NCBI GenBank assembly: GCA_005804885.1
Contig: SYOX01000083.1
Coordinates: 30,457-94,456 of the forward strand
DNA length: 64,000 nt
Source of the DNA: Pseudomonadota bacterium
GTDB lineage: Bacteria; Myxococcota_A; Bradymonadia; Bradymonadales; GCA-2716585
Direction: 5' to 3'
In this document: piece by piece, positions 1 through 64,000 of the stretch
How positions within the stretch are numbered: the stretch's first letter is position 1
How the letters are laid out: every line of letters begins with the position of its first letter
Position numbers and translations under genes: made by a program
The notes under the pieces: generated by a model
What the model was told of the DNA's origin: nothing
The model's input: only the letters and a program-made list of their open reading frames with translations
Database searches by the model: none

Positions 1-298
1 CCAGCAGCTCCCGGGCCTCCTTGCGGGGACTGGACGGCGATCCGGCGATGTGCAGCGCCGCGATCCGCCGCCCGCCGATCTCCACCACCGCCTCCAGCGG
101 CAGGTGGCGCAGCTCCCCCCCGTCGATGTTGCCGCGCACCGCCGTCACCGGCGCGGCCCGCTCCAGCGCCTTGATCACCGACGCCTCACCCACGTCGCCC
201 GCGTGGACGATGTGATCGACCCCCCGGAAGATCTCCACCAGCGCCTCATCGACGAAGCCGTGCGTGTCCGAGAGCAGCCCGACGGTGGCGACCCTCAC
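1..298 (-). CDS. Metallophosphoesterase, YfcE/MJ0936-like (partial, runs off window start)
   Basis: Reverse-strand translation VRVATVGLLSDTHGFVDEALVEIFRGVDHIVHAGDVGEASVIKALERAAPVTAVRGNIDGGELRHLPL contains SDTHG, HAGD and VRGNID motifs; GTG start at 298. Confidence 0.85.
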   Translation of the reverse strand, partial: MRVATVGLLSDTHGFVDEALVEIFRGVDHIVHAGDVGEASVIKALERAAPVTAVRGNIDGGELRHLPLEAVVEIGGRRIAALHIAGSPSSPRKEARELL

Positions 299-1137
299 GG
301 GGACGCCTCGGCGGCAGGCAGCGCCCGCACGCCGGGTCGCAGCGCCGGATCGAGCTGCCACGGGTCGTCGAAGAGGTCGCGGATGACCTTGGCCAGCACC
401 CCGCCCTGCGCCCCGTCCATGAAGCGGTGATCGATCGTGGCCGTGATCGTCAACCTGTCCCGCACCACCACCTGGCCGCGATCGTCGGGCACCACGGCCT
501 TGTGGATCGCCCCCATGAGCACCAGCACCGGCACCCGCGCGAAGGGCGTGGGCGGCGCGAAGGCCTCGTCGAGCCCGAAGATGCCCACGTTCGTCAAGAT
601 GCACGAGCCGAAGGGGAAGGCCTCCAGCCCCAGCGCCTTGAGGTTGAGCCCCAGGCCGCTGGTCAAGAAGCCCACGGCCGTGATCAGCGGCCGGATCAGC
701 CACGTCGGCAGCGCCTTGAGCGGCCCCTTGCTCTTCTCGAAATCCTCGTCCTTGCCCCCGCGCAGCCGCTCGGCCCGCTCGCGCAGCTCCCGGGCCACGT
801 CCACGATCGACTTCTCGTCCAGCCGCTCGACCTTGACCTTGGCCAGATCCTTGCCGCCCTCCAGCACCACGAGGTAGGTCAAGTCCACGGTCTTGTGGGG
901 GATGTAGCGCCCGAAGAGGATGCGCCCGTTGAGCCCCGGCGCCTGCGCCAGCGCCATCGCCACGGCCTTGCCGACGAAGTGCGTGATCGTCACCTTCTCG
1001 CCGCTCTTCTCCCGCACCGCCTCCAGGTAGGCCAGCGCCTCGGTCGCGTCCACCGTGATCTTGCCGTAGATGTTGCCCTCGTCCGGCGGACCCCAGGTCG
1101 CGATCGCCAGCTTGCGGCGCGTCGTCATCATCGTCAT
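295..1137 (-). CDS. 2-oxoacid dehydrogenase acyltransferase catalytic-domain protein
   Basis: 280 aa; TVDATEALAYLEAVREKSGEKVTITHFVGKAVAMAL and TITATIDHRFMDGAQ (DHRxxDG motif). No lipoyl domain visible. Confidence 0.8.
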   Translation of the reverse strand: MTMMTTRRKLAIATWGPPDEGNIYGKITVDATEALAYLEAVREKSGEKVTITHFVGKAVAMALAQAPGLNGRILFGRYIPHKTVDLTYLVVLEGGKDLAKVKVERLDEKSIVDVARELRERAERLRGGKDEDFEKSKGPLKALPTWLIRPLITAVGFLTSGLGLNLKALGLEAFPFGSCILTNVGIFGLDEAFAPPTPFARVPVLVLMGAIHKAVVPDDRGQVVVRDRLTITATIDHRFMDGAQGGVLAKVIRDLFDDPWQLDPALRPGVRALPAAEASP

Positions 1138-1703
1138 CAGCCCTCCTCCCGCCTGGGCCAGCGGCCCTCCACGTATCGCTTGACCAGCGCCGCGTGCGAC
1201 AGCGGCTTCTTGAGGTCCACCACCGAGCCGTTCGTCTCGTAATCCAGCAACACCACCGCCCTCTCTCCCTGCGCCGCCTCCCGCAGCCGCCCCACCTCCT
1301 CCTGGAGCCGATTCTCAAGCACCCACAGGTACATCGGCAGGTAGAGCTCCCACCGGGCCTCCAGGTAGCCCAGCAGCTCCTCGCCCCTCACCCCGCGCCG
1401 ATGCCCCCGCACGGCCCCGAGGCGCCTGACCGTCCGCTTGATCCCCCGCATGTGCGTGACCGCCATCTTCGACAAGTCCACGTCCTGACTCTCAAAAACC
1501 TTCAACCCCTGCCACGCGCCCTCGACCGACTGGCTCACGACGCCCTCGGAGAAGGGCACCGGGATGTCGCCGTGCGGGTAGAAGGGGCTGAACCTCACCC
1601 AGGGCTCCGGCCCCTTCGAGGTCAGGTCCAGGATCACCGCGTCTTCGCCGTGCCGCTTTGCGATCTGCGCCGGCATTGCGCTCTTGTGCTTGAGGATGAG
1701 CAT
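1137..1703 (-). CDS. Conserved hypothetical protein
   Basis: Inside the 1137..2618 ORF, start MLILKHKSAMPAQIAKRHGEDAVILDLTSKGPEPWVRFSPFYPHGDIPVP at 1703; the upstream extension is antisense to the AAC(3)-like gene. Confidence 0.7.
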   Translation of the reverse strand: MLILKHKSAMPAQIAKRHGEDAVILDLTSKGPEPWVRFSPFYPHGDIPVPFSEGVVSQSVEGAWQGLKVFESQDVDLSKMAVTHMRGIKRTVRRLGAVRGHRRGVRGEELLGYLEARWELYLPMYLWVLENRLQEEVGRLREAAQGERAVVLLDYETNGSVVDLKKPLSHAALVKRYVEGRWPRREEG

Positions 1704-1853
1704 CGGCCCTCTCCGCTTCTCTCTGTGTGTGCGGGTCCAGGGAGGGTAGGTCCTCTCGACCGCGCTGTCCATGCCGCAGCCCGATCCGCGCCGACTTGCG
1801 CATCCCCCCGCGAGCCCCACCTTCTGCCCTCCACGATCAAGGAGCGCCCGCCC

Positions 1854-2690
1854 ATGTCCACCCAGAGAGAGTCCCGCGCCGTGAGCCTCGATCCGACCCC
1901 CCACACCCGCCAGTCGCTCGCCCAGGGGCTGCGCGAGGGCGGCGTGCGGGCCGGCGAGCTCCTCCTGGTCCACACCTCGATGAGCGCCATCGGCTGGGTC
2001 TGCGGCGGCGAGGTGGCCCTCATCCAGGCCTTGCTGGACGCCCTCGGCCCCGAGGGCACCCTCGTCGTCCCCACCCACACCAGCGGCAACTCCGAGCCCT
2101 CGCGCTGGCAGTACCCGCCCGTCCCGGAGGCCTGGTGGCCCGCCATCCGCGCCCACATGCCCGCCTTCGACCCCGCCATCACCCCCACGCGCGGCATGGG
2201 CCGCGTCCCCGAGCTGCTGCGCGCGTGGCCCGGCGCGCGGCGCAGCCAGCACCCCAGCGTCTCCTTCGCCGCCCTCGGCCCCCTGGCCGCCGCGATCACC
2301 GACGACCACGCCCTGGCCTTCGGCCTCGGCGATCGCTCGCCGCTGGCCCGGATCTACGACCTCGACGGCCGCGTCCTGCTCCTTGGCGTCGACTTTGACC
2401 GCAACACCTCCTTCCACCTGGCCGAACACCGCGCCGCCTCCGCACCCCCGATCACCGAGGGCGGCGCGGCGCTGGACGAAGAGGGCCGCCGCGCCTGGCG
2501 CACCTGGCCCGACCTCGACGTCGACGCCGGCGCCTTCGTCCAGATCGGCCGCGATCTTGAGGCCGCCGGCCACGTCCACGCCTTCACCCTCGGCGCCGCG
2601 CCCTGCCGCCTCTTCCACCAGCCCACCGCCGTCGACTTCGCCACCGCAGCCCTCTCGCGCCCTCTTGAGGTGAAGGGAAGCCCGGCCTGA
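1854..2690 (+). CDS. Aminoglycoside N(3)-acetyltransferase family protein (AAC(3)/YokD-like)
   Basis: LLVHTSMSAIGWVCGGEVALIQALLDALGPEGTLVVPTHTSGNSEP ... HPSVSFAALGP ... LDGRVLLLGVDFDRNTSFHLAEH. Family level only; no resistance implied. Confidence 0.85.
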   Translation: MSTQRESRAVSLDPTPHTRQSLAQGLREGGVRAGELLLVHTSMSAIGWVCGGEVALIQALLDALGPEGTLVVPTHTSGNSEPSRWQYPPVPEAWWPAIRAHMPAFDPAITPTRGMGRVPELLRAWPGARRSQHPSVSFAALGPLAAAITDDHALAFGLGDRSPLARIYDLDGRVLLLGVDFDRNTSFHLAEHRAASAPPITEGGAALDEEGRRAWRTWPDLDVDAGAFVQIGRDLEAAGHVHAFTLGAAPCRLFHQPTAVDFATAALSRPLEVKGSPA

Positions 2691-2707
2691 GCGTCAGCTC
2701 CGCCCCA

Positions 2708-3481
2708 TCAATCGGCGCTGGCCTCCACGTCGAGGGAAAGCGACTGGAGCAGGAGGGCGATCTCGTCGTCGGAGAGCGGGCGGGTGCAGCGGGGGTTGAG
2801 GTCGCCGAGCTGGATGGGGCCGAGGCCGTGGCGCTGGAGCTTGACGATCTGGTAGCCGCAGTCGGCGCACATCTTTCGCAGCTGGCGGTGCTTGCCTTCG
2901 TGGATGGTGACGTGGATCCAGGTGGCGCGGGTGCGGCGCTCGCCGAGGGTGACGAGGGCGGGCAGGTAGGTGGTCCCGCCGACGGTCATGCCGGCCCTCA
3001 TGCGGTCGAGGCCGGGATCGTCGTCCTGGAGGTGGCCGCGGATCTTGATGGCGTAGTGCTTGGGGAAGGAGAAGTCGGGGTGGAGGATGCGGCGGGCCAG
3101 GGGGCCGTCGTTGGTCCAGAGCAGCGCTCCCTGGGTGTTGTAATCGAGGCGGCCGACGGGGAAGACGCCGGCGTCGAGGGCCTCCTGGGGGACGTAGCGG
3201 CCCAGGCCGGGGGTGCCGTCGGGGGCGTCGTCGATGGCCGTGAGGTGTTTGATGGGCTTGTGCATCACGAGGACGACGCGGGGGCCAGCGGAGGTGACGG
3301 GCTGACCGTCGACGGCGATCTCGCAGTCGTCGGGGGCGATGGGCTCGGCGAAGCGCGTGACGACCTCGCCGTTGACCGTGACGCGGCCCTCGACGATCAG
3401 GGCGCGCACGTCGCGCCGGGTGCCGGCGTTCATGGCCTGGAGCCATTTCTGCAAGGGGATCATGGGCTTCTCCGCGTCCAA
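2708..3481 (-). CDS. rRNA pseudouridine synthase, RsuA/RluB family
   Basis: S4 domain N-terminus, then VFPVGRLDYNTQGALLWTNDGPLARRILHP (GRLDxxTxG catalytic motif). Confidence 0.9.
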   Translation of the reverse strand: MDAEKPMIPLQKWLQAMNAGTRRDVRALIVEGRVTVNGEVVTRFAEPIAPDDCEIAVDGQPVTSAGPRVVLVMHKPIKHLTAIDDAPDGTPGLGRYVPQEALDAGVFPVGRLDYNTQGALLWTNDGPLARRILHPDFSFPKHYAIKIRGHLQDDDPGLDRMRAGMTVGGTTYLPALVTLGERRTRATWIHVTIHEGKHRQLRKMCADCGYQIVKLQRHGLGPIQLGDLNPRCTRPLSDDEIALLLQSLSLDVEASAD

Positions 3482-3599
3482 GGGGCCGCCAGACGGGCGT
3501 CAAGGCGGGCACAGTAGCACAGGCTGCGCGGGCTGATTGCGCGGATCGCGCATGTTGTGGCAGGGTTCGGGGGGAGTCAGCTCAAGCCGAGAGCGTCGG

Positions 3600-5753
3600 A
3601 TGGGAGAAGCCGGGACAGGGGCCTATGGGCCGGGGGAGTCGATGCTGGATCAGCTCGCGCGGGTGCGCTTGTGGCTGGCGAGGCACCAGATCCTGTATGC
3701 GGAGCGGGAGCTGCATCCGGACCCGAGATCGCGGCACATGTTCGTCAGCGACGCCGAGTTCAGGGACACGCTCAGGGCCGAGGGGCCGGATCACGCGGCG
3801 CTGGAGGCGATAGAGCGTGAGCTGGAGGCGCTGGCGGGGCGCATCGAGGCGCGGGTCGAGGAGACGCTGATCGAGGGCGGCTCGGCGCCGCTGGAGGAGC
3901 TCCGGGCGGCCTTCCGGCTCAGCGACGTGGAGGTGGACGTGATCGTGGCGCTGGCGGCGCCGGAGATCGAGCAGCGGCTGGCCAGGGCCTACACCAACGC
4001 GTGGAGCGACTTTACGCTCAAGCAGGTCGAGGTGGCCTTCCTGATGGAGCTGCTGGGGCCGACGTGGGCGCGGCAGCAGGAGCTGCGCGAGGCGCTCTCG
4101 CTGGGGAGCCGGCTGGACGAGTACCTGCTGATCCACAGCTTCGGGAGCGACAAGTGGGCGCCGGACACGCCGCTGCTCTATCGGCGGCTGAAGCTCTCGG
4201 ACAGGCTCGTGGACTTCCTGTTGACGGGCCGGGGGGAGCGCCTGGATCGGGGTCTGGGGCGCTCGGCGAGGTTGGTGGCGGCGGGGCCGGGGGCGCTCGA
4301 CGGGCTCTTGATGCCGGAGGAGATCAAGCGCGGGCTGGTGCGGGTGTTGAGCAACAGCGCGCGGGAGCGGGGCGCGCGGGTGGCGCTGATCAGCCCGCCG
4401 GGTTGCGGGCGCAAGTCGCTGGCGGCGGCGCTGGCGGGGATGCCGGGGCGGCGCCTGCTGGTGCTCGACGCGCGCAGGCTGCCGCAGTCGGCGGCGGAGC
4501 TGGAGGTGGTGCTGCGGACCGCGCTTCGGGACGCGCACCTGGCGCGCGCGGACCTCTACCTGGATGTGCCGCCGTCGTTCTGCGACGACAGGCTGGCGCC
4601 GGAGGCCCGGCAGGCGCTCATCGACCTGCTGGGGTGGATGCCGGGGACGGTCTACATCGGCGCGGAGGTGGAGCCGGAGTGGCTCACGATGGTGTCCGGC
4701 GTGATCGTCTTCCGGCTGCCCTTCCCGACCGTCGAGGTGCAGGAGGCGCTCTGGCGGCGGCAGCTGGCCGGCCACGCGACGCTGGATCGGGACATCCCGC
4801 TGGAGGTGCTGGTGTCGGCCTACTCGCTCAGCGGCGGCGCCATCGAGATCGCCGCGCGCGAGGCGATCCACCAGTCGAGGGTGACGGGGGCGGGGCGCCA
4901 GGTGGTGATCTCGCGCTCGACGGTGACGGCCTGCGCGCAGGAGCAGCTCTCGCACCGGCTGGGCTTGCTGGCCGAGAAGGTCACGCAGATGTTGACCTGG
5001 AACGAGCTGGTGCTGCCGGACAAGACGATGAACGTGCTCAAGGATCTGGTGGCGCAGTACCGCAACCAGAACCGGGTCTTCAACGAGTGGGGCTTCAACA
5101 CCAAGGTGGCCTACGGTCGGGGGCTCACGGCGCTCTTTCACGGGCCGCCGGGCACGGGCAAGACGATGGTGGCCGGGATCATCGCGCGGGAGCTGGGCCT
5201 GGAGCTGTACAAGATCGACTTGAGCCGGGTGGTCGACAAGTACATCGGGGAGACGGAGAAGAACCTGGGGCGGATCTTCGACGAGGCCACCCGCTCGCGG
5301 GCCATCCTGCTCTTCGACGAGGCCGACAGCCTCTTCAGCAAGCGCACCCAGGTCAAGTCCAGCCACGATCGCTACGCCAACCTGGAGACGAACTACCTCC
5401 TGCAGCGCCTGGAGAGCTACGAGGGGGTGGCGCTCTTGACGACGAACTTCGAGGCCTCTCTGGACGAGGCCTTCAAGCGCCGGCTGCGCTTCAAGATCGC
5501 CTTCCCCTTCCCGGACGCCAAGGAGCGCGGCGCGCTCTGGGAGGCGATGATGCCAGGGCAGGCCTATGTGGAGGGGCCGCTGGACTTTGGGGGGCTCGGC
5601 GAGCATTTCGAGATGACCGGCGGGCACATCAAGAACGCGATGCTGCGAGGGGCCTTCTCGGCCGCGCAGCAAGGCAGCCCCATCACCGCCAGCATCCTCT
5701 ACGAGGCCGCCACGGAAGAGTACCGCGAGATGGGCAAGCTGGTCCGGTCCTGA
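3600..5753 (+). CDS. CDC48-like AAA+ ATPase with degenerate first AAA module
   Basis: C-terminal module LFHGPPGTGKTMVAGIIARELGLELYKIDLSRVVDKYIGETEKNLGRIFDEATRSRAILLFDEADSLFSKR; N-terminal half has the weaker SPPGCGRKSL. ORF opens at 3537; in-frame Met near 3600. Confidence 0.85.
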   Translation: MGEAGTGAYGPGESMLDQLARVRLWLARHQILYAERELHPDPRSRHMFVSDAEFRDTLRAEGPDHAALEAIERELEALAGRIEARVEETLIEGGSAPLEELRAAFRLSDVEVDVIVALAAPEIEQRLARAYTNAWSDFTLKQVEVAFLMELLGPTWARQQELREALSLGSRLDEYLLIHSFGSDKWAPDTPLLYRRLKLSDRLVDFLLTGRGERLDRGLGRSARLVAAGPGALDGLLMPEEIKRGLVRVLSNSARERGARVALISPPGCGRKSLAAALAGMPGRRLLVLDARRLPQSAAELEVVLRTALRDAHLARADLYLDVPPSFCDDRLAPEARQALIDLLGWMPGTVYIGAEVEPEWLTMVSGVIVFRLPFPTVEVQEALWRRQLAGHATLDRDIPLEVLVSAYSLSGGAIEIAAREAIHQSRVTGAGRQVVISRSTVTACAQEQLSHRLGLLAEKVTQMLTWNELVLPDKTMNVLKDLVAQYRNQNRVFNEWGFNTKVAYGRGLTALFHGPPGTGKTMVAGIIARELGLELYKIDLSRVVDKYIGETEKNLGRIFDEATRSRAILLFDEADSLFSKRTQVKSSHDRYANLETNYLLQRLESYEGVALLTTNFEASLDEAFKRRLRFKIAFPFPDAKERGALWEAMMPGQAYVEGPLDFGGLGEHFEMTGGHIKNAMLRGAFSAAQQGSPITASILYEAATEEYREMGKLVRS

Positions 5754-5798
5754 CGTTCCGCCTGAGATCCAACCACTGACACCAAGATGGAGCCTTAA

Positions 5799-6503
5799 GT
5801 GACAAAACAGAACGGACACCACAAGTCTCTGACGGAGCGCTTCACGGAGCTGCTGACCGCCGAGGGGATCGACTACGCCACCAGCGAGGAGGGCGACGCG
5901 CTCTTGATCCACGGCGAGACGGAGGCCGGTTCTTGCGAGGGCTACATCGTCATCGAGGAGCTGGAGGCGGTGGATCTGGACAACTCCGGCACGATGTCGG
6001 TGCGGCTGGACTTCTGCGAGGTGGCCTACGTGGTGCCGGTCGGGGAGATCGAGGATGAGGATCTGCCCGGGCTCCTTGAGCTGCTCGTCCGGCTCAACGA
6101 GAGCCACCGGATCGGGGCCTATGAGTTCAACATCGAGGAGCGGGAGCTGCGCTTCCGGATCTACCTGACCTTGCCCTCGGGTCAGGCCATCGCCCGCGAG
6201 CACCTGCTGCTGCCGCTCTACGAGGGGATCTCGGCGATCAACACGCACCACGAGGCCTTCCGCATGGTGCTTGAGGAGGGCTGCGATCCCGCCCACGCCA
6301 CCGCCGAGATCTTCGCGCTGGAGGCGCTGGAGGACGGCGATCTCAACGAGGAGCTGCTGGAGCGGGCCAACGCGCTCTACGATCTGGCCAGGGCGCGCTA
6401 CGCGGCCCGCGGCGAGGATGAGCTGCTGGCGGATCTGGAGGCGAGGTTGATGCGGCTGGCCCACCAGGCCGGCGAGGCGATGACGCGGTCGCTGCGCTCG
6501 TGA
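5799..6503 (+). CDS. YbjN-like / type III chaperone-fold protein
   Basis: GTG start; 234 aa acidic protein, VRLDFCEVAYVVPVGEIEDEDLPGLLELLVRLNESHRIGAYEFNIEERELRFRIYLTLPSG is YbjN-like; directly downstream of the AAA+ gene. Confidence 0.6.
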   Translation: MTKQNGHHKSLTERFTELLTAEGIDYATSEEGDALLIHGETEAGSCEGYIVIEELEAVDLDNSGTMSVRLDFCEVAYVVPVGEIEDEDLPGLLELLVRLNESHRIGAYEFNIEERELRFRIYLTLPSGQAIAREHLLLPLYEGISAINTHHEAFRMVLEEGCDPAHATAEIFALEALEDGDLNEELLERANALYDLARARYAARGEDELLADLEARLMRLAHQAGEAMTRSLRS

Positions 6504-6525
6504 GGCCGGGGCTGGCCTCGGCCCG

Positions 6526-6552
6526 GCGCGCCGAGCGTGGATCTCGGCGCGC
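6526..6552. terminator. Hairpin between convergent genes, candidate bidirectional terminator
   Basis: Perfect 10-bp inverted repeat GCGCGCCGAG / CTCGGCGCGC with 7-nt loop between the YbjN-like gene and gltX; no clear U-tract. Confidence 0.4.
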
Positions 6553-6594
6553 GATCAGCGCCGGCGTGGCGCGAGGGCGCCCGGACGGGGCTCC

Positions 6595-8124
6595 TCACTC
6601 GTCCGAGGCCTCGGGGCTCTGAAGCGCGATGGCTCTGAAGTCCTTCTCCCAGCGCTTGAGTTGCTTGCCGCTGACGCCGCCGAGCACCTCGATGGCGTGC
6701 CTGAGCCGGGCGCGCGAGAGGTCCGGGCCGAGGATCTCCATCGAGTGGTAGAGCGGGGTCGAGACGGTGCCGCCGGAGGTGGCCACGAAGATCGGCTTGT
6801 TGAAGAGCCGCGGCTTGATCGCCAGGGCCTCGGCCACCTTGGTGAGCGTCTCCTGGATGGCCTCGGCCTCCCAGCTGCGCAGCGCCTCCAGCGCCCAGAG
6901 CGAGAACTGGAGCCACTGGACGATGTCGGCCTGGGGCACCTTCTTCAAGTCCTTGTCTTTCTCTGTAAAATCAGCAACTTGAAGATCAAGCAACCCGGCA
7001 AAGAAGAAGGCCAGCGCCGGCCCCAGGTCGCTCAGCAGCCGGGTGCGGGGCTGGATCAGGGGGATGATCGGGGCCATGTACTCGGCGTTGAGCGCCCAGC
7101 CGCGCACGAGGCCGGCGAAGCCCGCGGCGTCGTAATCCTCGCGGATATAGCGCTCGTTGAGCCAGGTCAGCTTCTGGACGTCGAAGACCGGCCCGCCGAG
7201 CGAGACGCGCGAGAGGTCGAAGTGGGCGATCATGTCCTCCAGGGTGAACTTCTCGATCGTCTCGTCGGGCATCGACCAGGCCATCAGGCCCAGGTAGTTC
7301 GTCAGGGCCTCGGGCAAGAAGCCCATGCGCTGGTAGTAGAGGATGCTGGTGGGGTTCTTGCGCTTGCTCAGCTTGCTGCGGTCGGGGTTGCGAAGCAGCG
7401 GCAGGTGGCACAGCACGGGCGGCTCCCAGCCAAAATACCCATAGAGCAGCAGGTGCTTGGGCGCCGAGCTGATCCACTCCTCGCCGCGCAGCACGTGCGT
7501 GATCTGCATGTGGTGGTCGTCGACGACGTTGGCCAGGTGGTAGGTGGGCATCCCGTCGGACTTGATGAGCACCTGCATGTCGACCTGCGACCACGCGATC
7601 TCGATCGGCTCGCGGCGCAAGAAGTCGTCAAAGACGCACGAGCCCTCGCGAGGCACCTTCATGCGCACCACGTTGGGCTCGCCGGCCTCCAGCCGCCGCG
7701 CGACCTCCTGGGCCGACAGGTCGGCGCAGCGCCCGTCGTAGCCGGGGTTGATCCCGCCGGCCAGCTGCTCCTGGCGAAGCTCGCCGAGGCGCTCCGTGGT
7801 GCAGAAGCACCGGAAGGCGTGGCCCTTGTCGAGCAGGATCTGCGCGTGCTCGGCGTAGAGGTCAAAGCGCTCGCTCTGCCGGTAGGGGCCAAAAGGACCC
7901 CCGACGTCCGGCCCCTCGTCCCAGCTCAGCCCGGCCCACTTGAGCGCCTTGAGGATCATGTCCTCGGACTGGCGCGTGCTGCGGGCCTGATCGGTGTCCT
8001 CGATCCGCAGGATGAACTGGCCGCCCTGCTGGCGCGCGAAGCACAGGTTGAAGAGCGCGACGTAGGCGGTCCCCACATGGGGATCGCCGGTCGGAGATGG
8101 CGCAATCCGGGTTCGAACGGTCAT
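6595..8124 (-). CDS. gltX: Glutamyl-tRNA synthetase
   Basis: [49 protein letters not shown] plus LSKRKNPTS (KMSKS-type) motif. Confidence 0.97.
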
Positions 8125-8177
8125 TCAACGACTCCTTGATCAAGGGCGCGCGCGGGGGACGATGGAAGTGCAGACAT

Positions 8178-8194
8178 CAGGTTCGCTCAGTGAA
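8178..8194. repeat. 17-bp direct repeat, copy 1 (island flank)
   Basis: CAGGTTCGCTCAGTGAA, identical to 16978-16994. Confidence 0.8.
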
Positions 8195-8349
8195 AATGGT
8201 CGGGCAGGTGCAACGTAATGGTCGAGATCAAGTGCAAGAAGGTGGCTCGGGCCTGGTGGGCTCAGCGGCCGAGTCCCGGACCACCGATGAGCCGCTCAGG
8301 CGTGGATGTCGAAGTCCTCGTGCGCCATGACGGTCATCAGTGGCGGACT

Positions 8350-8760
8350 TCAGACCAGGGTCGGGCTCATGGAGAGGCGGACGTTGAGGACGCCCTCGAA
8401 GTCCGTGGAGACGAACTGGGCCTTGATGTAGTTGATGCCTCGCAGCGAGAGTTCAAAAACCTCCTCGACGTCGGTGTCGGAGGCGGCGTCGAAGACGAAC
8501 GTGAGGGCTGCAGCGCCGATGGGCGGGAAGTTCATCTTGTCGATGGACTGCAAGAGGGAAAAGGTGAATTTATTGTTGCCAGAGCCCGAGAAGGGCTTGT
8601 TGTCGGTGACGATGCGCAGCCTGAAGATGGCCTCGTTGATCGGGCGCACATCGAGGGCATCCTGATTGCGCGGCGTCCAGGACTGGGGAGCCAGGAGAGT
8701 TCCGGCGGGATGGCCCAGTGTGATCTGTTGATAGGGCAGCACGACGATGGCCATGGTCAA
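8350..8760 (-). CDS. Small PYQxITLG-family paralog C
   Basis: 136 aa; IVVLPYQQITLGHPAGTLLAPQSWTP, shared with the two genes just upstream. Confidence 0.75.
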   Translation of the reverse strand: MTMAIVVLPYQQITLGHPAGTLLAPQSWTPRNQDALDVRPINEAIFRLRIVTDNKPFSGSGNNKFTFSLLQSIDKMNFPPIGAAALTFVFDAASDTDVEEVFELSLRGINYIKAQFVSTDFEGVLNVRLSMSPTLV

Positions 8761-8778
8761 CCTCCGAGGGTGGCTTGG

Positions 8779-9174
8779 TCAGTTGTTCTTCTTCAAGGTC
8801 ATGACGGCCTTGAAAGCGATGGTGCCTTGAAAGTCGACTGATGTCAGTGTCACACGCAGAAATCGTGCGAAGTCTGATGCCGAGGCGAGGATGTCCTGAG
8901 TGAACACACCCCCTCCGGTGACGTTGACGGTCTGGGTGTCAAGCGGGGGAAAGTACTGCTTGTCGTTGGAATGCTGCAGATCGATGGTGAAGGACAGGCT
9001 GCCTGCGGGGGGGGAGAGGGTTTCGACGAAGTACTGGATGGAGACCAAGGTGTGGCCCAGGGCATCGTAGGCCTTCTCGGCGGGGGGGGTCCAGGACGAG
9101 GGGGCCGTCCGGGTGCCCCCGAGGTGGCCGAGGGTGATCAACTGGTAGGGCACGATCTCAACGATGGTGGTCAT
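8779..9174 (-). CDS. Small PYQxITLG-family paralog B
   Basis: 131 aa; TIVEIVPYQLITLGHLGGTRTAPSSWTPP; tandem with paralogs A and C. Confidence 0.75.
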   Translation of the reverse strand: MTTIVEIVPYQLITLGHLGGTRTAPSSWTPPAEKAYDALGHTLVSIQYFVETLSPPAGSLSFTIDLQHSNDKQYFPPLDTQTVNVTGGGVFTQDILASASDFARFLRVTLTSVDFQGTIAFKAVMTLKKNN

Positions 9175-9239
9175 GGGCTCCTCAGGCGTTGGGGCCTGGT
9201 CGCGGGGCGACGCCAGGCACGTTGATGCTCACCGTTTGC

Positions 9240-9887
9240 TCACCGTTTGCTCAGCTTGAGCAAGACTCTGAGAGCGAAGGTCTCAGGATCCGAGTTGAAG
9301 GAAACGAGTCGAGGTCGAAGGTAGCGGGCGAACTCGGCGATGTAGCGGGGGGTCTGGACGTTGATGGTTCCGCCGCCCGCAGTGATCGGCGTTTGAACCT
9401 TTGAGGAGGGGATCTCCTCGAAGACGAGGTTGTCCTCCGCGTGATCGACGGCAAACAACAGCCCACCGGGGTGGCTGCCCGTGGTCGGGACAAGCGCCTG
9501 GATGCTGACCTGGAGGATCCCGAAGTTGTAGCCTTCGGCGTCCACCGACTCCTCCCTGGGTCTGGCCCAGGTGTTGGGCGTCAAGCTCCCGCCGCTCCCT
9601 CCCAGTGTGATGGTCTGGTAGGGGATCAGTTCGATTTCCATGTCATCACCTTTTTGACGGCTCTTATAGGTCATGTTCTCAGATCCCTCAAGAGCCGAGT
9701 CCACATTGGGAGAGAGCGCTGCATGCGCGGTCTCTCCATTCGCCTCACTGTCGAGTTTTCGAGCCAGCCTCTCGATCAAGATCTCTCGCATCAGCCCGAA
9801 GCTGAATGAATTTTTCCGATCAGACCCCAAAAGTCTTGTCAAGAGGGCATCCACGGCACCCATCGCCTCGTTCCGGCTGTCTTGCAT
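9240..9887 (-). CDS. PYQxITLG-family paralog A with possible N-terminal helical extension
   Basis: ATG at 9887 preceded by GGAGG; alternative ATG at 9641 preceded by AAGGTGATGAC gives a 133-aa protein MEIELIPYQTITLGGSGGSLTPNTWARP matching paralogs B and C in size. Confidence 0.7.
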   Translation of the reverse strand: MQDSRNEAMGAVDALLTRLLGSDRKNSFSFGLMREILIERLARKLDSEANGETAHAALSPNVDSALEGSENMTYKSRQKGDDMEIELIPYQTITLGGSGGSLTPNTWARPREESVDAEGYNFGILQVSIQALVPTTGSHPGGLLFAVDHAEDNLVFEEIPSSKVQTPITAGGGTINVQTPRYIAEFARYLRPRLVSFNSDPETFALRVLLKLSKR

Positions 9888-9909
9888 GTCGGCGCCCTCC
9901 GGCTTCACC

Positions 9910-12900
9910 TTATCCTTGAGTTCGGTTCAGCATCCCCCAGATACTTGCAATTTGTTGGTTTCTTTCACCAACGTCAAGACTAGTAGTAGTTCCTATAACC
10001 TCAAAATTGATACTCAGCCAACGCTCAAACGTCCGCTCAAAAGATCTCAACCACATATCGCCCCTCACGCCAGAGTCAAAGCCAAATCTCAACCCTGCGA
10101 GGTTTAGATTGTTGTCGATTCCAAAAGCTTCTCTGCCAATAAATTCGTCCGGCAATCTTTCGGCGAGAATATTTCGACATCCAATAAACACGACCTGATT
10201 CGGATCTGATGGTTTTATCCCCCCGGTTCCGATAGCGGAATAAACAATCTCCGGATACAAGTCCTCCGATACGTTATTTTGGTTTGTTGGCTCTTGCCCA
10301 AACATGAACAACCGAGACTGCCTCACATGACTGGCGGGCGTTGCACTATGGCGAAAAACGTTAAAATGTAAATACTCGCGACTGTTGATCGTCAATCCAT
10401 CCAATGACGCATTAAAAAATATCCCCAAGCTGTTAGCACTGTTAAGGGATAGGGCCAGCTTAGAGTTAAAAGTTGACTCGCTAACAAAAATCTCCCCCCC
10501 CGTCACATGCAAGCCCTGATCAAAATCTTCGTGAATGTGGCATCCCGTCACAACCAACCGATTTGACTTGCTCGAACTCATTCCATAAATCGCCACAAAT
10601 TTGCTGAGTTGCTGTCTGTTGATTCTTCGAAGACCCTCATCCAAAGGCACCCCGTCAGGGCGAAAGCAGCAATTGACAAACTCAAGATGCTGAACATTTT
10701 CTGGGTCATTAGGAATCAAGAGATTGTATAAACCTCGAGCGTTCCGCCTTGTCTGAATTTCGACAGGGTTGTTTCCATCAGTGACAATGTTGAGATCGTC
10801 AATGACAACATTCGGATCCTCGACGATCGAGAAAGAGCAGTTTTGAAATGTGACGTTGTAAGGATTGATGATCCGACCGAACTCGCCTGCATTATGAAGT
10901 CCTGTAGCAATCCCGCTGTTCATCACTCGAACCGTCGAACCGCTGGCGCTGAGGTTGAAGGGTGGCGCATCGGATTGAACATTGTTGAGATACGCGGCGG
11001 CACCTTGTTTGAGGCCAATGTCCAAATCACCGTCCCTTAAGTGAATGTTTTCGCCCAGGAAACGTGAGGGCACGGCCCCATCCAGCTCGATGTCGATCCC
11101 ACTGCTCAGGAAGACATCCCCTCGTGCGATGTTTCGACCCTCAGTGGTCAAATTCTGGACCATGGCGTCCGTGGTCGCAGAGCCAGTCAAGGTCAAGCCC
11201 CCACGGAAGCAGTTGACTGTCTGGCAATCGGAGATCTGAGCCAGAGCATTACCCGCCACTGAAAAGCCATCGCCGCCACTGTTGTGAATAAAGCACCCTT
11301 GAAGGTTGATCAGCGCCTTACCCCGTTGCGCACCCATAAAGACCCCACTCATAAACTCCATCTGAAACTTCTCGAAACCCCTTCGATCACCATCATCGAT
11401 TAGAGATGAAAGATTCATATCAAAGTTAAATCCAAAGATGGAGAACAGACTAGAAGTTTTTAAAGGTTGATCATATGTCTGCGTTGTAAAACATCTGCCC
11501 AGATTAAACTGTCCATTATGGGTCAGCCTTGGACCCACCCGATTTTCATAATCTTCAAGGGCCACCGCTTCATTGATCACGGCCTCATTGAGGCAAGAAA
11601 TTATCCTGTTATTGCGATCATCGACGCTGACCAGACCATTAAGATCACATTCGATCCGTAATCGATTCGGGCCAATCATCTGTCCCGAAAGGTCTGGTTT
11701 TAGAGAGAGCTTCATCGAAGCTTCAATCACCGACTGCAAACTAATCAAATCCAACCTGATATCACTTTCTGGAAGAACCTGGATGAAGTCGCCTAATCCC
11801 CCAGCCACGCCTCTCACATTTCCTATGTCTAGGGGAGCGGGCGGGACATTAAAGCTTCTTAATCTTGCTGAAAGCTCGTTAAATACCGGAGTCGAATCCG
11901 CCTGGTGCCAATTGGATTGAGGGTCCAACTCGCCAGGGTCCAATTCGCCACGATGAAAATCAAATTTGGATCTTATCTCATTTGCGAACTCAGAGAGGCG
12001 CGCCAGATCTGTTTCATTATCATCGAGGTTTGCAGTAATTACCTGATCGCTGATATCGCCCTTGTGAAGGTCTTGAGCCGAAATGTGGCCGTTAAAGTCA
12101 TTTTTAAGAGCTATAAGAAGTGTGCGGACGGCTTCCGCTGTATCAAGAGGAATCTCTAAAGCATTGCCTGGGATGCTCTGGTGTGTTGTGTCCTTGGCTA
12201 TAGCTGAATCATTCCTTCTAAATTGAAAAGATCCACCATGAAGGGCAAGGCCAATCGACCCGCCAAACCGCCGCTGAACCACCTGGCTGTTGCGGTGTAA
12301 GTGGAGCACTACCCGAAGCTCGTTGGCAAGCCGCGCTATGCTCCCCAAGTCCGCCGTAGCCTCCAGCTCTGGAAGAACCTCCGAGGACGCCTGGCGGATC
12401 ACGGCCCCCAAACCGTCGTAGGTCAGACCCTCTTTTAGGTGAACCTCCGTGACCGTAAAGGTTCCCCGGAACTTGATCGTCTGCCCCAGCCGACCGCCGC
12501 GCTCTAAACGGGCGGCATCAGCGGCATTGACACAAGCCTGGATCGATAACGTCGTCGGTGTGATGCGCTCAAACTGCCACACGGTGTTAGGTGGAGTACC
12601 ACCGACCCTGTTCATCGTGACCATGGTGGACTCGGCCACACCACTCGCGGCACCCCACCATTGCGGGTAAAGAACCCCGTTCTTCAAAGGAGCTCGAACT
12701 TGCCGGGTGTCTCCCCTCACCCCACGCCACTCCTCTCCCCCAAAGATTCGGTAAGGCCCGGCCTGAACGTAGCCATGGATGACCGTCTCATAGCCATCGC
12801 CAATCGGTAAAAGTTGAGCGCCTGGATCGAAGACCAGCGTGATGTTCTCGTGAAACGTGACTGCGCTCTCAATTCGATATGTACCAGGAGAGAAGTAGAT

Positions 12901-13047
12901 GGTGCCTCCTCCAGCATCTTGCACGCTATCTGACAATGCCTTCAAACCAATGAAGTCGTTATGAGAACCATTGCCAAGGACAGGCTCATCAGGCACCAAA
13001 CGACTGTTCTTGGCGAAGTACCACTGGCCTTCAAGAGACATGATCAC
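9910..13047 (-). CDS. Large right-handed beta-helix (pectate lyase/tailspike-like) protein
   Basis: ~1045 aa; GGGTIYFSPGTYRIESAVTFHENITLVFDPGAQL ... VIHGYVQAGPYRIF ... LYPQWWGA, then N/G/S-rich beta-helix rungs; no N-terminal signal peptide visible. Confidence 0.75.
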   Translation of the reverse strand: MIMSLEGQWYFAKNSRLVPDEPVLGNGSHNDFIGLKALSDSVQDAGGGTIYFSPGTYRIESAVTFHENITLVFDPGAQLLPIGDGYETVIHGYVQAGPYRIFGGEEWRGVRGDTRQVRAPLKNGVLYPQWWGAASGVAESTMVTMNRVGGTPPNTVWQFERITPTTLSIQACVNAADAARLERGGRLGQTIKFRGTFTVTEVHLKEGLTYDGLGAVIRQASSEVLPELEATADLGSIARLANELRVVLHLHRNSQVVQRRFGGSIGLALHGGSFQFRRNDSAIAKDTTHQSIPGNALEIPLDTAEAVRTLLIALKNDFNGHISAQDLHKGDISDQVITANLDDNETDLARLSEFANEIRSKFDFHRGELDPGELDPQSNWHQADSTPVFNELSARLRSFNVPPAPLDIGNVRGVAGGLGDFIQVLPESDIRLDLISLQSVIEASMKLSLKPDLSGQMIGPNRLRIECDLNGLVSVDDRNNRIISCLNEAVINEAVALEDYENRVGPRLTHNGQFNLGRCFTTQTYDQPLKTSSLFSIFGFNFDMNLSSLIDDGDRRGFEKFQMEFMSGVFMGAQRGKALINLQGCFIHNSGGDGFSVAGNALAQISDCQTVNCFRGGLTLTGSATTDAMVQNLTTEGRNIARGDVFLSSGIDIELDGAVPSRFLGENIHLRDGDLDIGLKQGAAAYLNNVQSDAPPFNLSASGSTVRVMNSGIATGLHNAGEFGRIINPYNVTFQNCSFSIVEDPNVVIDDLNIVTDGNNPVEIQTRRNARGLYNLLIPNDPENVQHLEFVNCCFRPDGVPLDEGLRRINRQQLSKFVAIYGMSSSKSNRLVVTGCHIHEDFDQGLHVTGGEIFVSESTFNSKLALSLNSANSLGIFFNASLDGLTINSREYLHFNVFRHSATPASHVRQSRLFMFGQEPTNQNNVSEDLYPEIVYSAIGTGGIKPSDPNQVVFIGCRNILAERLPDEFIGREAFGIDNNLNLAGLRFGFDSGVRGDMWLRSFERTFERWLSINFEVIGTTTSLDVGERNQQIASIWGMLNRTQG

Positions 13048-14999
13048 ATAGCCTCATATGGTAAAAAGTAGATTTTCTCGTCTCTCGGGCGATCGTCGTC
13101 AGAGCCGGCGCATAAGTAGAACAGGCCGTGGTCTGGATTAAAACCTATGCATCCGCCAAGATTTCTAGCCTCATCCGTCAAAACAATATCTGCACTATCC
13201 ACCCGATATATCGATGGGGCTACAGGTCCGAAAAACACGTAAGTCCTGATCTTGTCGCCCTCAAATCTGCCCGTAAGAAACAAATCGCCAAATCCGTCCC
13301 TATTAATGTCTTTAGAGGCTAAATTGTATCCCACTTTCTCTCTCTCTATACCCCATCCGATGAAAGAAATATTTATGTCCTCGGAGTATGTTAGCTGTGC
13401 AGGAGGTCCAATAATTAGGTATGTGCGACCGCGATCATACCCACTGGGCGATGTCAGCATTAAATCGTCGAAACCGTCGTTATTTTGATCCTCAACGACT
13501 ATTGCCCTATTACCAAGAGCGGATCCAATGTTGCTACCTGCGACAACAGCATTGGCGCCGTCCAAACGATACCTGCCTTCCAATGGACCATAAAAGAGAT
13601 AGGCTCCGCCCTGCACCAAAATATTTGTGGGTCGGCTTCCTTCAGCCCCAATCAAGATATCCGCGATCCCATCGCCATTGACGTCCCCTGAGTTGATGGG
13701 AGCACTCCCAGCGTTAGTGGCGGAGTCAAACTCAAACATGGCATCGGCTTGAAGAAGCTCCGTTCGCTCTCGGAGCGGATTCAGCCACAGAGAAATACGA
13801 CCCCTTAAAGTTGACGTAAAGACAAAATCATCGGCTCCATCATCATTAATATCTCCTAATGAGTTGATGCCTGATCCGCTTATTAATGAGTTAGGAAGAT
13901 AATCAATACGCCAATCAGGCTCGTTAACCCTTAAACAATCGAGGAGGCCTTCATGATAATGATCGCAATAAACCCCTTCTTGCACAGGGCCGAAGTAGAT
14001 GCTATATCCAAGATAGTGATCGCTCGAAGCAACAATTACATCGTCGTATTGATCGCCATTAATATCTCCGAGCCCAACTTTAGCCGTTCTTTGAGCAAAA
14101 TACACCTGGGCTTCACCAGCAAGGCTAATCTCTCGATCTCGGGGAAAAGGCCCGTACATCAAGAACGCACTTGAGGGGATGTCATTCTCCACCAGGATGT
14201 CAAAAAATCCATCGTTGTTAACATCACCTGTCGCCAAAAACGAAGTGGTAGAATAAAGATCGATGTCCCTGAAGGTGTGTACCGCATAGTCCTGTACCTG
14301 TCTCGTTCGAGAGGCCACGCAAGCGGGCTCACCCGCACAGATGACCGTTTCGGTGTCCGTGCAGATATAATGATTACAGCCCCGACAAGACGAGCCTGGC
14401 TCGTGGGCCAGCTCCGCGCAGCCTCCACAGGCATTGATGCGCTCATCTTCACAGCGCAGCGCGTTGTTCCCGTCGCACTGCAAGGTCCCATTCGAACAAA
14501 GACCACAAGGGCTGCCTGGTTCTTGCTCCAGTTGGGACTGACCACCGCAAGCATTCAAGACCACACGGGCATCAGGCTCCACGTCAGCGAGATCAACGGC
14601 GGCATCTGTCTGGGCGTCTGGAACCCCTGGCTCTTCGTCGCTGGAGTCCAAGGCATCTGCCACCATGCTGTCGAGAACCTCAGCGTCCATGTCGCCCGAG
14701 TCAAAGACCTCCATTCCAAGGTCTGGCCCAACGTCCAGCACCTCCGTTTCTCCATCGCCTGGGTCAACCACGACATCCACCAGAGCGTCTGGGCTCTCAA
14801 CATCTCCATCGTCGGGATCGTCCGCATCGCGTGGCGTGTTCGATACATCCGGCTCCACCGCACCCGAATCCAACGAACGCTCTCCTTGGCTCGTTGGCGG
14901 ATCCGAACACCCCGCAGTAGACCAGCCAATCAAAAGCAAGCTCAGGGCCATCCGCCAAAGCGCAAATCCGACTCGTTGACTCTGAAGAAACCTTTTCAT
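13044..14999 (-). CDS. FG-GAP/VCBS (integrin alpha-like) repeat lipoprotein with Asp-rich linker and Cys-rich module
   Basis: Lipobox LIGWSTAGC; D/E/V-rich linker; repeats GDVNNDGFFDILVEND, GDINGDQYDDVIVASSD, GDINDDGADDFVFTS, GDVNGDGIADILIGAEG, DQNNDGFDDLMLTS, DINRDGFGDLFLTG. Confidence 0.85.
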   Translation of the reverse strand: MKRFLQSQRVGFALWRMALSLLLIGWSTAGCSDPPTSQGERSLDSGAVEPDVSNTPRDADDPDDGDVESPDALVDVVVDPGDGETEVLDVGPDLGMEVFDSGDMDAEVLDSMVADALDSSDEEPGVPDAQTDAAVDLADVEPDARVVLNACGGQSQLEQEPGSPCGLCSNGTLQCDGNNALRCEDERINACGGCAELAHEPGSSCRGCNHYICTDTETVICAGEPACVASRTRQVQDYAVHTFRDIDLYSTTSFLATGDVNNDGFFDILVENDIPSSAFLMYGPFPRDREISLAGEAQVYFAQRTAKVGLGDINGDQYDDVIVASSDHYLGYSIYFGPVQEGVYCDHYHEGLLDCLRVNEPDWRIDYLPNSLISGSGINSLGDINDDGADDFVFTSTLRGRISLWLNPLRERTELLQADAMFEFDSATNAGSAPINSGDVNGDGIADILIGAEGSRPTNILVQGGAYLFYGPLEGRYRLDGANAVVAGSNIGSALGNRAIVVEDQNNDGFDDLMLTSPSGYDRGRTYLIIGPPAQLTYSEDINISFIGWGIEREKVGYNLASKDINRDGFGDLFLTGRFEGDKIRTYVFFGPVAPSIYRVDSADIVLTDEARNLGGCIGFNPDHGLFYLCAGSDDDRPRDEKIYFLPYEAM

Positions 15000-15005
15000 C
15001 GACGG

Positions 15006-16806
15006 CTATTCCTGGTGGATCCTGGATAAAGCGGCCCACTGTGTTGAGTTTGATGTGCTGGTTCCTGATTGGACACACACCCACTCGTAGTCCTGACCAA
15101 CTCGCGGCGTTGTCAACCTCCAGATATCGCCCTTCAGACCTGCATCTGATGCCCGGGGTTCAGACGTTCCGTAAATCAAGCGCTGTCCAAGCGAATTGAT
15201 CAATCCTATGGGTGGGCCATGAATGATGTTTTCTTCATTGGTGAGCGTTGTCGAAAGATGTGTGATCTTGATTCGTCTTGAATCACTGAGGAAAGACAGA
15301 TAAGCAACACCTTCGTCGTCGGCCAACCTGGACAACTTCACATGGCCAATTCTAAGCAATGCTTCCGCCGTTGGATGAGCTAAAACTTCAATTCCAACTC
15401 TGGACTCCAGCAAGATTCCGTGGATCGTCGCCCTCAATCCGCACTTATAAAAAAGAATTCCCTTGTGAAGACCACTTCCAAATCTACAGTCCTTGATTGA
15501 GAGTTCGCTCTGGCTAGAACTTGTGCCGACCGAAACTATACCAATAAAGGTGTCTGTCAGCTGAATATTGTCAGAATTGTCCGACATTAAAAATTGACAA
15601 CTCGCAAGAGATATATACCCTTTGGCGTCTTCGGATTCAGGCCAAGCGAGCGTGAGCGCTGTCACAGCCTTGCTTCGCGAACCCGCGCCACGATGAATTA
15701 TGAAATCACAATTAGCGAGCGAGTAAAAATTTGACCCCGTGATTAGCGCTGATTTGTGAATATTGAATTCACAATTAGAGAACTTTGCCCTTCCTTCATC
15801 TCCTTTTAAGGTGAGCCCGTTGGACAATGTATTGGTAAACAACAGAGATGCCTGGTTGAATTGTGCTTCAATAGAACCAAACATTGAATTGCTGATAAAA
15901 GCCGTGCCGAATTGATCCTCTCCCTCCGGGACCAGTGAAAGCGACTCCAAGCGCAGTGTACCATCACACACAAAATTAGAAACTTGAAGGGACGTACCGT
16001 CAAGCATCCCATGAATCGAAGTGGCAACACCAAAAGCACGGCTGTTGATGACTTGTAACCGGAGCCCAGCGAGCGCCGTCAAGCCGACAAGGGAAGAATT
16101 CATAAAAGAGCAGTTGGACACCAGAACGTGGACTGGAAGATCTCCGGGCTCCAGAGTCAGTAAGCTCGTAGACTCAACATCATCAGAATCAATGTTGCCA
16201 AGATCGTCTTGATCGCCAAATGTGAATCCATAAATGGTGGTCAAGAGAGATAAGTCGACAGTGTGTGTCGCGATACGTGATGGCGAGAGATCCGTAAATC
16301 TCCGTGCCTTCTCCAAGATAGGTCTTCCCAAAAGGAAGTCTGACTGTTCTGCTGAACACATACTGACCAGAGATGAACCGAATGATTCCTGGGCCGCGCG
16401 GGAGGCTCTTGAGCATGAAGCTCATCCCACTGCTGTTCCCATCCGCAAGTGATTGAATGTTGTCGTTGACGCCAGAAAGTACCGATACACCCCACCACTG
16501 AGGGAAAATCTCGCTCCTGTGATTCCCGAGGCGAAATTTCCCACTTCCAGATGTTTGAAAGATTTGGTGAGGACCCGCCTGAATGTGGCCATGAATCACA
16601 ACAATGGCATTGCTGGCAACAAGAGTGGCTGCTTGATCAAAAATAATCTGAACGCTTTCGGGTATGTCGATGGAGGCTGTCAGAATGTGAGTGCCGTTCG
16701 AGAGAAAGACTGACCCCCCCCCCCTTTGCAAAATTCCGCCAATAACCCTCCGAAGAGATATCTCACTCTCGCCACCAGAGGGTATAATGTTCCAGAATTC
16801 TGCCAT
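15006..16806 (-). pseudogene. Second right-handed beta-helix protein, interrupted by a frameshift near 16240-16265
   Basis: 5' part (ORF 16189..16806) has GGGSVFLSNGTHILTASIDIPESVQIIFDQAATL ... VIHGHIQAGPHQIF ... IFPQWWGV; 3' part (ORF 15006..16361) continues as beta-helix in a frame offset by one nt. Confidence 0.65.
16714..16724. repeat. Poly-C/poly-G homopolymer (11 nt) in the coding region of the second beta-helix gene
   Basis: + strand gaCCCCCCCCCCCttt; read as AGG GGG GGG GGG (RGGG) on the minus strand. Confidence 0.9.
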
Positions 16807-16977
16807 AGGTATTCTATAGGTGGCGCTCTTCAGGGTATGAAAAAACCCCGATTCCCTTGTTGCGGTGCTTTAACCATAAGCGGCTGGCCCGTACCGGCTT
16901 TATCCCCATCTTCTCTCAGCATAGGCAAGCCCATCTCGACTGTCAAGCCTTGAAATCGAGCGCTTACCCACACGTCA

Positions 16978-16994
16978 CAGGTTCGCTCAGTGAA
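16978..16994. repeat. 17-bp direct repeat, copy 2 (island flank)
   Basis: CAGGTTCGCTCAGTGAA, identical to 8178-8194. Confidence 0.8.
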
Positions 16995-17316
16995 GGCCCT
17001 CCAGCAGAGTTCTCGCAGGCTGATGGCCTCAATGCAATGAGTCATCGAGCCCGTCAGTGACGTTGTTCTCTTGCATCACGAGGCAAGGGTTCCGCTGTCG
17101 AGGGGGGCCACAGGACGCCCTGTCTGGCGTCCCGAAGGGATCTTGGAGGCCGTCCTTGCCCCCCCCTCCAGGTCCTCGTTCGTTGAGCAAACCTGAGTGC
17201 AGACCTGCCCGCCGCCTCAGCATCCTTGTGCGCCCGGCAGGTTGGCGGTAACATACGCGCAGTTTGCCCCCGTTGACAACGCACGTCCTGCTCTGCGCGC
17301 ACCGCAGCAACCTCTC

Positions 17317-17793
17317 ATGCCCCACACCCCCGACAAGAACATCGCGCGCGCCCTGTCGACCTCGCCCTGCTTCGCCGGCCTGAGCCAGAGCGCCCTGGGC
17401 GTCGTGGCCGAGGCCGCCGTCGCAGCCCGCTTCGAGGCCGGCCAGTTCCTCCTGCGCGAGGGGCAGGCCGCCGATCGCTTCTTCGTCCTGCTCCAGGGCC
17501 GCGTCGCCATCGAGCTGCGCTCCTCCAACCGCGGCCAGGTCATCATCCAGACCCTCGAAGAGGGCGACGTCGTCGGCCTGAGCTGGCTCCACCCCCCCCA
17601 ACGCTGGATCTTCGACGCACAGGCCCTGACCTTCATCGACGCCCTGTCCATCGACGCCGACGCCATCATGGCGGCCTGCCGCCTCGACCCCGCCCTCGGC
17701 CTCGACCTCATGCACCGCTTCGCCGGCTGCGCCATCGACCAGCTCCAGGCCGCCCGCCTCCAGCTCCTCGAGTTCTACGGCGTCAAGGGCTGA
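17317..17793 (+). CDS. Cyclic nucleotide-binding (CAP_ED) domain protein
   Basis: CFAGLSQSALGVVAEAAVAARFEAGQFLLREGQAADRFFVLLQGRVAIELRSSNRGQVIIQTLEEGDVVGLSWL. Confidence 0.85.
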   Translation: MPHTPDKNIARALSTSPCFAGLSQSALGVVAEAAVAARFEAGQFLLREGQAADRFFVLLQGRVAIELRSSNRGQVIIQTLEEGDVVGLSWLHPPQRWIFDAQALTFIDALSIDADAIMAACRLDPALGLDLMHRFAGCAIDQLQAARLQLLEFYGVKG

Positions 17794-19105
17794 ACCCGCC
17801 GACCCCCTCGGGCAACAACCCCTCAAGCCCCCTCGGGAACTTCGCACCCACCCGCTCCGCCAGCGCCTCCACCTCCCGTGCCAGCGCCCGATCCGAGGGC
17901 GGCATCAACCTCAACAGGTTCAACTCCCGCTCACAGCAACCCTCGACCGACCCCGCGCAGATCCCCTCCAGCACCCCCATGAACACCCGCCCAAAGACCT
18001 CCGGCGAGACCCCGCCGCCCTTCTCCAGGCGCGCCAAGGCGATGACCTCCCCCGTGGCGTAGGTGACCGGCCGATCCGCGCACTGCGCCTTGTAACGATC
18101 GACGATCCCGGCCACCAGCGCCTCCTCCCGACACGCGCCCTCATGCGCCGACCACGGCGCCCGCGCCCAGCCCTCATCCCCCCACTTGAGCAGCCGCGAC
18201 GCGCAGCCCATCACCCGACAACACCTCGCCGAATGATCGCAGACCTCCCCCATCACCGCCTCGACCAGCGCCCTCGATCCCGCCTCCGTCACCTCGGGCC
18301 GCGCCTTGAGCCCATGCAGCAGCAGCGCGAAGAACACCGCGTCGCTGTCCTCCCACCGCCTCACCCGGTGCCCCTCGTCCCCAAGGCGATCGCACCGCGC
18401 CAGCGCCACCCCCCGCTCGTAGGCGTTGACCGCGATCTCGCGCCCCGCGCACTCCCCCTCCACCGCCCTCGCCAGCGCCCCCTCCATCTCCGGCGCCAGA
18501 CGCCAGTCCTGCAACCGCGCCGCACACACCGTCGGCCTGCACGCCTCCGGCTTGCGCGCGCAGACCCCCTCGATGACGCCCGCCGTCAGCCGCGCCCGAT
18601 CCGCAGGCCCCAGCCGCTCGTAGCCCAGCATGCCCCTGAGCGCAGCCAGGTGCGAGAGCCGCGCCGCGTCCGGCCCCTCCAGCATCACCTCATAGGCCCT
18701 CGCGCCCTCCTCGACCCGGTGCGGGAAGCTGCCCAGGTGCGCGCGCACCGCCTCCGGGCCCTCCAGCCCTCGCCCGCTGAGCCACTCCCGCCCCCAGATC
18801 ACGCCGCTCAACCCCACCAGCAATGCCAGCACGATCCCCGCCAGCGCCCTGCCCGCGACGCGACGCTCCAACCCCAGCGAGGCCGCCACCCCCGCGCTCC
18901 CCAGGCCCAGCGCGCACAGCAGCGCGACCGAGATCCCCGGAAACCAGCCCGGCCAGCTCACCCGCCCGTCGACGACCAGCGCGACCCCGAGAACCGCGAG
19001 CACCACCCAAGCGACGATCGACAAGATCACGACCGCCCACATCCGAAGCTCACCCATGGCCCCTTCAGGCTTCACTGACCACCTCCACCCCTTGCCCCGC
19101 TTCAA
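17783..19105 (-). CDS. Hypothetical membrane protein
   Basis: 440 aa; three hydrophobic segments in the first third, then a Cys-containing helical region. Start uncertain (19057 also possible). Converges on and overlaps the CAP_ED gene by 11 bp. Confidence 0.55.
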   Translation of the reverse strand: MKRGKGWRWSVKPEGAMGELRMWAVVILSIVAWVVLAVLGVALVVDGRVSWPGWFPGISVALLCALGLGSAGVAASLGLERRVAGRALAGIVLALLVGLSGVIWGREWLSGRGLEGPEAVRAHLGSFPHRVEEGARAYEVMLEGPDAARLSHLAALRGMLGYERLGPADRARLTAGVIEGVCARKPEACRPTVCAARLQDWRLAPEMEGALARAVEGECAGREIAVNAYERGVALARCDRLGDEGHRVRRWEDSDAVFFALLLHGLKARPEVTEAGSRALVEAVMGEVCDHSARCCRVMGCASRLLKWGDEGWARAPWSAHEGACREEALVAGIVDRYKAQCADRPVTYATGEVIALARLEKGGGVSPEVFGRVFMGVLEGICAGSVEGCCERELNLLRLMPPSDRALAREVEALAERVGAKFPRGLEGLLPEGVGGFSP

Positions 19106-19266
19106 AGCCGACGACCGCCCGACGCCCTCCCGATTCTTGACGCGCGCTCAGGCCACAGGGAATGTCCATCCTCGACGGCTCGAACGCAACCCGGCGCAGC
19201 GATTCGGGAATGCGCCGCGCCCCCTGGATCTTCCACCTCCTGCGACGAGGCCCCGCCGATACGCCC

Positions 19267-20598
19267 ATGAGCCACCGCATGCGCCACGCACCCCCAACAA
19301 CCACGACCCGCACCCTGGCCCACTGGCGACGCCTGGCCCGCCGCGCCCTCGCCCACGCCGTCCAGCAGGATCAGCGCTGGTCGGCGCTGCGCGCCGCAGA
19401 CCGGCCCACGCTGTTGATGTGGACCGCCACCGTCGCCCTCGGCCTCCTGACCTTGCCGGCCTTGGCCGCGCCGACCGGCTCGGCGCGCGGGTGGCTCCTG
19501 CTCGCGACCGCGCTGGCGATCACCGCGCCCGCCTTCGCGTGGTGGCTCCGGGGGCTCTACGGCGACAACGCCGCCGAGATCCGAAGCCGGCGCGCCGCGC
19601 TGGCGCGCCTGGAGGCGCTGCGCGGCGCGCTGGGCGACGATCACCCCCTGGAGATCGCCCAGCGCGCCAACGGAGAGGTCGCCTTGACCCTTCACCTCTC
19701 AGGCGGCGCCCTGACCGCCGCGCTGCCGCCCGACAACGCCGCGCCCGCGCGCCTGTCATGGCGCCCAGACCCCGGCTCTCCCACCTCGCCCCTGCCCGCG
19801 CGCCTTGAGCGCGCCTCCCATGTCGGGGCATGGCGCCTCGGCGCCGCGCGCATGGTCGACGGGCAGATCCAGTGGAACGCCGAGGCGCCCGCGTGGATGA
19901 AGGCCAGGGGCCCCGAGGCTCACGACAGCCTGCTGCGGCAGACGCTCGGGCTCGTCGATCCGACGCTGGACCCCTTCGAGGGCGAGGGGGCCGCGCGCCG
20001 CATCGCGACAGGGCCGGTGGAGAGCCCTCGAGCGACGGTGATCCCGCCCGTCGCGGCGATCGCCATCGGCGCGACGCTGGCCCTCTCGGCGGCGACGGCG
20101 GGGTTGGCTCTTGGGTTGCGGCACTTCGGGCACGAGGCCGTCGCCGGGTTGACGCCAGCTCCGCTGATGTGGGAGGCGCTGCCTGTCGCGCTGACGATCT
20201 CGGGCGTCGGGGCGACCGTCGCGCTGATCGCAGCCGCGGTGTCCCTCAACATCGCGAGGAGGGAGAGAGCGGCTGCGGCGCCGCCGCGCGACCAGGCGCT
20301 CTGGATCGACGGCCTGGGGGCGCGGCTGGAGATCGGCGAGGGCTCCGCGGCCGGCGAGATCGCGTGGGGGAGGCCCTTCCAGAGCGATCTCTGGCGCGTC
20401 GGCGAGCCGGGCGCGGGGATCGCGAGGGCGGCGCTTGAGCTCCGCCAGGAGGGATGCCGGATCGTCGTCGGCGCCGACCTGCCCGAGGCGGCGCTGCCGG
20501 CCAGCGCGCGGCGCCTCGACCTCGACCATCTGGTCGTCGACGCGGCGACCTTCGTCGAGATCCAGAGCCTCGTTGAGCGCGCGCACCAGCTTTCTTGA
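19267..20598 (+). CDS. Hypothetical membrane protein
   Basis: TLLMWTATVALGLLTLPALAA, GWLLLATALAITAPAFAWWL and later TM pairs; start inferred. Confidence 0.5.
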   Translation: MSHRMRHAPPTTTTRTLAHWRRLARRALAHAVQQDQRWSALRAADRPTLLMWTATVALGLLTLPALAAPTGSARGWLLLATALAITAPAFAWWLRGLYGDNAAEIRSRRAALARLEALRGALGDDHPLEIAQRANGEVALTLHLSGGALTAALPPDNAAPARLSWRPDPGSPTSPLPARLERASHVGAWRLGAARMVDGQIQWNAEAPAWMKARGPEAHDSLLRQTLGLVDPTLDPFEGEGAARRIATGPVESPRATVIPPVAAIAIGATLALSAATAGLALGLRHFGHEAVAGLTPAPLMWEALPVALTISGVGATVALIAAAVSLNIARRERAAAAPPRDQALWIDGLGARLEIGEGSAAGEIAWGRPFQSDLWRVGEPGAGIARAALELRQEGCRIVVGADLPEAALPASARRLDLDHLVVDAATFVEIQSLVERAHQLS

Positions 20599-20671
20599 TC
20601 GCCAGAATCATACCGATCAGGGTATGTAAATCATTGAAGACATATCGTCGGCGCACTTGTCCATCGCTTCA

Positions 20672-20798
20672 CACTCCACCCCCTGTGCCCCTCGGGGGGG
20701 GACGCTCGTCGTGGGGACTCGGGTGGAGTGCCGATCCACCTCCTCCCGTAATTCAAGCGTCCCCCCTCCTTGCGGAGAGGGGGACAGGGGGTGGAGTG
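20672..20798. repeat. Short intergenic element with terminal inverted repeats, related to the 55.9-56.2 kb element
   Basis: Perfect 15-bp termini CACTCCACCCCCTGT (20672-20686) and ACAGGGGGTGGAGTG (20784-20798); the same core occurs in the 55.85-56.19 kb arms. Confidence 0.7.
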
Positions 20799-20939
20799 AG
20801 CCCGGCGCCCCGAATTTTCACCGCGCGCCTTGAAAAACAGGGGGCCTCGCCCCGGCCGCCCCTGTGCAGCGGGGGTGGAGATCGATGGCTTGATCTTTGC
20901 TGAGGACAGCGGGCGGACTTGAGATGGGGAGGCGTGCGC

Positions 20940-21989
20940 ATGCGACGGCGGTTTCTGGCGGTGGCCCTCTTGATGTGGGCGTCGGGGTGCGACGACACGA
21001 ACTATCACAGCGGCTCGGCTTTGGATGAGGCTGACGCCGCCGAGCCCGAAGCCGCGCCCGAGGCCGAGCCCGAGGCCGAGCCCGAAGCCGAAGCAGATCC
21101 CGAGCCCGAAGCAGAGCCTGAAGTCGAGGTTGAGCCCCCGCCGGAGGGATGCGCGCCCATGGACGCGAGGCTCATGAAGTGCGGCGGGTTCGTCTGTGAC
21201 GAGGCCGACAGGTGGTACTGGGATGGCGCGGGGTGTGTCCTGATCCCCTGCGCCTGTGAGGGCGAGGCGTGCGGGCTGGGGCACCTGGAGTTGGAGGATT
21301 GTCAGGCGGAGCGGCGAGGCTGCGAGGGCGAGCTGTGCCGCACGACGGGAGGACAGTGGCTCTCTGCGCCCCCCCACGCCCAGTGCGGGCACTCTGTCTG
21401 CGGCCACCCGCCGCCCGAGGACTGCCTGATCCCCATGGATGGCTGCGACTGCGGCCCCGGGCGCACCTTCGAACCTGGCCTCGGCTGTCAGGACGACCCC
21501 TCGTGCGATCGCGACGACCTCTGCCTCGCGACGGGGGGTCAGGTGGCCTTCTGCGACACCTTCTGCGGCTTCGAAACGGGCATGATCTGCGAGGGCGGCG
21601 GCTGCGATTGCGGCCCCGCCCGACGCTTTGACGAGCGCCAGGGTTGCGTCGCGGACTGCCCCGAGCGCCCGGACCTGTGCGAGATCACGGGCGGCGTCAT
21701 GGCGCCGAATTGCGGCGAGTTCGACTGCGGCCGGCCCAGCGATGACGACTGCGACGGGATCGCCTGCGACTGCGGGCGGCGCGCCAACTTCGTCAACGGC
21801 GTCGGCTGCGTTCAGGACGACGCCTGCCTGTCCGGACACGAGGGCGAAGCTTGCGGCCTCTCAACGAACGGCCGCGACAGCTGCGCCGCCGGGCTTGTCT
21901 GCTGCGAGGGGCCGCAGGGACAGACCTGCCTCCCGCTCGCCTGCGGACCCGACCGTGACACCGTCACCGGCTGCCCCATCCTCGACTGA
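20940..21989 (+). CDS. Cys-rich repeat lipoprotein with E/P/A-repeat linker
   Basis: Signal with lipobox LLMWASGC; EAEPEAEPEAEADPEPEAEPEVEVEPP linker; repeated LCxxTGGxxxxxC...GCDCGxxRxF...GC modules. Confidence 0.7.
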   Translation: MRRRFLAVALLMWASGCDDTNYHSGSALDEADAAEPEAAPEAEPEAEPEAEADPEPEAEPEVEVEPPPEGCAPMDARLMKCGGFVCDEADRWYWDGAGCVLIPCACEGEACGLGHLELEDCQAERRGCEGELCRTTGGQWLSAPPHAQCGHSVCGHPPPEDCLIPMDGCDCGPGRTFEPGLGCQDDPSCDRDDLCLATGGQVAFCDTFCGFETGMICEGGGCDCGPARRFDERQGCVADCPERPDLCEITGGVMAPNCGEFDCGRPSDDDCDGIACDCGRRANFVNGVGCVQDDACLSGHEGEACGLSTNGRDSCAAGLVCCEGPQGQTCLPLACGPDRDTVTGCPILD

Positions 21990-22172
21990 GGAGATGTCCG
22001 GAGCGGACCACCGTCGCGACGCGGGGTTGAAGCGCCGCCCCGCTGCCAACCCGTTGATCTTCCTGCCGATCTTTGAGCCCTTGGCCGAAGCAGGCTGGAC
22101 GACCTCGGGCCGAGCTGGCCCGGCCCGCCGCTGGCCGATGGGCGCTGTTCTGGAGGGCGCCCGGCCTTCGCT

Positions 22173-24503
22173 TCAGCGGACGACCGCGACGCCGAGGCCG
22201 CTCCATGAGTCCGCCTCGCCGCTGAGCTCGCCGCAGCACGCCCCTGCGTAGTGCCCGACGATGACCACCACCCCGAGGCGCGCGATGAGGTACGCGACCG
22301 CCTCGACCGGCTGCTCGTAATCCACCCCCTCGCACCCCATCCAGCCCTCGCCGCCGGCCTCGACGCTGGTCGTGGCGCCGCTGGGGCCCTTGATCTCGAA
22401 GCGGTGGGCGAGCGCGCTGCTGGTCTGCCAGGTGACGGTGTAGCCGAAGGCCATCGGCGTGGCGGCGCCGGGCCGGAGCGGGAAGACCGGGATCCAGCGC
22501 GGCGGGATGGACAGCGCGTCGAGATCGGCGCCGATCTGGCGCAGGGCCAGGCCCCAGGCCTCGGGGTCCTTGTCCTCCAGGTGGATGGGCAGGTCGAGCC
22601 TCCGGGTGGGGCGGTCGGGGTACTGGACGATGAGCGAGGTGGTCGTCGGCCGGCGCTGCGTCTCGCAGTGGAAGGTGCACAGGACGGCGCCGTTGGCCGC
22701 CGACCAGCCCGCGCAGCCGGGCTTGTCCAGCTCGTCCTCCAGGGAGATCTTCGCGCTCTGGGAGACCTCGTCGAGCAGCGCGCCGACGGCGGGGTTGTCC
22801 CAGATGGGCTGGAGATCCTTGTCGGCCTCTGCGCGCAGCAACACCGCGCGCGACTGCGGCGAGTCGATCTGGTAGAGCGCCTCCAGGTGCGAGATCGCCT
22901 CGGGCTCTCGCCCGATCAGCGCCAGCTCGCCGGCCAGGTTGAGGCGCGGCCAGGGCCGCTGCGGGTCGGCGTGGACGGCCGACAGGAAGTCTCCGAGCGC
23001 CCCGTTGTGATCGCCGTCCTTCTGGCGCTGGCCGCCCCGCGCGTTGAGGTCGTCGGACTTGAGCGGATCGCCCATCGGATAGAGCTGGGAGCGCTCCGAA
23101 GGCGACAAGCGCGGCGGGAGGTGCTCGCGCATTGTCTTGGCGTCGGGCTTGACCTCGTAACGGATGGCGGCCGCCTCGCGCTCGTCGGCGTCGGGCTCCC
23201 AGACGCCGACGAGCGCGGCGGCGGCCAGCGCCGCCAGCACACCGCCGAGCGCCAGCGTCATCGGGCGCCTGCGCGCCGGGGTCGCCGCGGGCGCTGAGGT
23301 CAGCCCCTCGTCCACGCGCGTCGTGACGCGCTCGCGCGCCTCGACGCCAGGATCGACGCCGGCCTCGGGCTGGCGCGGCGAGGGACGGGGGGGCCTGTCG
23401 GGACGCCGGACACCTCGGCCATGAGGGCCTTCGGGGCCGTCGATGGTCGTGGGGAGCTCGGCGGGGGGGGGCGTCGGCTCGGGGGCCGCCGTGGCAGCGA
23501 GGCCGTCGAGCGCGGTGCGGGCGTCGGCGTCTGCGGGCGCGGCCCCCACAGCGGCGCGGATGATCTCGGGTCCGCCGACGTGGAGCGCGCCTGGAGACGC
23601 CCCGGGACCCGAGGGCTGGGGGGCTGGGAGCCCCCGCGCGAGAGACTCCCGGGTCAGAGAGCTGAGGGGCGAAGGCGCGGGCGCCTGACCGGTCAGCGCC
23701 AGCAGGAGCCGCGCGGCGTCGGCGGGGCGGCCGTCGGGGGCGTGGGAGAGGGCGGCGGCGAGGCCCGATTCGAAGCGCGCGTCGCAGAGGCCCTCGGGCA
23801 AGGGCGGGAAGGGCGTCTGGCCGGTGTAGAGGGACATGACGGCCATCAGGTCGTCGGGATCGGCGGGGAGGCGGCCGACCAGCAGGCGCCAGAGGATCAC
23901 GCCGAGGGCGTAGACGTCGGCGCGCGCGTCGAGCTCCTTGTGTCCCCGGAACTGCTCGGGCGACATGTAGGGCACGGTCCCCATCCGCGTGCCGGTGTGG
24001 GTGATCGACAGATCCGACTGGAGGATCTTGGCGATGCCGAAGTCCGACACCTTGGGCACCTCCTCGTCGCCGACGCGGTCGAGCAGGATGTTGCCTGGCT
24101 TGAGGTCGCGGTGGATGACCCCGGCCTCGTGCGCCATCGCCACGGCCGAGATCACGGGGCCCATCACCGCCAGCGCGCGCTCGGCGGACCACGGGCCGGA
24201 CACCTCCAGCACCTCGGCCAGCGAGGGGCCGCGCACCAGATCCATAACAATGGCGGGCAGATCGCCCTCGATCAGATCCACGACGCGCACGATGTTCGGG
24301 TGCTGCAAGCTGGCCTGGAGGCGAGCCTCCTGGGTGAAGCGGGACCGGATGCTCTGGCTCAGGGCCAGGTTCGACACCAGGACCTTGATCGCCACCTCGT
24401 GGCCGAGGCTGACGTGGCGGGCGAGGTAGACCACCCCCATGCCGCCTGCGGCGATGGGCCCGAGGATGATGTAGCTGCCGAGCGCGTCGCCTTGTCTGAG
24501 CAT
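22173..24503 (-). CDS. Serine/threonine protein kinase
   Basis: LGSYIILGPIAAGGMGVVYLARH, VAIKVL, VIHRDLKPGNILLD, VSDFGIAK, GTVPYMSPEQF; extra C-terminal domain. Confidence 0.95.
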   Translation of the reverse strand: MLRQGDALGSYIILGPIAAGGMGVVYLARHVSLGHEVAIKVLVSNLALSQSIRSRFTQEARLQASLQHPNIVRVVDLIEGDLPAIVMDLVRGPSLAEVLEVSGPWSAERALAVMGPVISAVAMAHEAGVIHRDLKPGNILLDRVGDEEVPKVSDFGIAKILQSDLSITHTGTRMGTVPYMSPEQFRGHKELDARADVYALGVILWRLLVGRLPADPDDLMAVMSLYTGQTPFPPLPEGLCDARFESGLAAALSHAPDGRPADAARLLLALTGQAPAPSPLSSLTRESLARGLPAPQPSGPGASPGALHVGGPEIIRAAVGAAPADADARTALDGLAATAAPEPTPPPAELPTTIDGPEGPHGRGVRRPDRPPRPSPRQPEAGVDPGVEARERVTTRVDEGLTSAPAATPARRRPMTLALGGVLAALAAAALVGVWEPDADEREAAAIRYEVKPDAKTMREHLPPRLSPSERSQLYPMGDPLKSDDLNARGGQRQKDGDHNGALGDFLSAVHADPQRPWPRLNLAGELALIGREPEAISHLEALYQIDSPQSRAVLLRAEADKDLQPIWDNPAVGALLDEVSQSAKISLEDELDKPGCAGWSAANGAVLCTFHCETQRRPTTTSLIVQYPDRPTRRLDLPIHLEDKDPEAWGLALRQIGADLDALSIPPRWIPVFPLRPGAATPMAFGYTVTWQTSSALAHRFEIKGPSGATTSVEAGGEGWMGCEGVDYEQPVEAVAYLIARLGVVVIVGHYAGACCGELSGEADSWSGLGVAVVR

Positions 24504-24783
24504 CCCCTTCCCTTGCCCTGGCCCGAGCCGACTTGCCCGGCGCGACCTGCCACCGCGCGGAGATCCACGGGCGACCTCCGGAGATCGCCCAGGCGCGCGG
24601 GCAGGGCATAACCCCGACGGGCCGGCCTGTCATCCCGCCGCGCGCCAGGTGCCCTCCACCGCGCCCGGGGCGCGCTCGTGCGTGCGATCGCCGCAACCTG
24701 CCTCGCGGCGATCTCTGCGCGCCATCGGCGTGGCCTCGCAGGCGGTCGCCGGGCGGCTCAAGGCGAGCGGCTCGCGCAGCTCG

Positions 24784-26706
24784 TCAGAAGGCCACGTCGA
24801 TCCAGGCGATCTTCCCGGCCTCGACCTTGACGCAGGCCTCGCGGCGCTCGGTGCGGTAGAACACCTCGACCGGGTAGACCCCCTCGGGGACGTCCGCGAT
24901 GTAGAAGTCCTCGCCGAGCACCGGATCGGCCGCCGACCCCTTGCCGTAGACCTCGTAGAAGCCAAAGGGCGTGTCCTGCGGCTCGGGCACGATCGGGCCG
25001 TAGACCCGGGCGCCGTCGAGCCGCTTGCCCTTCTGGCGCACCGTCCCGGCGACCGCGCCGCGCCCCGGCAGCGGCGCGATGAAGGGCGTCGGGTTGATCG
25101 CCGTGGCCCCCTCCATCCCGTCGCCCGGCCCCTCGCTGAAGCGCACCTCCAGGTGCAGGTGATCGTTGGTCGCGGCCCCCGTGTGCCCCACCAGCCCCAG
25201 CACCGCCCCGGCCTCGACCTTGTCCCCGACCTTGGCGCGGATCTCCGACAGGTGGATGTAGAGGCTGTAGATCACCTTGCCCGCCAGCGGCTCGTCGTGG
25301 CGCACCGTCACCACCTTCATGTCCCGACCCCGCACCGCCGCGAAGGTCACCTCCCCGCGTGCCACCGCCAACACCTCGGTCCCTTCGGCGTTGTTGAACT
25401 CCACCCCCTTGTGCACGCCGAACTGCCCGCCCCACGTCTGGCCGAACTGATAAGTCTGATCGATCAAGGGGTTGGCCGCCTCCGAGATCGGCCTCGGCCA
25501 CACCGGGTGCTGCCGCTCCTTCAGCGCGCTGCCCGGCTGGCACACCGCGCCGAAGTCCGGCGCCTGCGCCGCCGCCTCACCCACCTCCACCACATAGAGC
25601 CCCTCGCCGGTACCCGCCAGCAGCCGCCCCAGACCGTCGATCTGCACGGCGGTGACCTGGTTGCGCCTCGGATCGGCGCCCTCCAGATAGACCGCCTTGA
25701 CCTCGCCGTCGGGCAGCGACACCGCCGCCAGCCCCCGGCCCGTGCCGACGAAGGCCACGTCGCCCGCCACCGCCACACCGTAGATGTGGCCCGAGGCCAG
25801 CCCCTGAAGCTCACCCACCGCCTTCCACGACGCGCCGCCGTCGGCGCTGATCCCCAGCCCCGCGTCCGTCCTCACCAGCAGCCGCGAGCCCGCCACGTGG
25901 ATCCCCCGGATCCGGTTCGACGGCAGCCCGTCCTTGACCGTCCATTGCCGCCGCGCGCCCGAGAGCGCCACGTGGTGCAGCCCGCCCAGCACCCCGATCC
26001 ACTCACCCCGAAGCTGCTCCGCCCCGTCGCCGCCGACCTGCGCGTAGGCCAGGACGTACTCCGAGGGCAAGCCCTGCGCCGGCGTGATCTTCATGAACTG
26101 ATCCCCGCTGTTGCCCGTGCGCCACAGGCCGTCCGTCGTCGCGATCGTCAGCCCGCCGCCTCCCAGCGACGCCAGCGCCGTCGGGAACAGGAACTCCTTC
26201 TCCAGCTGCCTGCTGCTCCACCAACGCCACGTCCTCTTCTTCATCTTCTGGACCCCGAAGCCGTGGCCCACCGACCGCACCCAGAGATCGTCGCCGAACA
26301 GATCCACGCCGCTGAGGTAATCCGTCTTCATGCTCGGGTCCGGCGCGCCGGGATCCTCGTTCTTGGACGTCTTCGGGCGCTTGGGCGCGTCGAACTGCCG
26401 CCACTCCTTGCCCTCGGTCCGGCTGACGAAGAGCCCTCGGCCGAAGGTCGCCACCGCCAGATCCTTGCCCGACGCCGCGATTGAGGTCACCGGGTAGATC
26501 CCCCGCTCGGTCTTGGCCAGCGGCAACCGCGTCCACGTCGACGCCTTCAGCCTCGTCCGCCAGTCCACCTTGACCGGCGCCGCCGGCTTCTTCACCTCGA
26601 CCGGCGCTGCCCCACCCTCCGCGCCGAGCGCGTCCGGCTTGCCCTCCGAGCCCGCGCACGAGATCGCCAGCGCCGCAACCACCAACCCGACAAGAACCGC
26701 CCTCAT
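24784..26706 (-). CDS. Lipoprotein with beta-propeller-like region and C-terminal M23-type peptidase domain
   Basis: Lipobox ALAISC; HKGVEFNNAEGTEVLAVARGEVTFAAV ... SLYIHLSEIRAKVGDKVEAGAVLGLVGHTGAATNDHLHLEVRF. Confidence 0.8.
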   Translation of the reverse strand: MRAVLVGLVVAALAISCAGSEGKPDALGAEGGAAPVEVKKPAAPVKVDWRTRLKASTWTRLPLAKTERGIYPVTSIAASGKDLAVATFGRGLFVSRTEGKEWRQFDAPKRPKTSKNEDPGAPDPSMKTDYLSGVDLFGDDLWVRSVGHGFGVQKMKKRTWRWWSSRQLEKEFLFPTALASLGGGGLTIATTDGLWRTGNSGDQFMKITPAQGLPSEYVLAYAQVGGDGAEQLRGEWIGVLGGLHHVALSGARRQWTVKDGLPSNRIRGIHVAGSRLLVRTDAGLGISADGGASWKAVGELQGLASGHIYGVAVAGDVAFVGTGRGLAAVSLPDGEVKAVYLEGADPRRNQVTAVQIDGLGRLLAGTGEGLYVVEVGEAAAQAPDFGAVCQPGSALKERQHPVWPRPISEAANPLIDQTYQFGQTWGGQFGVHKGVEFNNAEGTEVLAVARGEVTFAAVRGRDMKVVTVRHDEPLAGKVIYSLYIHLSEIRAKVGDKVEAGAVLGLVGHTGAATNDHLHLEVRFSEGPGDGMEGATAINPTPFIAPLPGRGAVAGTVRQKGKRLDGARVYGPIVPEPQDTPFGFYEVYGKGSAADPVLGEDFYIADVPEGVYPVEVFYRTERREACVKVEAGKIAWIDVAF

Positions 26707-26844
26707 ACCCGCCTCCCTTCTGATGCCCCGCGCCCCAAGATCCTTTTGAAACTACGCCAGGATACGCTAGAATCTGCGACGTTGCACCGACCGCCCTGCC
26801 TGCCGCCATAGCGTGGATCGCCGCGATGCCGCACAAGGAGATCC

Positions 26845-27417
26845 ATGGACACCACCTCCATCTACCACGTCGACGCGCTGGATCGCATCGTCGAGGTCAA
26901 CGACGCATGGCTCCTCTTCGCCCGCCAGAACGCATGGCAGGTTGAGCGCTCGGACCTCATCGGTCAGCCCCTCTGGCGCTTCTTGACCGATCCCACCACC
27001 ATCAACATCTATCAACTCGTCATGGAGCGAGCCAGGCAGCACGACGCCCCCATCCAGATGCCCTTTCGCTGCGACTCCCCCACGCTCAAGCGCTTCATGA
27101 CCCTCAAGATCCGACACCAAGGAGAGGGCCTGTTGATCTTCGAAGGCCAACTCGAGCGCCTTGAGCACCGCGACCCCCTCTCGCTGCCCGAGGGCGATCC
27201 GCTGCTCGCAAGCGCCTTCGTCACCATGTGCGGGTGGTGCAAGAAGATCCGGACCAACCCCCGCCAGTGGCAAGAACTTGAAGAGGCCATCGCCACCCTG
27301 AACCTCTTCGAAGCGCCGCACACGTTCCTGATCACTCATGGGATGTGCGAAGGGTGCTTCGCAAGAATCAATCGCAAGCTCAACCCCAAGAAGAACTCCA
27401 AGGACCCCCTCCAGTAA
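26845..27417 (+). CDS. PAS-like domain protein with C-terminal CxxC...HGxCxxC module
   Basis: SIYHVDALDRIVEVNDAWLLFARQNAW ... TMCGWCKKIRTNPRQWQELEEAI ... LITHGMCEGCFARIN. Confidence 0.65.
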   Translation: MDTTSIYHVDALDRIVEVNDAWLLFARQNAWQVERSDLIGQPLWRFLTDPTTINIYQLVMERARQHDAPIQMPFRCDSPTLKRFMTLKIRHQGEGLLIFEGQLERLEHRDPLSLPEGDPLLASAFVTMCGWCKKIRTNPRQWQELEEAIATLNLFEAPHTFLITHGMCEGCFARINRKLNPKKNSKDPLQ

Positions 27418-27491
27418 CCCTGACCTCTTCTCCCTTCTCGCCTGCCGAGCTTCATGGTACGCCATCCCCCAACCATCAAGGGGGCACCTTC

Positions 27492-29606
27492 ATGACCGCA
27501 CCCACCAAGATCGCCGGGGTTCTCCGCTTCCTCAACGCCAGCAAGTCCAAGGCCGCCGCCGCGATCCCCGACAAGAAGACGAACACCATCGACCCCGACG
27601 GCCTCTCGCGCCAGGGGACCGTCCTGAACATCGACGCCGCCGCCGAGGACTTCGATCGGTGCTTGCGGGCGGCGAAGGGGATGGCGACCGAGGCCACGAT
27701 GGGCAAGATCGTCGTCCGCCAGGATGGGGAGCGGCCGCGGCTCTGCTGGGTCCACGCCGGCGGCCAGGACGAGGCCCGGCTCCACCCCGACGACCCCCGC
27801 TTGCTCCTGCGCCTCGGCGACGACGCGCTCCGCATGGAGGGCCTCGGCGTCCAGTGGTCCGGCCTCTCGCCGGACGGCCGCCGCGCCGCCATCGGCGGCT
27901 ACAACGGCACGCTCTGGCTCTTCGACCTGGAGCGCGGCGAGCTGGAATCCCGGCTCATCGGCCACAAGGGCCACCTCACCTGCGGGGCCTGGGGCGCCGA
28001 CGCCCTCTTCACCGGCGAGCACAAGCCCGCCCAGCTGATCCGCTGGGGGCTCGCCGACGGCTCCCGCAAGGCCCGCGCCGTCAAGCAGCTCATGGGCGTC
28101 GCCGTCGGCGCCAAGGGCGCCTGGGTGATCGCGGCCGTCCACCGCGGCCCCGAGGCGCCGGTCTTCGACGGCGACACCCTCGCCCCCATCGCCTCCCTCG
28201 GCGGACACCACAAGGCCGCCTGCGCCGTCGCCGCCTCCCCCGACGGCCTCAACGCCCTGACCTTCGACGAGGACGCCACCCTGCGCGTCTGGAGCGCGGC
28301 AGACTGGTCCTGCACCGCCACCGTCAACATCAAGGATCACCTCGGCTACCGCGCGCGCCTGGACGACATCAAGTTCCTGCCCGGCACCCGGATCGCCGCC
28401 CTCCAGCGCGGCGGCTCCCTCGACAACCCGACCCTGACCTTCGACCTCGACACCCACGCCCTCTCCGACACCACCCGCATCAAGAGCGCCTTCATCGACA
28501 TCCACCCCGACGGCCTGCGCGCCATCGGCGCCGGCAGCAGCCTCCAGAACGACGATCGAGGGCAATCCTATTACCAGGGCCACGTCATCGACATCGCACG
28601 CGGGCAGGTCGAGCGCGCCATCGAGCCGGCCCAGAAGCGCGCCTTCTGGCGCCGCGGGCACGACCAGGCCTTCTTCGAAACCGCCAACGGGCTCGCCGGC
28701 CACGACCCGGACACCGGCCTGCGCCTGCCCGGACACGAAGGGCACCTCGGCGCCATCGACGGCCTCGCCTTCTCCCCCGACGGCCTGCGCCTCGCCTCAG
28801 GCTGCCGACACGACCGCTCCCTCCACCTCTGGGACCTGAACACCGGCCGACCCGTCGCCCGCCGCGTGAGCACCTGGGGCAACTTCCACCAGATCGCCTG
28901 GACCCCCGACAGGCTCGCCGTCCGTACCAGCAACTACGGCCACGGCGAGCTCCTGATCCTCAACCCCGACGACGCCGCCACCCTCGCCAGCCTCAAGGCC
29001 ACCCAGTCCCCCTTCGCGCCCATGGCCCTGTCCCCCGACGGCCGCATCGCCGCCGTCGGCAACACCACCGACAACATCTCCATCTTCGACCTGGACACCC
29101 TCCAGCCCCTCTGGCACATCCGCCTGCCCACCAGCAAGCTCACCGACAAGGACGAGGCCAGAGTCCTGACCTTCTCGCGCGACGGCGCCCTGCTCATCGC
29201 TCTGCTCACCTCCGGGCGCGTCGCCGCGTGGCGCCTCGACGATCAGAGCGGACCGACCCTCTTTGACACCCAGGGCGGCTTCCCCTCCCACCTCTGCCTC
29301 CTGCCCGATGGCCTCCACCTGGCCGTCTGCGCGCGCTCAAGCGTCGACCTCCACGCCCTCGACGGCGGCCTGCGCCTCGCCTCCATCCCCACCCCGTCCA
29401 GACCCTGCGCTCTGGCCGCCCACGGCGACACGCTCGCCGTCGCGCACCACCAGAGCCCCACGATCCTCCTGATCACCGACCCCCTCGGCGCCGCCAGCCG
29501 ACGCTCGCTCGACGGACACGCCGCCGACGCCCTGGCCTTCTCCCCCGACGGCGCGCGGCTGGCCTCCGGCGGCTGCCGCGGCGACATCGCCATCTGGTCT
29601 CTCTAA
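27492..29606 (+). CDS. WD40-repeat beta-propeller protein
   Basis: Repeats such as HEGHLGAIDGLAFSPDGLRLASGCRHDRSLHLWDL and LDGHAADALAFSPDGARLASGGCRGDIAIWSL; start inferred at 27492. Confidence 0.85.
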   Translation: MTAPTKIAGVLRFLNASKSKAAAAIPDKKTNTIDPDGLSRQGTVLNIDAAAEDFDRCLRAAKGMATEATMGKIVVRQDGERPRLCWVHAGGQDEARLHPDDPRLLLRLGDDALRMEGLGVQWSGLSPDGRRAAIGGYNGTLWLFDLERGELESRLIGHKGHLTCGAWGADALFTGEHKPAQLIRWGLADGSRKARAVKQLMGVAVGAKGAWVIAAVHRGPEAPVFDGDTLAPIASLGGHHKAACAVAASPDGLNALTFDEDATLRVWSAADWSCTATVNIKDHLGYRARLDDIKFLPGTRIAALQRGGSLDNPTLTFDLDTHALSDTTRIKSAFIDIHPDGLRAIGAGSSLQNDDRGQSYYQGHVIDIARGQVERAIEPAQKRAFWRRGHDQAFFETANGLAGHDPDTGLRLPGHEGHLGAIDGLAFSPDGLRLASGCRHDRSLHLWDLNTGRPVARRVSTWGNFHQIAWTPDRLAVRTSNYGHGELLILNPDDAATLASLKATQSPFAPMALSPDGRIAAVGNTTDNISIFDLDTLQPLWHIRLPTSKLTDKDEARVLTFSRDGALLIALLTSGRVAAWRLDDQSGPTLFDTQGGFPSHLCLLPDGLHLAVCARSSVDLHALDGGLRLASIPTPSRPCALAAHGDTLAVAHHQSPTILLITDPLGAASRRSLDGHAADALAFSPDGARLASGGCRGDIAIWSL

Positions 29607-29646
29607 ACCCCCGTAAACACACACCAACCTCGACCCAGGAGGCACC

Positions 29647-31359
29647 GTGACTGAGTACTTCAAGGCAAAGCAGTGGGCCATCACAGGGGCCCTTGAGAAG
29701 ATCTCACGCCGCGACGCCACCGCGCAGCTGCAGGCCAGAGGCGCCTCCGTGACCAGCTCGGTCACCACGAAGACCCACTTCCTCGTCTCGGTCAGCTTCG
29801 ACCCGGCCAACGCCAGGTGGCTCTCCAACAAGGAGACCAAGGCCCGCCAATACAACATCCCCATCTTCAACGAGGCCCAGCTCATCGCCATCCTCGCCGG
29901 CGAGGAGCCCGCCGCGATCGAGGCCCTCTCCCCCGTGGTCGAGATCGAGGAGATCCCCTCGCGCGACGCCCTGGAGCAATTCCGCGACCTCGTCTACGGC
30001 GAGCTGACCCAGACCGGCTGGGAGACGATCTGCGATCTGATCGATCAGATCGCCCCCGAAGACCTGCCCATCGTCCTGGACTACCTCCAGGGCAACCTGA
30101 GCGACGCCTCCACCGTCGAATGGGTGTTCTCCCCTCACAACTACTTCTGGAGCGTCCTTCAAACCCTCAACCCGCGCACCCTCCCCCCTCGCTGGCTCTT
30201 CGAAGTCCTGCGCGGCGAGGATCACCCCAAGCTCGCGCTGGTCCGCGTGGCCAACCTGGCCGGGCAGAAGATCAACGCCACGCTGATCAACGGCCTGATA
30301 CGCTGCACCCACCTCTCCCACATCAAGGCCGTCAACCTCAACGACAACCCCATCCCCATGAAGGCCTGGGGCGACCTGCTCCAATCCCCCCTCATGCGCC
30401 AGCCCGAGTCCCTCCACCTGGGCAAGCTCAAGATCAGCGCCGACGGCGCCGCGCTGATGGCGCACGCCCCCCTCCAGAGCACCCTCACCCACCTCATGCT
30501 CTCCAAGGTGGAGCTCCTGCGCGGCGCCGCCAGCGCCTTCTTCGCTTCCCCCGCCTGGGCCAACCTGACCTTCCTCCAGGCCCACACCATCAAGTCCACC
30601 GAGGACGTCCACGCCGCGCTGGCCGCCGCCACGCACATCAAGAAGCTGACCCACCTGACCTGGACCGACGTCAACGGCCAGGACGCCAGCCTCGCCGCCC
30701 TCCTCTCCGCAAGGCACCTGTCCGGCCTGCGCTTCCTCAGCCTGCGACGCCAGCAAAACAGCGCCGTCCCCGAGGTCGCCCTGCGCGCCATCGCCCAGGC
30801 CACCGACATGAACAGCCTCGAACACCTCGACATCATGACCACCTACTGGAGCCCCATCGACCACCCCGGCCTCCCCGAGCTCCTCGCCGCACCCCACCTC
30901 GCCTCGCTCAAGATCCTCTTCATGTCCACCGACCCCCAGGGCCTCGAAGCCCTGGCCGACGCCACTCACCTTCGCGCGCTCCAACACCTCGAGCTCAACA
31001 ACCAGTTTCCTGGCGTCGACGCCTGGGAGCGACTCCTGACCGCGAGCCACCTCGACGACCTCCTCGAGCTCCACATCACCGCCGCCCTCCCACCGGGCTT
31101 CGTCGGCCGCCTCCTGTCCTCCGATCGCATGCCCAGGCTCGCCTCGTTCGCCCTCTCCCGCACCCACCTCGACAGCGACGACATAGACGCGCTCATCAAG
31201 GCCACGCACCGAACCCCCCTCCAGAACCTCCACGCCTACATCCACAACGACGTCAGCACCCGCCAGCTCTCCGCCGCCGTCAAGGCCGATCACCTCCCCG
31301 AGGACTTCAAGCGCATCCTGAACTGGGAGCTTCATCAACGAAAATCCAATAAAAAATAA
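29647..31359 (+). CDS. BRCT-like N-terminal domain fused to leucine-rich-repeat region
   Basis: WAITGALEKISRRDATAQLQARGASVTSSVTTKTHFLVSV ... KETKARQYNIPIFNEAQLIAIL is BRCT-like; followed by LxxLxL repeats. Confidence 0.75.
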   Translation: MTEYFKAKQWAITGALEKISRRDATAQLQARGASVTSSVTTKTHFLVSVSFDPANARWLSNKETKARQYNIPIFNEAQLIAILAGEEPAAIEALSPVVEIEEIPSRDALEQFRDLVYGELTQTGWETICDLIDQIAPEDLPIVLDYLQGNLSDASTVEWVFSPHNYFWSVLQTLNPRTLPPRWLFEVLRGEDHPKLALVRVANLAGQKINATLINGLIRCTHLSHIKAVNLNDNPIPMKAWGDLLQSPLMRQPESLHLGKLKISADGAALMAHAPLQSTLTHLMLSKVELLRGAASAFFASPAWANLTFLQAHTIKSTEDVHAALAAATHIKKLTHLTWTDVNGQDASLAALLSARHLSGLRFLSLRRQQNSAVPEVALRAIAQATDMNSLEHLDIMTTYWSPIDHPGLPELLAAPHLASLKILFMSTDPQGLEALADATHLRALQHLELNNQFPGVDAWERLLTASHLDDLLELHITAALPPGFVGRLLSSDRMPRLASFALSRTHLDSDDIDALIKATHRTPLQNLHAYIHNDVSTRQLSAAVKADHLPEDFKRILNWELHQRKSNKK

Positions 31360-31588
31360 CGCTACAGCCCTTCATCATCTCCAACCCATACCGTTGAGGA
31401 CATATCCCGCCCACCGCCTCTCAACCCCCCCCTGCCCCCACCTCGCCGTATCAAAAATCGACGCAATGCTGTCAACGCAATATCGATTTACAACACAACG
31501 GCGGCACCTCAGACTGGATCTCGTCACGACGCCTGACCGCACGGAGAAGGAAACCCCCGCCGCGCAGGCGCCGAACCCAGGAGAGGCC

Positions 31589-33091
31589 ATGAACATCAGA
31601 CTCGCCCCCTTCCTTTTCTTGCCGATCGCGCTGGCGATAGGCTGCGCCGAGCAAGAGCCGGCCGACGGCGCCCTCGACATCGACGATCCCGCCGAGGAGC
31701 CCGACGCCAGGCTCTACGCCCCGCCGGCTGAGCGCCCGAGCGTGACCCTGACGCCAACCCAGGAGCCCTGCGGCGTGATCGCGTCGCTGTCCCTCTCCAC
31801 GATGGACATCGACAACGACACCACGCACGCCGTCGCCACGGTCGAGGAGGAGCAGGACGCCGCAGGCCTGCTGTCGAGCCAGACCCTCCGGTGGCTCGAC
31901 CAGGCCGGGGTCGTCCGCCAGGAGCGCGTCGCCCTGATCTCGCCGGCGCAATGCCTCGGGCTGCTGACCTTGAAAAAGTTCAATGAAGACGGCCAGATCA
32001 CCGAAGAGCGCGTCGAGGTCGTCGACCCCAACTTCGTCGGCTCCATCATGGCCTACGTGATCGTCGTCTCCACGACCCGGCGCTGGACCTACGACGCCGA
32101 GGGCCGCGAGATCCACGTCCAGTCCGACTTCGACTTCGACGGCACCTTCGACCACCACATCTGGAGCGCCTACGACGACGAGGGCCGCCTCGTCCGGCGC
32201 GAGAACACCCTCGAAGGCCTCGACCCCGACTCCCTCATCGGCACCCTGGGGTGGGGCGCCGAGGCCCTGCTTGAGACGTGGACCTACGACGCGCGCGGCA
32301 ACACGCTGGTCGAGACGGCCGAACACCCGCGCTGGTCACGGCGCATCGAGCAGACCTTCGACGCCCAGGACAGGCTCCTGACCCTCCGCCGCTTCGAAAG
32401 CGGCGCGCTGGCCGAGGACACCGCGCGCACATGGCGACCCGACGGCCAGCCCCTGACCCTCCGCACCCACAACCCCCAATACCAGGACACCCAGGTGACG
32501 TGGTTCTACACCGACGAGGGCACGCTCGCCCGCGTCGACAGCTTCGAGGACTTCGGGGCAGACGGGCTCTTCGACCGCCTCAACCGCGAGCACTTCGACA
32601 CCAGGGGACTGCGAACCCTCTACGAGCAGGATCAGCCCTTCGACGGCCGCATCGACTGGCGCGAGCGCGCCCGCTTCGACGAGGCCGGCCGGATGATCTG
32701 GGCCCAGAGCGTCAACGAGGCCGAGGGCGCCGTCGTCTCCGAGATCCGCTGGACCTTCAACGACGCGGGCCTGGAGATCGCCGAGGCCGTGGTCGTCCGA
32801 GGCTGGCAGGGCATGCACGCGCTCAAGAGCACCGACTACGACCCCGCCGGCAACCCGCTGCGCGTCGCCTGGACCGATGAGCGCGGCCAGCTCCTGCGCG
32901 AGCACCGCTTCAACTACGACGACGCCGGGAGGCTCTTGACCGAGGCCCACGATCAGGACGGCGACGGCGACGACGACCTCTCGCACGCGCAGACCTGGGA
33001 TCGGGGCGGCAACCTCCTGCTCGACACCTGGGACCACGACGGCGACGGGATCGCCGACCGCCTCCACTTCCTCCACTACGCGCCCTTCTGA
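31589..33091 (+). CDS. YD/RHS-like repeat lipoprotein
   Basis: Lipobox ALAIGC; repeats TYDARGNTLVETAEH, FDAQDRLLTLRRF, YDPAGNPLRVAW, NYDDAGRLLTEAHDQDGDGDDD. Confidence 0.75.
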   Translation: MNIRLAPFLFLPIALAIGCAEQEPADGALDIDDPAEEPDARLYAPPAERPSVTLTPTQEPCGVIASLSLSTMDIDNDTTHAVATVEEEQDAAGLLSSQTLRWLDQAGVVRQERVALISPAQCLGLLTLKKFNEDGQITEERVEVVDPNFVGSIMAYVIVVSTTRRWTYDAEGREIHVQSDFDFDGTFDHHIWSAYDDEGRLVRRENTLEGLDPDSLIGTLGWGAEALLETWTYDARGNTLVETAEHPRWSRRIEQTFDAQDRLLTLRRFESGALAEDTARTWRPDGQPLTLRTHNPQYQDTQVTWFYTDEGTLARVDSFEDFGADGLFDRLNREHFDTRGLRTLYEQDQPFDGRIDWRERARFDEAGRMIWAQSVNEAEGAVVSEIRWTFNDAGLEIAEAVVVRGWQGMHALKSTDYDPAGNPLRVAWTDERGQLLREHRFNYDDAGRLLTEAHDQDGDGDDDLSHAQTWDRGGNLLLDTWDHDGDGIADRLHFLHYAPF

Positions 33092-33249
33092 GACACGGCG
33101 GCGCGGGCGGGCGGGGTCTCCAGAGCCTCTGCCCTGTCAACCCGATGGTGAGCGATACTGGTTGGCCTCGAGCTTGAGGACGATGGGGCCGAATCAGGAA
33201 AAATGATGGGGAAAAGAAACCTCCGCCCGAGGTGGCGCGCTGAGATTGC

Positions 33250-33322
33250 GTGGATAGGCGGGAGTTGAACCCGCTGCCTCCGGTTCTCAAAACCGATGCT
33301 CTACCAAGTGAGCTACTACCGC
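33250..33322 (-). tRNA. tRNA-like gene, anticodon UGA read by eye, class I variable loop; possibly decayed
   Basis: GCGGTAG TA GCTC ACTTGGTA GAGC A TCGGT TTTGAGA ACCGG AGGCA GCGGG TTCAACT CCCGC CTATCCA; acceptor pairs only 5/7. Confidence 0.5.
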
Positions 33323-33353
33323 TTGTAAGCGCGATCGAATGGGCGGAAGTCAG

Positions 33354-33485
33354 TGAGGCCGTGTGGAATCGAACCACATGCTTGTAGGCAGCGCGATGGA
33401 GATCCCCGAAGGAGATCGAGCTCGGATGCCGGAGTGTTACTTCTCGGGTAAGGAGAGTGAAGGCACCAACCTTCGTAACGGCCTC
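33354..33485 (-). ncRNA. tRNA-like structure with expanded internal region (~131 nt)
   Basis: Canonical T-arm TGTGG TTCGATT CCACA followed by CGGCCTC, which pairs perfectly with GAGGCCG at the distal 5' end; internal hairpin GATCTCC TTC GGGGATC. Confidence 0.35.
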
Positions 33486-33522
33486 AGTCGCGAACCCCGA
33501 AGGGATCGCCTTCTAGAACAGG

Positions 33523-33595
33523 CGGGAGTGACGGGATTTGAACCCGCACCATCCTGATCGACAATCAGGCGCTCTTCCAGTTGAGCTACACACCC
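33523..33595 (-). tRNA. tRNA-Asp(GTC)
   Basis: GGGTGTG TA GCTC AACTGGAA GAGC ... CCTGA TTGTCGA TCAGG ... GCGGG TTCAAAT CCCGT CACTCCC; cloverleaf by eye, one acceptor mismatch. Confidence 0.9.
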
Positions 33596-33637
33596 GCGAT
33601 CATTCGGGATTCACGATCTTCGACCGCAACCCCCGAG

Positions 33638-33708
33638 AGCCTGAGACGGGATTCGAACCCGCGTCGCCGGCCTGGCAAGCCAGCATTCTACCATTGAACC
33701 ACCCAGGC
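33638..33708 (-). tRNA. tRNA-Gly(GCC)
   Basis: GCCTGGG TG GTTC AATGGTA GAAT G CTGGC TTGCCAG GCCGG ... GCGGG TTCGAAT CCCGT CTCAGGC. Confidence 0.9.
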
Positions 33709-33987
33709 GCTGTCGGGCGTTGTCGGCTTGAGCACCTTGCTTCGTTCCGCCTTGCCTCGACGACCCCACTCAAAAGCAGCCCCCGTGCCAGATCGCACCA
33801 ACCCCGACAAACACGGGATCGGCGCGCTTCCATCGGCCCGATCGCCCCTCATGCACGCGATGGGGCTATAAGTCGCGATAAGGCTGGCTAGACGGCCTCC
33901 GGGGTGCCTGGAGGCGCCCCTTGGAAATCACGGGCGGCGCGCTACACTGTCCATCGCCGCGATCGACGAACCATCCGAGAGGGAGAC

Positions 33988-34776
33988 ATGACCGCGCGGA
34001 TCTTGCTGGTGGGGCTCGACCCCCCTGAGACGGACCCCATCGTCGAGCGCGTCGAGGCGCGCTGCGTCGTCCACCCGGCGCTGCCCCGGATCAAGGTCGT
34101 CGAGGGTCGGCTCCTGACCCAGGGGCCGAGCTCGGTGGCCTTCGTGGAGATCGACAAGGTCGTCTTCCACGGCATCTTCGCGGACGACTTCGACTTTTTG
34201 TGCGGGCTGGCCCTCTGGGGCGGCCCCTGCTTCCCGGACGCGATGGCGATGATGGACTGCCGCCTCAAGCTCCCCGGCCTCATCCGGGCCAGCCGCGTCA
34301 GCCGCTTCGGCGCCGCAGCGCGCGGCTTCGCGGGCCGGGGCACGCGCCTCAAGGCCGAGGCCGAGACGGTCGCCAAGTGGGGCAACTGGCATTGCGGCGA
34401 GGACAAGGCGCGCTTCACGGGCGACTTCGAGGCCCAGGAGGCGACCTGGTTTGAGCCCTTCTTCACCGGGCAGGCCGTCCGCGTCGTCGCCATCGGACAG
34501 CGCCATTGGCAGATCCGCCTGGGCGGCGAGGGCTGGCTCAAGTCCATCCACCACGCCGACGCGGACTTCATGGCGCTGGATCCTGAGCTGCTTGAGGACA
34601 CCCTGCGCCTCCGAGCGCACTTCGGCCTGGATCTGATCGGGGTCGATTACATCGTCGGCGACGACGGGCACAAACACCTGCTGGAGGTCAACCACATCCC
34701 CTCGGTGACCTGCTTCGCCGAGATCCGACAGGCGTGGCTCGATCAGGTCACCGAATGGATCGACCGCCCCGCCTGA
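33988..34776 (+). CDS. ATP-grasp-fold family protein
   Basis: Ends with LDLIGVDYIVGDDGHKHLLEVNHIPSVTCF, an ATP-grasp-type D...LEVN motif; ATG at 33988 after GGGAG. Confidence 0.6.
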   Translation: MTARILLVGLDPPETDPIVERVEARCVVHPALPRIKVVEGRLLTQGPSSVAFVEIDKVVFHGIFADDFDFLCGLALWGGPCFPDAMAMMDCRLKLPGLIRASRVSRFGAAARGFAGRGTRLKAEAETVAKWGNWHCGEDKARFTGDFEAQEATWFEPFFTGQAVRVVAIGQRHWQIRLGGEGWLKSIHHADADFMALDPELLEDTLRLRAHFGLDLIGVDYIVGDDGHKHLLEVNHIPSVTCFAEIRQAWLDQVTEWIDRPA

Positions 34777-35603
34777 GCCTCCCGCCCATCAACGCCCCTC
34801 CCCTGACCGTCCAGCGCCCGCTCGATCCCCAGCACGCAGACCCCCGAGGCCAGCCGGTGGGGCCGCCTGAGCGCCGCGTCGACGAAGGCGAGCCCCGCGT
34901 CGCAGGCCGCCTCCAGCCCGTCGCCGTGGGCCAGCCGCGCCGCGATCGCCGCCGAGAGCACGCAGCCGGTCCCGTGCGTGTCGACGCCCTCCGCCCGAGG
35001 GCGCCTCCATCGACGCACAAGCCCTTGATCCCAAAGAAGATCTTCGGGTTCTCCGGAGAGGTGGCCCCCCTTGAGCAGGACGGGGCAGCGGGCGAGCCGG
35101 GCGAGCTCGGCGGCGGCGTCGGCCATGTCGCCTCGGCCGATCGAGCCCGGCGGGAGGGCGAGCAGCGCGCAGGCCTCATCAATGTTGGGGGTCACCAGGG
35201 CCGCCATCGGCAGGAGCGCGCCGCGCAGCGCCTCGACCCCCTCGGCGTCGAGCAGGCGAGCGCCGCTGGTGGAGATCATCACCGGATCGACCACGGGCCG
35301 GAGCCCTCGGCGGGCCAGGATCTCGGCGACGCGGGACACCGTCGCGGCCGACCAGAGCATCCCCGTCTTGACCGCGCGGACCTCGAAGCCCTCCAGCACG
35401 GCCTTGAGTTGCGCCTCGACCAGATCGACCGCGACCCCCTCGACGCGGCGCACGCCGTCGAGGTTCTGCGCCGTCAGGGCCGTGATCACCGTCAAGGGGT
35501 GGACCCCGCAGGCCGCCATCACCCGCAGATCCGCCTGCACCCCGGCCCCCGCGCCCGTGTCCGAGCCCGCCACCGTCAACCCCGCCGGGATGTCCACCCT
35601 CAC
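34743..35603 (-). CDS. thiD: Hydroxymethylpyrimidine/phosphomethylpyrimidine kinase
   Basis: LTVAGSDTGAGAGVQADLRVMAACGVHPLTVITALTAQN ... VVDPVMISTSGARLL ... DTHGTGCVLSAAIAARLAHG. Confidence 0.92.
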   Translation of the reverse strand: MRVDIPAGLTVAGSDTGAGAGVQADLRVMAACGVHPLTVITALTAQNLDGVRRVEGVAVDLVEAQLKAVLEGFEVRAVKTGMLWSAATVSRVAEILARRGLRPVVDPVMISTSGARLLDAEGVEALRGALLPMAALVTPNIDEACALLALPPGSIGRGDMADAAAELARLARCPVLLKGGHLSGEPEDLLWDQGLVRRWRRPRAEGVDTHGTGCVLSAAIAARLAHGDGLEAACDAGLAFVDAALRRPHRLASGVCVLGIERALDGQGRGVDGREAQAGRSIHSVT

Positions 35604-35620
35604 CTGCTCTTCCCTCCCCT

Positions 35621-36190
35621 TCAAGCCGCCACGTCCTCGCCGCGCACCACCGCCAGCGCCGCCCCGCCCGCCTCCACCTCGTCGAGCACCGCCACGAGCC
35701 GCCGCAGCGTCTCCACCGGCATCAACTCCCAGTCGCAGCGCTCCAGGCGGCGCGCGCAGCGCATCGCCTCCAGGAGCTGGAAGTCGGCCTCCTCGGCGGG
35801 CTTGATCCGCTTGCTGCCCATCCTCGACAACTCCAGCAACCACCCGCCACGCAACAGGAAACGCCTCAGCCGCCCCCCTCGCCGAACCGCCACGATCTCC
35901 TCCCCGACGAAGGCCACGGGCTCGATGCACAGAAGCCGGCCGCCCTCGTAGATCGCCACCTGCGCGCCCTCGGCCATCATCTGAAGCTCCGCGCTGATGG
36001 GCCTGAGCCGAAAGCGCCCGCAAGCGAACTCCTCGAAGATCCCCATCTGGATCAGCCCCTCGATGGTCTTGGCGTGGACACCCTCCATCTGGAGCCCCCT
36101 GAAGGTCAGCTCCCCGTGCACCCGCAGCGCCTCCATCGCCTGCTGATCAGCCTCCAGGAGCTCCAGATCCAGCGCCTGCTGCGGGTTCAT
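35621..36190 (-). CDS. Hypothetical protein
   Basis: MNPQQALDLELLEADQQAMEALRVHGELTFRGLQMEGV...; overlaps the upstream small ORF by 4 bp (probable translational coupling). Confidence 0.6.
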   Translation of the reverse strand: MNPQQALDLELLEADQQAMEALRVHGELTFRGLQMEGVHAKTIEGLIQMGIFEEFACGRFRLRPISAELQMMAEGAQVAIYEGGRLLCIEPVAFVGEEIVAVRRGGRLRRFLLRGGWLLELSRMGSKRIKPAEEADFQLLEAMRCARRLERCDWELMPVETLRRLVAVLDEVEAGGAALAVVRGEDVAA

Positions 36191-36477
36191 CGCTCCCCTC
36201 CTGCCTCGACCTCCGGCGCCGGGTAGGGAGAGCCCGCTGGCTTGTAGATCACCGACCCGGAGCTCGGGTGGACGAGGATCTCGCCCTGGGCCTCCAGGAT
36301 CTCCAGGCGCTCCCGGATCGCCCCGGCGATCATCTCCAGCAGCGCCGCCTCCGGCACCCAGCACAGCGCCCTGTGTATCCCCTCGACCACGTCCTGAGGC
36401 AAGCCCATCACCACCCCGACCAGACCCCCCGACGACGACTCCATCTCAACCTCCCCGACCCGAAGACCTCGCCTCAC
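36187..36477 (-). CDS. Hypothetical small protein
   Basis: 96 aa; 4-bp overlap with the following gene. Confidence 0.55.
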   Translation of the reverse strand: MRRGLRVGEVEMESSSGGLVGVVMGLPQDVVEGIHRALCWVPEAALLEMIAGAIRERLEILEAQGEILVHPSSGSVIYKPAGSPYPAPEVEAGGER

Positions 36478-36606
36478 CCCCGCGATCCCTCCTCGAAGAG
36501 GGTCGCGGCGCTCCCAGGTGCCTTCTTACGACATTACTGATGACACGTTCAGAGTGTCAAGCGTTCAGCTTATCGGTGTGGTGGCGATCTGGCGAGGCGG
36601 TCGAGA

Positions 36607-38589
36607 TCAAGGCGCGGGGACCTCGACCTGGAGCATCCGCTCGATCATCTCGGCGGGCAGGGGGCCGGACTTGTTGGGGTCGTCGTGGCCGACGAGCACC
36701 TCGGTGCCGTAGGCCTCGTTCATGATCCGATCCTGGGCCCAGGGGGTGCCCTGGCCGTCCTCCTCGATGAACTGCGTGGAGCCAAAGCCGAGGGTCTGCA
36801 TCAGCGCCTCCATGTTCTGGCCCGTGCCGGCGATCGGGTGGCAGACCTGACAGGCCATGAAGGGAGAGGTGCGCCGGACGGTGTGGGGCGGGAAGGCGCG
36901 CTGGCCATTGCCGGGGCTGCCGTCGGGGCCGACGCGGACGGCCTTGTCGATGATGGTGGAGCCGTCGGCCCCGATGGCGTTGAAGAACATCCGCTCGGCG
37001 GGCATCGAGGGGGAGACGCGGCCTTCGGTGTTGAGCATCAGGAGCAGGATGTCCGTCTCGGCCCAGCGGCGACCTCCGGTGACATTGCCGGGGGTTTCGG
37101 CGCCGTCGATGAGGCTGCGCTGGGTCTTGCTCATGTCGACGGTGACGTGGCAGCCGAAGCAGGTCGGGACCCAGGCGCTGTGGCAGGTGTAGCACTCGAG
37201 CTTGTCGAGGTGGGAGAAGCCCTGGCCGTCGCGCCCCATGGAGGCGTGCAGGAAGGAGCCGGGGGCGGCGTTGTCGATCAGGCGCTTGATCTGGCTGACC
37301 GGGTGGCGCTTGCCGGAGAGCTTGCCGCGCAGCCAGACATTGCCCTCGGTGTCACGCTCCAGGTGTGACAGGACGGTCCCGCGCCGGGTCGTGAAGGTCG
37401 CCTCGGCCTCGGCGCCGCCGTGGCAGTCCTCGCACTCGATCTCGACGGCGTTCTCCCCGTCGACGTAGAGGCGCCCGTCGCCGTGGACATCGCGGGGGGT
37501 GTGGCAGTCGATGCAGGCCAGCCCGGCCTCGAAGTGGACGTCCGGGGGGGTCTCGTCGAAGTCGTTGGTCGAGTCCTCGTCGGTGAGGTAGAAGCTGGCG
37601 TCGTGGCCGTGAAGCGACACCCCGAGCACCTCGGGGCTGGGGGGGTTGAAGCCCACCCCGCCGCTCTCGCGGTAGCCCTGATAGGAGGGGCCGATGCGCC
37701 CGCCCCGGTAGTGGCAATGGCCGCATTGCTCGACCGGGATCGCGCGGGTGAGCACGTGCTGGACGGGGTGCGGGGTGCGATCCTTGTCGATCGTCGGGTC
37801 CGCAGAGCGCGACAGCCCATCGTCGCTGTAGACCATGTGGCAGGCCGAGCAGCCGCTGGAGCGGAAGTCGCCGGGGAACTTGTTGTCGCCGAAGGACCAG
37901 GTGTGGCAGCGCATGCAGGCCTTGGTCAGGTAGAGGTCCTGGTAGGGGCCGATCTCCGTCGAGCCCGGCATGATCGTCGGCGCCTCCATCGCCTCAAGCG
38001 CCCCGACCGTCCCAGGCTCGGCCCCGGCCCGGAAGTCCGGGTCGCGCACGTCCTTGATCGCCTTGATCCCCGCCCCGCTCCGCTGCTCCCCCGCCCTGTA
38101 GCGCGCCACCCCCAGCTCCCCCGAGAAGGTCGCCATCTGGCTCGTCTTGACCACCTCCACGAGCTCCTGGTGGCAGCCCGACCCCTTGGAGGCGGGCGAC
38201 CCCGCACCGCAAGTCATCGCCGTGACTCGGTAATCTCCCGGGTTGATGAAGCGCAGGTAGTCGGCCGACACCTCGTCGAGCTCGCCCGTCGACAGGTTCT
38301 TGATGAAGGCCGGCGCCCCGGGCGCCGGCTTGACGTGCGCCTCGGACTGCTTGCGGGCGTCGGGATCTCCGCCGTGGCAGTCCTGACAGCTGAGTTCCTG
38401 CCCATCGACGAGCGGGTGCGCCCGCTCGATCCCCGCCTCCGACCCGTCCGGCTGGATCGGGCGGTGGCAGGCCAGGCACCCCGAGCGATCCACGAAGATC
38501 ACCCTGTCGACGACCTCCGTCCCACACCCTGACAGCGCCAGCACGGCAACAAGTAGAGACCACGACCCCGCGATAGGACGGCGCATCAC
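36607..38589 (-). CDS. Multihaem c-type cytochrome lipoprotein
   Basis: Lipobox ALSGC; ten CxxCH motifs (CLACH, CQDCH, CMRCH, CSACH, CGHCH, CIDCH, CEDCH, CYTCH, CFGCH, CQVCH) plus CX11CH. Confidence 0.92.
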   Translation of the reverse strand: MMRRPIAGSWSLLVAVLALSGCGTEVVDRVIFVDRSGCLACHRPIQPDGSEAGIERAHPLVDGQELSCQDCHGGDPDARKQSEAHVKPAPGAPAFIKNLSTGELDEVSADYLRFINPGDYRVTAMTCGAGSPASKGSGCHQELVEVVKTSQMATFSGELGVARYRAGEQRSGAGIKAIKDVRDPDFRAGAEPGTVGALEAMEAPTIMPGSTEIGPYQDLYLTKACMRCHTWSFGDNKFPGDFRSSGCSACHMVYSDDGLSRSADPTIDKDRTPHPVQHVLTRAIPVEQCGHCHYRGGRIGPSYQGYRESGGVGFNPPSPEVLGVSLHGHDASFYLTDEDSTNDFDETPPDVHFEAGLACIDCHTPRDVHGDGRLYVDGENAVEIECEDCHGGAEAEATFTTRRGTVLSHLERDTEGNVWLRGKLSGKRHPVSQIKRLIDNAAPGSFLHASMGRDGQGFSHLDKLECYTCHSAWVPTCFGCHVTVDMSKTQRSLIDGAETPGNVTGGRRWAETDILLLMLNTEGRVSPSMPAERMFFNAIGADGSTIIDKAVRVGPDGSPGNGQRAFPPHTVRRTSPFMACQVCHPIAGTGQNMEALMQTLGFGSTQFIEEDGQGTPWAQDRIMNEAYGTEVLVGHDDPNKSGPLPAEMIERMLQVEVPAP

Positions 38590-39095
38590 CCCTCCACCAC
38601 CACGACCGGCAGGATCACCTCGATGGACTCCCCGCCCGCCGAGAACTGCGCCTTGAGTTCCAGCTCATCCCCGTAGAGCTCCGCCAGATCCTCCTCGCTC
38701 AAGGGCACCGGGATCGGGATGTCATAGGCCTCCAGAAATCCCTCGGGGCTGCGCGTCAACCTGATGCCATAGCGGATCGCCCCCACCTCGCCCAGCGAAG
38801 CCCTGATCATCCCGTCCGGCGCAAGGCCCGTCACCCGGATCGACAGGTGCACCCAGGTGCCGCCCTGGAAGCCATGAATGACCGCCACCTCGTCGCGCTC
38901 GACCAGCGGCCTGAAGAGCTGCTCCTCATACACCCCCAGCGTCATCCCAAGCTCGTCCGTAACAGGCTCGTCCTCGTCTTCTTCGAACTCCACGGGCCGA
39001 TCCCGGTAGATGTCGTTGTAGACGATCTCCCCGCAACCAGATACCAGCGCCGCCCCCGTCAACCCGATCAGCCAGAGCGCCATCGACTTGTTCAT
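38586..39095 (-). CDS. Hypothetical lipoprotein, coupled to the multihaem cytochrome
   Basis: MNKSMALWLIGLTGAALVSGC lipobox; stop overlaps the cytochrome start by 4 bp. Confidence 0.75.
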   Translation of the reverse strand: MNKSMALWLIGLTGAALVSGCGEIVYNDIYRDRPVEFEEDEDEPVTDELGMTLGVYEEQLFRPLVERDEVAVIHGFQGGTWVHLSIRVTGLAPDGMIRASLGEVGAIRYGIRLTRSPEGFLEAYDIPIPVPLSEEDLAELYGDELELKAQFSAGGESIEVILPVVVVEG

Positions 39096-39291
39096 CCGCT
39101 CCCTCCTCAAGCCCACCACGAAAATCTGAGCCCCACGCCGCAAATCGTCCACAACACCCGCGCCCTCGCCCTCGCCACGCCCTCGACCCCTGCCCCTCGG
39201 CGCCGCGATCACCACCCCGCGACAGGCCGACGACGCGCCGTCCGAGGGTGAACCTCCCTCGGCTTCTGCAAGCCGCAGACCAACACTCGCG

Positions 39292-41862
39292 TCAGAGCCC
39301 CTCAAGATCAAGGATCGACGACAGATCCAGCATCCCGCGCCCGCCCGTGGCGTGGCGCGCCCGCAACCCGTGCCCCTTGGGCACCTTGACCCGGAGCAGC
39401 CGAAGCCCCGCCGACGCCCTCACCTCCCTGGTCCTCCCCCGCGACACCGTGACGCCAAAGCCCCAGAGCAGCTCCACCACCGTCGTCTTGGCCGACGGGC
39501 CATAGCCCCCGCCGCCGTCAAAGCGCACCTCCAGCCCCTCCATCGGCAGACCATGCGCCTCGCAGAAGGCCCACGCGCGCTCGATCACCTCCAAAAATAC
39601 CGGCAGCAGCTCCAACTTGAGCTTGCGATCGCGCGACCCCTTCTCCGCCTCCCTCAACATCGACTTGAAGCGCGCGACGCCGGCCGGCGCGGTCAGCGCG
39701 TGGATCGGCAGCCACGGTAACCATTTATCATGCGCGCCATCCCCCGCAAGCCCCTTCAGCTCCCCCCCCCAGCCGACCGGCGCCACCCGGATCGCCGCCG
39801 GCCACCGCCCCAGCACCGGCTCCCTGGCGTAGTCCAGCGCCAGCGAGAGCGCGCCGACCGCCTCGAAGCGCTCCAGCAGGTTGCACAGCCGCACCCACCC
39901 CGCCTCACCGGGCGCGTCGTGGACCAGCCCCCGCAGCTCCGACAAGCCCGCGCTCAACGACAGCGCCTCCTCGAACACATAGGCCCCCGAGCCCACCGCG
40001 ACCTCCACCTCCACCCGCGGATCACACGCCGCCCTGGCTCGCTCCAGCGCCTCCCGGACCCGCTCGGAGCGCTCCGCCTCCAGCGCCGCCCTCAGCGCCC
40101 CCAGCGCGCTCGCGTCGCCGACCTGCGACAAGCCCTCGGCCGCCGCGCGGCGCGTGTCCGCCCTGGCGCTGCCCAGCAGCTCGATCAGCGCCTCGCGCGA
40201 CGCGCCGCCCATCGCCACGAAGCCCCTCACCCCCTGCTCCCGGATGGCCTCGGAGCTGTCCTCGATCGCCACACGGTGCATCTGCGCCGTCGCCACCCCC
40301 GGCGACTCAAGCGCCCACCCGTAAGCCGCCCCTCGCCAGGCCTCCGCTCGCCCCTCCAGCGCCTCCAGGATCGCCCTCCTGAGCCGCGTGCCGAAGATCG
40401 GACAGAAGCGCGCCATGTACTGCTCCCGCGTCAGATCCGCGAATCGCTCCACCCCCTTGAGCGCCGCCCAGGCCGCCACCGGCGCCTCAAGGTTGGCCTC
40501 CAGCGCTTCGCGCCACAGCTCTCTGCGTCGCTCCTCGTTCCAACTCCGAGAGTTGAGCCAGCCGATCACGAACACCAGCCCGCCCATCGGGTCCGTCCTC
40601 AAATAGACTCCAAAATCACCGCGCCTGCACAGGTGGTCCAGCGTCCTGGGCGACTCGACCAGACGGGGCGGAGCGGACAGCAGCAGGTCGTATTCCCTCC
40701 TGAGGCTTCCGGCGGCGATCTCCAGCTGCGACTCCAGCCGATGCCGGACCTCAGGCGAGGGCTCGACCTCCAGCGCCTCCCGGGCGACCGACGCCGCCCT
40801 CGGGTCCGGCTGCCAGCGCGCCAGCACCGCCGCCGCGCCCATTCGCGTCGACACCCGCCGCTCCGACAGCGCCCCCTTGACCCCCTCAAGGCCACCCTCC
40901 GGCCCCACCACCGCCAGCGCCTCCACCGCCCTCAAGGACACCGACGCCTGACGATCGCCCAGCAACCCCACCAGCACCCCCACCGACGTCTCGTCCGCCA
41001 ACGACAGGAGCGCCCCCAGCATCGCCTCCTTGCCCAGCCCGGGATCGCCCGCCAGCGCCGCGTTCAAGTGCGGCAGGATCGGCGCCCCGAAGGCCGCCAG
41101 CGTGCCCGAGATGATCTCTTGACCCATGTCTTGCAGGTTATCAACTTTCGCCGATTCAATCGCCATGCGCATGACCGGCTCGCTCAGGCACACCCGCAGC
41201 GCCGCCCAGGGGACCCGCCGGTGCCCCAGCAGGAGCGCCTCGCGCCGCCCCTCGTCCAGCGCCAGGAGCACCCGATGGAGCACCTCGGACTCCGGGTCCC
41301 TCGACAGCTCCTCCCTCAAGAAGGGATCCAGCCGTGGCGGCCACGCCTCCCGCCCGATGAGCGCGTCGAGCACCAGGATCACCCCCTCCCGGCGCCACCC
41401 CGCGCTGCCATCCTGCGCGCCCTCCGCCACGCGCAGCGCCACACCCAACGCCCCCGGCTTCAGCTCGCCCAGCGCCGCGGCGGCCTGCTTCACGACCCTC
41501 CGCGACCTCCAGCTCGCCACCCTCCCCCAACCCTCCACCAGCCCGCCCCTGAGCGCCCCGCCGCGCCGATCGGGCAACCTCGACAGCAGCGCCGCGATCT
41601 CCGCCGCGCACTCCAGCAGCACCTCCGACGTGTCCCGCGCAAAGAAGAGCCCCAACACCCCGTCCAGGCGCGCCGGGAAGCCCTCCCCCGTCACCTCCAG
41701 GAGCCGCACCGCCACCGCGCTCATCCCCGCGCGGCCCTCGCCGCTGGCGCCGCTCAGCGCCCTCGTCAGCGCCTCGACGTCGCCCCCGCCGCCTCGCTGC
41801 AGGACGCGGCGGCAGTCGCGGTTCGCATGAAACAGCAGCTGCTCGTACAGCCTTGAGCTCAT
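39292..41862 (-). CDS. HEAT-repeat protein
   Basis: Helical repeats, e.g. LLGDRQASVSLRAVEALAVVGPEGGLEGVKGALSERRVSTRMGAAAVLARW and RADTRRAAAEGLSQVGDASALGALRAAL. Confidence 0.75.
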   Translation of the reverse strand: MSSRLYEQLLFHANRDCRRVLQRGGGGDVEALTRALSGASGEGRAGMSAVAVRLLEVTGEGFPARLDGVLGLFFARDTSEVLLECAAEIAALLSRLPDRRGGALRGGLVEGWGRVASWRSRRVVKQAAAALGELKPGALGVALRVAEGAQDGSAGWRREGVILVLDALIGREAWPPRLDPFLREELSRDPESEVLHRVLLALDEGRREALLLGHRRVPWAALRVCLSEPVMRMAIESAKVDNLQDMGQEIISGTLAAFGAPILPHLNAALAGDPGLGKEAMLGALLSLADETSVGVLVGLLGDRQASVSLRAVEALAVVGPEGGLEGVKGALSERRVSTRMGAAAVLARWQPDPRAASVAREALEVEPSPEVRHRLESQLEIAAGSLRREYDLLLSAPPRLVESPRTLDHLCRRGDFGVYLRTDPMGGLVFVIGWLNSRSWNEERRRELWREALEANLEAPVAAWAALKGVERFADLTREQYMARFCPIFGTRLRRAILEALEGRAEAWRGAAYGWALESPGVATAQMHRVAIEDSSEAIREQGVRGFVAMGGASREALIELLGSARADTRRAAAEGLSQVGDASALGALRAALEAERSERVREALERARAACDPRVEVEVAVGSGAYVFEEALSLSAGLSELRGLVHDAPGEAGWVRLCNLLERFEAVGALSLALDYAREPVLGRWPAAIRVAPVGWGGELKGLAGDGAHDKWLPWLPIHALTAPAGVARFKSMLREAEKGSRDRKLKLELLPVFLEVIERAWAFCEAHGLPMEGLEVRFDGGGGYGPSAKTTVVELLWGFGVTVSRGRTREVRASAGLRLLRVKVPKGHGLRARHATGGRGMLDLSSILDLEGL

Positions 41863-43316
41863 CGCCTGTCACCCCCGTCGCGAGGGGGCAGCGCCCTGGT
41901 GACGCTCTGGATGCGCGACCAGAACTCCGGCGCAGCCGCCTCCCCCTGCCCCTCTCGCCGGTTGCGCGCGAGATAACCCTGCAATGTTCTTCGGATTTTT
42001 CGCGCCACGCCCTTGCCGAGGACGACCCGCTCCAAGGTCCGGTTGTCCTCCGCCAGCGCCTCCTTGATCGCCCAGGCCCCCCGCGAGGTCACGCCGTTCT
42101 GGTGCACATCCAGCGCCCTGAGCGACCTGTCGCGGCGCAACCACCCCGCGATCGCCTCCGCGCCGACGTCCCCGATCCGATTGGGCTGTCCCCCCAGCGC
42201 CCGGGTCGACGGCGCGCAGCCCAGATCCAGCGACCCCAGCGACCCCCGATCCCCCATCGCCGCCACGAAGCGCGCAGCCCCCTGCGGCCCCACCCCATTG
42301 CTCGCCAGCGACAGCACCCGCAGCGTCCCACACCCACCCGCCGCCTCGCCGAGGATCGCGGCGCCCTCGTCGCCCAGCCCGTTGACGCTCAACGTGAGCG
42401 TCTCAAGGCGCCGCGTGCGCCGCAACAGCGAGGCCAGCGCCCGAGCGCTCTGGACCCCCGCCCCATTGCCGCCCAGGAACAGGTGCTTGATCGCGTCGTC
42501 GGCCCCGAGCGCCTCGACCACCTCGCATACGCCCTCATCCCCAAGCCCCGTGTTGACCAGATCCAGCGCCTCCAGGCGGTGACGCCCGCCCGCCAGCATC
42601 CCGGCGACATGCCGTGCGCCCTCCACGCCCAGCGGGTTGCGCTTGAGCCAGAGCCCCCTGGCCCGCGACGAGCGCCCCACCGCCCCGACCAACGCCTCGA
42701 CGCCCTCAGGGCCGATCCCGTTGCAGCCAAGGTAGATCGTCCGGAGGCTGTCCTGCCTGTCGACGAACTCCGCCAGCGCCGCCGCACCCTCATCCCCTAT
42801 CCCGTCCGTCCCCAGCAACAGATCCTGGATCTCCCCCCTCCCCTCCAGCGCCCCAAGCAATGCCTTGACCCCAAGCGGCCCTATGGACTGCTTGCACAGG
42901 TCCAGCCGCCCGTCCGACAGCGCCGTCCCTCGCCCAAATGTCACCGATTTCGTTGATATCTCTGATTTTTTTGCCACTGACGACGGCGTTGATCGTGCCG
43001 ACGGCGTTGTCGATCCAGGCCGACGGCGGCTCGGCGTCGATCCCGCCGAAGGCGTCGATCCTGCCGACGGTGTCTCCGACGGCGTCTCCGAAGGCGTCGC
43101 TCCCGCCGAAGGCGTCGATCTGGCCGACGCCGTCGCCGACGGCGTCGATCCTGCCGACGGCGTCTCCGATGGCGTCTCCGACAGCGTCTCTGGCCAGACC
43201 AGCGGTCCCACCGAGAGCCAATTGAGCAGCTCGGAGAGCTCCAGGATGTCGCAAGCCTCCATGGCCTCGACGTGAACCAGCGGACACCTCGGATCGGGCG
43301 CGTCAGCCACGGCCAC
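41859..43316 (-). CDS. Ribonuclease-inhibitor-like LRR protein with TPSE/TPSA repeat linker
   Basis: Repeats LRTIYLGCNGIGPEGVEALVGAV, LEALDLVNTGLGDEGVCEVVEAL, LETLTLSVNGLGDEGAAILGEAA; N-terminal SETPSETPSAGSTPSA repeats. Confidence 0.8.
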   Translation of the reverse strand: MAVADAPDPRCPLVHVEAMEACDILELSELLNWLSVGPLVWPETLSETPSETPSAGSTPSATASARSTPSAGATPSETPSETPSAGSTPSAGSTPSRRRPGSTTPSARSTPSSVAKKSEISTKSVTFGRGTALSDGRLDLCKQSIGPLGVKALLGALEGRGEIQDLLLGTDGIGDEGAAALAEFVDRQDSLRTIYLGCNGIGPEGVEALVGAVGRSSRARGLWLKRNPLGVEGARHVAGMLAGGRHRLEALDLVNTGLGDEGVCEVVEALGADDAIKHLFLGGNGAGVQSARALASLLRRTRRLETLTLSVNGLGDEGAAILGEAAGGCGTLRVLSLASNGVGPQGAARFVAAMGDRGSLGSLDLGCAPSTRALGGQPNRIGDVGAEAIAGWLRRDRSLRALDVHQNGVTSRGAWAIKEALAEDNRTLERVVLGKGVARKIRRTLQGYLARNRREGQGEAAAPEFWSRIQSVTRALPPRDGGDRR

Positions 43317-43325
43317 CTCCTCCTG

Positions 43326-44927
43326 CTACCAGGGCGCGGGGCGATAGTCCTTGAGGAAGACCCCCCAGGCCGGCTCGCCGCGCGCCGCCCTCACGACCGG
43401 ATCGTAGACCCGCGCCGCGCCGTCGATCACGTCCAGCGGCGGGATGAAGCCGCGCTGCCGCGCTCTGGCTCGCCCGGCCATCGGCTTCTCGTCCGTGATC
43501 CAGCCCGTGTCCACGCTGCACATGTAGATCCCCTCCCTGGACAGCGACGCCGCGCTGGTGCGGGTCAACATGTTCAACGCCGCCTTGGCCATGTTCGTGT
43601 GCGGGTGATCCGAGGTCTTGTTCGCGCAGCCGAACTGCCCCTCGACCGCCGAGACGTTCACCATCACGCGGGCCTCGAAGGGCGAGCGCGCCATCGACGC
43701 CCGCAACACGCTGCACAACACGAAGGGCGCCATCGAACCGACGATCTGCGCCTCGACCATCTCCACGGGGCTGACCTCCGAGAGCTGCAACACCCAGCTG
43801 TTGACCGCCCTCCGATCCACCGGGACCCCCTCCTCGTCCAGCTCCGCGCAAAGATCCGCCCCCCCCGGCAGCTCACCCCGCGACCGCCCGCCCAGCTCAC
43901 CCGACGACCGCCCGCCCGCCTCGCCCGGCGCCGCCGAGCACGCCCCTGAGATCCCCGGCGCGGCGCCCGTCAGGATCGCCCCCGGCGTGGCCTCCAGGGC
44001 GGCCACCCCCGACGGGATCGCCCCCCGCAGGACCCCGGCGAGCGCCGAGGGCTCGAACTCCGCCGCCAGCGGCGCCGCGGGCCAGGGCGCCAGCAGCGCC
44101 GCCTCCGATGGCCCAAGCGCGTCGGCCTCGGCCCGATACAGCGCCGCGCTCCAGGACGCAGGGCGGCGCACGGTCTGCGCGGCGTTGTTGATCAGGATGT
44201 CCAGCGGCGCCTCGGCCAGCCTCGCCTCGGCGAAGGCCACCACGGACGGCAGGTGCTTGAGATCCAGGCCGTGGATCTGGAGCCGGTCGCGCCACGCGTC
44301 CGCGTCGGCCACCTGGGCGAAGCGCCGCGCCGCGTCTCTGGGGAAGCGGGTCGTGACCTGCACGTGCGCCCCGTCACGCAGCAGCTTGAGCGCCAACCGG
44401 AAGCCGATCTTGATCCGACCGCCCGTCACCAGCGCGCGCCGGCCCTCCAGCCCCGCCCGCTGCCCCCGCATGGCCAGGTTGAAGTCCCCGCAAGCTGCGC
44501 ACATCCCGTGGTAGAAGGCGTGGATTGATCGATAAGGCGCCTTGCACACATAGCACCGCCGCTGGTTGTGGAGCCCCCCCAGCGTCCGGCCTGCCTCGGC
44601 GCCTGAAGCCTCGGGCTCGGCTCGATCTTCGCGCGCGGTCACCGCCTGCTCGACCAGCGCACGATCGCGCTGGACCGCCGCGCGACGTCGAGCGAGGCGG
44701 CGCTTCTTCTTCGCGCCCTTGATCAGGTGGGCGGCGGCGCGCTCGACGGCGAGGTAGTCGGGGTCGAGGGGATCGAGGCCGCGGAGGGCGTCAAGGACCT
44801 GGAGGCAACCTTGGAGCTGCGCCGCCGTCGGGCGCGACCCCACCGTGATGCGCCCCTCGTCCGCGCTGGCGGAGGCCAACGCGGCGGACTGAAGAGCATC
44901 AGCGGGCTTTGGCGGCTCGTTGGACAT
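43326..44927 (-). CDS. Short-chain dehydrogenase/reductase with N-terminal zinc-ribbon-like module
   Basis: CYVCKAPYRSIHAFYHGMCAACGDFN upstream of RRALVTGGRIKIGFRLALKLLRDGAHVQVTTRFP ... LDILINNAAQTVRRP. Confidence 0.8.
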   Translation of the reverse strand: MSNEPPKPADALQSAALASASADEGRITVGSRPTAAQLQGCLQVLDALRGLDPLDPDYLAVERAAAHLIKGAKKKRRLARRRAAVQRDRALVEQAVTAREDRAEPEASGAEAGRTLGGLHNQRRCYVCKAPYRSIHAFYHGMCAACGDFNLAMRGQRAGLEGRRALVTGGRIKIGFRLALKLLRDGAHVQVTTRFPRDAARRFAQVADADAWRDRLQIHGLDLKHLPSVVAFAEARLAEAPLDILINNAAQTVRRPASWSAALYRAEADALGPSEAALLAPWPAAPLAAEFEPSALAGVLRGAIPSGVAALEATPGAILTGAAPGISGACSAAPGEAGGRSSGELGGRSRGELPGGADLCAELDEEGVPVDRRAVNSWVLQLSEVSPVEMVEAQIVGSMAPFVLCSVLRASMARSPFEARVMVNVSAVEGQFGCANKTSDHPHTNMAKAALNMLTRTSAASLSREGIYMCSVDTGWITDEKPMAGRARARQRGFIPPLDVIDGAARVYDPVVRAARGEPAWGVFLKDYRPAPW

Positions 44928-44945
44928 GGCCGTCCGTGGTTCATT

Positions 44946-45018
44946 GGGGGCGGCCGGATTCGAACCGGCGTCCTCCGACCTGGCAAATCGGCGCGTCATC
45001 CCCTGCGCTACAACCCCC
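44946..45018 (-). tRNA. Non-canonical tRNA, anticodon GCC (Gly-like)
   Basis: GGGGGTT GTAGCGCAGGGGATGACGCG CCGAT TTGCCAG GTCGG AGGAC GCCGG TTCGAAT CCGGC CGCCCCC A; atypical D-arm. Confidence 0.6.
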
Positions 45019-45105
45019 ACACATCCAGCGCCACCCCCCAGAGGGCGGAGCTGGCCGGGCGAACCCGATGACATCGGGAGCCCACCCCGGATGAGCCTCG
45101 GGATG

Positions 45106-45178
45106 CAAGGCGGGCCGGATTCGAACCGGCATCCTCCAGAGTTGGAGTCTGGCGCGACAACCCTTGCGCTACCGCCCT
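45106..45178 (-). tRNA. tRNA with anticodon CCA (Trp-like), atypical D-arm
   Basis: AGGGCGG TAGCGCAAGGGTTGTCGCG CCAGA CTCCAAC TCTGG AGGAT GCCGG TTCGAAT CCGGC CCGCCTT G. Confidence 0.65.
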
Positions 45179-45211
45179 GCAACCCCAATCTCTATCACCT
45201 GAGCGCCCCCG

Positions 45212-46087
45212 ATGACCAGCGGCACCGGCCAGGGAGATTCGATGGATCTCGACCTCCTCGACAAGCGCGTCGTCCTCGACGGCCAGTTCACCTTGATCCC
45301 GCGCCGACAGCTCCGCACGCGCCTGCGCGGCTGCGGCGCGCGGGTCCCGCGATCGTCCCGCGCCATCCTCCGGCTCATCCAGCGCGACAGGGTCGACGCC
45401 CTCATCATCGGCAACAACCCCTTGCTGATCAAGCACATAAGAGGCCCCGTCCAGGTCTGGGATGAGGTCAGCGCCGCGACCGCCGTCGGCCTCCTCGACG
45501 ATCCCAGCGTGCGCCTGACGCGCCTGCGCGACCTGCTCCACCAGCCCCCCGCCCCCCAGGTCTGGAGCCAGGTCTGCACCTGCCTTGAGTTCTGGCCCGA
45601 GGACGAGGCCCTGGATCTGGGCCTCGACTACGCAGAACACCACCTGAGAGGCTGGCCCGACGCGCTTCGAGAGGCCCCGCGGCGCTGGTTTGAGCGGGTC
45701 TGCTCGGGCGGCCGCGAGCCTCGCCTGGCGCTGGCGCGCGCGGCGCGCTTCACCGGCCCTGGCGTGAACCCTGTCCTGATGCGAGGCATCGTGAGCGCCC
45801 ACGACGCCTCGAACCTCACCCAGCTCGCCTTTGACCGCTGCGCGCTGACCCAGCCCGCTCTGGTCGCCCTCGGCAAACACATGGCGCTGCCGAAGCTGAC
45901 CAGGCTGGAGATCACCAACCAGCCCTTCGACCACCATCGGGAGGCCGCGCTGGCCGAGGCCCCCGCGCTCGCTCGCCTGCGCACGCTGACCTTGCCGGTC
46001 TACTACCCCCTCAACAACACCCTCCCCTGCGACACCTCCTCCAACCTCAAGGGGGCGTCCATCCAGCGCCGGCCCTGGACGCGCTGA
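45212..46087 (+). CDS. BRCT-like/LRR protein (short relative of the 29.6-31.4 kb gene)
   Basis: VVLDGQFTLIPRRQLRTRLRGCGARVPRSSRAILRLI ... DALIIGNNPLLIKHI ... LTQLAFDRCALTQPALVALGKHMALPKLTRLEIT. Confidence 0.55.
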   Translation: MTSGTGQGDSMDLDLLDKRVVLDGQFTLIPRRQLRTRLRGCGARVPRSSRAILRLIQRDRVDALIIGNNPLLIKHIRGPVQVWDEVSAATAVGLLDDPSVRLTRLRDLLHQPPAPQVWSQVCTCLEFWPEDEALDLGLDYAEHHLRGWPDALREAPRRWFERVCSGGREPRLALARAARFTGPGVNPVLMRGIVSAHDASNLTQLAFDRCALTQPALVALGKHMALPKLTRLEITNQPFDHHREAALAEAPALARLRTLTLPVYYPLNNTLPCDTSSNLKGASIQRRPWTR

Positions 46088-46093
46088 GCGCGC

Positions 46094-46693
46094 TCAAGGC
46101 GCCTTGATCTGGCCGATCCGCGCGAAGACCAGCCTCATGGGCTGCTGAGGGATGGTCATGTGAAGCTCCTGACCTTTGAGGACGAAGGAGACGGACTCCG
46201 ACACCCCCGGAGGGACTATCTTCGCCACCAGGTCGCCCTGCTCCCCCACCTCGACGCGGTAGGGGATCTTCGTGTCGGCGGGCAGCCCGCCGGTCTGCTG
46301 GCCCTGGCGGATGATCAGCACCAGAGTCTCGGGGCCAAAGCGCAGCTCAAAGTCCACCTTCGCCTGCTTCCAGCTCGCATGCATCGCCTCATCGACCCCT
46401 TCGAGGCGATCCAGCCGCCAGTCGCCCAGGAAGTGCGCCGCGGGGTCCTGCGGAGCGCGCTCCTCTCCCTGCCCCTCCTCGGGTCGCGGCGACCCCGGCG
46501 CCTCCTTCAGATCCGCGCCCTCACCGGGCGCACCGGCGCGCGGCTCGCCCGAGGGCTCGACCTCGCCCCCGACGGGCGCGACGATGGGCTTGACCTCCCA
46601 GCCCGCGTCGCAGGCCGCGCCGACCATCACCACCCCCGCCATCAGCGCCAACAGGCTCTTCTTGACGACCACGACCACCTCCACCTTGTTCAT
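46094..46693 (-). CDS. Hypothetical lipoprotein
   Basis: Signal/lipobox MAGVVMVGAAC, P/E/G-rich linker, C-terminal beta-rich domain. Confidence 0.7.
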   Translation of the reverse strand: MNKVEVVVVVKKSLLALMAGVVMVGAACDAGWEVKPIVAPVGGEVEPSGEPRAGAPGEGADLKEAPGSPRPEEGQGEERAPQDPAAHFLGDWRLDRLEGVDEAMHASWKQAKVDFELRFGPETLVLIIRQGQQTGGLPADTKIPYRVEVGEQGDLVAKIVPPGVSESVSFVLKGQELHMTIPQQPMRLVFARIGQIKAP

Positions 46694-46877
46694 GATCCGA
46701 CCCCATCGAGTTTATCGAGAGATATTGACAAACACAAACCAGTTGATCTCTAGAAAGACACGCGACGGGCGCGTTGATCAGCGGGGAGGAACGCACGGGG
46801 ATTCGAAAAGATCCACCGCGGGGATGATGTGGTATAGGCGCTTGTCGCCCGGCGTCGGCGCCGGGGCGTAGGAGGTC

Positions 46878-48398
46878 ATGATGGAGAGCGTGCTCAGGAA
46901 GCTTGGGATCGAGGCGATCAACGCGGGCGCGGCGTGCGGCCAGGAGGCGCTGGCGGGGGAGGGCGTGGAGATCGCGAGCGTCGACCCGACGACGGGCCGC
47001 GAGATCGCGCGGGTGCGGCTGGCGACGGGGGAGCAGCTTGACGAGGTGGTGGTGAGGGCGCAGGCGGCGTGGCGGCGGTGGCGGATGGTGCCGGCGCCGC
47101 AGCGCGGCGAGATCGTGCGGGAGATCGGGCAGGCGCTCAGGGAGCACAAGGAGGCGCTGGGGAGGCTGATCACGCTGGAGGTGGGCAAGGTGACCAGCGA
47201 GGGGGCCGGGGAGGTGCAGGAGGCGGTCGACATGGCGGACTTCGCCTGCGGGCTGTCTCGGCAGCTCTATGGGTTGACGACGCACTCGGAGCGGCCGGCG
47301 CACCGGCTCTATGAGCAATGGCACCCGCTGGGGGTCGTCGGGGTGATTACGGCCTTCAACTTCCCGTGCGCGGTGTGGGCCTGGAACGCGATGCTGGCGC
47401 TGGTGTGCGGCGACGCGGTGATCTGGAAGCCCTCGCTCAAGGCGCCGCTGGTGGCGCTGGCCACGCACCGGATCTGCGCCGAGGTGCTTGCGCGGCGCGG
47501 CTTTGGCGATGTTCTTGGGCTGGTCATCGGCCAGGACGCGGCTGTCGGCGAGGCGCTGGTCGCGGACCGTCGCCTGCCGCTGATCTCGGCGACGGGCTCG
47601 TGTCGGATGGGGCGCAGGGTCAACCAGGTCGTGGCGGGGCGCCTCGGTCGCTGCCTGCTGGAGCTGGGGGGGAACAACGCCGTCATCGTCCACCGCGACG
47701 CGGATCAGGCGCTGGCCTTGCGGGCGGTGGCCTTCGGGGCCGTCGGCACCTCGGGGCAGCGCTGCACGAGCACGCGGCGGCTCTTTGTCCACGAGGACAT
47801 CCACGACGACTTCGTCCGTCGGCTGTCGGCGGCCTACGAGAGCCTGCCCATCGGCGATCCCGCCTCGCCCGGCACGCTGGTCGGGCCGCTCATCGACGGC
47901 GAGGCCGTGGCGGGCTACGAGGCGGCCATCGCGGCGGCCAGGGCGCAGGGCGGGCGGGTGCTCGTCGGCGGGTCGCGGATCGAGGGGCCGGGGTTCTTCG
48001 TCGAGCCCACCCTGATCGAGATCCGCCACGACGCCCCCATCGTCCATGAGGAGACCTTCGCGCCGATCCTCTACGTCAGCGCCTATCGGGAGCTGGACGA
48101 GGCGATCGCGTGGCAGAACGAGGTCGAGCAGGGGCTCAGCTCGGCCATCTTCACGGACTCCTTTCGCGCCGCAGAGCGCTTCCTGGCCCACGACGGCAGC
48201 GACTGCGGGATCGCCAACGTCAACGCGGGCACCTCGGGGGCCGAGATCGGGGGCGCCTTTGGCGGCGAGAAGGACACGGGCGGGGGGCGAGAGGCGGGCT
48301 CGGACGCCTGGAAGCATTACATGAGGCGGCAGACCTGCACGCTCAACCGCGGCGCGGAGCTGCCGCTGGCGCAGGGCGTCACCTTCGACCTCGACTGA
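46878..48398 (+). CDS. Aldehyde dehydrogenase, ALDH7/aminoadipate-semialdehyde dehydrogenase-like
   Basis: HPLGVVGVITAFNFPCAVWAWNAMLALVCGDAVIWKPS, LELGGNNAVIVH, GTSGQRCTSTRR, FGGEKDTGGGREAGSDAWKHYMRRQTCTLN. Confidence 0.92.
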   Translation: MMESVLRKLGIEAINAGAACGQEALAGEGVEIASVDPTTGREIARVRLATGEQLDEVVVRAQAAWRRWRMVPAPQRGEIVREIGQALREHKEALGRLITLEVGKVTSEGAGEVQEAVDMADFACGLSRQLYGLTTHSERPAHRLYEQWHPLGVVGVITAFNFPCAVWAWNAMLALVCGDAVIWKPSLKAPLVALATHRICAEVLARRGFGDVLGLVIGQDAAVGEALVADRRLPLISATGSCRMGRRVNQVVAGRLGRCLLELGGNNAVIVHRDADQALALRAVAFGAVGTSGQRCTSTRRLFVHEDIHDDFVRRLSAAYESLPIGDPASPGTLVGPLIDGEAVAGYEAAIAAARAQGGRVLVGGSRIEGPGFFVEPTLIEIRHDAPIVHEETFAPILYVSAYRELDEAIAWQNEVEQGLSSAIFTDSFRAAERFLAHDGSDCGIANVNAGTSGAEIGGAFGGEKDTGGGREAGSDAWKHYMRRQTCTLNRGAELPLAQGVTFDLD

Positions 48399-48442
48399 GA
48401 AGCTGTCCGGGGGAAAGGGCGAGGGCCGCAGCGCAGGGCGCC

Positions 48443-49147
48443 TCAATCGGGGACGACGTTGGGGGCCTCGGGGTTCTGGGTCGGGTCCCAGCGCTTGAGG
48501 AAGGCGCCGTACTGCCCTTTGGCCTTGCCGACCTGCTCGCGCAGGTTGTTGAGCGTGTTGACGGGCATGTCCGAGACGATCATCTCGGCCACCCAGGTCG
48601 GGATCGCGCCGGCGGGGTCGGCGTCGACCTGGTACATGACGTGGGTGCGCGTCGACGACAGCGCCTTGAGCCTGTAGTAGCCCTTGAGGCGGGTCATCCG
48701 CACGACCCCCTCGACCTCGGGCTGGAGGGGCGAGCGGGTGGCCTGGAAGTTGATCTGGACCGTGTGCTTCTCGGCCTGGATCGACACCCTGGACTCCAGC
48801 ACCACGTCGCGGTCGTCCACCGGCCAGGGCGCGTCGGTCCGGTTGTAGGACAGCAGGTGCAGCTCATCCACCCGCTTGAGGAGCCGGGCGGTGTGGCAGC
48901 CGTGCATCCACTCCTTGTGCCGATCAAAGTCGCTGATGACGGCCAGCAGCGCGTAGATGTTCGCCTCGATCACCGACTCGCCCTTGAAGATGGGCAGATC
49001 GCGGCCCTCGGACTGCTGCTGGTAGACCTTGACGCCGCGCTCGGTCTTGACGTGCTCCCACGGCCCCGCCTGCGCGATCGACCCCATCGAAAGAAAAAAC
49101 ACCATCATAATCAACAACTTGGAGAACGAACCACTCAAGACCCTCAT
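48443..49147 (-). CDS. START/SRPBCC-domain secreted protein
   Basis: Signal peptide MVFFLSMGSIAQA; VKVYQQQSEGRDLPIFKGESVIEANIYALLAVISDFDRHKEWMHGCHTARLLKRVDELHLLSYNRTDAPWPVDDRDVV. Confidence 0.8.
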   Translation of the reverse strand: MRVLSGSFSKLLIMMVFFLSMGSIAQAGPWEHVKTERGVKVYQQQSEGRDLPIFKGESVIEANIYALLAVISDFDRHKEWMHGCHTARLLKRVDELHLLSYNRTDAPWPVDDRDVVLESRVSIQAEKHTVQINFQATRSPLQPEVEGVVRMTRLKGYYRLKALSSTRTHVMYQVDADPAGAIPTWVAEMIVSDMPVNTLNNLREQVGKAKGQYGAFLKRWDPTQNPEAPNVVPD

Positions 49148-49517
49148 ACTCCTCCTGGCCGCCGGGACCTTCAAGAACACCTACCACATCAAGCGCCGAA
49201 CACAAAACCTCGCCTCGGCCCGCGATCATCCAGGGGCCTCGACGAAGCGCTGGTCCGGGGTGCAGAGATCCTGGCGGGATCACCGCGAAGGGTCAGGGGG
49301 TTGAGCGGTCACCTCGGCCCCGCCCATGGCTCCTTGACGCCCTTCTGCGCCTTCTTTAAGGTTCTCCCGTCGCTCCTTGATCAACGTTGTGGTGTCCAGC
49401 GGGAGAGAGCTCCGCGGGAGGATCTCTTTGGGCGTCGAGGGGTCTTCGGGGGTCTTCGTAGGGGCGCGCCCGGTGAGCCGGAGGCCGTGGCGAGCGGGAT
49501 GGAACAGGAGGTCGAGG

Positions 49518-50276
49518 GTGAACAGGTCAAGATATCTTCAGTTGCTCGTGTCTGGTCTCGTGGTGATGGCGGGGGCGTCGAGCGCGCTGGCCCAGCAAAC
49601 GCCTGTCGAGCGGGCTCGCGCCCAGGACGCCTCCAACGACCGGGGCTTGCTGACCTCTCGCGCCGACACGCTGAGGGAGGGTGAGTTCTCGGTCAACGCC
49701 TACGAGCTCTTCTTCATCGGCGGGACCTACGCGTTCACGGACGACTTCCAGGTGAGCTTTACGACCTTCCCGCCGATCGTCGAGGACACGCCCTTTCTGG
49801 GGATCTTCAACGCCAAGTATGTGTTGATGCGCTCGGCGACGACGGTTGTCTCGGCGCAGGCCGAGGGCCTGATCCTGAGGCAGGACGGCGTCAGCGCGGG
49901 GACCTTCGGCCCATCGGTGCAGGTCGACCATCATCTGGCCGACGGGGCCTTCGTGCTCCACGGCCAGCTCAGCGCCCAGGGCGTCTTCGGCGGCTTTGAG
50001 GACGAGGTCGAGGTCGGCGAGGGCGCTCTGGTGCGGCTGTCGGCGGGGGTGAGCGCGCCGCTGGGCGAGCACGTCAAGCTGCTCGGCGAGGTCTTCGTCC
50101 CGGCTGCCTTCGCCGAGGGCGAGTTCGAGGTCGCCGAGGTGGCCCTGGTCAACTACGGCCTGCGCTTCCACGGCGGCACGATCGCGGCCGATCTGGCCTT
50201 CCTGCGCCCCTTTGGCATCGACGACAACCCCTTCATCCTCGGGATCCCCTTCCTGGGCTTCTCGGCGCGCTTCTGA
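49518..50276 (+). CDS. Predicted outer-membrane/secreted beta-rich protein
   Basis: GTG start with GGAGG RBS; signal SRYLQLLVSGLVVMAGASSALAQ; alternating beta-strand pattern ending LGIPFLGFSARF. Confidence 0.7.
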   Translation: MNRSRYLQLLVSGLVVMAGASSALAQQTPVERARAQDASNDRGLLTSRADTLREGEFSVNAYELFFIGGTYAFTDDFQVSFTTFPPIVEDTPFLGIFNAKYVLMRSATTVVSAQAEGLILRQDGVSAGTFGPSVQVDHHLADGAFVLHGQLSAQGVFGGFEDEVEVGEGALVRLSAGVSAPLGEHVKLLGEVFVPAAFAEGEFEVAEVALVNYGLRFHGGTIAADLAFLRPFGIDDNPFILGIPFLGFSARF

Positions 50277-50306
50277 TCGCGCCCGCGGCTTGCCCTGGGC
50301 GGCTGG

Positions 50307-50325
50307 AGGCGGCGTGGCGCCGCCT
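50307..50325. terminator. Hairpin downstream of the beta-rich protein gene
   Basis: AGGCGGCG tgg CGCCGCCT; no U-tract. Confidence 0.3.
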
Positions 50326-50360
50326 TGAGCCCCGAGCGCGCCGCCCTGGTTCCTTCGGCG

Positions 50361-50388
50361 TTGACAAAACGGAATGACGTGTCATTCT
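50361..50388 (+). promoter_or_regulatory. Candidate promoter with TetR-type palindromic operator
   Basis: TTGACA (50361-50366), 16-nt spacer, CATTCT; perfect inverted repeat GAATGAC-GT-GTCATTC (50372-50387) overlapping the -10. Confidence 0.6.
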
Positions 50389-50431
50389 TGGGCCAGCATC
50401 TTGTCAGAGGGGGGCCCGGGGAGGAGACACC

Positions 50432-52780
50432 ATGGAGCCGAAGAGACACCGTGTCGTGATCGTGGGTGGCGGGTTCTCGGGCCTCGGCGTGGCCATCCGC
50501 CTGCTTAAGGAGGGTATGGGCGACTTCGTCATCCTGGAGAAGGGGAGTCGCCTCGGGGGGACATGGCGAGACAACACCTACCCGGGTTGCGCCTGCGACG
50601 TGCCCTCGCAGCTCTACTCCTTCTCCTTCGCGCTCAACGCCGAGTGGGGCCGGATCTTCGCCGAGCACGCCGAGATCCAGGCCTACCTGGAGGCGACCGC
50701 TGAGGGCTTCAAGGTCACCCCTCACGTCCGCCTGGACACCGAGCTTCAGGAGGCCCGCTGGGACGACGAGGCGATGGTCTGGCGGCTGAAGACCAGCCAG
50801 GGGCCTTACGAGGCTCAGGTCCTGGTGGCGGGCCTCGGCCCTCTGCACGAGCCCAGGATCCCCGATCTGCCCGGGATGGACGCCTTCAAGGGGGAGGTCT
50901 TCCACTCGGCCAGGTGGCGCCACGATCTGGCGCTGCGCGGCTGCAAGGTGGCCGTCGTCGGCACGGGCTCCTCCGCCATCCAGTTCGTCCCGGAGATCCA
51001 GCCCGAGGTGGCCGCCCTGACGATCTTCCAGCGCACCGCCTCCTGGGTGCTGCCCAAGCCCGATCACGCCATCCCCGAGATCGAGAAGGCCGCCTTCCGC
51101 CACCTCCCCGGCTTCCAGCGGGGCTTCAGGGCCGCGATCTACGGGGCGCTGGAGCTCGTCCAGCTCGCCCAGCGCAAGCCCGAGCGCATGGATCGCCTCT
51201 CGAAGCTCTCGCTCATGCACCTGGAGCGGCAGGTCAAGGACCCGGCGCTGCGCCGGCGCCTGACGCCGGACTTCTCGATGGGTTGCAAGCGCTTCCTGCT
51301 CTCGAACACCTGGTACCCGGCCATCCAGGCGCCCAACGTCAAGCTCGTCAGCGCCGGGGTCAAGGCCATCACCCCCGGCGGGCTCATCGGGGACGACGGC
51401 GTCGAGGTCGAGGCCGACACGATCATCTTCGGCACCGGCTTTCACGCCACCGACCCGCCCGCGGCCCAGCGCGTCTTCGGCCGGCGAGGCCGCTCGCTGG
51501 CCGACACCTGGCAGGGCAGCCCGCAGGCCTACCTGGGCACCACGATCGCGGACTTCCCCAACCTCTTCTTCATGATCGGCCCCAACCTCGGCAACGGCCA
51601 CACCTCCGCCTTGATCCTCATCGAGGCCCAGGCCCGCTACATCGCCGACGCCCTGCGCGCCATGGATCGCGACGGCCTCGCCTCGATCGCCGTCCGCCCC
51701 GCCGTCCAGGCCCACTACAACGAGGCCGTCCAGGAGGCCCTGGCCGGCACCGTGTGGAACGCCGGCGGCTGCGCCAGCTGGTACATCGACAAGACCGGGC
51801 GCAACAGCTCCATCTACCCCTGGACCACCCTCGATCTGCGCCGCCGCCTGTCCCGCTTCGACGTCGAGCACTACATCGTCCGCCCGGCGCCCCGCGCCCT
51901 CTCCCCCAGGCCGCGCCGCGAGCCCGCCCCGCTGGCGCTTCGGGGCGCGGTCGTGGCCATCACCGGCGGCGCCCACGGCATCGGCCTGGCCGCCGCCGAG
52001 CGCTTCGTCCAGCAGGGCGCCCTCGTCTGCCTCGGCGATCTGGACCTGGCCGCGGCCCGCGCCGCCGCCGCCGCCCTCGGACCCCAGGCCCACGCCGTCG
52101 GCCTCGACGTCTCCAGGCGCGCGTCCTTCGCCGCCTTCATCGACGCCGTCGAGCGCCAGATCGGCCCCATCGACGTGCTCGTCAACAACGCCGGCGTCAT
52201 GCCCGCCGGCTCCTTCCTGGCCGAGCCCGACGCCGCCCACGCCGCCGCCATGGGCGTCAACGTCTGGGGCGTCTCCCTCGGCATGAAGCTCGCCCTGCCC
52301 CTGATGATCGCCCGCGGCCGCGGCCACGTCGTCAACGTCGCCTCCCTGGCCGGCAAGGCCCACATCCCGGGCCTGGCCACCTACGTCGCCAGCAAGCACG
52401 CCGTCGTCGGCCTCAGCGCCGCCGTCCGCGAGGAGATCGAGGGCACCGGCGTCACCCTCTCCACCATCATGCCCGGCGCCGTCCGCACCCGCCTGAGCCA
52501 GGGCATCCCCCTGCGCAACGCCATGGCCATCGACCCCGAGGACGTCGCCCGCGCCATCGTCGACAGCGTCGAGACCCGACAGGCCGAGATCGCCCTGCCA
52601 CGCGCCCTCGGCGCCCTCGCCATCGCCAGCCCCGCCCTGCCCGAGCCCCTCGTGCGCTGGGTCCGGCGCAAGCTCGACATCGGCCGCGTCCTGACCCGCG
52701 CCGACCACGACCAGCGCCGCGCCTACGAGCGCGACATCGTCGCCCAGGGCTCCACCCTCCAGACCACCGAGGCCCGATGA
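50432..52780 (+). CDS. Fusion of flavin monooxygenase (Baeyer-Villiger type) and short-chain dehydrogenase
   Basis: VVIVGGGFSGLGVAIRL, LGGTWRDNTYPGCACDVPSQLYSFSF, VAVVGTGSSAIQ, then AVVAITGGAHGIGLAAAERF ... VLVNNAGVMP ... YVASKHAVVG. Confidence 0.9.
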   Translation: MEPKRHRVVIVGGGFSGLGVAIRLLKEGMGDFVILEKGSRLGGTWRDNTYPGCACDVPSQLYSFSFALNAEWGRIFAEHAEIQAYLEATAEGFKVTPHVRLDTELQEARWDDEAMVWRLKTSQGPYEAQVLVAGLGPLHEPRIPDLPGMDAFKGEVFHSARWRHDLALRGCKVAVVGTGSSAIQFVPEIQPEVAALTIFQRTASWVLPKPDHAIPEIEKAAFRHLPGFQRGFRAAIYGALELVQLAQRKPERMDRLSKLSLMHLERQVKDPALRRRLTPDFSMGCKRFLLSNTWYPAIQAPNVKLVSAGVKAITPGGLIGDDGVEVEADTIIFGTGFHATDPPAAQRVFGRRGRSLADTWQGSPQAYLGTTIADFPNLFFMIGPNLGNGHTSALILIEAQARYIADALRAMDRDGLASIAVRPAVQAHYNEAVQEALAGTVWNAGGCASWYIDKTGRNSSIYPWTTLDLRRRLSRFDVEHYIVRPAPRALSPRPRREPAPLALRGAVVAITGGAHGIGLAAAERFVQQGALVCLGDLDLAAARAAAAALGPQAHAVGLDVSRRASFAAFIDAVERQIGPIDVLVNNAGVMPAGSFLAEPDAAHAAAMGVNVWGVSLGMKLALPLMIARGRGHVVNVASLAGKAHIPGLATYVASKHAVVGLSAAVREEIEGTGVTLSTIMPGAVRTRLSQGIPLRNAMAIDPEDVARAIVDSVETRQAEIALPRALGALAIASPALPEPLVRWVRRKLDIGRVLTRADHDQRRAYERDIVAQGSTLQTTEAR

Positions 52781-53403
52781 CCGCCGACCCACCCGACCGC
52801 GTCGCCCGCCGCCGCGAGGCCATACTCGCCGCCGCCGAGCGCGCCTTCGCCCTCAAGGGCTTCCACGACACCGGCATCGCCGACATCGCCGCCGACCTTG
52901 GCATCGGCCACGGCACCTTCTACCGATACTTCAAGAACAAGCAGGACATCGCCGCCTCCGTCGCCGAGCGCGTCGTCGCCCGGCTCGCCGTCGTCGCGCT
53001 GGCCGAAGACCCCGCCGCCGCCGACACGCTCGCCGATTACCGCGCCCAGACCGAGCGCATCCTCGGCGGCATGCTGGCCCTGTCCCGCTCCCAACCCCTG
53101 GCCCTCCAGCTCTTCCACGAGCAGCTCACCGCCCTCGACCCCGGCCGGCTGTCGGCCATCCTCGACGCCTACGCCCTCTTCACCGCCCGCTTCCTCAAGA
53201 ACGGCGTCGACAAGGGCTTCTTGCGCCACGACATCGACATCGAGCCCACCTCCCAGGCCCTCGTCGCGCTCATCTTCGAAGGCACGCGCCGGGCCCTGCA
53301 CACCGACGAGGTCGAGGCGATGCGCTGGACACACGCCGGCGTCCGCCTCATGTTCGACGGGATCTCAAACCCCCTGGCCTCACCAGGGCACGATACCCGC
53401 TGA
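52777..53403 (+). CDS. TetR/AcrR-family regulator
   Basis: REAILAAAERAFALKGFHDTGIADIAADLGIGHGTFYRYFKNKQDIAASV; ATGA overlap with the upstream fusion gene. Confidence 0.92.
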   Translation: MTADPPDRVARRREAILAAAERAFALKGFHDTGIADIAADLGIGHGTFYRYFKNKQDIAASVAERVVARLAVVALAEDPAAADTLADYRAQTERILGGMLALSRSQPLALQLFHEQLTALDPGRLSAILDAYALFTARFLKNGVDKGFLRHDIDIEPTSQALVALIFEGTRRALHTDEVEAMRWTHAGVRLMFDGISNPLASPGHDTR

Positions 53404-53448
53404 CAAGGCACCACCAAACCCCACGCCCGCCGAGACCTCTCTGGGGAC

Positions 53449-54657
53449 ATGAAACCAATTCCAAAGCAATATTCAACACATAACCCCACCCCATCGCCGC
53501 TCGACGCCCTCCAGCAGCGGCGGCCCCTTCGCCGCGCCGCGGCGCAGGAGGGACCCCAGCGGCAACGGGGGCATTCGACCGATCAGCAGCGGCGGCCCCT
53601 TCGCCGAGGTGCGGCGGAGATCGGCGCGGGTTGGCTCGTCACGGCCTGGATCGGCCTCGCGCTCCTGGCCGGCTGCCCGCGCCTCGACGCCGCCCCAGAA
53701 GACGCGGCGCTCCAGCAAGCCCAGCGCCTCGGCGCCTGCCTGGAGCTCGCCGATCGCCTCGACGCCCTCGGCGCCGCGATCGACGGCAGCTTCGAAGGGG
53801 CCATCGACCGCGCCCAGGGCGACCCCGAGGCCGAGGCCCGCGTCGGCGCCGCCCGCGACCGGATGCGCGACATCCGCAGGCTCCACGACCTGTCCGGCCG
53901 CGCGGCCTGCCAGAGCACGCCGGACCCGGCGCAGATCGCCTGCATGCGCCGCCGCCTCGACGTCTTTTCGGGCCTCGACGCCGCCCTCAAGGCGCCCCTC
54001 GGCGAGCCGGGCGGCCAGGCCCTGCTCGGCGCCGTCCACATCGGCCTCGACGCCATCGTCAAGACGCTCGCCTGCCAGGGCGCCCTGACCACCTTGCCCG
54101 GCGGCCTGACAACGGCCAGGCCCGAGGGCGCCGATCCCGAACCCGTCGGGCTCCAGGCAAGGATGCTGTGCCAGACGCGCGGCACCGAGGGCGCGCTGGT
54201 GACCATCAACCCCTGCCACGGGCGGCTGCTGCGCCCCGGCGACGCGGTCAAGATCGCCTTCGAACTGGAGCGCCCCGCCCACGTCTACCTCCTGTCCACC
54301 CACAGCGCCGGCCACGCCCGGATCATCTTCCCCCTTGAGGGCGACGACAACCGCCTCGACCCCGGCCAGACCTTCGAGGTGCCCCCCGACGCCTGGGGGA
54401 CCCTGAGCCAGCCCCCCCGCGACGTGGTCAGCCGCTTCCTGCTGCTGGCCGCCGACGGCCCCGTCGAGGCGCTCGAAGCCCTCCGGGGACTCGACGTCGA
54501 GGCCCTGCCAGACGGCGACCAGGGCCGCGCGCTCATGGCGCTGATCGACGCCGTCGACGAGCGCTGCACCCCCGCCCTGCCCGGCCAGCTCGCCCGCGCC
54601 AGCGCGCCCTCGATCGCCGGGATCGCCTTCGAGATCGTCCTGCTGCGCCGGGAATAG
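53449..54657 (+). CDS. DUF4384-like exported protein (start uncertain)
   Basis: LALLAGC lipobox-like segment; GRLLRPGDAVKIAFELERPAHVYLLSTHSAGHARIIFPLEGDDNRLDPGQTFEVP. Confidence 0.6.
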   Translation: MKPIPKQYSTHNPTPSPLDALQQRRPLRRAAAQEGPQRQRGHSTDQQRRPLRRGAAEIGAGWLVTAWIGLALLAGCPRLDAAPEDAALQQAQRLGACLELADRLDALGAAIDGSFEGAIDRAQGDPEAEARVGAARDRMRDIRRLHDLSGRAACQSTPDPAQIACMRRRLDVFSGLDAALKAPLGEPGGQALLGAVHIGLDAIVKTLACQGALTTLPGGLTTARPEGADPEPVGLQARMLCQTRGTEGALVTINPCHGRLLRPGDAVKIAFELERPAHVYLLSTHSAGHARIIFPLEGDDNRLDPGQTFEVPPDAWGTLSQPPRDVVSRFLLLAADGPVEALEALRGLDVEALPDGDQGRALMALIDAVDERCTPALPGQLARASAPSIAGIAFEIVLLRRE

Positions 54658-54740
54658 CGCGGCGCGCTGCTCATTTTCAGCATCACCTCGGCATCGACCG
54701 GAGCACACCCGTCCACGCGCCACACCCAGGGAGCGCCACC

Positions 54741-55721
54741 ATGAAGACCACCGCCAAGGGCGCCGCGATCGCCGCGCTCCTCCTGCTGGCCGGCTGCCAG
54801 TCCGAGGTCAAGCCCGAGAACATCACCGCCCAGGTCACCGAGGCCGCCTCGCCTCAAGCCTCATCGGCCTCCGAGGGCTTCTGGCGTCACTGGAGCGACG
54901 GCAAGGCCGAGCTGAGCGGCTACGATCTGATCCAGCCCCGCTACGGCGAGAAACGCCACGGGCGCGCGGTCCTCGTCTTCGTCACCGAGCCCTACTCCCG
55001 ATCCCGCAAGGTCAAGGTCGACCGCTACAACCCCAACGACCCCGACCACGCCATGGCGCTCAAGCTCAACCACGTCCGCAAGTTCCAGACCGGCGTCTAC
55101 GACTACAGCGTGATGACCTCCGTCTTCGTCGACCCCACGCGGGGCTTCGCGCCGATGGAGATCAACTTCTCGATGCAGGAGTGGTGCGGCCACGTCTTCG
55201 AAGAGATCCACTTCGACGCCGACGGCGCCAGCTTCGACCTCAACAGCTACTTTGAGGGCGAGTCACGGCGCGAGAAGCTCACCATGCCCAGCGGCGCCCT
55301 GGCCGAGGACAACCTCCTCATCCAGCTCCGCGGCCTGGGCGCCGACGCCCTCGACACCAGGGCCGCCGAGGTGGACCTGCTGCCCAGCGCCAACTTCCGC
55401 CGCCTCAACCACCGCCCCGTCCAGCTGACCCCCTCCAAAATCACCTGGAGCGACGCCCCCGCCGAGATCACCGTCCCCGCCGGCACCTTCCAGGCCCGCG
55501 AGGCGACCTGGCGCCGCATGGACGGCTCAAGCTGCACCGCCCAGCTCGAGGTCGCCTACCCCCACCGGATCCTCGGCTGGCGCTGCGACGACGGCGAGCT
55601 TGCTCGCCTGACCGGCTCGACCCGGCTGGCCTACTGGGGCACCCACCGAGAGGGCGACGAGAAGCTGCTCTCCGAGCTGGGGCTCGCGCCGGTCGGCTTC
55701 ACCCCCACCAGCGAGCCCTGA
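54741..55721 (+). CDS. Hypothetical lipoprotein
   Basis: MKTTAKGAAIAALLLLAGC lipobox; ITVPAGTFQAREATW-type late beta domain. Confidence 0.75.
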   Translation: MKTTAKGAAIAALLLLAGCQSEVKPENITAQVTEAASPQASSASEGFWRHWSDGKAELSGYDLIQPRYGEKRHGRAVLVFVTEPYSRSRKVKVDRYNPNDPDHAMALKLNHVRKFQTGVYDYSVMTSVFVDPTRGFAPMEINFSMQEWCGHVFEEIHFDADGASFDLNSYFEGESRREKLTMPSGALAEDNLLIQLRGLGADALDTRAAEVDLLPSANFRRLNHRPVQLTPSKITWSDAPAEITVPAGTFQAREATWRRMDGSSCTAQLEVAYPHRILGWRCDDGELARLTGSTRLAYWGTHREGDEKLLSELGLAPVGFTPTSEP

Positions 55722-55850
55722 TCCCTGCCGCCTCGCGGCTCGCCGCGAGCCTCTCGACGCTCGCGACGCCATCGCGCAACACATCGCCGTTATTCATGAT
55801 TCTTCGCAACGCCCTGCGCCCCACGCCCATGCTCCTCGCACTCCTGCGGG

Positions 55851-56190
55851 GGCTCGTCGGGTGGACAAGGGGGATCGCACACTCCACCCCCTGTCCCCCT
55901 CCTCGCTCCGCAAGGAGGGGGAACTCTCGTATTACGGACACGGTGGTTCGGGGACGCTCGTATTATGGCTTCGGGTGGATCGAGTCCCGCCCCGACGACA
56001 TCACCACCCGCCCCAGGGGGCCAGTGATCCCGACGCAGGCTCCTGCGGCCCGCCCCCCGAATCATCGTGCCCACCCAACCAGCCCACCCCTTATCTACCT
56101 TACCCGTAATACGAGAGTTCCCCCTCCTTGCGGAGCGAGGAGGTGGACAGGGGGTGGAGTGTGCGATCCCCCTTGTCCACCCGACGAGCC
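55851..56190. mobile_element. MITE-like element: 87-bp inverted repeats flanking a 166-bp spacer
   Basis: 55851-55937 and 56104-56190 are reverse complements with one mismatch seen by eye; no transposase ORF inside. Confidence 0.7.
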
Positions 56191-56367
56191 CGTCCCCCCT
56201 TGTGGGGGGCGGTGCGAGGAGCGTGGGGCGAGGCGCGATACAGGTCGACAAAGGCGACGACGTGCCCCAGAATCGCGGGGTCGCCGCGACCTTGGGGTGG
56301 CTCCGAGGCCGTCGGCGAAGAGGTCGCGGTCTGCGCGGCTTGAACGACGACAGGAGTCGACGCTCCC

Positions 56368-57612
56368 ATGCTCCTTTGCACGCATTGCGGGGCGCCCAAC
56401 GCCGCCCACCACCGCTTCTGCTTGAGCTGCGGCGCCGATCTCAGGGTGCTGGACGCGCGCCTCGGCTCGGCGCCCTCCGAGCCCTCGCCGGCGTTGGTGG
56501 TGCCAGCGCAGCGGCCACGCACGCTGGCCAAGGGAAAGTGGGGCATCCTCAAGACCCACGGCTTCGGGCTCTTCTTCGGGTCGATCTGGGCGCTGATCGG
56601 CGGGATCCTGCTGGTCGTCTTCGGGTCCATCGGCCTCTTCATGCCGCCGATGCTGCTCGGCGCGCTGATCGCGTCGCCCTTCTTCTTCATCGGGACGGGG
56701 ATCGTGCTCGTGGCCCTCTTCCGAGCCATGCTCAAGCACCACCTCGCCATTCACGGCACGCTCGTCCTGGGCCAGGTGGTCTCCTCGGAGGTCGATTCCA
56801 GCATGAGGGTCAACGGCCGGCCTGCGAGGCGGATCACCTTCAGCACCACCGACGCTGGCGGCCGGGCGCAGACGGGCTACGTCCAGAGCTTCGACGACGA
56901 CGTGATCCACGCCCACCCGCCGGGCCTGGAGCTGCCGCTGCTCGTCGACCCCACCGACCCCTCCACGCTGATCGCGCCGTCCATGCTCGGGATTCAGTTC
57001 GTTCAGCCCGCCCCCGTGATCGACAGCCGCCCGGATCACGTCAACCAGGGGGCGCTGCGCGAGCCCTCGATGGCCTCGTGGTCAGCGCCGCTGCGCTCGG
57101 ACACCCAAGAAGGCGCGGCCAGGCTCCCCTTCTGGTTGAGGCTCTTCAGGAAGAAACCACAGGCCGACGCGGGGAGCCTCTCGCTCGACGCTCAGGGCGG
57201 CGGCGGCCTGCTGCTGCGCCAGGATGACCCCCAGGTCGAGCCTCGCAGCGTGGCGCTCGACAGGCCCTTCTCGCTGATCTGCTCGACGTGGCCGGTCAGC
57301 GCGTCGACGACCGAGCTCAACGTCACGGTGCGGCAGCGCGGCGCCGGCGCCGACGATCCCGGCGTCCGCTTCAAGGCGACGCTGCCGCAGAGCCGCGTCT
57401 CGAAGCGCGTGGACGCCAAGCAGGAGGCCGTCGCCACCCTGGATCCTGAGGACTTCGACGCCCTCTGGTCGACGCTGCGCTACTTCGCCTCCGTCCACGG
57501 CGAGCCGCTGCCCGAGGTGGCCGACGTCGCCGACCGGCGCACGCTGCCGCCTTCGAGCCCCGCCGGCGCCAAGGTCGCCGAGGCCCAGCACGCCCAAGCG
57601 CGTCGCCTGTGA
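56368..57612 (+). CDS. Zinc-ribbon membrane protein, DUF3592-like
   Basis: CTHCGAPNAAHHRFCLSCGADL, two hydrophobic segments, then SSEVDSSMRVNGRPARRITFSTTDAGGRAQTGYVQSF. Confidence 0.7.
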   Translation: MLLCTHCGAPNAAHHRFCLSCGADLRVLDARLGSAPSEPSPALVVPAQRPRTLAKGKWGILKTHGFGLFFGSIWALIGGILLVVFGSIGLFMPPMLLGALIASPFFFIGTGIVLVALFRAMLKHHLAIHGTLVLGQVVSSEVDSSMRVNGRPARRITFSTTDAGGRAQTGYVQSFDDDVIHAHPPGLELPLLVDPTDPSTLIAPSMLGIQFVQPAPVIDSRPDHVNQGALREPSMASWSAPLRSDTQEGAARLPFWLRLFRKKPQADAGSLSLDAQGGGGLLLRQDDPQVEPRSVALDRPFSLICSTWPVSASTTELNVTVRQRGAGADDPGVRFKATLPQSRVSKRVDAKQEAVATLDPEDFDALWSTLRYFASVHGEPLPEVADVADRRTLPPSSPAGAKVAEAQHAQARRL

Positions 57613-57622
57613 GGCGCCCAGG

Positions 57623-57708
57623 GGTCTGAATCGGAGGCCGCCGATCAGGGCCGAAGGTCGCGGATGGTCTGAATCGGAGGTTGCCGATCAGGGCCGAAGG
57701 TAGCGGAT
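57623..57708. repeat. 43-bp tandem duplication including the 3' end of the TetR gene
   Basis: GGTCTGAATCGGAGG(CC/TT)GCCGATCAGGGCCGAAGGT(C/A)GCGGAT, units 57623-57665 and 57666-57708. Confidence 0.85.
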
Positions 57709-58314
57709 GATCAGCTCGATGAGCTCGTCGGCGAAGCGATGGTCTGTCAGCAGCTCCCGGTTCTCGATCTCGGCCGAGTAGAGGATCCCGTTGACCGCGT
57801 TGACGACGATGAAGGAGGCCACGTCCAGATCGCGCGGGCGCAGCGTGTCGGCCTTGCTCTGCATCGCCACGGCGACCAGCGCCCGTATCCGCTCAAGCCA
57901 CGCCCGCAAGAGGTGGAAGCCCTCCAGGTGCGTGACCTCGAGCAGGAGCACGCGGCTGAGCTCCGCGTCGACCTGGGTGGCCTCAAGGAGCGCATGGACG
58001 ACCGCCCGCACGGCCAGCTCCAGCGTCGCCCCCTCCGACTCGGCCATCTCCGAGAGCTTCTCGACCACCACCGCCGTCTGGCGCTCGCACACCCGCTCGA
58101 AGAGCGCCAGCACCATCGCGTCCTTGTTGGGGAAGTACTGATAGAGCGACCCGACGCTGACACCGGCCTCCTTCGCGATCCGGTTGGTGCTCATGTGCCG
58201 GTAGCCCTCGGCGATCAAAAGGCGAGCCGTCGCCTCCAGGAGCCGCTCGACCATCTCCCGCGAGCGCTCCTGGGCCGGCTCCTTGCGGGGCTTGAGGTCT
58301 TCTGAGTCGCCCAT
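57688..58314 (-). CDS. TetR/AcrR-family regulator
   Basis: RLLEATARLLIAEGYRHMSTNRIAKEAGVSVGSLYQYFPNKDAMVLALFERV. Confidence 0.93.
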   Translation of the reverse strand: MGDSEDLKPRKEPAQERSREMVERLLEATARLLIAEGYRHMSTNRIAKEAGVSVGSLYQYFPNKDAMVLALFERVCERQTAVVVEKLSEMAESEGATLELAVRAVVHALLEATQVDAELSRVLLLEVTHLEGFHLLRAWLERIRALVAVAMQSKADTLRPRDLDVASFIVVNAVNGILYSAEIENRELLTDHRFADELIELIIRYLRP

Positions 58315-58338
58315 CAGGCCCTCATTTTCAAAAGCGAG

Positions 58339-58389
58339 TTGATAAACGCGAGTGACTGCTCACATTCTAGAACGCGAGCAGTCACTCGC
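58339..58389. promoter_or_regulatory. Divergent regulatory region with 14-bp inverted repeat (candidate TetR operator)
   Basis: GCGAGTGACTGCTC (58348-58361) / GAGCAGTCACTCGC (58376-58389), overlapping a TTGATA-N18-CATTCT promoter candidate. Confidence 0.7.
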
Positions 58390-58469
58390 ATTAAGATCAG
58401 GGTGCGAGGAGGGCCCCCCCTCCTTTGGCCCTTGGAAATACCACGGATCGCGTCAGGAAGGAGAAGACC

Positions 58470-59861
58470 ATGAGCACGACGGTACACGAGGCGAGCTGGA
58501 GGGGCGTCGAGTCGAGGGAGCGCAAGGCGGCCACGCCGCCGGGTCCCAGGGGGACGCCCTTGATCGGGGTGCTCAAGCCCTTCTCCGACAACCCGCTCGA
58601 CTTCGTGACCCAGACGGCGAGGCGGTGGGAGGGTGGCGTCATCCGGCTGCCCTTTGGGCCGGTGACGCAGTACTTCATCACCGATCCGGCGTTGATCGAG
58701 GAGGTCCTGTTGACCCGCAGCGGCTCGTTCATCAAGGACGAGATGACGCGAAAGTTGTCCACGGCGCTCGGTCAGGGGCTGCTGACGACGGAGGGCGAGG
58801 CGTGGAAGAGGAGCCGGAAGCTGGTGGCGCCGAAGCTGCGCAAGAAGCAGATCGAGGCCTACGCCGACGCGATGGTGCGCCACACCGAGGCGGCCGTGGG
58901 CAAGTGGGAGACCGGCGAGGTTCGGGATATTCACGAGGAGATGATGCACCTGACGCTGGAGATCGTCGCCGAGACGCTCTTTGGCGCCAGCGTCGGCGAT
59001 GGCGCCCACAAGGTCGGCCAGTGCCTTGAGAGCATGATGGAGGTCTTCGTGGCCGAGGAGCGCACGCTGCTGCGCTTCGTCCCGGACTGGATCCCGACGC
59101 CCAGCCGTGTCAAGGCGCGCAAGGGGATCGGGGATCTCGACGCGGTGCTCTTCGGGATGATCGAGGCGCGGCGGCAGGGCGCGCCCGGCGACGATCTCCT
59201 GTGGCTGCTGCTGACGGCCGAGGACGACGAGGGCGGCCGGATGAGCGATCTGCAGCTTCGGGACGAGGCCGTCACGCTCTTCCTGGCCGGGCACGAGACC
59301 ACGGCGCTGGCGCTCTCCTTCGCGCTGACGCTGATCGCCGAGCACTCGGCCTTCGAGCGCCGCCTCACCGACGAGATCGACGCCGTCCTGGGCGATCGCC
59401 CCGCCACGGCGGACGACTTCATGAGGCTGCCGCTGACCACCGCCGCCGTCAAGGAGGCCATGCGCCTCTACCCGCCGGCCTGGGCCATCGGCCGCGAGGC
59501 CATCGAGGAGGTCGAGATCGGCGGCTACACCATCCCGAAGGGCGGCCAGGTCTTCATGTCCCAGTGGGTCACCCACCGCGATCCGCGCTGGTTCAAGGAC
59601 CCTGAGCGCTTCGACCCCGAGCGCTGGATGGTCGAGGACCCCGACCGACCCCGCTTCGCCTACTTCCCCTTCGGCGGCGGCCCGCGCGTCTGCGTCGGCA
59701 ACCACTTCGCCATGATGGAGATGGTCCTGGTCCTGGCCACGCTCTACCAGCGAGCCCGAGTCCGCCGGACCTCCTGGGAGAAGCTCGAGATCTCGCCCGC
59801 CGTCACCCTGCGCCCCACCGGCCCCATCAACATGCGCATCGAGCGCATCGACAAAGCCTGA
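58470..59861 (+). CDS. Cytochrome P450
   Basis: I-helix LAGHETTALAL, KEAMRLYPPAW (ExxR), haem loop FGGGPRVCVGNHFA; AAGGAG RBS. Confidence 0.96.
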   Translation: MSTTVHEASWRGVESRERKAATPPGPRGTPLIGVLKPFSDNPLDFVTQTARRWEGGVIRLPFGPVTQYFITDPALIEEVLLTRSGSFIKDEMTRKLSTALGQGLLTTEGEAWKRSRKLVAPKLRKKQIEAYADAMVRHTEAAVGKWETGEVRDIHEEMMHLTLEIVAETLFGASVGDGAHKVGQCLESMMEVFVAEERTLLRFVPDWIPTPSRVKARKGIGDLDAVLFGMIEARRQGAPGDDLLWLLLTAEDDEGGRMSDLQLRDEAVTLFLAGHETTALALSFALTLIAEHSAFERRLTDEIDAVLGDRPATADDFMRLPLTTAAVKEAMRLYPPAWAIGREAIEEVEIGGYTIPKGGQVFMSQWVTHRDPRWFKDPERFDPERWMVEDPDRPRFAYFPFGGGPRVCVGNHFAMMEMVLVLATLYQRARVRRTSWEKLEISPAVTLRPTGPINMRIERIDKA

Positions 59862-59989
59862 CCTTCAAGCCCTCGCCGCATCCAAAGCCACGACCCTTTG
59901 AATGCGCCGCAATATCGGGGCGTCAGCAACCGTGTCGCCCAGCCCGGGCGGCCTCGCTCGCTGACACCGACGTTGAAGTAGGGTGCACC

Positions 59990-60646
59990 ATGAAAACGAC
60001 CCCCCTGACCCTGATCCTCGCCGTTTTCGCCCTGACCGCCTCCGCCTGCACGATCATCGACGGCAATGGCGTCCTCGTCGAGGAGCGCCGGCCCTTGAGC
60101 GCGTTCAGCGAGGTCGCAGCCGACGGCCCCATCCAGATCGACATCCAGGTCGACCCCGACGCCCAGACCCCCTTCGCCATCGCGCTGTCCGGGGACGAGA
60201 ACCTGATGCCCTACGTCGCCACGCGCCTGGAAGGCCACCGCCTCATCATCGAGGAGACCGAGTGGCTCTCCCCCGCCCAGCCCCTGCGCGCCACCCTCAC
60301 CGTCCCCCGCCTGCGCGGCATCGACGTCAGCGACAGCGCCTCCATCATCGTCCGAGGCGTCCACCGCGACACGCTGCGCGTGCGCGCCGCAGGCCACAGC
60401 CGCGTCGTGCTCCAGGGCGAGGTCGAGTCCTTGAGCATCGCCAGCTCGGGCTCGGCCCACATCGACGCGCTCGATCTGGTGGCCTGGAGCGCCCACGTCG
60501 ACCTGGTCGACAACGCCTCCGTCGAGGTCTGCGTCGAAGAGACCCTTGAGATCAGCGCCTCAGGCTTCTCGACCCTGACCTTCGCCTGCAACCCCTTCCA
60601 CGTCATCGAAGACACCGCCGACAACGCCCACGTCCAGCGCTACTGA
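59990..60646 (+). CDS. DUF2807-like lipoprotein
   Basis: Lipobox LTASAC; FSEVAADGPIQIDIQV ... GIDVSDSASIIVRG ... LSIASSGSAHIDA pattern. Confidence 0.8.
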   Translation: MKTTPLTLILAVFALTASACTIIDGNGVLVEERRPLSAFSEVAADGPIQIDIQVDPDAQTPFAIALSGDENLMPYVATRLEGHRLIIEETEWLSPAQPLRATLTVPRLRGIDVSDSASIIVRGVHRDTLRVRAAGHSRVVLQGEVESLSIASSGSAHIDALDLVAWSAHVDLVDNASVEVCVEETLEISASGFSTLTFACNPFHVIEDTADNAHVQRY

Positions 60647-60784
60647 CCCCGACGACCCGGCCCCCCACCCCATCAGGCGCACCGCTCGACCTCAACGCCA
60701 ACAAGCTCCGCCTGCGGCGCATCGACGGCCCTCTTCACACGGCCGCCTCCGCAGGCGACCAGGCCCGCCTCGCCGGCGACGCCC

Positions 60785-61420
60785 TCACGACTCCCCCAAC
60801 AGCACCTTCAGCGCCGCCGTCATGGCGAGCGCCTCCAAGGGCACCGGCGACGGCGGCGTCGCCAGCGGCCCAGGGATCGCCAGAACCTCGGACATCTCCA
60901 CGACTTCCACGAGCCCGGGCGACCCGCCCGCCCGCGAACCCAGGTTCAGCGACCACCACCCCACGTCCCGCCACGCCCCGAACTTGAACCCCACGGCCTT
61001 GTAGACCCCCACCGGCTCAAAGCCCATCGACTCATGCAGCCGCACGCTGCCCGCGTTCGGCAAGGTGATCCCCGCCAGCGCCACCGCGAAGCCCTGATGC
61101 CGCAGCACCTCGAAGAGCACCCCGTAGAGCGCACGGCCCACGCCCCGCTTATGGAAGTCCTCGCGCACATACACCGAGACCTCCACCGTCCACTGGTACG
61201 CCGCCCTGCTCCGGTGCCCCGACGCATACGCGTAGCCCACCGCCACGCCCTGCTCCTCGAAGACCAGCCACGGCCACCCCCTGAGCGTCTGCGCGATGCG
61301 CGCCTCGAAGTCCCCCAGCGATGGCGGCTCGATCTCGAAGGTCGCCACGCCGACCTCGACCTGATGGGCGTAGATCGCCAGCAGCGCGCCCGCGTCCGAT
61401 GTCCTGGCCAGCCGTATCAT
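60785..61420 (-). CDS. GNAT acetyltransferase, phosphinothricin acetyltransferase-like
   Basis: MIRLARTSDAGALLAIYAHQVEVGVATFEIEPPS ... EVSVYVREDFHKRGVGRALYGVLFEVL ... NAGSVRLHESMGFEPVGVYKAVGFKFGAWRDVGWW. Confidence 0.92.
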   Translation of the reverse strand: MIRLARTSDAGALLAIYAHQVEVGVATFEIEPPSLGDFEARIAQTLRGWPWLVFEEQGVAVGYAYASGHRSRAAYQWTVEVSVYVREDFHKRGVGRALYGVLFEVLRHQGFAVALAGITLPNAGSVRLHESMGFEPVGVYKAVGFKFGAWRDVGWWSLNLGSRAGGSPGLVEVVEMSEVLAIPGPLATPPSPVPLEALAMTAALKVLLGES

Positions 61421-62592
61421 TGAAACCTCAACCACGCCGTCGACAGCGTGCTGGCCCTCAACAGCGCCCTGCTCGCCTCCGCCCTGGCCTCCTGCGCCAA
61501 CCCCTCGTCGCGCGACAGCGCCTCAAGCTCCCGCCAGATCTGCGGCATGAAGGGCAAGAGCCGCCAGTCCGGATCCTGAACCACCTTGCCCTCCCGAACC
61601 CGCCGCAGCAGCGCCACCCCGACGTGGGTGCCCAGGTAGTCGCGCACCGAGGCGTCCAGCCCCAGCTCTGGCCACGCCGCCAGCACCCGCACTATCGCCA
61701 GCGTGTCGTCCTCGTAGATGAAGCGCCGCAGATCCGTCAACGCCCGGTTCGGCGTGCTCGACATCACCTCCAGCGACGCCATCACCTCGATCAACGCCGT
61801 CAGGAAGACCGCCGGCGAGCCCGGCCTGTCCTCTGGCCTTGCGCTCATCGCGCCCAGGATCAGCGCCTCGACCTCCCTGGGGATGCTGGCGTCCACCGCC
61901 CGCGGCGGCCTGGGCGCCTCGTTGACCACCCTCGTCATCAGCGAGAAGATCGACCCACCCTCAAAAGGCGCCTCCCCCACCACCAAGTGGTAGAGCAGCG
62001 CCCCGAGCGTATAGACCGCCGAGGTCGCCTCGAAGGCCCCGCCCGAGACACACTCCGGCGCCATGTACACCACGCTCCGATGACGCGGGCTCGACCCCAT
62101 CCCGTTGAGCAAGCGGCGATCCTCCGCCGACAAGCGCGTCCCGAGCCCCAGGATCGTCACCTCCCCCGCGCTCGACATTCTGATATCATGAATGTCCATG
62201 CAGGGTTGCAGGACACCGCGCTCCATCGCCGTGCTCACCGGGCAGGTCGCCTGCGCCATCACCCACAGCGCCTGCAAGGGGCTCATCGCTCGACCCGGCG
62301 TCAGAATCTGCGCCAGCGAACGCTCCGCGACGAACTCCGAGACGACCCCGAAGAAGGGCCCCTCCCTCTTCACCCCCAGCAAGGCCGGCGCGCGCCGCAG
62401 GCCCACCCCCTCCAGCGCCTCGACCGCCCGCCTTGTCGTCGCCTCGATGCGCGTGCCCTCAAGGCGAAACCTCGGGAAGAGCTTGATCGCCACCTCTCGC
62501 CCCGACGCCACCTCGACGCCGCGCCAGACATCGTCCGCGCCGTCGCTGTCGAGCAGCTCGTGCAGCTCGTACGAAGGCCCGCCCTCAACCAT
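61417..62592 (-). CDS. Protein-kinase-fold protein, predicted pseudokinase
   Basis: REVAIKLFPR retained; catalytic loop is GVLQPCMDIHDIRMSSAGEVTILGLG (no HRD, no DFG); VVYMAPECVSGG retained. Confidence 0.8.
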   Translation of the reverse strand: MVEGGPSYELHELLDSDGADDVWRGVEVASGREVAIKLFPRFRLEGTRIEATTRRAVEALEGVGLRRAPALLGVKREGPFFGVVSEFVAERSLAQILTPGRAMSPLQALWVMAQATCPVSTAMERGVLQPCMDIHDIRMSSAGEVTILGLGTRLSAEDRRLLNGMGSSPRHRSVVYMAPECVSGGAFEATSAVYTLGALLYHLVVGEAPFEGGSIFSLMTRVVNEAPRPPRAVDASIPREVEALILGAMSARPEDRPGSPAVFLTALIEVMASLEVMSSTPNRALTDLRRFIYEDDTLAIVRVLAAWPELGLDASVRDYLGTHVGVALLRRVREGKVVQDPDWRLLPFMPQIWRELEALSRDEGLAQEARAEASRALLRASTLSTAWLRFQ

Positions 62593-62884
62593 CTTGACAC
62601 GACGCTGGCGCCTTCCAGAACTCCACGTAGAACGACACCTCGCCCAGAGGCCGGACCCGATGCGGCACTTGGGGCTCGATCACCCCCTCGACCCCAGGCA
62701 CGAGCGTGTAGACCCCCCCCGGCTCGACGAGGACCTCATACTCCAGCGCCCCCGACAAAACGCACACGCGCGCCCAGCACCCGTCCTTTGTCGTGTGCGA
62801 GCCCTTGAGCCCCTCCGGGATCGTCTCCTGATCCCACACCCTCGTGCGCCGATATGCCACCGCGCCTGTCGGGATCGCCTTCAT
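62585..62884 (-). CDS. DUF1971-like cupin protein
   Basis: YRRTRVWDQETIPEGLKGSHTTKDGCWARVCVLSGALEYEVLVEPGGVYTLVPGVEGVIEPQVPHRVRPLGEVSFYVEFWK. Confidence 0.8.
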   Translation of the reverse strand: MKAIPTGAVAYRRTRVWDQETIPEGLKGSHTTKDGCWARVCVLSGALEYEVLVEPGGVYTLVPGVEGVIEPQVPHRVRPLGEVSFYVEFWKAPASCQDG

Positions 62885-63028
62885 GACTCCTGCTCCTCTC
62901 TATCGGAGGGCTCTCCATCCTAGCCCCACCCCTCCCAGAAAGGAAGGCTAGGACTCTCACCCGCTCATCCTTGCAAACCTCGCCATTCCATTGCACCAAC
63001 AACGCATGACCCACAGGAGGACAACGAC

Positions 63029-64000
63029 ATGTCACCCCCCAAGGCTCTCTTCGCCACCACGCTCGCCTCGATCACCCTCATGGCGCTCTCACCGGCCCCC
63101 GCGGAGGCCTTCTGCGGGTTCTACGTCTCGGGCGCCGATGGGCAGCTCTTCGCCAACGCCACGCAGGTCGTCCTGATGCGCGAAGGCACCCGGACGGTCC
63201 TGTCGATGCAGAACAACTACGAGGGGCCGCCGAGCGACTTCGCCATGGTCATCCCGGTGCCTGTCGTGCTCCAGAAGGAGAACGTCAAGACCCTCTCCAA
63301 GGACATCTTCGACCGCGTCGACAAGATGGCCGCCCCGCGCCTCGTCGAATACTGGGAGGTCGACCCCTGCGCCGTCCTCCCCGACTACGAAAAGGACTTT
63401 GCTTCCCGGAGGTTCTCGGCCTCGGCCAACGGCGCGCACAAGAAGAACGGCGCCAAGGAGGTCAAGATCGAGGCGCAGTTCGAGGTGGGGGAGTACGAGA
63501 TCGTGATCCTGAGCGCGAACGACTCCGGGGCGCTCGATGCGTGGCTCAGGAGCAACAAGTACAACATCCCGCAAGGGGCCGAGCCGGTGCTGCGACCCTA
63601 CGTCGAGGCCGGCACCAAGTTCTTCGTGGCCCGGGTCAACGCCAAGAAGGTCACCTTCGAGGGGAACAAGGCCCTGCTCTCTCCCCTTCGATTCTTCTAT
63701 GATTCCAAGGACTTCAGCCTGCCGATCCGGCTCGGGATGCTCAACGCCAGCGGGCACCAGGACCTCATCGTCCACATCCTGGCCAGGAACCAGCGCTACG
63801 AGGTGGCCAACTACAAGAACGTCACCATCCCGACCAACATCGGCGTCGGCGAGGACGCCAAGAGCCGCTTCGGGGAGTTCTACGCGGCGCTCTTTGACCG
63901 CACTCTGGCCCAGAACCCTGGCTCGGTCGTCACCGAGTACGCGTGGGACGCTTCGTCGTGCGATCCTTGCCCTGGGCCGACGCTGAACCAGAACGACTTC
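63029..64000 (+). CDS. DUF2330-domain secreted protein (partial, runs off window end)
   Basis: Signal peptide ending PAEAFCGFYVSGADGQLFANATQVVLMREGTRTVLSMQNNYEGPPSDFAMVIPVP. Confidence 0.88.
   Translation, partial: MSPPKALFATTLASITLMALSPAPAEAFCGFYVSGADGQLFANATQVVLMREGTRTVLSMQNNYEGPPSDFAMVIPVPVVLQKENVKTLSKDIFDRVDKMAAPRLVEYWEVDPCAVLPDYEKDFASRRFSASANGAHKKNGAKEVKIEAQFEVGEYEIVILSANDSGALDAWLRSNKYNIPQGAEPVLRPYVEAGTKFFVARVNAKKVTFEGNKALLSPLRFFYDSKDFSLPIRLGMLNASGHQDLIVHILARNQRYEVANYKNVTIPTNIGVGEDAKSRFGEFYAALFDRTLAQNPGSVVTEYAWDASSCDPCPGPTLNQNDF

Follow-up and report, generated by a model that had tools for sequence, protein, structure and literature searches.

A probable 9-kb non-autonomous transposon with MITE-family ends inserted upstream of gltX in an uncultured high-GC bacterium

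Gene content, composition and genomic context of the island

The region analysed, a stretch of 64,000 nucleotides hereafter called the window, contains an AT-rich island of six genes, which are all on one strand, as the original prediction had stated, namely the minus strand. It lies between gltX (6595-8124, minus strand; matched in 57 of 58 genomes searched, with a best identity of 67%) and a plus-strand gene coding for a cyclic-nucleotide-binding (cNMP) protein (17317-17793; Pfam PF00027, 2e-14). The three genes next to gltX encode small orphan proteins, namely s1 (8350-8760, 136 aa), s2 (8779-9174, 131 aa) and s3 (9240-9908, 222 aa), which are paralogous: s2 shares 27% identity with s1 and 36% with s3, and the C-terminal part of s3 is homologous to both s1 and s2. 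No Pfam or NCBIfam family matched s1, and a family model of s1-s3 recovered only the three island copies from 57 genomes of the class. The s2 protein additionally gave a weak match to a PHROG tail protein (E=0.006) and is predicted, at low confidence (AlphaFold pLDDT 54), to consist mostly of beta-strands.

The remaining genes encode a large right-handed beta-helix protein of 1045 aa (9910-13047), with sub-threshold matches to the Pfam families Pect-lyase_RHGA_epim and Beta_helix and a PHROG tail-spike match (7e-8); a lipoprotein-like protein of 651 aa (13044-14999), which combines an Asp-rich linker with an FG-GAP beta-propeller (Pfam FG-GAP, 8.8e-20); and a smaller beta-helix protein (15006-16806), whose frame is broken near ACACACAC at 16261-16268, leaving two overlapping ORFs (16189-16806 and 15006-16361). 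The N-terminal frame of this broken gene is homologous to the 1045-aa protein, and its C-terminal frame shows a sub-threshold Beta_helix match; candidate readings of the ACACACAC tract are a pseudogene, an assembly slip or a phase-variable tract. The passenger products are probably cell-surface or secreted proteins. None of the ORFs in the island matched a transposase or integrase family, in agreement with the original prediction, and Rfam returned nothing beyond a sub-threshold snoRNA match.

The interval had also been described as AT-richer than its surroundings, and this is borne out both by overall GC content, which is about 70% outside, about 60% at 8.2-9.6 kb and 47-55% at 9.6-17.0 kb (best breakpoints at 9600 and 17080), and by third codon positions, where the flanking genes have a GC3 of 0.91-0.96, the three small genes one of 0.74-0.85 and the large island genes one of 0.49-0.54. 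Synteny of the island in close relatives, which had been named as a potential argument against its being an insertion, was not encountered: in G002, a genome of the same family, the genes YbjN, gltX, cNMP (57% identical to the gene at this locus), p18k and p19 follow each other in the same order and orientation with no island. The gltX-cNMP gap of G002 measures 0.87 kb and is occupied by one extra LOG-like gene, so that the comparison is one of gene order and not of a base-exact empty site. No tRNA gene was found at the island boundary.

A dispersed MITE family in the host genome

Exact copies of a 17-bp sequence occur in direct orientation at 8178-8194 and 16978-16994, precisely as originally reported. 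In the host assembly (9.86 Mb in 428 contigs, 84% complete) this 17-mer is present in 76 forward and 74 reverse copies at up to two mismatches, and its reversed control in none. Scatter of the 17-mer across the genome, which had been proposed as grounds for dismissing the island, is therefore real as far as the repeat by itself is concerned: with a density of about one per 66 kb, approximately one copy is expected in any 64-kb window, two copies in the same window are unsurprising, and the repeat alone is no proof of an island. The unit is upheld instead by the target-site duplication described below.

Most of the dispersed copies form inverted pairs with a spacing of 180-740 bp, whose interiors belong to a single mosaic family. 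Outside 22 of the 29 small pairs tested we detected duplications of 9-11 bp with an identity of at least 8/9; in 16 cases the duplication is exact. The dispersed copies thus define elements which are short, bounded by terminal inverted repeats (TIRs), present in high copy number and accompanied by target-site duplications, and by these sequence features they appear to constitute a MITE family with the TIR CAGGTTYGCTCAGTGAA that multiplied in the host genome. Given their length, the short elements presumably carry no transposase. In 25 further genomes of the order the family was not recovered, barring single chance-like matches. Searches with the TIR against 85,488 bacterial and archaeal genomes yielded 11 single matches without inverted partners (a rough chance estimate being 15), and viral contigs yielded two matches, which were likewise single. 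Among about 100 ends examined the gltX unit is the one complete cargo-bearing unit. At the locus L078 (C10:1-458) a 17-mer end is followed by an AT-richer, non-MITE interior that is cut by the contig edge; this is possibly a second cargo unit.

Boundaries of the unit and the target-site duplication

The original prediction placed the right boundary at the plus-strand copy 16978-16994, thereby overlooking an inverted copy of the TIR at 17179-17195 (minus strand, CAGGTTTGCTCAACGAA). The latter pairs with the left TIR at 8178-8194 (plus strand, CAGGTTCGCTCAGTGAA), whose sequence is exactly that of the MITE-family TIR; the two outer repeats, of 17 bp each, are identical at 14 of 17 positions, that is, with 3 mismatches. 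Directly outside this pair are found AGTGCAGACAT (8167-8177) and AGTGCAGACCT (17196-17206), which agree at 10 of 11 positions and define a duplication of the form AGTGCAGAC[A/C]T, in the same register as the 9-11 bp duplications of the MITE family. A score this high is attained by random pairs of window flanks at a frequency of 3.4e-4, and when the left flank was scanned against 63,970 positions of the window, 17196 was the sole non-self match of this quality. The inner pair, 16978/17195, shows no target duplication, the left flank of 16978 being dissimilar to the right duplication. Because the duplication sits outside 8178/17195 and the inner pair lacks one, the transposed unit would, on the evidence of the sequence, be 8178-17195, a length of 9,018 bp, with the copy at 16978 internal to it. 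Once it is taken out of the window along with one copy of the duplication, gltX and the cNMP gene stand 163 bp apart in divergent orientation. The GC content of the unit, 50-60%, compares with 70% for the genome, and its ends lie at or near shifts in composition: the right end close to the GC breakpoint at 17080, and the left end where GC and GC3 fall between gltX and s1-s3. The claim of an inserted cassette with IS-end-like boundaries is hence sustained by the TIR ends, the duplication and the gene order of G002.

The same observations bear on two other ways of understanding the repeats. Site-specific integration, in which the direct 17-bp repeats would represent attL and attR, had been suggested by the description of the boundaries as att-like and would accord with the exactness of these repeats; however, about 150 copies of the 17-mer are spread over the genome, no integrase family match and no boundary tRNA gene were found, and the duplication flanks 8178 and 17195 rather than 16978, such that we give this explanation next to no credence. 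An integron was also rejected, there being no integrase family match and the 17-mer being dispersed. It is, furthermore, highly improbable that a native AT-rich cluster of surface-protein genes came to lie by chance between unrelated TIR copies: although the genomic density of the TIR and the lowered GC of related modules elsewhere (GC3 0.60-0.80, see below) would be in keeping with this, the duplication at the exact edges of the TIRs is unique in the window, and G002 has this gene order with no island in it.

The two ends of the unit are not organized alike. At the left there is one TIR, for which no inner mate was found at up to 4 mismatches, and the sequence that follows it is unlike MITE interiors, which is clearly so for this end only. 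The right end carries the extra TIR and a dispersed repeat of about 90 bp (17002-17096, plus strand), and the 218-bp interior delimited by 16978-17195 is not MITE-like. Neither end groups with the approximately 95 MITE interiors compared. The 16978-17195 pair was accordingly rejected as a normal MITE, having no duplication and an interior unlike the family, and a composite with a MITE copy on both sides is ruled out at the left by the single TIR. Nevertheless, the extra TIR and the 90-bp repeat complicate the right end and leave room for a one-sided composite origin, wherein the 218-bp TIR pair next to the gene cluster moved the genes together with the lone far TIR. That the inverted pair has no duplication of its own is what one would expect if its other flank had stayed at the donor site, and MITE-flanked cargo is already known (PMC3934969, PMC4133298); set against this are the left end, which has one TIR and no MITE, and the presence of the 90-bp repeat within the 218-bp interior. 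We regard such an origin as possible but doubtful. Another scenario involves nesting: the duplication would stem from an initial insertion of a short MITE, whose ends were then driven apart when the AT-rich genes entered it by another route. This predicts the same outer ends and duplication as those observed, and MITEs of 180-740 bp with such ends are common, but a split MITE should leave parts of its interior on both sides, and at the left there is none beyond the 17-bp end. Together with the failure of either end to group with MITE interiors, this renders nesting improbable.

A proposed mechanism and the search for the transposase

Based on these observations we propose that 8178-17195 very probably forms a single mobile insertion cassette, a transposon which is non-autonomous and ends in the TIRs of the MITE family described above. 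A transposase, probably of the DDE type, would recognize CAGGTTYGCTCAGTGAA-type MITE ends and act on them in trans; it would have to be encoded elsewhere, because the unit encodes no recognized one. This enzyme would cut out or copy the unit, which would then insert between gltX and the divergent cNMP gene, its first base lying 54 bp upstream of the gltX start codon, and duplicate the target AGTGCAGAC[A/C]T. The passengers would be the module of beta-helix, FG-GAP propeller lipoprotein and beta-helix along with the three orphan small proteins. The original prediction had left the mobilization mechanism undefined; it can now be specified more closely as probable movement in trans via MITE-family ends.

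Among the PF01609 and PF00872 matches of the host genome (84% complete, 428 contigs) there is no parent transposase with MITE-type ends. The candidates rejected were an ISAs1 (PF01609) at L146 (C196, 7292-8545), which is a confirmed element with the ends CAGGGCAATCGCATCTAA; a second PF01609 match, which has a similar end of the CAGGGCAATCG type; and two IS256 elements, L209 (C74) and L210 (C105), which are without the island TIR. Repeats often break contigs, and as the assembly is moreover incomplete, the parent transposase may simply be missing from it. Further points that weigh against the proposal are the 3 mismatches between the outer TIRs, the additional TIR and the 90-bp repeat at the right end, the lack of a second complete cargo unit among about 100 ends, and the LOG-like gene at the G002 site.

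The 90-bp repeat and the origin of the cargo

The repeat of about 90 bp occurs seven times in the host genome and is absent from 56 further genomes of the class. Besides the copy in the window, two are located at C312:6394-8233 and one each at C53:50780-50875, C101:8630-8727, C400:14294-14399 and C29:2297-2389. Five of the seven copies abut AT-rich islands, and several have TA on both sides. The two copies on C312 are direct repeats (about 166 bp with shared flanks) that bracket a single AT-rich gene coding for a 360-aa lipoprotein-like protein.

Three-gene modules similar to that of the island, each with a large beta-helix protein, a propeller lipoprotein and a small beta-helix protein, were found in the host genome at C419:21883-28560 and C205:17052-23775, and a partial one, cut by the contig end, at C106:4150-8856. 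Their propellers are RCC1-like, as recognized by eye, whereas that of the island is of the FG-GAP type, and the paralogues on the three contigs share 24-27% identity with the 1045-aa protein. G002 contains a single match to the module (L190). Owing to the modules at the three host loci and the match in G002, this type of cargo is native to the bacterial family. The paralogous modules are also GC-poorer than the genome average, though less so than the island, with GC3 of 0.60-0.80, and the island copy is the most AT-rich of them all. Acquisition of the island from outside is plausible, being favoured by its composition and orphan genes; the remote paralogues at three other loci and the match in G002 count against it. 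One could go further and envisage in this lineage a genome-wide shuttle, dependent on a transposase in trans, for cassettes of AT-rich orphan surface-protein genes, with the TIR units and the 90-bp repeat forming one gene-capture system, but we deem this quite improbable.

Comparison with known systems

The host-genome ISAs1 element, like the MITE family, starts with CAGG; its TIR, however, is CAGGGCAATCGCATCTAA, such that the ends on C196 are not identical to those of the family, and no ISAs1 transposase was found between 17-mer ends. ISAba12-type MITEs (MITEAba12, PMC6382973) resemble the family in having TIRs of 16-17 bp and mostly 9-bp duplications; they differ in their GGCTTTGTTGCACAAA-type ends, compared to CAGGTTYGCTCAGTGAA in the host genome, where the elements are also larger and GC-rich. 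An integrase together with att cores at both edges, as in integrase-mediated islands, is not found at this locus.

Cargo units driven by MITEs have been documented previously (PMC4133298, PMC3934969, PMC6382973). In TIME-COMP and other MITE-flanked cargo, including Tn6645 with MITEAba12, genes are likewise carried by MITE-family ends with the duplication outside the outer ends, and TIME-COMP1 has a GC content below that of its replicon, as does the gltX unit. The gltX unit differs from TIME-COMP in that it has no MITE copy at the left, and thus not the full MITE at each end of a two-MITE composite, in its duplication of 11 bp rather than 5 bp, and in its ends, which are not of the Tn3 type.

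It is most reminiscent of the mobile insertion cassettes (MICs), which are transposase-less, TIR-bounded and passenger-carrying; they include the qnrS2 MICE in Aeromonas (PMC5444012), and MIC231 of Bacillus cereus, which is cited in PMC6542083. The gltX unit shares with these the TIRs at both outer ends, the duplication outside both, and non-autonomous passenger coding sequences without a transposase gene. It departs from them in its size of 9.0 kb, its six passenger genes, a TIR family restricted to the host genome, the lack of a parental IS among the PF01609 and PF00872 matches, and its chromosomal location in an uncultured high-GC bacterium. The locus illustrates how an AT-rich island seemingly without a mobility gene can be explained by looking for a target duplication and for miniature-transposon ends scattered elsewhere in the genome. 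It offers a clear 9-kb example, from an uncultured bacterium, of cargo other than antibiotic resistance on MITE-type ends, and makes the transposase of the approximately 150-copy family a concrete search target. In terms of known systems, the gltX unit is most readily classed as a large non-resistance mobile insertion cassette with its own TIR family, and no new category is required to accommodate it.

What the first reader, a model, noticed from the sequence alone, without database searches (positions are those of the whole stretch)
8350..9641. Three tandem small paralogs defined by an N-terminal PYQxITLG motif
Three consecutive genes encode ~131-136 aa proteins (counting paralog A from its 9641 start). 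All share (E/V)(I/L)xPYQxITLGxxxGT/S...W near the N-terminus and beta-rich bodies. I cannot assign a known family. Divergent tandem copies downstream of beta-helix proteins suggest a dedicated structural or ligand-binding role, perhaps specificity subunits or decorations of the beta-helix protein.
Basis: partly seen in the sequence, partly recalled or inferred. Interest (0 to 1): 0.75.

Follow-up and report, generated by a model that had tools for sequence, protein, structure and literature searches.

The report
Phage-head-like jelly-roll proteins in effector operons
Three neighbouring small genes in a myxobacterial genome encode sister proteins that resemble proteins tailed phages make next to their capsid protein, and relatives elsewhere in the phylum sit directly in front of very different large enzymes or beta-helix proteins, so they look like a reusable structural part whose exact job is still unknown.

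Summary
In detail: three minus-strand genes (A 9240-9641, B 8779-9174, C 8350-8754) encode ~133-aa paralogs sharing PYQxITLG. They match no Pfam family. AlphaFold models of B and C are single jelly rolls; B superposes on the BPP-1 phage cement protein (Z 10.7, 2.5 A, 109 residues). Profile searches place them in a divergent family found in about 20 of 377 genomes of the phylum. That family is profile-related to phrog_5707, a phage protein encoded just after the major capsid protein in all seven phage records read. In the bacterial loci no capsid genes were seen. Instead 1-4 jelly-roll genes (J) usually precede, often by under 10 nt, a large protein without an obvious signal peptide (E: beta-helix, beta-lactamase-fold hydrolase, HExxH putative metallopeptidase or M23 peptidase), often followed by a lipoprotein (L). 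Near-identical J genes accompany unrelated E genes, so J is the constant part. The beta-helix link is real in this genome (three loci) and one other, not general. I infer a phage-derived jelly roll reused as an oligomeric carrier or anchor for E. Fold and kinship are well supported; function is inferred.

The parts
9240..9641 (-). J protein A, 133 aa, jelly-roll family member
   Evidence: ORF; Shine-Dalgarno at 9641; E 2.7e-5 to a profile from other genomes; 36% identical to B
9642..9908 (-). in-frame upstream extension of A (89 codons), probably not part of the J domain
   Evidence: open frame; GC3 0.64 vs 0.81 for A; in-frame extensions also precede the first J gene at C419, C205 and C333
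8779..9174 (-). J protein B, 131 aa, jelly roll
   Evidence: AlphaFold model pLDDT 80.8, pTM 0.73, eight strands; VIA-align Z 10.7 to BPP-1 cement protein 3j4u_H; top of 422 window ORFs with the leave-out profile
8350..8754 (-). J protein C, 134 aa (from ATG 8754), most divergent of the three
   Evidence: BLASTP to B E 8e-14; AlphaFold model pLDDT 76.8, same strand order; VIA-align Z 7.8 to YomS
9910..13047 (-). long beta-helix partner, 1045 aa, no obvious signal peptide, LYPQWWG
   Evidence: Pect-lyase_RHGA_epim E 3.8e-5, below cut-off; phrog_2234 tail spike E 7e-8; homologous to long beta-helix proteins of C419 (E 7e-11) and C205 (E 8e-13)
13044..14999 (-). FG-GAP beta-propeller protein with lipoprotein-type N-terminus, 651 aa
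   Evidence: PF01839 E 8.8e-20; N-terminus ends in TAGC; RCC1-propeller lipoproteins hold the place between the two beta-helix genes at C419 and C205
15006..16361 (-). 3' part of a short beta-helix gene, 451 aa frame
   Evidence: Beta_helix E 7.7e-4, below cut-off; overlaps the next part in another frame
16189..16806 (-). 5' part of the same short beta-helix gene, 205 aa frame, with FPQWWG
   Evidence: E 3.8e-6 to the 635-aa beta-helix protein of C419; gene split by a frameshift or an assembly error

Best explanation
A, B and C are single-domain jelly-roll proteins of the same superfamily as a phage head protein encoded in the capsid-decoration slot (phrog_5707). In this bacterial phylum the jelly roll (J) has been reused as the constant part of a short operon: one to four J genes, then a large protein without an obvious Sec signal (E, here tailspike-like beta-helix proteins), usually then a lipoprotein (L). 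Shown: paralogy, predicted fold, kinship to the phage family through the wider bacterial family, tight operon arrangement, constant J with changing E. Inferred: J subunits assemble into a small oligomer, possibly of different paralogs, that carries or anchors E on a surface or particle outside the cytoplasm by a non-Sec route, and L is the membrane partner or protector.
For: Fold; 3j4u_H has the highest sequence identity (17%) among the top VIA-align rows. Kinship: hhalign of the 7 phage proteins against the bacterial family Prob 96.5, E 8e-10; window trio against members from other genomes Prob 96, E 4e-9; reversed and column-shuffled controls score 16.5 or less against 48-60; 9 of 35 members hit phrog_5707, best 2e-7. 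Phage slot: within three genes after the MCP gene in seven phage records, and in a prophage of this phylum (L087). Operon: J-E gaps mostly -19 to 79 nt. Constant J, variable E: J of L053 and L054 are sisters with short branches but precede an HExxH protein and a beta-lactamase-fold protein. Lipoprotein-like gene after E in 9 of 14 against 33 of 301 background, p 7e-6. CxC in the E N-terminus 7 of 10 against 1 of 42 other large genes, p 7e-6.
Against: No experiment shows oligomerisation, export or contact with E. The window trio alone barely matches the phage profile (hhalign 9.7-16.7%); the link runs through the wider family. Jelly rolls are common, and several unrelated chains score as high. 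Some J genes have no neighbouring E (L051, L052, L057, L060, L061, L064). In the window the J genes follow rather than precede the beta-helix genes, and the beta-helix partners lack the CxC N-terminus. Signal-peptide absence rests on a crude hydrophobicity scan.
Confidence: 0.42

Rival explanations
1. J proteins are ligand-binding modules (carbohydrate-binding or lectin-like jelly rolls) that help E stick to its substrate.
For: Foldseek and VIA-align lists contain CBM4, CBM6, CBM22 and CBM36 chains and the BC2L-C lectin domain (Z 9.2); two J domains are followed in the same ORF by what looks, by eye, like a LamG-type domain (L049, L050; no Pfam hit for the L049 one).
Against: Apart from the start Met, the one nearly invariant residue is the Arg of the F(L/A)RYLRW strand, with no conserved surface aromatic cluster seen; sequence kinship points to phage head proteins, not CBM families; no Pfam CBM hit.
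Confidence: 0.2
2. J-E-L are antibacterial effector operons: E is exported by an eCIS or T6SS, J is its loading adaptor, L is periplasmic immunity.
For: E includes M23 peptidases and beta-lactamase-fold hydrolases; lipoproteins follow E with overlapping ends; a DcrB/DUF1795-like gene lies between J and the M23 protein in L049 (E 1.5e-5, 25.5 bits, just under the 27.2 cut-off), and DUF1795 proteins are T6SS effector chaperones (PMC7773334, listed); the eCIS marker Pvc16_N occurs in 15 of 20 J genomes against 126 of 357 others, p 6e-4; this genome has an eCIS cluster (C403) and no VipB hit.
Against: J loci and eCIS loci lie on different contigs; the eCIS association is confounded by kinship (families f21 and f26 supply 13 of the 15); no known effector tag was found; beta-helix plus propeller lipoprotein is not a typical effector-immunity pair.
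Confidence: 0.2
3. J proteins are accessory or specificity subunits of the neighbouring beta-helix protein.
For: Own-genome loci C20, C419 and C205 combine J genes with short and long beta-helix proteins; G340 has two J genes before a beta-helix protein.
Against: Most J genes of other genomes have other partners.
Confidence: 0.12
4. The genes are leftovers of a prophage head module with no own role.
For: Kinship to phage head genes; reduced GC of the island (GC3 0.48-0.53 for the beta-helix and lipoprotein genes).
Against: No capsid, portal or terminase gene seen beside them; the gene set is repeated at sibling loci in one genome and the J1-J2-J3 order is kept between C419 and C333; frames are intact and a J trio is conserved between two genera (L049, L050).
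Confidence: 0.06

Closest known systems
phrog_5707, phage head-module protein (e.g. PPpW-3 ORF7)
   Same: length 115-134 aa, conserved (K/R)(F/Y)(V/L)R strand; profile-profile Prob 96.5-97 with the bacterial family
   Different: phage copies sit beside MCP, portal and head-closure genes; bacterial copies sit beside enzymes, beta-helix proteins and lipoproteins, often in tandem
BPP-1 cement protein Bbp16 (PDB 3j4u)
   Same: jelly roll, 140 aa, Z 10.7, rmsd 2.5 A over 109 residues, 17% identity; top hit of the trio profile in PDB sequences, but only E 0.5
   Different: sequence relation not significant; Bbp16 binds an HK97-type capsid as dimers (PMC3863775)
XepA and YomS, Bacillus subtilis prophage proteins (PDB 6i56, 6i5o)
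   Same: jelly roll, Z 10.6 and 9.5
   Different: pentamers from phage lytic cassettes (PMC6834076); no such context here

Membership tests
phrog_5707 phage head proteins | significant profile match | tested here: inconclusive
   window B E 0.0095, A and C none; own-genome C419 copy E 2e-7; family against family Prob 96.5
phrog_5707 phage head proteins | gene next to the major capsid protein | tested here: not met
   no capsid gene among the window neighbours examined
BPP-1 Bbp16-type cement proteins | single jelly-roll domain of about 130-140 aa | tested here: met
BPP-1 Bbp16-type cement proteins | binds an HK97-fold capsid | not testable with these tools
   needs a particle; no capsid gene nearby
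XepA/YomS | jelly-roll pentamer from a lytic cassette | tested here: inconclusive
   fold alike; oligomeric state not testable; no lysis genes recognised beside the locus
any Pfam family | match over the curated cut-off | tested here: not met
   no hit for the three at E up to 1; only scattered single hits among 35 members
T6SS effector module | T6SS in the same genome | tested here: not met
   no VipB match at E 1e-10 or better in this genome (83.6% complete)
eCIS cargo | linked to an eCIS locus or carrying a known cargo tag | tested here: inconclusive
   eCIS cluster present on another contig, C403; cargo tags not tested

The most novel reading that the evidence does not exclude
J-E-L is an undescribed modular export or delivery system in which a domesticated phage head decoration-type jelly roll is the universal adaptor that carries unrelated Sec-less enzymes and tailspike-like beta-helix proteins onto phage-tail-like or other particles, with a dedicated lipoprotein as partner or immunity.
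Probability: 0.2. Interest if true: 0.85.

Novelty: new variant of a known kind. Interest (0 to 1): 0.6.

Why it matters
It gives a fold and a kinship to a family without a Pfam entry, and links it to phage genes in the capsid-decoration slot. It exposes a recurrent operon in which that jelly roll is constant while the large partner changes, including a putative metallopeptidase family that Pfam does not recognise. If J is a carrier, this would be a phage-derived way to export or display enzymes in a phylum rich in predators.

Tried and rejected
Pattern scans of viral contigs with A1, A3 and one relative, and of genome contigs with A1, found no new relatives; genome contigs with A3 returned only the contig already seen, which named it as a Myxococcales MAG. 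tblastn of B and C and of relatives in phages, and of B in plasmids, gave only chance hits. My first lead, DUF6385 (recalled from memory), was not supported: no Pfam family matched more than one of 35 members. Bacillus phage Pookie, the best BFVD hit, belongs to phrog_10590 and did not match by profile, so it was dropped as a fold-only match. A Pvc15-like AAA ATPase near the window locus was considered as a link to eCIS and dropped: the genome has eight copies, and the other seven are on contigs without known J loci. Apparent long fusions (1567-aa frame in L086, 513-aa frame in L061) look like in-frame read-through upstream of a normal J start, not domains. No paper on these genes was found.

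Full report
OBSERVATION. The three ORFs exist as described. PYQ.ITLG occurs only in them in the whole window. Pairwise identities are 27-36% with E 5e-9 to 2e-20. A probably starts at 9641, although its frame is open to 9908; C probably starts at ATG 8754. None of the three matches Pfam at E up to 1.

FAMILY. A profile of the three found weak relatives in the same phylum. One, L013, is a tandem array of four ~130-aa paralogs from a Myxococcales MAG. Adding these and one more sequence gave a profile (A2) that matched 21 of 377 genomes of the phylum, including three further loci in the window's own genome, and one more genome in a second search. At most 11 candidates per genome were scored in the phylum search, so this is a lower bound. 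A profile from 27 members of other genomes ranks B and A first of 422 window ORFs (E 1.6e-5 and 2.7e-5; next 3.6), and profile-profile alignment of the trio with those members gives Prob 96, score 53, against control scores of 16.5 or less. C is linked through A and B.

FOLD. AlphaFold models from seven-sequence alignments have pLDDT 80.8 (B) and 76.8 (C) with the same strand order. B's best matches are the projecting jelly roll of IBDV VP2 (Z 10.8), the BPP-1 cement protein (Z 10.7, 109 of 140 residues, 17% identity) and XepA (Z 10.6). C's matches are similar but lower, and BPP-1 is not among the rows shown. Jelly rolls are common, so the fold alone proves no kinship.

PHAGE KINSHIP. Nine of 35 members hit phrog_5707, best E 2e-7; a structure hit, PPpW-3 ORF7, is a phrog_5707 member (E 1e-34) and is the only phage ORF the bacterial profile picks out of two phage genomes (27-30 bits, next about 6). 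hhalign of seven phage members against the family gives Prob 96.5, E 8e-10, reproduced with members from other genomes only (Prob 97) and against reversed and shuffled controls. In the phage records read, this gene lies shortly after the major capsid protein and, where the neighbours are annotated, before head-closure or tail-attachment genes. A prophage of this phylum has jelly-roll domains fused to a Mu gp36-like connector after a predicted capsid gene (capsid assignment by eye). The window trio by itself matches the phage profile only weakly.

NEIGHBOURHOODS. The own genome has five J loci: C20 (window), C419, C205, C333 and C53. C419 and C205 carry J genes, a short beta-helix gene, an RCC1-propeller lipoprotein and a long beta-helix gene; the window carries the same kinds of gene in a different order, with an FG-GAP propeller and a split short beta-helix gene. 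C333 ends at the contig edge after three J genes; C53 has two J genes alone. In other genomes the gene after J is most often large, close and on the same strand: beta-lactamase-fold proteins (L054, L055, L090, L094), HExxH proteins with mutual homology but no Pfam hit (L053, L058, L059, L063, L015, L091, L095, L097, L098), M23 peptidases (L049, L050) or a beta-helix protein (L088). These partners lack a strong hydrophobic N-terminus by a crude scan, and 7 of 10 have a CxC in the first 130 residues against 1 of 42 other large genes, p 7e-6. A lipoprotein-like gene follows in 9 of 14 against 33 of 301, p 7e-6. These tests treat loci as independent, which is only partly true.

EVOLUTION. In a 55-row tree all 13 own-genome copies group together and the window trio is a clade (98/94), so it arose by local triplication separate from the trio shared by C419 and C333. 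C is a long branch. J of L053 and L054 are close sisters with unrelated partners.

MECHANISM. The data best fit a structural, oligomeric J subunit that is constant while E varies: a carrier or anchor. eCIS occurs in 15 of 20 J genomes (the prophage-bearing G372 set aside) against 126 of 357 others (p 6e-4), but most of the 15 are from two families, so kinship may explain it. A DcrB/DUF1795-like gene lies in one J-M23 operon, just under the family cut-off. This genome has an eCIS and no T6SS hit. The export route stays open.

LIMITS. The genome is a draft (83.6% complete, 6.6% contaminated). Gene calls in the fetched loci rest on a simple GC-based picker. No experiment supports any function.

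Noticed in passing
G000:C403 (L084), Pvc16_N at 28051-28545: The own genome carries a contractile-injection (eCIS-type) cluster with two sheath genes, tube-like and baseplate-like genes.
   Followed up: partly
window 3537-5753 +: AAA ATPase with an N-terminal winged-helix domain (PF22977), about the size and layout of Pvc15; eight copies in the genome.
   Followed up: partly
window 15006-16806 -: A beta-helix gene split over two overlapping frames, homologous at its 5' part to an intact ~635-aa gene at C419: frameshift or assembly error.
   Followed up: partly
L053, L058, L059, L063, L015, L091, L095, L097, L098: A mutually homologous set of HExxH proteins with no Pfam match, several with Cys-rich N-termini: a possible new metallopeptidase family.
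   Followed up: partly
L087 6136-7374 (G372 prophage): Tandem jelly-roll domains fused to a Mu gp36-like connector directly after a predicted capsid gene.
   Followed up: no
window about 9.9-16.8 kb: Sharp drop in GC3 (0.48-0.53 against 0.93 for the neighbouring glutamyl-tRNA synthetase-like gene), suggesting a foreign or fast-evolving island.
   Followed up: partly
L049:7035-7643 -: DcrB/DUF1795-like gene between the jelly-roll genes and an M23 protein with membrane-like stretches (by eye).
   Followed up: partly
C419, C205, C333 (L062, L070, L071): The in-frame region before the first J gene holds a CxC stretch in three own-genome loci, like the CxC N-termini of the E proteins elsewhere.
   Followed up: no

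Follow-up and report, generated by a model that had tools for sequence, protein, structure and literature searches.

Related systems

Several described systems come close to the genes discussed here. Some phage tailspikes combine an N-terminal module reading ..GPFxAGLYQVF..YPEWWGA with a β-helix-type body and have no signal peptide. Some eCIS tail fibres end in β-helices of the pectin-lyase type, and Myxococcota are enriched in multi-fibre loci (PMC12923769). SitA of Myxococcus is a lipoprotein toxin that carries escort and nuclease domains; like the cassette described below, the SitA/SitB/SitI set comprises a lipoprotein with an accessory gene just upstream and occurs at several loci per genome (PMC8546572). 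Integrin-type propellers, finally, take part in ligand binding in animals; their role in bacteria is not known (PMC3192720).

We here describe a cassette of β-helix, lipoprotein and small-protein genes from a stretch of bacterial DNA of 64,000 nucleotides (the window). It is a real gene set and is undescribed in the libraries searched. It differs from SitA in that its lipoprotein is a propeller and the partners are leaderless β-helices, which by description sets the two apart. It differs from the eCIS tail fibres in lying outside any sheath locus.

The cassette in the window

All genes of the cassette lie on the minus strand. βA runs from 16806 to 15006, the lipoprotein gene from 14999 to 13044, βB from 13047 to 9910 and the small genes s1 to s3 from 9908 to 8350; then follows gltX. 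The features are:

16918–16946, minus strand: promoter-like TTGACA-17-TATGCT upstream of βA; consensus match 10/12
16189–16806, minus strand: N-terminal part of βA (N-module with PQWWG), ORF of 205 aa; BLASTP to βB E 2e-12, to βA of contig C419 E 1e-6; no signal peptide
16253–16326, minus strand: frame-switch zone of βA; homologue alignments stop and restart in different frames
15006–16361, minus strand: C-terminal β-helix part of βA in another frame, ORF of 451 aa; Pfam Beta_helix E 8e-4, below gathering; weak similarity to βA of genome G022, E 0.01
13044–14999, minus strand: FG-GAP propeller lipoprotein with six Ca-type motifs, 651 aa; FG-GAP E 9e-20; lipobox TAGC
9910–13047, minus strand: βB, leaderless β-helix protein, 1045 aa; tail spike family phrog_2234, E 7e-8; orthologues on C205, C419, C106 and in G022
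9240–9908, minus strand: small paralog s1 (family core 9240–9641); alignments A2 and A3
8779–9174, minus strand: small paralog s2
8350–8760, minus strand: small paralog s3

Gene junctions are tight in all copies of the cassette. In the window, a gap of 6 bp separates βA from the lipoprotein gene, and the latter overlaps βB by 4 bp, provided that βB starts with GTG at position 13047; a possible alternative start in frame is the ATG at 13041. An earlier, sequence-only reading of this DNA had reported a spacing of about 6 bp, a short overlap and three small paralogs, all of which we find, the paralogs at 8350–9908. The s genes of the window come after βB, not before βA as on C205, C419 and C119 of G022. 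With 8 found against 6.4 expected, promoter-like sites are no more frequent in the region than by chance. The upstream in-frame part of the s1 ORF (9642–9908) has a GC3 of 0.64, lower than that of the s core, and by eye no counterpart in other s genes; this part may belong to a different reading or be spurious, perhaps not coding at all. An AAA ATPase with a PF22977 winged-helix domain is encoded at 3537–5753. Its membership of the cassette is not supported: it is on the opposite strand, and no equivalent was seen beside the other copies.

The same reading had two β-helix genes flanking the lipoprotein. Both are there, but βA is spread over two reading frames: the N-module lies in the 205-aa ORF, which overlaps the 451-aa β-helix ORF in a different frame, and homologues put the switch between about 16253 and 16326. 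βA is either a disrupted gene or the victim of an assembly indel at the frame switch. βB on C205, a contig of the same genome, is frame-broken too, and some copies of the cassette may be decaying or misassembled. A programmed frameshift in βA was considered and judged unlikely: βB of C205 is broken elsewhere, and by eye a slippery site is not conspicuous.

The composition of the genes is uneven. The window has about 70% G+C, the β genes and the lipoprotein gene 0.47–0.51, with a GC3 of about 0.5 against about 0.9 in the neighbours. On C205, C419 and C106 the βA-lipoprotein-βB trio has a GC3 of 0.60–0.80. The s genes are host-like, with a GC3 of 0.81–0.85 in the window and of 0.81–0.96 overall. 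In the window, this composition makes the trio look like acquired DNA; for the s genes the impression is weaker.

The β-helix proteins and the propeller lipoprotein

βA and βB have in common an N-terminal module of some 110 residues (about 30% identity over 107 aa in BLASTP), with the pattern GGG..GT..VIHG.xQAGPxxIF..PQWWG visible in both, as the sequence-only reading had noticed. It had also recognised no secretion signal on these proteins, and rightly so: neither signal peptide nor lipobox is present in βA or βB of the window or in the other copies. Features of autotransporters or two-partner secretion (Sec signal, TPS domain or barrel) were likewise absent from the β proteins in the signal scan and in Pfam, and the cassettes showed no exporter gene, nor was a route found by which leaderless proteins could be exported. 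A right-handed β-helix body is suggested by Pfam Beta_helix and Pect-lyase matches, all of them below gathering. Neither Pfam nor the phrog profiles revealed a toxin domain in βA or βB, and no catalytic or binding site was identified in the β proteins. A C-terminal cap resembling that of tail fibres was dropped as a candidate, the matches reaching only E 3–7. Searching PDB sequences with a βB profile gave no match, and the structure predicted for βB from its single sequence (pLDDT 33.0) was too poor to use.

The middle gene had been described as a lipoprotein with at least six FG-GAP or calcium-binding-like repeats, and this is borne out. The protein starts with a type II signal (..STAGC), FG-GAP is its sole Pfam match, and it contains six D-x-N/D-x-D-G/Q-x-x-D motifs, whereas the shuffled protein has a mean of 0.016 and never more than one (2000 shuffles). 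Integrin-type propellers are defined by such repeats with Ca-binding DxNxDGxxD in about seven blades; six such motifs are clear here. In the copies on C205, C419 and C106 the FG-GAP propeller is replaced by one of the RCC1 type, each preceded by a lipobox and an acidic linker; the slot is therefore best called that of a propeller lipoprotein. The lipobox cysteine follows in TAGC in the window, LPAC on C419 and SASC on C106; LWAC on C205 was read by eye from the N-terminus and lies outside the pattern used for the others. Propeller genes elsewhere in the genome are limited in number, and five other loci, read by eye, have no β-helix or s genes adjacent. That propeller lipoproteins occupy all four middle slots by chance is very unlikely. 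The swap of FG-GAP for RCC1 in a fixed gene slot allows the role of the propeller to be addressed directly.

Recurrence of the cassette

A genome search detected relatives of βB on three further contigs of the window's own genome. C205 and C419 have the order s,s,s-βA-lipoprotein-βB; C106 holds a partial copy, lipoprotein-βB, at the contig end. Further searches of this genome turned up a fragment of βB on C1 and, at a contig end on C333, three s genes. In G022, which belongs to another genus of the same family, s,s,s-βA on C119 is cut by the contig end and βB sits on a separate contig of 3 kb, C688. No βB match at E 1e-6 was obtained outside the family, be it among 57 genomes of the class or 377 of the phylum. 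Judged by sequence, the cassette is thus conserved within one family. The sequence-only reading had asked whether the homologous genes ever co-occur elsewhere. They do so in the same order at two more loci of the genome and, split over contigs, in a second genus.

The βB copies are only 24–49% identical to each other. Nevertheless, intact reading frames are found in the pair on C419, in βA of C205 and in βB of C106, which means that the frames were kept through a long divergence.

Relation to phage tailspikes

The match of βB to phrog_2234 extends across the N-module, and the relation to tailspikes, seen also in matches to L066 and L026, is confined to this module. L066, the IMG/VR contig 3300016457_000155, encodes a tailspike-like protein in which the module occurs twice (..GPFQAGLYQVF..YPEWWGA); its neighbours look, by eye, like portal and capsid genes. 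Another such protein is carried by an Elusimicrobia contig of phage-like content. The tail spike of Enterobacter phage Arya matches weakly (E 0.04), and βA of C419 has no match in named phages. βA and βB resemble phage tailspikes in the N-module, the missing signal peptide and a putative β-helix-type body. Unlike them, they lie outside a tail operon, with a propeller lipoprotein and three s genes as companions, and nothing in sequence but the N-module is held in common. No phage structural genes were seen beside the copies in the window, on C205, C419 and C106 or at the loci of G022. Of the earlier proposal that the system derives from phage tailspikes, the shared N-module stands; the rest of βB is not shared and a phage tail operon is missing.

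The module is not restricted to phages. A β-helix protein of Paenibacillus (L025) has it as well (E 2e-14 to βB); in contrast to βB, it starts by eye with an RR-type export signal and has no other cassette genes beside it. Paenibacillus thus has its own versions of N-module proteins, one of them with an RR-type signal.

The small proteins and their neighbours elsewhere

The three PYQxITLG proteins belong to family A3, whose members stand in tandem next to the cassettes on C20, C205, C419 and C119 of G022. None of the s proteins has a signal peptide. Several match the phage family phrog_5707 over most of their length, though weakly (E 2e-7 to 8e-4), and at E ≤ 0.1 the profile is hit by 6 of 11 members, the best at 2e-7. 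A relative of phrog_5707 in L065 is encoded just after a major capsid gene, between this gene and a connector-like one, whereas the s genes stand in tandem threes, and no capsid, portal or terminase gene lies beside them at the cassettes or the other s loci read. In named phages nothing significant was found for s, an s1-type profile had no match in IMG/VR, and an s profile had none among PDB sequences. The structure of s2 predicted from a three-sequence alignment (pLDDT 34.7) was too poor to use.

Matches to the s family occur in 16 of the 377 genomes of the phylum, and the profiles of A3 and A8 match with a probability of 99.0. At the outside loci, where genes were largely read by eye on ORF lists, an HExxH gene lies immediately downstream of an s-like gene in 12 of 13 loci of other families with enough sequence. 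The reverse search with an HExxH protein yielded 23 distinct loci in 12 genomes, 18 of them with s upstream (18 of about 21 testable); of the remaining loci two are cut by contig ends and three have no s found, two of these with little upstream sequence. Six aligned HExxH proteins share invariantly the two His and the Glu of the motif and a later His-Cys. The six scanned against Pfam have no match; these s-linked proteins are putative metalloproteases. In L088–L095, L098, L099, L101 and L102 an s-like gene of about 110 aa directly precedes the gene of a leaderless protein; most of those checked have a Cys-rich N-terminus, and most have HExxH and then HC. Beside the s-HExxH pairs a lipoprotein is suggestive by eye, but no more than 3 of the 13 loci passed a strict filter, and we do not build on it.

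At two loci, C53 (L037, 7982–10326) and C354 of G022 (L058, 261–3105), the genes downstream of s encode a leaderless, proline-rich protein and a short Cys lipoprotein. The proline-rich proteins have similar FPEQL motifs, no β gene is present, and by eye the arrangement is a second type of cassette without β-helix.

Interpretation

The common feature of these loci is an s gene beside a large leaderless protein. On this ground we take s to be a partner in assembly or export, and the β pair to be one of its kinds of cargo. In this tentative view the cassette would bring together small virion-like partners and a leaderless cargo of large size, in this case a β-helix pair of phage origin accompanied by an outer-membrane propeller lipoprotein. 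The s proteins would act in assembly or export; outside the cell, the β-helix pair would bind or cleave a polysaccharide or glycoprotein of a surface; and at the outer membrane the lipoprotein would dock or protect the pair. Several findings count against this view: neither an export route nor a catalytic site was found, the s genes of the window stand behind βB, βA here and βB on C205 have broken frames, and few of the s-HExxH pairs have a lipoprotein beside them by the strict filter. The unrelated leaderless proteins next to s in C53 and C354 of G022 imply that the s proteins may have another role. Less likely is the extension to a phylum-wide, so far undescribed system, in which virion-derived s proteins would help to export or assemble large leaderless proteins, these being β-helix pairs with propeller lipoproteins in one family and HExxH proteases in others. 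If the β proteins leave the cell, they do so with no known signal, which would suggest an unrecognised route for leaderless proteins in these bacteria. The pairing of s with HExxH genes makes the question of a new partner testable in relatives.

A role in surface-displayed adhesion or polysaccharide binding, as first suggested, would be compatible with the cassette. Taken by itself, it leads to a simpler explanation: the β-helix proteins reach the surface, where the lipoprotein holds them, the small proteins serve as accessory adhesins, and no phage-like assembly step is involved. The adjoining of a lipobox-bearing propeller and β genes in four copies speaks for it, as does the ligand binding by animal integrin-type propellers (PMC3192720). 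The missing signal peptides on all β and s proteins and the lack of an exporter gene in the cassettes, however, make plain adhesion doubtful.

Still less probable is a set of effectors and immunity proteins, with the leaderless β-helices as antibacterial or predatory cargo of a contact or contractile system and the lipoprotein protecting the producer. Putative metalloproteases are indeed encoded by s-linked genes elsewhere, and contractile sheath genes exist in the genome, two on C403 (L103) and one on C422 (L105). These, however, are on other contigs, away from the cassettes, and genome-wide searches placed no s or βB match at either sheath locus; for lack of adjacency, a link to contractile injection genes was rejected. 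The absence of a toxin domain from βA and βB also argues against effectors.

Equally improbable is the view that these are tail-fibre genes left from a former prophage or mobile element, decaying and without a present role: the low G+C and GC3 of the trio, the frameshifts in two copies (βA of the window, βB of C205) and the N-module shared with tailspikes would fit, yet further phage structural genes were seen beside none of the copies, the diverged genes on C419, C205 and C106 are intact, the lipoprotein is not phage-like and the s genes have host-like GC3.

Apart from the cassettes, intein-like insertions were seen by eye in three conserved proteins of the same genome (L038, 10800–13664; L059, 2023–9334). 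One host is DUF362-like; on C333 the hosts are SpoVR-like and PrkA-like genes.
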